From contig JAIXTY010000175.1 of assembly GCA_027483705.1 (NCBI GenBank), positions 1 through 33,648 on the forward strand: 33,648 nucleotides of DNA, in the 5' to 3' direction. The stretch comes from Rubrivivax sp. (GTDB taxonomy: Bacteria > Pseudomonadota > Gammaproteobacteria > Burkholderiales > Burkholderiaceae_C). The position numbers and the translations under genes were made by a program. Positions 1 through 33,648 of this stretch are shown here, in pieces; position 1 is the stretch's first letter; each line of letters starts with the position of its first letter. The notes beneath the pieces were generated by a model, which did not search any database, was not told the origin of the DNA, and saw nothing but the letters and a program-made list of their open reading frames with translations.

Positions 1-993
1 CTGCAAGAGTCGGTCATGTCGATCCGGATGATTCCGATGTCGACCGTGTTCAACCGCTTCCCGCGCATGCTGCGCGACCTGGCGGCCAAGCTCGGCAAGG
101 AGGTCGAGCTGCTCACCGTCGGCGAAGCCACCGAGCTCGACAAGGGCCTGGTCGAGAAGATCACCGACCCGCTGACGCACCTGGTGCGCAACAGCTGCGA
201 CCACGGCATCGAGCTGCCCGCCGAGCGCATCGCCAAGGGCAAGCCCGAGCACGGCACGATCTCGCTGATCGCCAGCCACCAGGGCGGCAGCATCGTCATC
301 GAGGTGCGCGACGACGGCAAGGGCCTGAACCGCGAGAAGCTGCTGAAGAAGGCGCGCGAGCGCGGCCTGGAAGTCTCGGACGCGATGAGCGACGCCGAGG
401 TCTACGCGCTGATCTTCGCGCCCGGCTTCAGCACCGCCGACCAGGTGACCGACGTCTCCGGCCGCGGCGTCGGCATGGACGTGGTCAAGAAGAACATCAC
501 CGCCTTGGGCGGCACGGTGGAGATCGACTCTGCCGAGGGCTACGGCATGACGGTGCGCGTGCGCCTGCCGCTGACGCTGGCCATCATGGACGGCATGAGC
601 GTCGGCGTCGGCGAAGAGGTCTACATCCTGCCGCTGAGCAGCGTCGTGGAGTCGTTCCAGGTGCAGCCGGGCATGGTCAAGACGATCGGCGGCTCCGGCC
701 GCGTCGTCGAGGTGCGCGACGAGTACATGCCGGTGCTCGACCTGGAGAAGGTCTTCGAGGTGCCGCGCTTCGACTTCGACCGCAGCACCAACATCATGGT
801 GGTCGTCGAGGCCGAGGGCGGCCGCGTCGCGCTGCTGGTGGACGAGCTGCTCGGCCAGCAGCAGGTGGTGGTGAAGAACCTCGAGAGCAACTACCGCAAG
901 GTCGACGACGTCTCCGGCGCCACGATCATGGGCGACGGCCGCGTCGCCCTCATCCTCGACATCGGTGCGCTGATCCGCCGCGCTCGCCACTGA
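1..993 (+). CDS. cheA: Chemotaxis histidine kinase CheA, C-terminal part (5' truncated by window start)
   Basis: In-frame from base 1; HATPase motifs ([32 protein letters not shown]) followed by a CheW-like domain; stop at 991-993. Confidence 0.96.
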
Positions 994-1018
994 GTCCAGT
1001 CCGGAGAGGACGCACGAC

Positions 1019-2596
1019 ATGCTTGCACCCATCGCCGCGCTGATGAGGCGCTTCTCCATCCGCACCCGCATGCGCGGGGCCATCGCGACGGTGCTGACGC
1101 TGTTTGCGATCGTCGGCATCGTCGGCGTGGCCGGCGGCGCGCGCCTGAAGGCGCTGAACGTCGAGTTCATGGAGCACTCCATGCACGAGACGGCCACGCT
1201 GGCGGCCATCCGCGAGGAACTCGCCCAGGTGCTGATCCTCGAGAAGAACATGGTCATCGACTATGAGGACGGCGTGGCCGTGCTCAAGCACCGGGAGACC
1301 TGGCAGGCGCACCTGGCGGCCGCGAACAAGGCCCTGAAGGCCATGACCGAGGGCGAGGCCGACGAGGACAACGCGGTTGCCGAAGCCGCGATGAAGCACC
1401 TGGCCGACTACCAGCAGCGCAGCAAGCCGGTGCTCGACAACATCCAGAACGGCGGCTACGACAGCGCGCGTGTCGCCGACCGCATGCTCGGCCGGGCCAA
1501 GGAGTCGTACGGCCTGGCCCTGGGCGAGGTGGCCAAGATCGCCACCATCGTGAACGCCGAGGTCGGCCACACGCAGGAGGCCTTCGACGGGGCCATGACG
1601 GTGATCCTGGTGGCCTTCTGCGCCACGCTGGGCGCCGTGGTGCTGGTGGTGGTGCCGCTCACGCTGCTCAATTCCAACTCGATCACCAGCCCGATCAGCT
1701 ATGCGGCCACCGTCGCCTCGGCCATCGCCGAGGGCGACCTGACACGGCCCATCCGCGTCGAGGGCCGCGACGAGGCGGCCACGCTGCTGGACGCGCTGTC
1801 GCGCATGCAGGAGAACCTGCGCCAGATCGTCGGCCGCGTGCACGGCGCCGCGCAGAGCATCCGCGCCGCCAGCAGCGAAGTCGCCAAGGGCAACGCCGAC
1901 CTGTCCACGCGCACCGAGCAGACCGCCGGCTCGCTTCAGCAGACCGCCAGTTCGATGTCGCAACTGACCAGCACCGTGCAGAGCAACGCCGGCGCCGCCG
2001 AGCAGGCGCGTGCGCTGGCCGTGTCGGCGGCCGAGGTCGCCGGCCGCGGCGGCGAGGTCGTGGCCCAGGTCGTGAAGACCATGGATGAGATCAACGGCAG
2101 CAGCCACCGCATCGCCGACATCGTCGGCACCATCGACGGCATCGCCTTCCAGACCAACATCCTGGCGCTGAACGCCGCGGTCGAGGCGGCCCGCGCCGGC
2201 GAGCAGGGCCGCGGCTTCGCGGTGGTGGCCGGCGAGGTGCGGGCGCTGGCGCAGCGCTCGGCCGGCGCCGCGCGCGAGATCAAGGCGCTGATCGGCGCCA
2301 GCGTCGAGAAGGTCGAGAACGGCGCCCGCCAGGTCGGCGAGGCCGGCGAGACCATGAGCCGCATCGTCGAGAGCGTGCAGCGCGTCACCGCCATCGTCGG
2401 CGAGATCAGCGCCGGCGCCGCCGAGCAGAGCGCCGGCATCGGCGAGGTCAATGGCGCCGTCACGCAGCTCGACCGCATGACGCAGCAGAACGCGGCCCTC
2501 GTCGAGCAGAGCACGGCCGCGGCCGAGAGCCTGCAGGCCGAGGCCCACACGCTGACCGAGACCGTGGCGACCTTCCGGCTGCCGGCCACGGCCTGA
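1019..2596 (+). CDS. Methyl-accepting chemotaxis protein (two TM, 4-helix-bundle-type sensor, HAMP, MCP signal domain)
   Basis: [37 protein letters not shown] hairpin tip; TM segments near residues 20-40 and 195-215. Confidence 0.95.
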
Positions 2597-2620
2597 TCGA
2601 GATTCCAACCATCCATCACC

Positions 2621-4492
2621 ATGAAGCTCAATCACCTGAAGATCGGCCAGCGCCTCGGCCTGGCCTTCGGCGGCGTCGTCCTGCTGCTGCTGCTGACTGC
2701 CGTGATCACCGGCCTGCGCCTGGGCGAGTTGCGGAAGACCGCCATCACCGTGAGCGACTTCCAGTCCAAGGCAAACCTGGCCGACGCCTGGCGCAACGAC
2801 GTTGAGCTCAACGTCAACATGGCTCTCGCGCTCGTCAAGAGCGGGGGCATCACCGACGTTCAGGAGTTCATCGAGCCGCGCATCAAGGCTGTGAGCGCGC
2901 GCATCTCCGAGCGGCACAAGACCCTGACGGACGAGCTGCAGGACGAGGAATCGCAGCGCCTGCTGACGCAGGTGACGGAGGCCCGCAAGGTCTACAGTGC
3001 CACACGAGAGGAGGTCTTCCTGGCCATGGCCGCCGACCCGGTGGCAACGCAGAAGATGGTCAGCGGCCAGATGATGCCGCAGGCCGAGAAGTACCTGGCT
3101 GCCGTGACCGCCGTGGCCGGCCACCTGACCACGCAGGCCGACCAGTCGACGGCGCAGCTCAGCCAGGCCGTGACCTCCGCGATCACATGGCTGACCGTGC
3201 TGGGCGTGGCCGCGGCCGTGGTCTCGGCGCTGGCAGCGCGACTGATCACGCGCTCGGTCACCCAGCCGTTGGCGCAGACGGCATCGGCCGCCGCCCGCAT
3301 GGCCGAGGGCGACATGTCGCAGCCCGTGGCGGTGGAAGGCCGCGACGAGGTGGCCGACCTGCAGAAGGCCCTGTCGGCCATGCAGCAGAACCTGTCGCGC
3401 CTGGTGGGCGAGGTGCGTTCCAGCACCGAGAGCATCGCCACCGCCAGCGCCGAGATCGCCACCGGCAACCAGGACCTGTCGACGCGCACCGAGCAGACCG
3501 CGAGCAACCTGCAGAAGGCCGCCAGCAGCCTAGAGCAGCTGACCGGCACCGTGAGCCAGACGGCCGACAGCGCCCGCACCGCCAACCAGCTGGCCGCGTC
3601 GGCCAGCACCGCGGCGCAGCGCGGCGGCGAGGTGGTGTCGCAGGTCGTCAGCACGATGAACGACATCCAGGCCTCGAGCCGCCGCATCGCCGACATCATC
3701 GGCACCATCGACGGCATTGCCTTCCAGACCAACATCCTGGCGCTGAACGCGGCCGTGGAAGCCGCGCGCGCCGGCGAGCAGGGCCGCGGCTTCGCCGTGG
3801 TGGCCTCCGAGGTGCGCAGCCTGGCGCAGCGCAGCGCCGAGGCGGCGCGCGAGATCAAGAGCCTCATCGGCGCCAGCGTCGAGAAGGTCGAGACCGGCAC
3901 GCGCCTGGTCGGCGAGGCCGGCGGCGCGATGGAGGAGATCGTCTCCGGCGTGCGCCGCGTGACCGACGTCATCGGCGAGATCAGCGCCGCGACGACCGAG
4001 CAGAGCGGCGGCCTGCGCCAGGTGAACGAGGCCGTGGCGCAGCTCGACCAGATGACGCAGCAGAACGCCGCGCTGGTGGAGGAAAGCGCCGCCGCCGCGC
4101 AGAGCATGGCCGAGCAGAGCCGCCGACTGACCGGGACCGTGAGCCGCTTCAAGGTCGACGCCTACAGCCACCCCGTGGCGGCGAGCCCGGTGGTCTCGCC
4201 GGCTCCGGTGCTGGCGGCCGTGCCCGCCGAGAGCGAGACCGTCAAGCCGGCATCGCCCAGCCCCAGCCCCAGTCCCAAGGCACTGGCCGGCCAGGCCGTG
4301 AACCGCGTGCGGGCGTCGGTCCAGGCGGCCGTCGCACCGCGCAAACCCTTGGGCAAGCCGGTGGTGAAGCCGGTGGAGAAACCCGTGGCCAAGGCGGCAC
4401 CGGTCGCCGGCGCGAGCGCTGCAGCCGCTCCGGCCCCGGCCCCGGCCCCGGCGGCCAGCACGCCGCCGGACGACGACTGGGAAACCTTCTGA
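2621..4492 (+). CDS. Methyl-accepting chemotaxis protein with long Pro/Ala C-terminal linker ending DWETF
   Basis: MCP signal domain; C-terminal [20 protein letters not shown]. Confidence 0.95.
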
Positions 4493-4589
4493 CGCCGGAC
4501 CGAACCGCGCCGCGGCCCGCCCTTCAGGACCAGCGGCCCGCTGCCGATAAACCGAACACCCCCCGACATCCGAGTACCGAGGATCCAAC

Positions 4590-5159
4590 ATGGACATGAT
4601 CGCCGAAGCCAGCCACGTCGCCCGCCATGAAGCCGCCCGCGCCGCGATGGCCGCCGCCGGCTCCGCCCCGTCGCGCACCGCGCAGGGTGGCGAGTTCCTC
4701 ACCTTCCGCCTGGGCGCCGAGGAGTACGGCATCGACATCCTGCGCGTGCAGGAGATCCGCTCCTACGAGCAGCCCACGCGCATCGCCAACGCCCCGGCCT
4801 TCATCAAGGGCGTGGTCAACCTGCGTGGCGTGATCGTGCCGATCATCGACCTGCGCGTGAAGCTCGGCTGCGAGACGGTGGAATACAACACCTTCACCGT
4901 CGTCGTCGTGCTCAACGTGAAGGGCCGCGTCGTGGGTGCCGTCGTCGACTCGGTGTCCGACGTGCTGGAGCTCAACAAGGAACAGATCAAGCCCTCGCCC
5001 GAGCTGAACTCGTCGGTCGACGCCAGCTACATCACCGGCATCGGCGCCGTGAAGACCGCTGGCGCCGGCGACGACGGCAAGGACGCCGAGCGCATGCTGA
5101 TCCTGATGGACATCGAGGGCTTGATGAGCAGTGCCGACATGGGCCTGATCAACGACTGA
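4590..5159 (+). CDS. cheW: Chemotaxis coupling protein CheW
   Basis: [54 protein letters not shown] is typical CheW. Confidence 0.95.
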
Positions 5160-5294
5160 CAGGGCCCCCAGGCTCGCTCTCGCTCGCTGCCCCCCGAGGG
5201 GGATGCCCCGCAGCGGCCCGGCAGTGCCGGATCCGTGCGGGTGGCTTGATATGGGCGCGGGCCGCGCCGCGCCGCCACCACCAATGCGTACTCC
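5160..5294. repeat. GC-rich intergenic element resembling dispersed Burkholderiales intergenic repeats; includes CCCCCC-GAG-GGGGG hairpin
   Basis: CAGGCTCGCTCTCGCTCGCTGCCCCCCGAGGGGGATGCCCCGCAGCGGCCCGGCAGTGCCGG between cheW and the next MCP. Confidence 0.4.
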
Positions 5295-6542
5295 ATGAAG
5301 TTGTCCCTGGCCCAGCGTCTCTGGCTCCCCACGATCGTGCTGGCGGTCGTCATTGCCGTCATCGGCAGCGTGGTGGCGATGCGCACGCAGTCGCAGGTGC
5401 AGGCCACGGCCGACCGGCAGCAGGTGGCGGAAGCCCGGCTCGAGAAGGCCCTGCAGGCCAGCTCGCTGGCGCCCGAGGCGCTGGCGCCGGTGCGGGCCGA
5501 GGTGGCCGAGATGCACCGCCTGCGCGTCGAGGTCGGCGAGCAGCGCAAGGCCACCGTCAAGGCCGTGCTGGTGGTGATGGCCGTGATCGTGGGCTACGTG
5601 GCGTGGACCACGCGCTCGATGGTGCGCTCGATCCGCGATCCGCTGGCCGAGCTGGCCCGCGTGGCCGAGCGCATGGGCGGTGGCGACCTCACGCCGCAGA
5701 TCGACACCACGCGCCACGACGAGATCGGCTCGCTGGCACACAGCGTCGCCGGCATGCGCGATGCGCTGGCCACGCTGGTGCGCCAGGCGCAGCTGTCCAG
5801 CGACTCCATCCGCACCGCCAGCGCCGAGGTGGCCAGCGGCAACGCCGACCTCAGCCAGCGCACCGAGCGCGCGGCCGGCGCGCTGCAGCAGACGGCCAGC
5901 TCGATGGAGCAGCTCACCGGCACCGTGCGCCAGACCGCCGAGCGCGCGAGCAGCGCCTCGCAGCTGGCCCAGGGCGCCAGCGGCACCGCCGTGCGCGGTG
6001 GCGAGGTGGTCAGCGACGTCGTGCGCACGATGGACGAGATCAGCGCCAGCGCGCGCCGCATCGGCGAGATCACCTCGGTGATCGACGGCATCGCCTTCCA
6101 GACCAACATCCTGGCGCTCAACGCCGCCGTCGAGGCGGCGCGGGCCGGCGAGCAGGGCCGCGGCTTCGCCGTCGTGGCCGGTGAGGTGCGCACGCTGGCA
6201 CAGCGCAGCGCGCAGGCCGCCAAGGAGATCCGCTCGCTGATCGCCTCGAGCAGCGAGCGCGTGGAGGCCGGCTCGCGGCTGGTCGGCGACGCCGGCAGCA
6301 CGATGCAGCAGGTGGTCGACCAGGTGCGCGAGGTGGCCTCGCTGGTGGGTGAGATCAGCCACGCGGCGTCGGAGCAGAGCACCGGCATCGGCCTCGTCAA
6401 CGGCGCCGTCGGCGAGCTCGACGGCATGACGCAGCACAACGCCGCGCTGGTGGAGCAGAGCACGGCCGCGGCGATGAGCCTGCGCGAGCAGGCCGAACGC
6501 CTGGCCGAACTGGTGGGCCGCTTCCGCCTGGCACCGGCCTGA
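5295..6542 (+). CDS. Methyl-accepting chemotaxis protein with very short periplasmic segment
   Basis: MCP signal domain; only about 60 residues between TM1 ([21 protein letters not shown]) and TM2 ([17 protein letters not shown]). Confidence 0.94.
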
Positions 6543-6580
6543 AGCCCGCGGCGGCGCCGGCTGGTGCAGACTCGCACCCC

Positions 6581-7663
6581 ATGCCCCGCCGCCTGCTGCT
6601 GCTGGGCGGAGGGCCGGCCCACACCCGGGTGCTGGCGTCCTTCGCCCGAGAACCCCTGGCCGGCGCCGACCTGGCGCTGCTGACGCCCGACCCGCACCTC
6701 GTGCAGACCGCGCTGCTGCCGGCCTTCGTGGCCGGCCGCGTGGGCGCCGAGGCCTGCCGCGTCGACACCGCGGCGCTGGCGCAGGCCGCCGGCGCCACCT
6801 GGGTCCGCGGGCGGGTCGTGGCCTTCGACGCCGCCCGCCGCAGCGTCACGCTGGCCGACGGGCAGACGCTCGACGCCGACCTGGTGTCGATCGACGAGCC
6901 CGGCGCGCTCGACCGCGACGCGCTGCCCGGTGCGCGCGAACACGCGCTCGCCCTGCACCCGGCCGAGCCCTTCGTGGCGCTGTTCGGCGGTCTCGTCGAG
7001 ATGGCCTCGCGCCGCGAGCTGGACATCGTCGTGCTCGGCAACGGCCCCGAGGGCGTGGAGTGCGCGCTGGCGCTGGCCCAGCGGCTGTCGGCCCCGGGCA
7101 CGCCGCCCTCGCGCGTGGCCCTGGTGCAGGGTGGCGGCGATCCGCTGGCCGGCTGGCCGGCCGAGGCGCGGGCGCAGGCGCAGCGGGCGCTCGGGCGCGC
7201 GCGCATCACTGTGTTCCGCGAGCCTGCTGCGGCGCTGCGCGAGGGCACGGTCGTGCTCTCCAGCGGCGCGCGCCTGGCCTGCGACGCGGCGCTGCTGGCC
7301 GCCGCGCCGGTGCCGCCGGCCTGGCTGGCCGGCAGCGGCCTGGCGTGCGGCGCCGAAGGCCGGCCGGCCGTCACGCCCACGCTGCAAGGCGTGGCCCACG
7401 CCGAGGTGTTCGCGCCCGGCCCGGCGGGGCTGCTCGCGGCCGAGGCCCTCGCGGCCAACCTGCGCCGCGCGGTCGCCGCGGGGCCGCTGCAGCCCACGCG
7501 TGTGCGGCCGCCCGGCACACGCTGGCTGCGCCTGGGCCGCGCCGGGGCCGTGGTGGCCTGGGGCTCGGTGGTGATGGCGGGCTGGGCCGTCGGGGCCTGG
7601 TGCGCACGCCGCGACGGCCTGGGCGCCGCGCCGTGGCCGGCTACTCGTTCGGCCGGAAGCTGA
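6581..7663 (+). CDS. FAD/NAD(P)-binding oxidoreductase, NDH-like (resembles the oxidoreductase moiety found fused to SelD)
   Basis: N-terminal RLLLLGGGPAHTRVL nucleotide-binding motif; second Rossmann motif IVVLGNGPEGVECALALA; C-terminal hydrophobic segment. Confidence 0.75.
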   Translation: MPRRLLLLGGGPAHTRVLASFAREPLAGADLALLTPDPHLVQTALLPAFVAGRVGAEACRVDTAALAQAAGATWVRGRVVAFDAARRSVTLADGQTLDADLVSIDEPGALDRDALPGAREHALALHPAEPFVALFGGLVEMASRRELDIVVLGNGPEGVECALALAQRLSAPGTPPSRVALVQGGGDPLAGWPAEARAQAQRALGRARITVFREPAAALREGTVVLSSGARLACDAALLAAAPVPPAWLAGSGLACGAEGRPAVTPTLQGVAHAEVFAPGPAGLLAAEALAANLRRAVAAGPLQPTRVRPPGTRWLRLGRAGAVVAWGSVVMAGWAVGAWCARRDGLGAAPWPATRSAGS

Positions 7664-8480
7664 TGATCAGCAGCGGCGGCACGCGGCCGTCGGTGTCGGC
7701 CGGCAGCTTCGGTGTCTTGTCGATCGCGCGCAGCACGGCCTCGTCCCAGTCGGCATGGCCGCTGCGCTTGACGAGGCGGCGCGAGATGATGGTGCCGCCC
7801 GGGGCCAGCGTCACCTCCACCTCGGCGGTGGCGCGCGACGGCGCCTGGCCGGTGTAGGTGATGTTGGGCAGGATGGCGGCCTTCACGCGGCCCTGGTAGG
7901 CCGCCGAGGGCGCAGCCGACTGCGCCGCGGTGCCCGTGCTCCCGGTGCCGGCCACCGCGCCGGCCTGGCCGAGCATGCGGCGCAGGTTCTCCTCGCGCTG
8001 GCGCGCCAGGCGTTCTTCGGCGGCCTTCTCCTCGGCGGCCGCCTTCGCCTCGGCAGCCTTGGCTTCGCGCTGGCGGCGTTCGTCGTCGGCGCGGGCCGCG
8101 GCGGCCTTGCGCTCGGCCTCGGCCTTGCGGTCGGCTTCGGTGCGGCGTTGCTTCTCGCGCTCGCGTTCCAGCGCGATGTCGGGCGGCGGTGTCGGCGTGG
8201 CCGCGGCCTTCGGGGGGACCGGGGCGGGCGTGGGCGCCGGCGCGGGCGGTGGCGGCGGAGCTGGCGCCACGGGCTCGGGCGGCGGCGGCGCGGTGGCAAC
8301 GGGCACGGCGGCCCACAGCTCGGCCGCCACCGGCTCGGGGGCATGGGTGCGCCAGTCCACGCCCAGCGTCAGTGCCGCGATCAGCACCGCGTGCACGCCG
8401 AAGGCCAGCACCGCACCGGCGCCCAGCCCGCCGGGAGGCTGCGGCACCAGCACCGACGACGGCATCGTGATGCTGCCCAT
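7641..8480 (-). CDS. tolA: Cell envelope integrity protein TolA / TonB-like
   Basis: N-terminal TM, Pro-rich then EREKQRRTEADRKAEAERKAAAARADDERR helical region, C-terminal TonB/TolA-like domain; directly downstream of tolQR. Confidence 0.85.
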   Translation of the reverse strand: MGSITMPSSVLVPQPPGGLGAGAVLAFGVHAVLIAALTLGVDWRTHAPEPVAAELWAAVPVATAPPPPEPVAPAPPPPPAPAPTPAPVPPKAAATPTPPPDIALEREREKQRRTEADRKAEAERKAAAARADDERRQREAKAAEAKAAAEEKAAEERLARQREENLRRMLGQAGAVAGTGSTGTAAQSAAPSAAYQGRVKAAILPNITYTGQAPSRATAEVEVTLAPGGTIISRRLVKRSGHADWDEAVLRAIDKTPKLPADTDGRVPPLLIISFRPNE

Positions 8481-8487
8481 CGCGCGA

Positions 8488-8940
<453 letters not shown>

Positions 8941-8945
8941 GGGGC

Positions 8946-9665
8946 TCAGCGGATCTGCGTCGTCGTGGCGGCCATCGTCGTCTGGCCCGGGCCGGTGCCG
9001 CCGCCGGCATTGCGCTGCAGGATGTTGGAGAACTCCTCGATGAAGGTCTCCATCTGGATGGCGATGCGGTCGATGTCGCGCGCAAAGCGGTTGTAGGCCA
9101 CCACCGCCGGGATGGCCGCGAACAGGCCGATGGCCGTGGCCACCAGCGCCTCGGCGATGCCCGGGGCCACGCTGGCCAGCGTCACCTGCTGCAGGTTCGA
9201 CAGGCCGACGAAGGCATGCATGATCCCCCACACCGTGCCGAACAGGCCCACGTACGGGCTGACACTGGCCACGCTGGCCAGGAAGCTGAGGTTGCTCTCG
9301 ACGACGTCGAGCTCGCGCTGGAAGCTCGCGCGCATGGCGCGGCGTGCGCCGTCGAGCTGCGCGCCGCTGTCCAGTCGCTTCTCGCGCAGCTTCAGGAACT
9401 CGCGCATGCCGCTGGCGAAGATGCGCTCCATCGGCGCGCTGTCGGTCTTCTGGCCGACCGCGGTGTTCAGCTCGGTGAGGCTGCGGCCGCTCCAGAACTC
9501 GCGCTCGAAGTCCTCGTTGGCGTTGCGCACGCGCTTCAGGCCGAAGAGCTTGCCGAAGATCACCGTCCAGCTGGCCAGCGAGGTGATCAGCAGCCCGGCC
9601 ATCACCAGCTGCACGACGAGGCTGGCCTGCAGCACCAGGGCGGTGATCGAAAGATCGGTGTTCAT
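8946..9665 (-). CDS. tolQ: TolQ/ExbB proton channel family protein
   Basis: 239 aa; SPYVGLFGTVWGIMHAF and APGIAEALVATAIGLFAAIPAVVAYN motifs; starts in ATGA overlap with ybgC stop. Confidence 0.93.
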   Translation of the reverse strand: MNTDLSITALVLQASLVVQLVMAGLLITSLASWTVIFGKLFGLKRVRNANEDFEREFWSGRSLTELNTAVGQKTDSAPMERIFASGMREFLKLREKRLDSGAQLDGARRAMRASFQRELDVVESNLSFLASVASVSPYVGLFGTVWGIMHAFVGLSNLQQVTLASVAPGIAEALVATAIGLFAAIPAVVAYNRFARDIDRIAIQMETFIEEFSNILQRNAGGGTGPGQTTMAATTTQIR

Positions 9666-10135
9666 GTTCTGGGCGGTGGTGCCTCGGGGGCTTCAAGGGC
9701 GAGCTGGATGGCTCTGGGAATGCGGCGCGGGCGCAAGGTTCCGTGGTCGACGCAGCCGATGCGGATGTCGCCAGCGGCCAGCAGCGTGGCGCCGCGCCAG
9801 GCCTGCTGCACCAGGCGCATCGACGCGCTGCCGCGTTCGGCCAGCGCCACCGTGACGTCGAGCCGGTCGTCCAGCCGCGCCGGTGCGTGGTAGCGCAGGG
9901 CGGTCTCGGCGACCACGAAGATGGCGCCCTCGGCTTCGCGCAGCGCCTGCTGGTGCACGCCCAGGGCGCGAAGCCACTCGGTGCGCGCGCGCTCGAAGAA
10001 CTTCAGGTAGTTGGCGTAGAACACGATGCCGCCGGCGTCGGTGTCTTCCCAGTACACCCGCACCGGCCAACGGAACAGCACGCGGTCGGCGTCGGGGGCG
10101 GGCGCGGCGGAGTCCGCGGCAAGAGGCGCTGGCAT
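9662..10135 (-). CDS. ybgC: YbgC-type acyl-CoA thioesterase (4-hydroxybenzoyl-CoA thioesterase family)
   Basis: VRVYWEDTDAGGIVFYANYLKFFERARTEWLR hotdog motif; start chosen at MPAPLAAD. Confidence 0.9.
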   Translation of the reverse strand: MPAPLAADSAAPAPDADRVLFRWPVRVYWEDTDAGGIVFYANYLKFFERARTEWLRALGVHQQALREAEGAIFVVAETALRYHAPARLDDRLDVTVALAERGSASMRLVQQAWRGATLLAAGDIRIGCVDHGTLRPRRIPRAIQLALEAPEAPPPRT

Positions 10136-10191
10136 GCGCGGGCGATGATAGCGGCGGGCCGCGTGCGCTCTGGCCATCGGCCCGCCGGCCG

Positions 10192-10584
10192 TCAGGGTGT
10201 GGTGGCCACCTTGCGCCAGACCGGACCCCACAGCGGATGGCCGGTCTCGGAGCGGTCGAGCGCAAACGCCGGGTCGGCGGCGCGTGCGGCGCGGAACGAG
10301 GCCTCGCATTCGGCCGGGCGTTCGCTGGTGCAGGCGATGAAGGCCAGCAGCTTGTGCGCGCTGGCGCGGTCGCGGCGGCTGGCCAGGCTGCCGGCCAGCG
10401 CGCGGCGCAAAGCCGCCTCGGCCACGCCGTACTGGCCATCGTCGTAGGCGCGCAGGCCCTCGACCAGCGCACGTTCGGCCGGCCGCTCCAGCAGCTCCGC
10501 CAGGCCCGACGGCGCCGGCTTCGGTGCCGCGCAGGCGGCCAGCAGCGCCGCGGCCGCGATGGTGCTCGCCCGGCGCAGCCTCAT
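10192..10584 (-). CDS. Small lipoprotein with TPR-like helical repeats, possibly TssQ/TagQ-like type VI-associated
   Basis: [27 protein letters not shown]: lipobox LAAC; start overlaps kinase stop (ATGA). Confidence 0.65.
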   Translation of the reverse strand: MRLRRASTIAAAALLAACAAPKPAPSGLAELLERPAERALVEGLRAYDDGQYGVAEAALRRALAGSLASRRDRASAHKLLAFIACTSERPAECEASFRAARAADPAFALDRSETGHPLWGPVWRKVATTP

Positions 10585-12317
10585 GGCACGAAGCGGTGGC
10601 GCAGCACGGTCACGCCATCGGCCTCGACCTGCACCGTGGCAGCCAGCGGCGGGAAGTCGGCGTTGCGCACGACGACCTGGTGCGTGCCGGCGGCGAGCGC
10701 GAGCCGCGTCAGCGGCGGCGCGGTGCCGACGACGCGGCCGTCGACCTCGACCTCGCCCCAGGGGCTGATGGCCAGCTGCAGCGTGCCGCTGGCGGCGGCC
10801 ACGGGGGCGGGCGTGGCCCCGGCGGCGGCGCCGGTCGGGGCCGTGGTGCTGGGGGGCAACGAGGTCGAACGGGTGCGGTTGCCCGACGACGTCGTGGCCG
10901 GCTGAGCCTGGCGTGGTGCCGGGTTCAGGGCCTGGTTCGGGGCCGGCCGTGCCTCGGGTGGTGTCGCGGCGGCGCTGGCGGCGGTGGACGAGGCCGGCGC
11001 ATCGACGGGCACCATGTGCGCCCCGGGCGCCGCGCCCGTCGCCGTCGCCGGCTCGATTGACGGCGCTGCACCCGAAACCGGCGCCTCGATGGCCGGGCCC
11101 GTGCGGCGCGCGGCCCCCACGGCCACGGCCAGCAGGGCGGCGCCGGCCATCGCGCCACCGGCCCACAGCAGCGCGCGCCGGCGCGGCGGCGCCCCGCGGC
11201 GCGATGCCGGGCGCGGCTCCGCCGGCCGCGCCGGCTGGCTGGCAGCGTGGCTGTCGAGCCATCGACGCAGGTCCATCGCCATCGCCAGTGCGCTGTGGTA
11301 GCGCTGCTCGGGGTCGCGCGCCATGGCCTTGGCGGCGATCGTCGAAAGCACACGCGGCACCTCGGGCCGCACCTCGTGGGCGGGTGCCGGGTGGTGCGTG
11401 AGGATGGCGGTGCTGATCTGCTCGACCGAATCGCCGCCGAAGGCGCGGCGGCCGGCCAGCAGCTCGTAGAACACGACGCCGAGCGCGTGGATGTCGGTGC
11501 GGGCGTCGACCGCGCGGCCTTCCAGTTGCTCGGGCGCCAGGTAGTGCGGCGAGCCGAGCACGAAGCCCTCGAGATGCGAGCTCGGCCGCCCATGCGCCAC
11601 GCGGGCGATGCCGAAGTCCAGCACCTTGGGCTTGTCGCGTTTGCCCAGGAAGATGTTGGCCGGCTTGATGTCGCAGTGCACGACGCCGCGCGCGTGCGCG
11701 TAGGCCAGCGCGTCGGCCACGCGGCGCACCAGCAGCGCCGCCTGCGCCGGCGTGGGTTGCCAGCCCGCGGTGAGCGCCTGCCGCAGGTCGCGGCCGTGCA
11801 GCCGCTCCATCGCGATGTACACGCCGTGCGCTGACAGCCCAGCGTCGTAGATGGTGACGATGTGCGGGTGGTTCAGGCCGGCCACCGCGCGCGCCTCGTT
11901 CAGGAACAGGCCGTCGAGCGCGACCCGCTCGCGCGGGTCGGTCTCGAACTGCAGCGTCTTCACGGCGACCACGCGCGACAGCAGCGGGTCCCAGGCCTCG
12001 TGCACCTGGCCCAGGCCGCCGCTGCCCAGCGGCCCCTTCAGGGCATAACGGCCGATGTGAGCGAGCGTCGGCCGCTGCTCGGCGGGCAGCATGGGTTCCA
12101 GGTCCGAGGGCGCGGGCTGGCTGTCGAGCAGCCCGGAGTCGCCCGGGTGCGGCTGCGAGTCGGCGGGCTGCGAGTCGTTCAGGCCCGAGTCCGGCGGGCG
12201 CGAGTCGGCGCCCGTGGGCAGCGAGGCCACGGTGGATGCGAACTCGTCGTCGCCGGCGACGCCGGACGAGCCGGTGCCAGGCCGCTGGAACAGGTTGTAG
12301 CCCACGATGACGGCCAC
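10581..12317 (-). CDS. Transmembrane Ser/Thr protein kinase with C-terminal PEGA-like domain
   Basis: [51 protein letters not shown] at [25 protein letters not shown]-like [33 protein letters not shown] start tentative. Confidence 0.9.
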
Positions 12318-12442
12318 TGTAAGCGGCGATCCACGCCGTTCAGCCGCCGAAAAGCGCTGCCAAAGCCGGCAAACGTGGGTCTCGGCCGGGCAATGGCGAG
12401 CGTCGGTGTCTGCGGTGAGGGGACGTTACCGCCCGGCGCGGT

Positions 12443-13639
12443 TCAGCGCAGTTCGCGGCGCAGGCGCTCGATCGCCGTGTGCAGTGTCGGCAGGCTGCTG
12501 GCGAACGACAGCCGCACGTAGCGCTCGGCCGCGTGCGGGCCGAAGTCGCGGCCCGGCGTCAGCGCGACATGGGCGTTTTGCATCAGGCGCTGGCAGAAGG
12601 CCCAGCTGCTGTCGGCGTGGCGCGAGCAGTCGAACCACGCGTAGAACGCGCCGTCGGGCATCACGGGCACGGGCAGGCCGAGCGCCTCGAGGGCCGGCAC
12701 GACAAAGTCGCGGCGGCGCCGGAACTCGGCGCGGCGGCGCTCGTACTCGGCCAGCGAGTCGGGCTCGAAGCAGGCCAGCGCGGCGTGCTGCGCCAGCGTG
12801 CTGGGGCAGATGTAGAGGTTCTGCGCCAGCCGCTCCACCGGCCCCACCAGCCATGGCGGCAGCACCAGCCAGCCCAGGCGCCAGCCGGTCATGCCGAAGT
12901 ATTTGCTGAAGCTGTTGATGCTGACGATGTCGTCGCCGCCGGGCAGGCCCAGGGCGGTGTGGCTGTAGCGCTCGTCGTAGCTCAGGCCGAGGTAGATCTC
13001 GTCGACCAGGGTCACGCCGCCGCGCTCGGCCACGGCGGCGGCGATGGCGGCCATCTCGGCCGGATCGATGGACGTGCCCGTGGGGTTGCCGGGGCTGGCC
13101 AGCAGCACGCCTCGCGTGGCCGGCGTCCAGGCCGCGCGCACGCCGGCGGCGTCGAGCTGGAAGCGCGCCCCGGGCCCGGCCGGCAGCAGCCGGGCCGTGG
13201 CGCCGGTGGCGGCGACGAAGTGGCGGTTGCAGGGATAGCTCGGGTCCGGCATGAGCACCTCGTCACCGGCCTCGAACAAGGCCATGCAGACGAGCTGCAG
13301 CGCCGCCGAGGCCCCCGCGGTGACCACGATGCGCCCGGGATCGACCGCGACGCCGAAGCGCTGGCCGTACCAGGCGGCGATGCGGCGGCGCAGCGGCTCC
13401 AGGCCCGTGGCCTGCGTGTACTGGGTGCGGCCGCCGGCCAGGGCCGCGGCCGCGGCGGCCTGCACGGCCGACGCGGCGGTGAAGTCGGGCTCGCCTATGT
13501 TGAGGAACACCATCGGCTCGCCGCCCTGGGCGGGATCGCAGGCCGGCGATTCGGCGATGCGCTGCGCCGCCTTGGCCAGCTCCATCACGTAGAACGGCTC
13601 GATGTGCTCGAGCCGGCCGGCCAGCCGCGGGGTGCCCAT
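12443..13639 (-). CDS. PLP-dependent aminotransferase, class I/II
   Basis: ASPGNPTGT, SINSFSKYFGMTGWRLGW PLP-lysine region; start at MGTPRLAGRLEHIEPF. Confidence 0.92.
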   Translation of the reverse strand: MGTPRLAGRLEHIEPFYVMELAKAAQRIAESPACDPAQGGEPMVFLNIGEPDFTAASAVQAAAAAALAGGRTQYTQATGLEPLRRRIAAWYGQRFGVAVDPGRIVVTAGASAALQLVCMALFEAGDEVLMPDPSYPCNRHFVAATGATARLLPAGPGARFQLDAAGVRAAWTPATRGVLLASPGNPTGTSIDPAEMAAIAAAVAERGGVTLVDEIYLGLSYDERYSHTALGLPGGDDIVSINSFSKYFGMTGWRLGWLVLPPWLVGPVERLAQNLYICPSTLAQHAALACFEPDSLAEYERRRAEFRRRRDFVVPALEALGLPVPVMPDGAFYAWFDCSRHADSSWAFCQRLMQNAHVALTPGRDFGPHAAERYVRLSFASSLPTLHTAIERLRRELR

Positions 13640-13647
13640 GCCGGGGG

Positions 13648-14142
13648 TCAGCCTGCCCGGCGGGCGCGGCCGGCGGCTGCCTCGTCGGGGCGCAGCTGCG
13701 CCGCGCACTTGTCGAGCACGCCGTTGACGTACTTGTGGCCGTCGGTGCCGCCGAAGGCCTTGGCCAGCTCGACGGCCTCGTTGATGGCCACGCGGTAAGG
13801 GATCTCGATGCAGCGCGCGAGTTCGAAGCAGCCGATCAGCAGTGCCGCGTGCTCCACCGGCGACAGCTGCGAGGTCTTGCGGTCGACGTGGCGGGCGAGC
13901 ACGGCGTCCAGCGTCGCGGCCTCCTCGATGCAGCCGTGCAGCAGCGCGTCGAAGTGGGCGCGATCGCACTTGTCGAAGTGCTCCAGCTGCGCGATGTGGG
14001 TCTCGACCTCACCCACGGGCGCGGCCGACACCAGCCACTGGTACAGGCCCTGCAGCGCGAACTCGCGCGAGCGGCGGCGGGCGGAGCGCGGCGCTGCGCG
14101 GCGGGCCGGGGGCGCCGGCGGGGCCGGGGTGTCGGTGCTCAC
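13648..14142 (-). CDS. nusB: Transcription antitermination factor NusB
   Basis: [18 protein letters not shown] and [26 protein letters not shown]. Confidence 0.95.
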
Positions 14143-14615
14143 GAGAGGTCTTCCATCAGATTGGCCATTTCCACCGCCACGCGGGCGGCATCGCGGCCCT
14201 TGTCCTCGGCGCGGGCCCAGGCCTGGGCCTCGTCCTCGACCGTGAGGATGGCGTTGGCCACCGGCACCAGGTGATCGAGCGCGACGCGCGTGACGCCGGC
14301 GCCGCTTTCGTTGCAGACGAGCTCGAAGTGGTAGGTCTCGCCGCGGATCACGCAGCCCAGCGCGATGAGCGCGTCGAAGTCGCCGCTGTCGGCCATGGCC
14401 TTCAGCGCCACCGGGATCTCCAGCGCACCGGGCACGCTGACGTGGCGGATGTCGGCCTCGTCGACCTCGAGGCGTTCAAGCTCGGCCAGGCAGGCCTCGG
14501 CGAGCTTCTTCGTGATGGCGTCGTTGAAGCGGGCGCGCACGATGCCGATGCGCAGGCCTTCGCCGACGAGGCTGCCGCTGTCTTCGGCCAGGCGGCCCTG
14601 GTCAGCGCCCTGCAT
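14139..14615 (-). CDS. ribH: 6,7-dimethyl-8-ribityllumazine synthase
   Basis: [51 protein letters not shown]; stop overlaps nusB start (ATGA). Confidence 0.95.
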
Positions 14616-14665
14616 GGCCGCGGGGCCGGCGGGTGCCGGCCGGGAAAGTGTGGTGATTCATGGAT

Positions 14666-15763
14666 TCAGGTTCCGGCGGCGACGAAGCCGCTGATCTCGA
14701 GACCGTAGCCGGCCATGCTGGGCATGCGGCGCGGGCTGCCGAGCAGGCGCATGCGGCGCACGCCAAGCTCGCGCAGGATCTGCGCGCCGACGCCGTAGGT
14801 GCGCAGGTCCATCTGGGCCTTGGGCGGCGGCGGCGAGGGCGTGTCGCCCAGCAGGGTGGGCAGCAGCGCACGCGCGTCGCCGCTGGCGTTCAGCAGCACG
14901 GCCACGCCGGCGGGCGCGCGCTGCAGCGCCTGCAGCGCCTGGGCCAGGGGCCAGGAGTGGCCGCCGCCGCGGGCATCGAGCAGGTCGAGCGCGGTGAAGG
15001 GCTCGTGCACGCGCACCAGCACCTCGTCCTGAGGCTGCCAGCGGCCGTGGCGCAGCGCCAGGTGCAGGCCGCCGCCCTTGTCGCGGAAGGCCAGGCATTC
15101 GAACTCGCCCTGGGGCGTAAGCAGCGCGCGCGACCCGATCCGCTCGATCAGCGTCTCGTTGCGGCTGCGGTAGCCGATGAGGTCGGCGATCGTGCCGATC
15201 TTCAGGCCATGCTCGCGCGCAAAGACTTCGAGGTCGGGCAGGCGTGCCATCGTGCCGTCTTCGTTCATCACCTCGCAGATGACGGCGGCGGGCGAGAGCC
15301 CGGCCATGGCCGCGAGGTCGCAGCCCGCCTCCGTGTGGCCGGCGCGCATGAGCACGCCCCCGTCCTGCGCCTGCAGCGGGAAGATGTGGCCGGGCTGGAC
15401 GAGGTCGGCCGGCCGGGCGTCGCGCGCCACCGCGGCCTGCACGGTGCGTGCGCGGTCGGCGGCGCTGATGCCGGTGGTCACGCCCGTGGCGGCCTCGATG
15501 GACACCGTGAAGGCCGTGCCGTGTTGCGTGCCGTTGCGCGTGGTCATCGGCGGCAGCTGCAGCCGCTCGCAGCGCTCGCGGGTCAGCGTCAGGCAGATCA
15601 GGCCGCGCGCGTGGCGCGCCATGAAGTTGATGGCTTCGGGCGTGACGTGCTCGGCGGCGAGCACGAGGTCGCCTTCGTTTTCGCGGTCTTCCTCGTCGAC
15701 GAGGATCACCATGCGGCCGGCCGCCAGCTCGGCGACCAGCTCGGGAACGGGTGCTATGGGCAT
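14666..15763 (-). CDS. ribBA: 3,4-dihydroxy-2-butanone-4-phosphate synthase / GTP cyclohydrolase II-like (RibBA)
   Basis: [64 protein letters not shown]-terminal RibA-like domain. Confidence 0.94.
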
Positions 15764-15784
15764 GCGCGATTCTAGGCGGGGCCC

Positions 15785-15818
15785 CAAAAGCACCACGGCG
15801 GCCCGAGGGCCGCCGTGG
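15785..15818 (-). terminator. Rho-independent-type terminator downstream of the PEP-CTERM gene
   Basis: Perfect 11-bp stem CCACGGCGGCC-CTCG-GGCCGCCGTGG followed by TGCTTTTGG on the minus strand. Confidence 0.75.
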
Positions 15819-15840
15819 ATGGGAGCGATTCGCCCGGCGC

Positions 15841-16674
15841 TCAGACGCGGCGGCGAAGCAGCGACAGGCCGGCCAGGGCCGCGCCCAGCAGCGCGAGCGT
15901 GCCGGGGGCGGGCACCGGCGTCGGCGCCGTGCGCGGCGCGGCGACCACGGTGAAGCTGTCGAAGGCGAACACGTCGGCGTCGACGAGGCGCGTCGGGGCC
16001 GTCGCGGGCGCGAACGAGCGGAAGCGAACGCCACGGAACCACTGGCTGCTGTCGGTTTCGCTGGCGGTGACGCCGAAGTACAGCACCGAGCCATCGGCCT
16101 CGGTGCCGACGATGGCACCGCTGGGCGTCAGCGTGGCCAGCACGGTGGGGTCACCCGGCAGGCCGCCCAGGATCTCGAGTTCCAGCACGCCGCCGAAGTC
16201 GCCCACGTCGACCCCGAAGAAGCCGAACTTCACGACCGGGTTATCGAACCACAGCTCGAAGGTGGCGCCACCGCTGGTGGCGCGGGTTTCCCAGTACTTG
16301 CGGCCCATGCTCGCAGGGTCGGCCGAGACGCTGTAGCGGCCTTCCGAGGTGGTGCCCGCGGGCAGCTCGACGATCTTGCCGGCCGTGCCGGTGAGTCGCG
16401 CCACGACGGCGGTGTCGCCGCTGCCGAACGAGATGTCCAGCGGCCCGGTCGTGCCCGCCGTGAAGCCTTCGAAGTCCTGCACCTGCGGCATGCCGTCGCC
16501 GAAGAAACTGCTCCGGGCTTCCAGCGCGGCTTCGAAGTTCGTCAGCGGCTTGTCCGGGTCGGTGCTGCCGCTCTGGCCGTAGCTGACCCCGTAGGAGACC
16601 GTGTACGCCTGGGCCGACTGCAGGCCTGCCAATCCAACGAGTGCCACCGCTGCGGTGATGATGTTCTTGATCAC
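15841..16674 (-). CDS. PEP-CTERM sorting domain-containing exported protein
   Basis: Signal peptide [23 protein letters not shown]-term [29 protein letters not shown] start with GGAG 6 nt upstream. Confidence 0.85.
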
Positions 16675-16741
16675 GTGAGACTCCAGATGTCCGACCGTCA
16701 CTGGTAACTGTTCGTTTTCAGTCGGCTTGTACCCCAACTGA

Positions 16742-16757
16742 TGCAGCTTCCGTGCCA
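16742..16757 (-). promoter_or_regulatory. Candidate sigma-54 (RpoN) -24/-12 promoter for the PEP-CTERM gene
   Basis: Minus strand TGGCACGGAAGCTGCA: GG-N10-GC spacing, one mismatch to TGGCACG-N4-TTGCA. Confidence 0.6.
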
Positions 16758-16880
16758 CGAAGCCGCTGTTGAGATGCAAGCCCTTGATTTCCTTGGGATT
16801 GTGCAGGCCGCACCGCGTGTCCTCCATCCCCGGACCCTGGGGTGCTGTAAGTCCGGGCGACACGGGCAGACGAGGGGGGG

Positions 16881-18017
16881 TCACGTTGCACGCAGGGCGC
16901 GCAGGCGGAGGTCCTGGCCCGCCGGCTGACAGTCGATCCAGCGCCAGGTTGCGTCGCCGGTGAGCGCCCGGCTGCCGAACTCTGCGGGCAGGTCGGCCAG
17001 CGCACGCCCCTGGCCCAGCAGCTTGGGGGCGAGGTAGAGCAGGCATTCGTCGACCCAGCCCGCCGCCAGGAAGGCGCCGGCGAGCACCGCCCCGGCCTCG
17101 ACGTGCAATTCGTTGATGCCGCGGCCGGCCAGCGCGGCCAGCAACGCGGCCAGATCGACGCCGGACTGGCCGACGCCGGGCGGGGCGGGTGCCAGCTGCA
17201 GCAACTCGGCGCCGGCGGCCTGCAGGGCCTGCGCCCGGTCGTCCGGTGGCGTCGTGCCCACCACGAGCACGCGGCCTGGCGACGCCAGCAGGCGTGCGGT
17301 CGGCGGCGTGCGCCAGTGCGAGTCGAGCACGATGCGCAGCGGCTGGGCCGGCGTCGGCACCAGGCGCACGTCGAGGCGGGGATCGTCGGCCAGGACCGTG
17401 CCGATGCCGGTGAGCACCGCGCCGGCGCGCCGCCGCCAGGCGTGGCCGTCGGCGCGTGCCGCTTCGCCCGTGATCCACTGGCTGCGGCCGTCCGGCAGCG
17501 CCGTGCGGCCGTCCATCGACGCGGCCAGCTTCAGGCGCACCCAGGGCCGCCCACGCTCGAAGCGCGAGAAGAAGCCGATGTTCAGCTCGCGACAGGCTGC
17601 CTGTTCGGCGGGCTCGGCCATCGCCACCGCGATGCCAGCCGCGCGCAGCCGCGCCAGCCCCTGGCCCGCCACCTGGGGGTTCGGATCCACCGCGCCGACG
17701 ACGACACGGCCGATGCCTGCCCGCACCAGGGCGTCGCAGCAAGGCGGCGTGCGGCCGTGGTGGGCGCAGGGCTCCAGCGTCACCCAGGCCGTGGCGCCGC
17801 GGACCTCGAGGCCTGCCGTGGCCGCATCGTGCAGGGCCATGACCTCGGCGTGCGCCTCGCCCGCCCGCTGCGTGGCGCCCTGGCCCAGCACTCGCCCGTC
17901 GGGCCATCCGATGACGCAGCCGACACGGGGATTGGGCTCGGTGAGGCCCACGCTGGTCGCCGCCAGTGCCAGCGCCTGCTGCAGGCGCAGCCGGTCGAGG
18001 TCGTCTGGCTCGCTCAA
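16881..18017 (-). CDS. ribD: Bifunctional diaminohydroxyphosphoribosylaminopyrimidine deaminase / 5-amino-6-(5-phosphoribosylamino)uracil reductase
   Basis: NPRVGCVIG, GEAHAEVMAL, TLEPCAHHGRTPPCCDALVRAG deaminase motifs; reductase domain. Confidence 0.95.
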   Translation of the reverse strand: MSEPDDLDRLRLQQALALAATSVGLTEPNPRVGCVIGWPDGRVLGQGATQRAGEAHAEVMALHDAATAGLEVRGATAWVTLEPCAHHGRTPPCCDALVRAGIGRVVVGAVDPNPQVAGQGLARLRAAGIAVAMAEPAEQAACRELNIGFFSRFERGRPWVRLKLAASMDGRTALPDGRSQWITGEAARADGHAWRRRAGAVLTGIGTVLADDPRLDVRLVPTPAQPLRIVLDSHWRTPPTARLLASPGRVLVVGTTPPDDRAQALQAAGAELLQLAPAPPGVGQSGVDLAALLAALAGRGINELHVEAGAVLAGAFLAAGWVDECLLYLAPKLLGQGRALADLPAEFGSRALTGDATWRWIDCQPAGQDLRLRALRAT

Positions 18018-18033
18018 GCCCGCCTCCCGGCCA

Positions 18034-19269
18034 TCAGCTGGCGGGATCCTGCGGCCAGGTGTTGCTCTCGATCAGGGTCGCCGTGTCCTCGTCGGGGCAG
18101 CTGTAGGCCGAGCTGCCGTCGCCGGCGCTGATGACGAGGAAGTTCTTGTTGAGCTGCGGGCCGTTCACGCGCAGGAAGCTGTAGGGGTTGCGCGCGTTGT
18201 AGTCACTGAAGGACTCGCCGGCCGCCGTCACTTCGCTGGCGGCCGTGAACTGCCGCTCGTCGGGCGTGTAGCGGCAGACCTTGTACTTGTCCGGCTCGTC
18301 GTCCGACAGCGACGATGCCAGCGAGATGCCACCGAAACGCACCCGGCCCGACCACACCCGCTGGCCCGGGGCACCCGGGTCGAGCAGGGTCGTCGGCAGG
18401 GCGCAGAAGTACTCGAGGCGGGTGGTGCCGGCCAGCGCCGTGGTGCAGGTGATGGCACTGCCACTGGGCAGGTAGCCGGAGGGCCGCTCCACCTGGACCG
18501 TCACCGACAGCGCCAGGTCGCTGGGGTTCTCGGCCTCGGTCGCCGTCGGTTCGCCACCCGTGGCGAAGGCGATCCGGCCGGTGAGCAGCCACCGGTTGGC
18601 CGTCGCGCAGGAGCTGGGGCTCACCGACGTGCAGATGCGCGTGATCAGGCCGCTGCTGTTGCTGAAGATCCAGCTCACGCCCGGCGAGGCGCCCGGCGGC
18701 GTGAACCGGCTCGTGCCGTCACCCAGGTCGACCGCGCCACGCGGAACGGCCACGTTGCGCCCCTGTGGCAGCTGCATCGCCGCGCGGTCGGTGCGCATGG
18801 CGTGCAGCGCGGCCAGGTCGGGCGGGATGCCGGCGACCATCGTGCTGAGCTCGACGAACTGGTTCGGCGTGGCCGCGTCCGAAGCCCGGCGGTCGGCCCA
18901 CCTGACGCGCACCTGCACGTGGCGCAGCAGCGGGTCGTCGGCGGTGGGGGTTGCCACCAGCGTCTCGCGGAAGAAGGTGGTGTTCACCGCCGACGCCGCG
19001 ACCGAGGCCGCCGCGACCGGCGCGATGGCCTGGAACGACTGCTGCGAGCCCGTGATGTCGGCCGTGAGCAGCACGCTGAAGTTGCGCACGCGCTCGATCT
19101 CTTCCTGCGCCAGGCGCACCGCCTCGGCCCGCTGCCGGGAGAGGTCGGCGTTGGAGCGCAGGTTGGTCTGCATGCCGACGACGCCCAGCATGCCGAAGGC
19201 CATCACGGCCAGGGCCACGAGTGCCTCGATCAGCGAGACGCCGGCCTGGCGACCCGGGCGGCAGGGCAT
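18034..19269 (-). CDS. pilV: PilV-like type IV minor pilin (411 aa)
   Basis: Prepilin motif QAG/VSLIEALVALAVMAFGMLGVVGMQ. Confidence 0.8.
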   Translation of the reverse strand: MPCRPGRQAGVSLIEALVALAVMAFGMLGVVGMQTNLRSNADLSRQRAEAVRLAQEEIERVRNFSVLLTADITGSQQSFQAIAPVAAASVAASAVNTTFFRETLVATPTADDPLLRHVQVRVRWADRRASDAATPNQFVELSTMVAGIPPDLAALHAMRTDRAAMQLPQGRNVAVPRGAVDLGDGTSRFTPPGASPGVSWIFSNSSGLITRICTSVSPSSCATANRWLLTGRIAFATGGEPTATEAENPSDLALSVTVQVERPSGYLPSGSAITCTTALAGTTRLEYFCALPTTLLDPGAPGQRVWSGRVRFGGISLASSLSDDEPDKYKVCRYTPDERQFTAASEVTAAGESFSDYNARNPYSFLRVNGPQLNKNFLVISAGDGSSAYSCPDEDTATLIESNTWPQDPAS

Positions 19270-19271
19270 GG

Positions 19272-20600
19272 TCACGGCATGCTCCAGTCGCGCCAGGAGC
19301 CCGACACGCGCGAGAAGTTGCCGACGCCGGTGCGCACCGCGGCGAGCACCGTGCCGTTGTACTCGATCGACGTGGTGACGGTGCCGGTGACGGCGCCGTC
19401 GACGACGATTGCCCCGTTGATACGGCCGGCGCCGGAGGTCACCCAGCCCGTCGTCGGATCGGCCGGCCGCAGCAGCAGCAAGCCATGGATCGTGACGCTC
19501 GGGGTCGAGAACGTGAGGCTGCCGTTGATCACCATCAGCACGGGGGCCGTGGCGCTGCCGATGTCGCCGCTGCTGTCCACGCTGAGGTCGCCATTGATCC
19601 ACAGCGGCCGCCGCGGATTGGCTTCGATGGCGTCACGCACCTGGGCTGCGTCGCAGCCGCCGATGCCGCAGTTGAGCGTCACGACCGCCGGCTGCTGGAT
19701 CCAGCGCTGTGGCGGCAACAGCATCATCGAGGCGAAGAAGCGCTCGGACACCGAGAAGGGTGCCAGAGCCGGCAGGTCCATCGTGGTGTCGTCGGGGATC
19801 GTGGAGCCGCCGAGCGCATTGCCGGCGATCGTGGTCAGCGACAGCCCTGGATCGATGGTGCCGCTGGCGTGCACGGTAATGCCGCCGTCGGCGACCCGGA
19901 CGTTGCTGACCGCCAGCGTCGACACACTGACGTCGCCTCGCGCCGTCAGCGCGGCGCGCGGCATCACCATGCTGCGGCCGCTGATCAGGGCGATGGCCCC
20001 GACGATCGACCGGCCCTCGTTGGGCACGCTCGCGCCGGTCAGGCCCAGGCAGTTGTTGTCCAGCCGGGTGCAGCCGACCACATCGATGCGGATCAGGCCC
20101 GGCTGGTTGGTGGTCGCGATGGCCCGGAAGCGCACGCGGAAGGCCGGTGCGATCTGGTTGCCCGAAGGCCCGGCGAGCGTGGGGTCGCCGTCTTCGGGGC
20201 ACGAGCACTGCCAGCGCCCCGACGCCTGGTCGAACACGCAGGTCGGCGTCAGCTGCGTGCCGCCGGACTGCAGACGGGCCGACACGATGCCGGTGCTGGT
20301 GTTGAACGCGAGGTAGCGGTCGCGGAAGCTGGTGTCGGTGAGGTCGGTGCTGGCTTCGCAGGCGTCGTTGATGCGGCCGCCGTTGAGCATCATCAGCGCC
20401 CACTCCAGGCCGGCATCGGCCGCCTCCAGCGACTGCGTCGAACGGTACTGGTTGATGCCCGTGCGCTGCTCGAAGATCATGTTGCGGCTGGTGTAGGCCG
20501 CGACCATCGAGACGATGAAGAACAGCACCATCACGACGACCAGCGTCGCGGCACCCTTCTGGCCCGGCTTCAGGCCAGACATCCGGCGCAGGGCGCTCAT
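19272..20600 (-). CDS. pilX: PilX-like pilus assembly protein (442 aa)
   Basis: QKG/AATLVVVMVLFFIVSMVAAYTSRNMIFEQRTGINQYRSTQSLEAADAGLEWA; ATGA overlap with pilW. Confidence 0.8.
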   Translation of the reverse strand: MSALRRMSGLKPGQKGAATLVVVMVLFFIVSMVAAYTSRNMIFEQRTGINQYRSTQSLEAADAGLEWALMMLNGGRINDACEASTDLTDTSFRDRYLAFNTSTGIVSARLQSGGTQLTPTCVFDQASGRWQCSCPEDGDPTLAGPSGNQIAPAFRVRFRAIATTNQPGLIRIDVVGCTRLDNNCLGLTGASVPNEGRSIVGAIALISGRSMVMPRAALTARGDVSVSTLAVSNVRVADGGITVHASGTIDPGLSLTTIAGNALGGSTIPDDTTMDLPALAPFSVSERFFASMMLLPPQRWIQQPAVVTLNCGIGGCDAAQVRDAIEANPRRPLWINGDLSVDSSGDIGSATAPVLMVINGSLTFSTPSVTIHGLLLLRPADPTTGWVTSGAGRINGAIVVDGAVTGTVTTSIEYNGTVLAAVRTGVGNFSRVSGSWRDWSMP

Positions 20601-21325
20601 GGCGGGCACACCGCGGCGAGCGTCACGTCGGCGGTGTGGGTGAAGAACTGCAGGTGCTCGTTGCGCAGCCGCACGCGCGAGCGGTGCGAGCGTTCGACGT
20701 CGGGCAGGGCGCGCGAACGGGCGTTGATGGTGATCTCCAGCGTGCGCACGTTCAGCGTCGGCCAGCAGTTGGAGGTCGTGTCGGGGCAGGGCTTGTTGCA
20801 CGGCACCCGCATCACGGTGTCGTCCAGGCGCTCGACCTGGAAGCCAGTGACCTCGATCGTGCCGGGGTCGGTGAGGTCCTGCCAGCCACCGGCCCGCAGC
20901 CGTGTCTCGATCACGCCACGAGCGGTGTCGAGCCTGAAGCCGAACGGGCCGTCGGTACCCGGGCCGGTGGGGTAGTAGTTGAACGAGACCTCGTCGTCGC
21001 CCGTGCCGCTGGCCGGCGTGAGCACGGCCGAGTGCATGTTCGCGGGCGGATCCGTGATCGTTCCGGACAACCAGATGCGCGGCGCCAGGAAGGTGTCGGA
21101 TCCGATCGAGCCGGCGCGCCGCAACTCACGGCTGATGATGTCCGCCGTCGAGCGAAGATCCTGCTGAACTTGCGTCTCGGCGATCAGCCGGCGGTTCTCG
21201 ACGATCTGGCCACTGAGCAGCACGCTTGCGCCGGCCACGATGATCAGGCCGATGGCGATACCCACCATCAGCTCCACGATCGACAGGCCACGCTGACGGC
21301 GCGGGCTGCTGCGGGGCCTCGTCAT
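20597..21325 (-). CDS. pilW: PilW-like type IV minor pilin
   Basis: QRG/LSIVELMVGIAIGLIIVAGASVLLSGQ; ATGA overlaps on both sides. Confidence 0.83.
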   Translation of the reverse strand: MTRPRSSPRRQRGLSIVELMVGIAIGLIIVAGASVLLSGQIVENRRLIAETQVQQDLRSTADIISRELRRAGSIGSDTFLAPRIWLSGTITDPPANMHSAVLTPASGTGDDEVSFNYYPTGPGTDGPFGFRLDTARGVIETRLRAGGWQDLTDPGTIEVTGFQVERLDDTVMRVPCNKPCPDTTSNCWPTLNVRTLEITINARSRALPDVERSHRSRVRLRNEHLQFFTHTADVTLAAVCPP

Positions 21326-22011
21326 GGCGCGCATGTCGTCCCGCCCATGACCGACGACGACGGCGAGCACAAGTTGGCCCGACCGGAGCCGTTGACGACC
21401 GCCCGCATCGTGCGCGGCTCGTCGGCGCTGGAGTTGATCTGGAAGCCCGTGACCGACAGGATGGCCTCGTCGAGCGGCGTGAAGCGCAGGCCGCCGGTGC
21501 GCGGATCGAAGGTGAGCGTGTCGGGTTGACCTGAAGCCACGCGCACGTTCACGTCCGTCGTGTTCGGCACGACGACGGTGCGCACCTCGGTGGTCTGGGT
21601 CGGGTACGCGGCGCAGCGCGAGCCTTCGGCGGCCAGACAGTCGCAGGTGACGGCGTTGAAGGTCGCCGGGTCGGGCCGCGTGAAGATCACGTAGCACGAG
21701 GCGCCGCTGGCCCCGGTGGTGAACTGGAAGCGGACACCGACGAAGGCGCCCCGGCTCACGGCCTCCGACCGCGCGAACTGCAGGTCGGTGGCAAGCTGCG
21801 CGTGGATGCTGCGAAGCCGCTGCGTGACGATGTAGTCCTTGAAGGAAGGCGCGGCCAGGCCCAGGATGATGACCGTGATGGCCACCACGACCATCAGCTC
21901 CACGAGCGACAGCGCCTGCATGCGCGTGCGGGCGGCCAGGCGGGCCGGGAAGGCGCGGCGCCCGGTCGCGCGCGGGGGCTTGGCGGCTGGCGTGCGGGCC
22001 GGCGTGTCCAT
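21322..22011 (-). CDS. GspH/FimT-family pseudopilin (copy 2)
   Basis: MQA/LSLVELMVVVAITVIILGLAAPSFKDYI; FARSEAVSRG motif. Confidence 0.82.
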   Translation of the reverse strand: MDTPARTPAAKPPRATGRRAFPARLAARTRMQALSLVELMVVVAITVIILGLAAPSFKDYIVTQRLRSIHAQLATDLQFARSEAVSRGAFVGVRFQFTTGASGASCYVIFTRPDPATFNAVTCDCLAAEGSRCAAYPTQTTEVRTVVVPNTTDVNVRVASGQPDTLTFDPRTGGLRFTPLDEAILSVTGFQINSSADEPRTMRAVVNGSGRANLCSPSSSVMGGTTCAP

Positions 22012-22488
22012 TCAGCGCTTCCAGCAGACGTCGGAATCGGTGAACGTGAAGGTGCTGCAGCTCTCGCAGCTGGCGTAGGTGACCTGCGCTGCCACGACAC
22101 GGGCCGCCAGCCGGGCGCAGCGGCCGTCGTTCGCCTGCGACTTGGACGACACGGCCGTCGCCGTGACCACGTACTGCGTGCTGGCCGTCGCGGTTTCGGT
22201 GCTGACCGCCAGCGTGTAGTAGCCGCCCGGCGTGGTGGTGCTGCTCAGGATGCCCAGCGCCCCCAGCGTGTCGGCGTAGTTGGCGTTGTTGCTGCGGAAG
22301 CGCTCCTGCGCCTGCTGCACCGCGCTGACGGCCGTGAAGGCCTCGGTGCGCCGGCTCTTGCGCATCGAGTCCATGAAGCTCGGGAAGGCGACGGCACCGA
22401 GGATGGCCAGGATCGCGATCGCGATCATCAGCTCGATGAGCGTGAAGCCTCTCGAGAGCCGGGGTCGGTGCGGGCCGGTACGGTGCAT
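22012..22488 (-). CDS. pilE: PilE/ComP-like type IV pilin
   Basis: SRG/FTLIELMIAIAILAILGAVAFPSFMDSMRKSRRTEA; C-terminal Cys residues. Confidence 0.86.
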   Translation of the reverse strand: MHRTGPHRPRLSRGFTLIELMIAIAILAILGAVAFPSFMDSMRKSRRTEAFTAVSAVQQAQERFRSNNANYADTLGALGILSSTTTPGGYYTLAVSTETATASTQYVVTATAVSSKSQANDGRCARLAARVVAAQVTYASCESCSTFTFTDSDVCWKR

Positions 22489-22603
22489 GGCGCGATTCTG
22501 GTGCCGTCGGGGGCAGGCGCCCAGCCGCCGATGGCCGTTCGTCGGCGCGCCGATGCCGTTCGTCTGCCGGCCCCTCAAGTCTGGGGTGGTCCTGACCGCA
22601 GCG

Positions 22604-23137
22604 TCAGCAGCGGGCGTGCCCGGCCACGAGGCCATCCGGCGAACAGGTGCGCACCCGCCCCATGATGTTGACGACATGGTGGACCGCCTGGCCGTCGGCC
22701 AGGGTCAGACGCAGCGTGCCGGTGGGCGTGACGGTGCCGCGCTCGGCATCGAACAGCATCGATGCCGACGACGTGCTCAGCGCGACCAGGCCATCGCCCG
22801 GCAGCGTGGCCACGCGCAGCGCCGTCGCGCCGGGAGCGCAGCTGGCGCGGCCGGTGCTGTCGCAGCCGCAGCCGCGCGAAGGCCCGGTGTGCACCACGTA
22901 GCAGGCCTGGGTGCTGTTCACGGCCAGCCGCACGGGCAGTGACTGGGCCACGGCCAGGCTGCGCGCATGGCGCAGGTCGGTGGCGAGCTGGGCGGATGCG
23001 GCCTCGAGCGCGCGCCTTTCGCGGGCTGCCTGCCAGCCGGGCAGCAGGCTGCCCACCAGCGTGGAGGTGATGGCCAGCACCACCGTGGCTTCGACCAGGC
23101 TGGTGCCGGACTGGCGGCGGGTGACAAATCGGGTCAT
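22604..23137 (-). CDS. fimT: GspH/FimT-family pseudopilin (copy 1)
   Basis: QSG/TSLVEATVVLAITSTLVGSLLPGW; RHARSLAVAQ; C-terminal MGRVRTCSP. Confidence 0.8.
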   Translation of the reverse strand: MTRFVTRRQSGTSLVEATVVLAITSTLVGSLLPGWQAARERRALEAASAQLATDLRHARSLAVAQSLPVRLAVNSTQACYVVHTGPSRGCGCDSTGRASCAPGATALRVATLPGDGLVALSTSSASMLFDAERGTVTPTGTLRLTLADGQAVHHVVNIMGRVRTCSPDGLVAGHARC

Positions 23138-23273
23138 GGCGGGCTTCCGGCAGGGCTTCGATGAAAGCCACTGTAGAAACCGGCCGGCTCGCCCGCGTCC
23201 CCACCGCGCGGGCCGCGGGAGGGGGTGCGTCGGCAGCCCCCGGCGGGGCCCCCCGGCAGGGGGTGGCGCGGGA

Positions 23274-23717
23274 TCAGATGTCCCGGATCAGCTGCCGGAA
23301 CTCGTCCACGTCCTCGAACTGCCGGTACACCGAGGCGAAGCGCACGTAGGCCACCTTGTCGATGCGCTTCAACTCGCGCATCACCAGCTCGCCCAGGCGG
23401 GCGCTGGGCGTCTCGCGGGCGCCGCTGGCCAGCAGCTTGTCCTGGATGCGCTCGATGGCCGCCTCGACCTGCTCCACGCTCACCGGCCGCTTGCGCAGCG
23501 CCAGGCTCATGCTGGCGCGCAGCTTGGCGGGGTCGAACTCCACGCGTGTGCCGTCCTTCTTGACGACGGCCGGCATCTGGATCTCGCTGCGCTCGTAGGT
23601 GGTGAAGCGCTTCTCGCAGTGCAGGCAGCGGCGGCGCCGCCGCACCACGTCGCCCTCGTCGGACTCGCGGGTCTCGACGACCTGCGTGTCCTCGTGGGCG
23701 CAGAAGGGGCAGCGCAC
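23274..23717 (-). CDS. nrdR: Transcriptional repressor NrdR
   Basis: [43 protein letters not shown]. Confidence 0.97.
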
Positions 23718-23727
23718 GGCGGGTGCG

Positions 23728-24978
23728 TTATCGGTACACCGGGAAGTCGCGCGTCAGCGCGGCGACCTTGGCGCGCACGGCGGCGATGTTCGCGGCGTCG
23801 TGGGGCTTGTCCAGCACATCGGCGATCAGGTGGGCCGTCTGCCGGGCCTGCTCTTCCTTGAAGCCGCGCGTCGTCATGGCCGGCGTGCCCAGGCGGATGC
23901 CGCTGGTGACCATCGGCTTCTGCGGGTCGTTCGGGATGCCGTTCTTGTTGCAGGTCATGTGGGCCTCGCCGAGGATGGCCTCGGCTTCCTTGCCGGTCAG
24001 GCCCTTGGGGCGCAGGTCGACCAGCATCACGTGGCTCTCGGTGCGGCCGCTCACGATGCGCAGGCCGCGCTCGATGAGCGTCTCGGCCAGCACGCGTGCA
24101 TTGGCGACCACCTGCTGCTGGTAGGCCTTGAAGCCCGGCTGCAGCGCCTCGTGGAAGGCCACGGCCTTGCCGGCGATCACGTGCATCAGGGGGCCGCCCT
24201 GGATGCCGGGAAAGATGGCGCTGTTGATCTTCTTGGCGATGGCCTCGTCGTTCATCAGCACGATGCCGCCGCGCGGGCCGCGCAGGCTCTTGTGCGTGGT
24301 GCTGGTGACGACGTCGGCGTGCGGCACCGGGTTCGGGTAGACGCCCGCGGCGATGAGGCCGGCGTAGTGCGCCATGTCGACCATGAAGTACGCGCCGATG
24401 GCCTTGGCCACGCGGGCGAAACGCTCGAAGTCGATGCGCAGGCTGTAGGCACTGGCGCCGGCGATGATGAGCTTCGGCTTGTGCTCGTCGGCCAGGCGCT
24501 CCATCGCGTCGTAGTCGATGGCCTCGTTCGCATCGAGACCGTAGCTCACGACCTTGAACCACTTGCCACTCATGTTGAGCGGCATGCCGTGCGTGAGGTG
24601 GCCGCCTTCGGCCAGGCTCATGCCCATGATGGTGTCGCCGGGCTGCAGCAGGCCGAAGAACACCGCCTGGTTGGCCTGGCTGCCGGAGTTGGCCTGCACG
24701 TTGGCGTAGCCGGCGCCGAACAGGGCCTTCAGGCGCTCGATGGCCAGCGTCTCGACCACGTCGACGTGCTCGCAGCCGCCGTAGTAGCGCTTGCCGGGGT
24801 AGCCCTCGGCGTACTTGTTGGTGAGCTGCGAGCCCTGCGCAGCCATCACGGCCGGGCTGGTGTAGTTTTCGCTGGCGATGAGCTCGATGTGCTCTTCCTG
24901 GCGGCGGTTCTCGGCCTGCACGGCGGCCCAGACCTCGGGGTCGACGGCGGCCAGGGTGGAGGTGGATCGGTCGAACAT
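23728..24978 (-). CDS. glyA: Serine hydroxymethyltransferase
   Basis: [44 protein letters not shown]-lysine motif. Confidence 0.98.
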
Positions 24979-25050
24979 GGCAGTCCTCTTCGGTGAGAAG
25001 GGCCAACGGGTGCGGGCCGGCGCCATGGGAGGCAGGCACGACACGGCCGA

Positions 25051-25170
25051 GGGCTGCCCAGGCGAACGGCTGACACCGGCGGGCTGAAGTGCCGAAGCGG
25101 CCCGCGGCCTGCGCTTCCCGGTGGTCGTCCACCTCGGGGCCGGGCGGCCCCTATCGCCAGTCGCGCAGGG
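25051..25170 (-). ncRNA. ZTP/pfl-type riboswitch upstream of glyA
   Basis: Minus strand CCTGCGC-GACTGGCGA ... GGTGG-ACGA-CCACC-GGGAA-GCGCAGG ... GCCGTTCGCCTGGGCAG; P1 CCUGCGC/GCGCAGG and P2 GGUGG/CCACC perfect. Confidence 0.85.
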
Positions 25171-25217
25171 CGCCAGTGTAGCGCCCGGGGGGTGTCGGCC
25201 GGGCCCGCAAACGCGCG

Positions 25218-26126
25218 TCAGCGCGCCAGGGCCACGCGCTCGGGCAAGGCGGCCGGCACCGAGGCCGGCGCGGCGGCCGGGCGTGGCCCGGCGGCGGGCA
25301 GCTCGGTCGGGACGACCGTGGCGTCCCTGGGCATGGTGGGCACGACGATCGGAGCGTTGGCCGGCACGTTGCGGCCTTCGGCCACACCGCGCATGTGGGC
25401 CTGCTCGGCCATCACCTTGGCGGCATAGCCACCGTCGCCGTCCAACAGCGCCGCGCCGACGTAGAAGCGCAGGCCCTCGGCCACGCCGCCGGCGCGGGCG
25501 ATGCACTCACGCAGCACCTGAACGCCGACACGCAGGTTGGTGATGGGGTCGAAGGCGGCGTGCGTGCCGCCAAAGGCCTCGTACTTGTCGTCGTGCACCC
25601 GCGTCATCACCTGCATCAGGCCCTGCGCGCCCATCGGGCTCTGCGCAAAGGGGTTGAAGCTGGATTCGACGGCCACGATGGCCAGGATGAGCGTCGGGTC
25701 GAGCCGCGCGCGCTCGCCCAGCGCCCACGCCTCGCGCACCAGCGCGCCCACGGGCTCGGGCGCCACCTTGTAGCGGCGGGCGATCCATTGCGTGAGCGCC
25801 TGCTGGTCGCGGCGCAGGTCCTTGGGGTCCAGCGCCGTGGCGCGCGAGATCGCATCGGGCTCCTCCAGCGCCGTCAGGATGTTGCCGCTGGCCTGGTCGC
25901 GGCGCTCCTGGCGGTCCTGCAGCCACTGCAGCGCAGTCTGCTCGAACTCGTGGCGCAGGTCGGGTCGGCCGGCGCCGAAGGCCACCAGCACGATGGCCAG
26001 CAGGCCGACCACCGCCAGCGTGTTGTGGCTCACCGCCAGCAGGCCGCGGGCAACGTCGCCGGCAAACACCGTGGTCGACCGCGCCGTCGCGCGCCAACCC
26101 TGGCGCAGCATCTCGTGGGCTCGCAT
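25218..26126 (-). CDS. Membrane-anchored lytic transglycosylase (SLT domain)
   Basis: [30 protein letters not shown]-terminal TM. Confidence 0.9.
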
Positions 26127-26381
26127 CGTCGACACTCTCCCGTCGTGCCGCGGCCTTGGCCGCGGGCGGCAGCGGCCGCTGGGGCGCGCTGCGGATAATC
26201 GTTCGACGGGGCGCCCATCCAGGCGTTGCATGGGGGCCGGCTGCCCGTCGTCGCAGGGTCCGCGTGGCGGATCGAGGCAGGCGCCTCGGGGAAAACCCTG
26301 TTGGTCGAAATCGGCGCGGACTCTAACAAGCGCTAAATACCCGGTCAAGAATATGAAGCGCCAACTACAGAACCTGTGGCT

Positions 26382-27944
26382 ATGAAGTACGCTGATCTCC
26401 GAGACTTCATGGCCCAGCTCGAAGCCCAGGGTGAGCTTCGAAAACTCGGCGAACCGGTGTCGCCACACCTGGAACTCACGGCCATCGGCGACAGGCTCCT
26501 GCGATCCGGCGGTCCGGCCCTGCTGTGCACGGCGCCGGTCGGTTACACGATCTCCTGCTTGATCAACCTGTTCGGCACCCCCCGGCGCGTGGCGTTGGGG
26601 ATGGGGGCGTCCGAGGTGGCCGAGTTGCGCGAGGTTGGCTCGCTGCTCGCCAGCCTGAAGGAGCCCGAGCCCCCCAAGGGCCTGAAGGACGCCGGCAAGC
26701 TGCTGCAGATGGGCAAGGCGCTGTGGGACATGAAGCCGGCCACCGTGCGCCGTGCCGCCTGCCAGGAGGTGGTGATCGAGGGCGACGACGTCGACCTCGG
26801 GCGCCTGCCGGTGCAGACCTGCTGGCCGGGCGACGCCGGGCCGCTGATCACCTGGGGCCTGGTGGTGACGCGCGGGCCGCAGTCGGTGGCGCAGCCGCGG
26901 CTGCGCCAGAACCTGGGCATCTACCGGCAGCAGGTGATCGGCCGGCGCGAGGTAATCATGCGTTGGCTGGCCCACCGCGGCGGCGCGCTCGATTTCCGCG
27001 AGTTCGCACGGGCCAACCCGGGCCGGCCGTTCCCGATCGCCGTGGCGCTGGGCGCCGATCCGGCCACCATCCTGGGCGCCGTGACACCGGTGCCCGACAC
27101 GCTGTCGGAGTACCAGTTCGCCGGCCTGCTGCGCGGTGGCCGCACCGAGGTGGTGGACAGCGGGGTGGGGGAAGGCGAGCGCCGCCTGCAGGTGCCGGCC
27201 AGCGCCGAGATCGTGCTCGAGGGCCACATCCCGCCAGCCGAGCCCGGCTTCGCAGGCGAGAGCGAGCGCGGCGTGCGCCTGAAGGAGCTCAACGGCTACC
27301 TGCACGCCCTCGAAGGCCCCTTCGGCGACCACACGGGCTACTACAACGAGCAGGACTGGTTCCCGGTGTTCCGCCTCGCCCGCATCACGCACCGGCGCGA
27401 CCCGATCTACCACTCCACCCACACCGGCAAGCCGCCCGACGAGCCGGCGGTGCTGGGCGTGGCGCTGAACGAGGTGTTCGTGCCCATCCTGCGCAAGCAG
27501 TTTCCGGAGATCGTCGACTTCTACCTGCCGCCCGAGGGCTGCAGCTACCGGATGGCGATCATCTCCATCAAGAAGGCCTACCCGGGCCACGCCAAGCGGG
27601 TGATGTTCGGCCTGTGGAGCTTCCTTCGGCAGTTCATGTACACGAAGTTCATCGTCGTGACGGATGACGACGTCGACATTCGCAACTGGCAGGAAGTGAT
27701 CTGGGCCATCACCACGCGCATGGACCCGGTGCGCGACACCACGCTGGTGGAAAGCACCCCGATCGACTACCTCGACTTCGCGTCGCCCGTCAGCGGCCTG
27801 GGCGGCAAGATGGGGCTGGATGCCACCAACAAGTGGCCGGGCGAGACCACGCGCGAGTGGGGCCGCACGATCGCCATGGACGCCGCCGTCACGGCACGCG
27901 CCGAGGCCCTGGTGCAGGGGCTGCTCGCCGCGGGGCATGGATGA
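26382..27944 (+). CDS. ubiD: UbiD family decarboxylase (4-hydroxy-3-polyprenylbenzoate decarboxylase)
   Basis: [57 protein letters not shown]. Confidence 0.96.
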
Positions 27945-27989
27945 ACGATCAGCTTGTGACGCTCCGCCGGCGGGCGTAGATTCGACACC

Positions 27990-28125
27990 GCCTTCGACGA
28001 AGGCAACACCGATGGCGCAGTCTCTGCGCGTCAGGGGCCCCGGACTCCATGCCTCCGGAGCTCCACCTGGTGGCGAGAGCCACCCGCCCCTCCGGCCGGC
28101 GACGGCTCGGAGGGGTTTCGCCTTC
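27990..28125. ncRNA. Candidate structured RNA (unassigned family) in the ubiD/ABC-transporter intergenic region
   Basis: Hairpins 27990-28004, 28015-28029, 28042-28064, 28069-28084 (GAGA loop), 28087-28115 (GCGA loop), plus alternative closing helix 27999-28004/28120-28125. Confidence 0.45.
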
Positions 28126-28244
28126 AGCGCCTGCCAAACGACATAGACCACGCGGGCGGCTCGGTCGTCACGCGCGACTTCGATAATCCCGCGATTCGGC
28201 CCGCGCCACGACGCGGGCCCATGACGACATCCCGGGGAGCGCGC

Positions 28245-30143
<1,899 letters not shown>

Positions 30144-30153
30144 GCGCCGCCGG

Positions 30154-30489
30154 TCAGGGCGCGGTGGCGTCGGTCGGCTTTGGCGCCAGCACCATCGGCG
30201 TGGTCTCGACCCACGCCGCCTCGGGGCCGCCCTGCTGCAGGCGCTGCAGCACCTCGCTCAGGGCCAGCCGGCGCGTCTCGGGGTCCTGCACGGCCTGAGC
30301 GGCCCGGGCGGGTGGGTCGGCGGGCAGGGCGTCGATGTCGACGTCGACCTTCATCGCCCGCGGCAGCGGCGATTCGACGGCCGGCGGGCGCGCCGAACCC
30401 TGGCGCAGGAACTCGATGAGCGCCACGAGCACCGACACCGCCAGCAGCGATGCCAGGCCCCAGCCGACGGTGAGCCAAAAACCTTGCAT
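30154..30489 (-). CDS. Small single-TM hypothetical protein
   Basis: MQGFWLTVGWGLASLLAVSVLVALIEFL TM segment; fits between convergent/divergent neighbours without overlap. Confidence 0.55.
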   Translation of the reverse strand: MQGFWLTVGWGLASLLAVSVLVALIEFLRQGSARPPAVESPLPRAMKVDVDIDALPADPPARAAQAVQDPETRRLALSEVLQRLQQGGPEAAWVETTPMVLAPKPTDATAP

Positions 30490-30587
30490 GCCGCGGCTAT
30501 CGGCGCCGCCGGCGTGCGGCTTGAGGCCGCCGGGCCGACAATCGCGGGTTTTCCGCCGCCGCCGGGCCGCCCCGGCGCCCGATCGCC

Positions 30588-32924
<2,337 letters not shown>

Positions 32925-32950
32925 CCCCCCTCGGCCAAGGGGGCTGTACC
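32925..32950 (+). terminator. Hairpin downstream of ygiQ
   Basis: CCCCCCT-CGGCCA-AGGGGG immediately after the stop; no U tract. Confidence 0.4.
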
Positions 32951-33040
32951 CGCTGCCGACCGAGGGCGAGTCCCGTCGTCCACCGGCGCCGGCCGTGCTA
33001 CGGTCATCGGTCAGTCACAAACCAGACCAGGAGACAACCC

Positions 33041-33648
33041 ATGCGCCACTCGATGCGTCGATGGATGACCACGGCCGCGATCGGCCTGGCCACCTGGGCC
33101 GGCGCCAGCGCCGCCCACGCGTACAGCAACCTGTACTTCTTCGGTGACAGCCTCACCGACACCGGCAACATCTTCGCGCTGACCGGTGGCGCCACGCCGG
33201 CGGCACCGTACTTCGCCGGCCGCTTCTCCGACGGCCCCGTGTGGGCCGAGACGCTGGCCACCAACCTCGGCCTGCCGGCCGCGGCAAAGGCCAGCCTGCA
33301 GGGTGGCAACAACGCCGCCTTCGGGGGCGCGCGCACCAGCGGCGGCGCCATCCCCAGCCTCGTGGCGCAGGTGGGTTCGTTCACCGGTGCGCCGGGCGCG
33401 CAGGACGGCGGCACGCTGTTCGTCGTCGTCGGGGGTGGCAACGACATGCGCGACGCGCGCACGGCCTTCCCGACCATGGACGCCGCCGGCGCGGCCGGCC
33501 GCGCCGCCGCGGCCACCACGGCCGCCAACAACCTGCGCACCACGCTCAGCCTGCTGGCCGCCGACGGCGCGAAGCACGTGCTGCTGGCCAACCTGCCCGA
33601 CCTCGGCGCCACGCCCGAGGCCGTCCTGCTGGGCCTGGTGGCCGTGGC
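33041..33648 (+). CDS. Secreted GDSL/SGNH-type esterase, 3' truncated by window end
   Basis: Signal peptide [32 protein letters not shown] block [11 protein letters not shown]. Confidence 0.85.

Follow-up and report, generated by a model that had tools for sequence, protein, structure and literature searches.

What kind of RNA, if any, is encoded between ubiD and the neighboring ABC exporter gene in the Rubrivivax sp. stretch analyzed here (contig JAIXTY010000175.1; 33,648 nucleotides, hereafter the window)? A sequence-only reading of this DNA had described four hairpins in the intergenic region, two with GNRA loops and one of these terminator-like, together with two mutually exclusive pairings of the segment GAAGGC, and had left open whether these features represent an independent sRNA, an element of the ubiD 3′ UTR or a leader of the exporter. 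The comparative analysis presented below points with high confidence to an independent small-RNA gene that extends from 27990 to about 28126 on the + strand and belongs to a family found in many genera of one betaproteobacterial family. Covariation, a promoter, a terminator, wide conservation and the lack of a match in Rfam together lend strong support to the first of the three options. The flanking genes are as follows.

26376 to 27944, + strand: ubiD, the upstream neighbor (Pfam UbiD, UbiD_C and UbiD_N)
28221 to 30143, + strand: ABC exporter gene, the downstream neighbor, lying outside the element (Pfam ABC_tran and ABC_membrane)

The window also carries an ordinary ZMP/ZTP riboswitch (RF01750, 42.3 bits) at 25049-25174 on the − strand, upstream of a − strand glyA-like serine hydroxymethyltransferase gene, and this riboswitch is likewise present in homologous loci L047, L058, L068 and L079.

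All of the segments quoted in the sequence-only reading are present at their positions in the window. Folding of 27985-28130 (146 nt) gives a minimum of −79.0 kcal/mol, compared with −61.9 ± 4.2 kcal/mol for dinucleotide shuffles (z = −4.02; none of 200 shuffles equally stable), and the entire intergenic region yields z = −3.62. The stem content therefore exceeds that expected from base composition, which settles the concern, raised with the original proposal, that shuffled sequence might form as many stems. Five hairpins make up the structure:

27990 to 28004, + strand: P1, the 5′-terminal hairpin GCCTTC-GAC-GAAGGC (97.2% of cells paired; double changes in five of six pairs)
28011 to 28032, + strand: P2, a hairpin with an extension formed by 28011-28013 and 28030-28032, a bulged G28014 and conserved apical residues A28019 and T28021
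28034 to 28064, + strand: P3, a hairpin with a pyrimidine-rich loop (93% of cells paired; double changes in nine of ten pairs)
28069 to 28084, + strand: P4, the hairpin GGTGGC-GAGA-GCCACC (95.7% of cells paired)
28087 to 28119, + strand: P5, an intrinsic terminator stem CCCCTCCGGCCG/CGGCTCGGAGGGG followed by a T-tail (stem present in 97 of 97 individual homologue folds)

The positions of the hairpins, with the terminator-like stem among them, were thus correctly recognized from the outset, and several details required revision. The core of P2 (GCGCAG-TCT-CTGCGC, 28015-28029) stands as first drawn, with the extension adding three pairs to it. P3 had been drawn as GGACTCC paired with GGAGcTCC; its strands are instead GGGGC (28034-28038) with GCTCC (28060-28064) and CCGGA (28040-28044) with TCCGG (28054-28058), separated by a C-A mismatch. 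GNRA loops are not a conserved feature, as the P4 loop reads GTCA in 23 of 97 homologues and is otherwise highly variable.

The conservation of these helices was assessed with alignment A1, which comprises 54 sequences aligned by sequence only and from which a covariance model was built, and with a set of 97 sequences from genomes and metagenome-assembled genomes that was collected by this model and realigned from sequence alone. In A1, 90.9% of the 2245 cells belonging to the five helices are paired and 34 of 43 pairs exhibit compensatory double changes; this level of pairing was reached by none of 500 shuffles, and slid controls gave 37-45%. The homologues share a mean pairwise identity of 63%. 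When every pair of columns among the 97 sequences was tested against every other, using a null that keeps the tree plus the substitutions of each branch, just three column pairs reached E ≤ 0.05; each of them is a proposed pair, and they lie in P1, P3 and P4. The P1 pair 27994-28000 (E ≤ 0.01) is among them, and the P4 pair 28071-28082 is the strongest of all column pairs. A test confined to the proposed pairs, with the same tree-based null, found 8 of 42 to be significant, with at least one in each helix: 27994-28000 in P1, the extension pair 28012-28031 in P2, two pairs in P3, three in P4 and 28091-28111 in P5. Folding of each sequence alone recovers P5 in all 97 cases, and P1, P2, P3 and P4 in 94, 96, 90 and 95, respectively. 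Some caution applies to the set of 97, since the covariance model served to collect it, even though the realignment drew on sequence only. The check for covariation in homologues that the sequence-only reading had called for was thus passed by all five hairpins against a phylogeny-keeping null, and by this comparative evidence the hairpin architecture is a conserved secondary structure with covariation.

The second proposed pairing of GAAGGC fared differently. The window sequence can indeed form both exclusive helices, and its computed minimum contains the long-range helix (27999-28004 with 28120-28125), by a margin of just 1.6 kcal/mol (−79.0 versus −77.4 kcal/mol); it is absent in relatives, however. 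Its positions are paired in 59.2% of cells, a level that shuffled or slid partners match, its covariation scores under the tree-based null are near zero, and it appears in the minimum-energy fold of only one of the 97 sequences, namely that of the window itself. At the place of the second GCCTTC, relatives have the T-rich tail of the terminator (U-rich in the RNA). The nearest relative, locus L003, reads CGCTTTGT at this site, where its TTTCGCTTTGT corresponds to TTTCGCCTTCA in the window. Because the relatives carry a T-rich tail and L003 differs from the window here, the second GCCTTC is best regarded as a variation of the terminator tail in one species. Among the loci compared, a search for the marks of a riboswitch or two-state leader found neither conserved alternative pairings nor a constant downstream gene. 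The two-state switch was accordingly ruled out as a candidate, and a riboswitch-like leader of the exporter that toggles between two GAAGGC pairings, as first envisaged, has become very improbable.

Upstream regions of 98 loci were aligned on the first base of P1, and promoter positions were counted from that base. The aligned regions display TTG at −35 to −33, followed by C or A and then A, and TAnnnT at −12 to −7. In the window, this pattern corresponds to the first two of the following features, and the third is the gene that they would serve.

27954 to 27959, + strand: −35 element TTGTGA (T 97%, T 84% and G 88% at −35 to −33 across the 98 aligned upstream regions)
27977 to 27982, + strand: −10 element TAGATT, separated from the −35 element by a 17-bp spacer (T 91%, A 93% and T 93% at −12, −11 and −7)
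27990 to 28126, + strand: sRNA gene with a predicted transcript running from +1 at 27990 to the end of the T-tail at about 28118-28126 (promoter geometry, terminator, a covariance model score of 131.5 bits and 99 homologous loci)

A generic promoter scan of the window called no promoter, the −35 element being too weak alone, and the site emerges only by comparison. Judged from its conserved bases, the promoter is of the sigma-70 type and fixed in position. This fixed geometry places the beginning of P1 at a canonical +1 (27990). The RNA would therefore open directly with a hairpin and run to a terminator hairpin followed by the T-tail, for a predicted length of approximately 130 bases. Across the 97 homologues, the terminator tail averages 6.8 T in 11 nt; the tail in the window is interrupted (TTTCGCCTTC), which counts against the reading of this region as an sRNA gene.

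The genomic surroundings of the element bear on whether it belongs to one of its neighbors. The ubiD gene lies upstream in 96 of 99 loci, and in most genomes the element follows it by roughly 20-180 nt, as would be expected of an RNA derived from the ubiD 3′ UTR or of a transcription terminator serving that gene. Such an origin is nevertheless unlikely in view of the conserved promoter immediately upstream of P1, the four hairpins that precede the terminator, and the presence of another gene in place of ubiD at two loci, L020 and L024 (a third, L141, reaches the end of its contig). The products of the upstream genes in L020 (1-1475) and L024 resemble each other, and that of L020 has no Pfam match. 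On the downstream side the gene varies among genomes, with the ABC exporter family occupying this position in only a handful of 49 loci compared. The conserved promoter at the 5′ end of the RNA and these changing neighbors disfavor both the 3′ UTR element and the exporter leader that had been suggested; an RNA with its own promoter and varying neighbors is therefore neither an exporter leader nor tied to ubiD. By the comparison of loci, the element is a gene in its own right, whose location is for the most part stable.

Homology searches reveal how widely this gene is distributed. Matches to relatives obtained with blastn coincide approximately with the hairpin domain (intergenic query positions of about 57-180), mostly at 72-83% identity, and were found in about two thirds of 36 same-genus genomes; loci retrieved by way of ubiD carry the same element after that gene. 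The covariance model located the element in 43 of 60 same-genus genomes, the weakest match (23 bits) being doubtful, and in 94 of 301 genomes of the family, representing 46 of 141 genera. Carriers with names include Rubrivivax, Rivibacter, Piscinibacter, Roseateles, Pelomonas, Rhizobacter, Azohydromonas, Aquabacterium, Ideonella and Methylibium. An order-wide genome sample yielded no covariance-model matches outside the host's family, and in a class-wide sample only the host's own genome was matched; these large scans used strict filters, such that weak relatives may be missed. In covariance model scans the element occurs nearly always once per genome. Candidate second copies, represented by weak extra matches of 23-33 bits whose alignments rest mainly on GC-rich stems and on terminators, were regarded as chance. 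When the regions downstream of ubiD in relatives apparently lacking the element were examined with full scoring, the best value was 16.7 bits and did not stand out. Four same-genus genomes, G007, G031, G437 and G457 (loci L178-L181), have kept ubiD with no recognizable element downstream of it, nor convincingly elsewhere, and appear to represent losses within the genus.

The conserved element might alternatively specify the mRNA of a small protein, an explanation to which we attach almost no weight. Complete ORFs of at least 15 codons are confined to 15 of 97 homologues and lack a start common to many of them, and the lengths of homologues differ by non-multiples of three. A conserved ORF is thus absent from this set, and a small-protein mRNA was ruled out.

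Beyond what the comparison itself establishes, we infer transcription, stability, association with a chaperone and a mode of action. The predicted transcript would be stable, with P1 and P5 protecting its two ends. It would act in trans, with a chaperone (ProQ and/or Hfq) holding its terminator end. Its contact surfaces for partners, whether these are mRNAs or a dedicated protein, would be the apex of P2, constrained in sequence, and the G-poor, A/C-rich single strands of the P1-P2 linker, the P3 loop and the P3-P4 linker. Genes for both Hfq and a protein with a ProQ domain are present in the host genome. In the betaproteobacterium Neisseria, Rho-independent terminators are the main sites at which ProQ contacts RNAs, and the protein stabilizes sRNAs (PMC7272453). 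Given these chaperone genes and the preference of Neisseria ProQ for terminators, a stable, chaperone-held, trans-acting sRNA is therefore favored, and by analogy the RNA is probably bound by chaperones of the ProQ/Hfq type. In addition to the full Hfq encoded on contig C86, the genome contains a second, partial Hfq-domain match (G000:C268:18619-18714; 46.9 bits) in an open frame of 51 aa.

How such an sRNA would recognize its partners can be approached from the distribution of conserved bases. The linkers and the loops of P1 through P3 contain 3-11% G (P1-P2 linker, 3%; P3 loop, 8%; P3-P4 linker, 11%), and the P4 loop alone reaches 28%. G-poor strands of this kind can remain open in a GC-rich RNA and are able to reach G-rich partners. 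The linkers and the P3 loop are rich in C and A and nearly free of G, and the commonest P3 loop is CCUCAUUCC, as might be anticipated if the sRNA base-pairs in trans with mRNAs through its unpaired C/A-rich segments, possibly at Shine-Dalgarno regions. We judge the probability of this mode of action to fall somewhat short of even: anti-Shine-Dalgarno words show no clear excess over shuffled segments, those of six bases are missing from the P3 loop, and this loop turns into AGAU/AAAU-type sequences in one clade. Most loops and linkers vary freely among the 97 homologues, a pattern not usually seen in an sRNA that base-pairs through one seed.

The same variability of loops and linkers, set against conservation in the stems and in the P2 hairpin, would suit an RNA that does not base-pair with targets and instead binds a protein in order to titrate or steer it, as do 6S and CsrB. 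P2 is constrained in sequence beyond its pairing, as judged from the alignment: G28014 is retained in 92, A28019 in 95 and T28021 in 96 of 97 homologues, and these residues are near-invariant even where A28019 is unpaired. A protein-binding role is a real but tentative possibility, however, because 6S RNA is encoded by a separate gene in this genome and the element does not adopt its rod-like fold, the GGA motifs that form the CsrA signature lie in stems and not in loops, and no candidate protein was identified. More speculatively, and with considerably lower probability, the RNA may be an undescribed, lineage-specific global regulator, conserved in at least some 46 genera, that uses the near-invariant P2 hairpin to bind a protein, in a role like that of 6S or CsrB with a new fold.

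Comparison with known RNA families gave no assignment. With Rfam 15, neither the element in the window nor six homologous loci matched a family at the gathering score, and at E ≤ 10 the element region yielded only chance-level matches, which bears out the earlier impression that the architecture resembles no known riboswitch or sRNA. Like 6S RNA, the element is a mostly paired, single-copy sRNA, although the two folds differ. An identity with 6S RNA was ruled out, since the sole RF00013 match in the genome sits elsewhere (G000:C130:8623-8805) and none occurs in the element region. CsrA sponges of the CsrB/RsmZ type are marked by multiple A(N)GGA motifs in the loops of their hairpins; such motifs were not found in loops of the conserved structure, in which GGA triplets reside in stems. 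The element shares G-poor, C-rich unpaired segments with C-rich-loop (anti-Shine-Dalgarno) sRNAs of the Rhodobacter CcsR type, but has no fixed CCUCC motif and does not conserve its loop sequence. A search of the literature on sRNAs of the carrier genera found nothing relevant to the element. One candidate RNA reported from the Burkholderiales, the Burkholderiales-1 motif, is listed without an Rfam accession (Weinberg et al., 2010; PMC2864571), and the present family could be the same. With this reservation, the element is a new family of structured intergenic sRNA that is not catalogued in Rfam. An uncatalogued, single-copy, strongly structured sRNA carried by dozens of genera is a part so far missing from the picture of RNA regulation in betaproteobacteria. 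It can be annotated directly with the alignment and covariance model, and several of the carriers are cultured strains, among them Rivibacter subsaxonicus, Roseateles toxinivorans and Piscinibacter defluvii. Among known systems, the ProQ-associated structured sRNAs, such as those of Neisseria, are likewise highly structured and end in a terminator of their own, a likeness of general kind.
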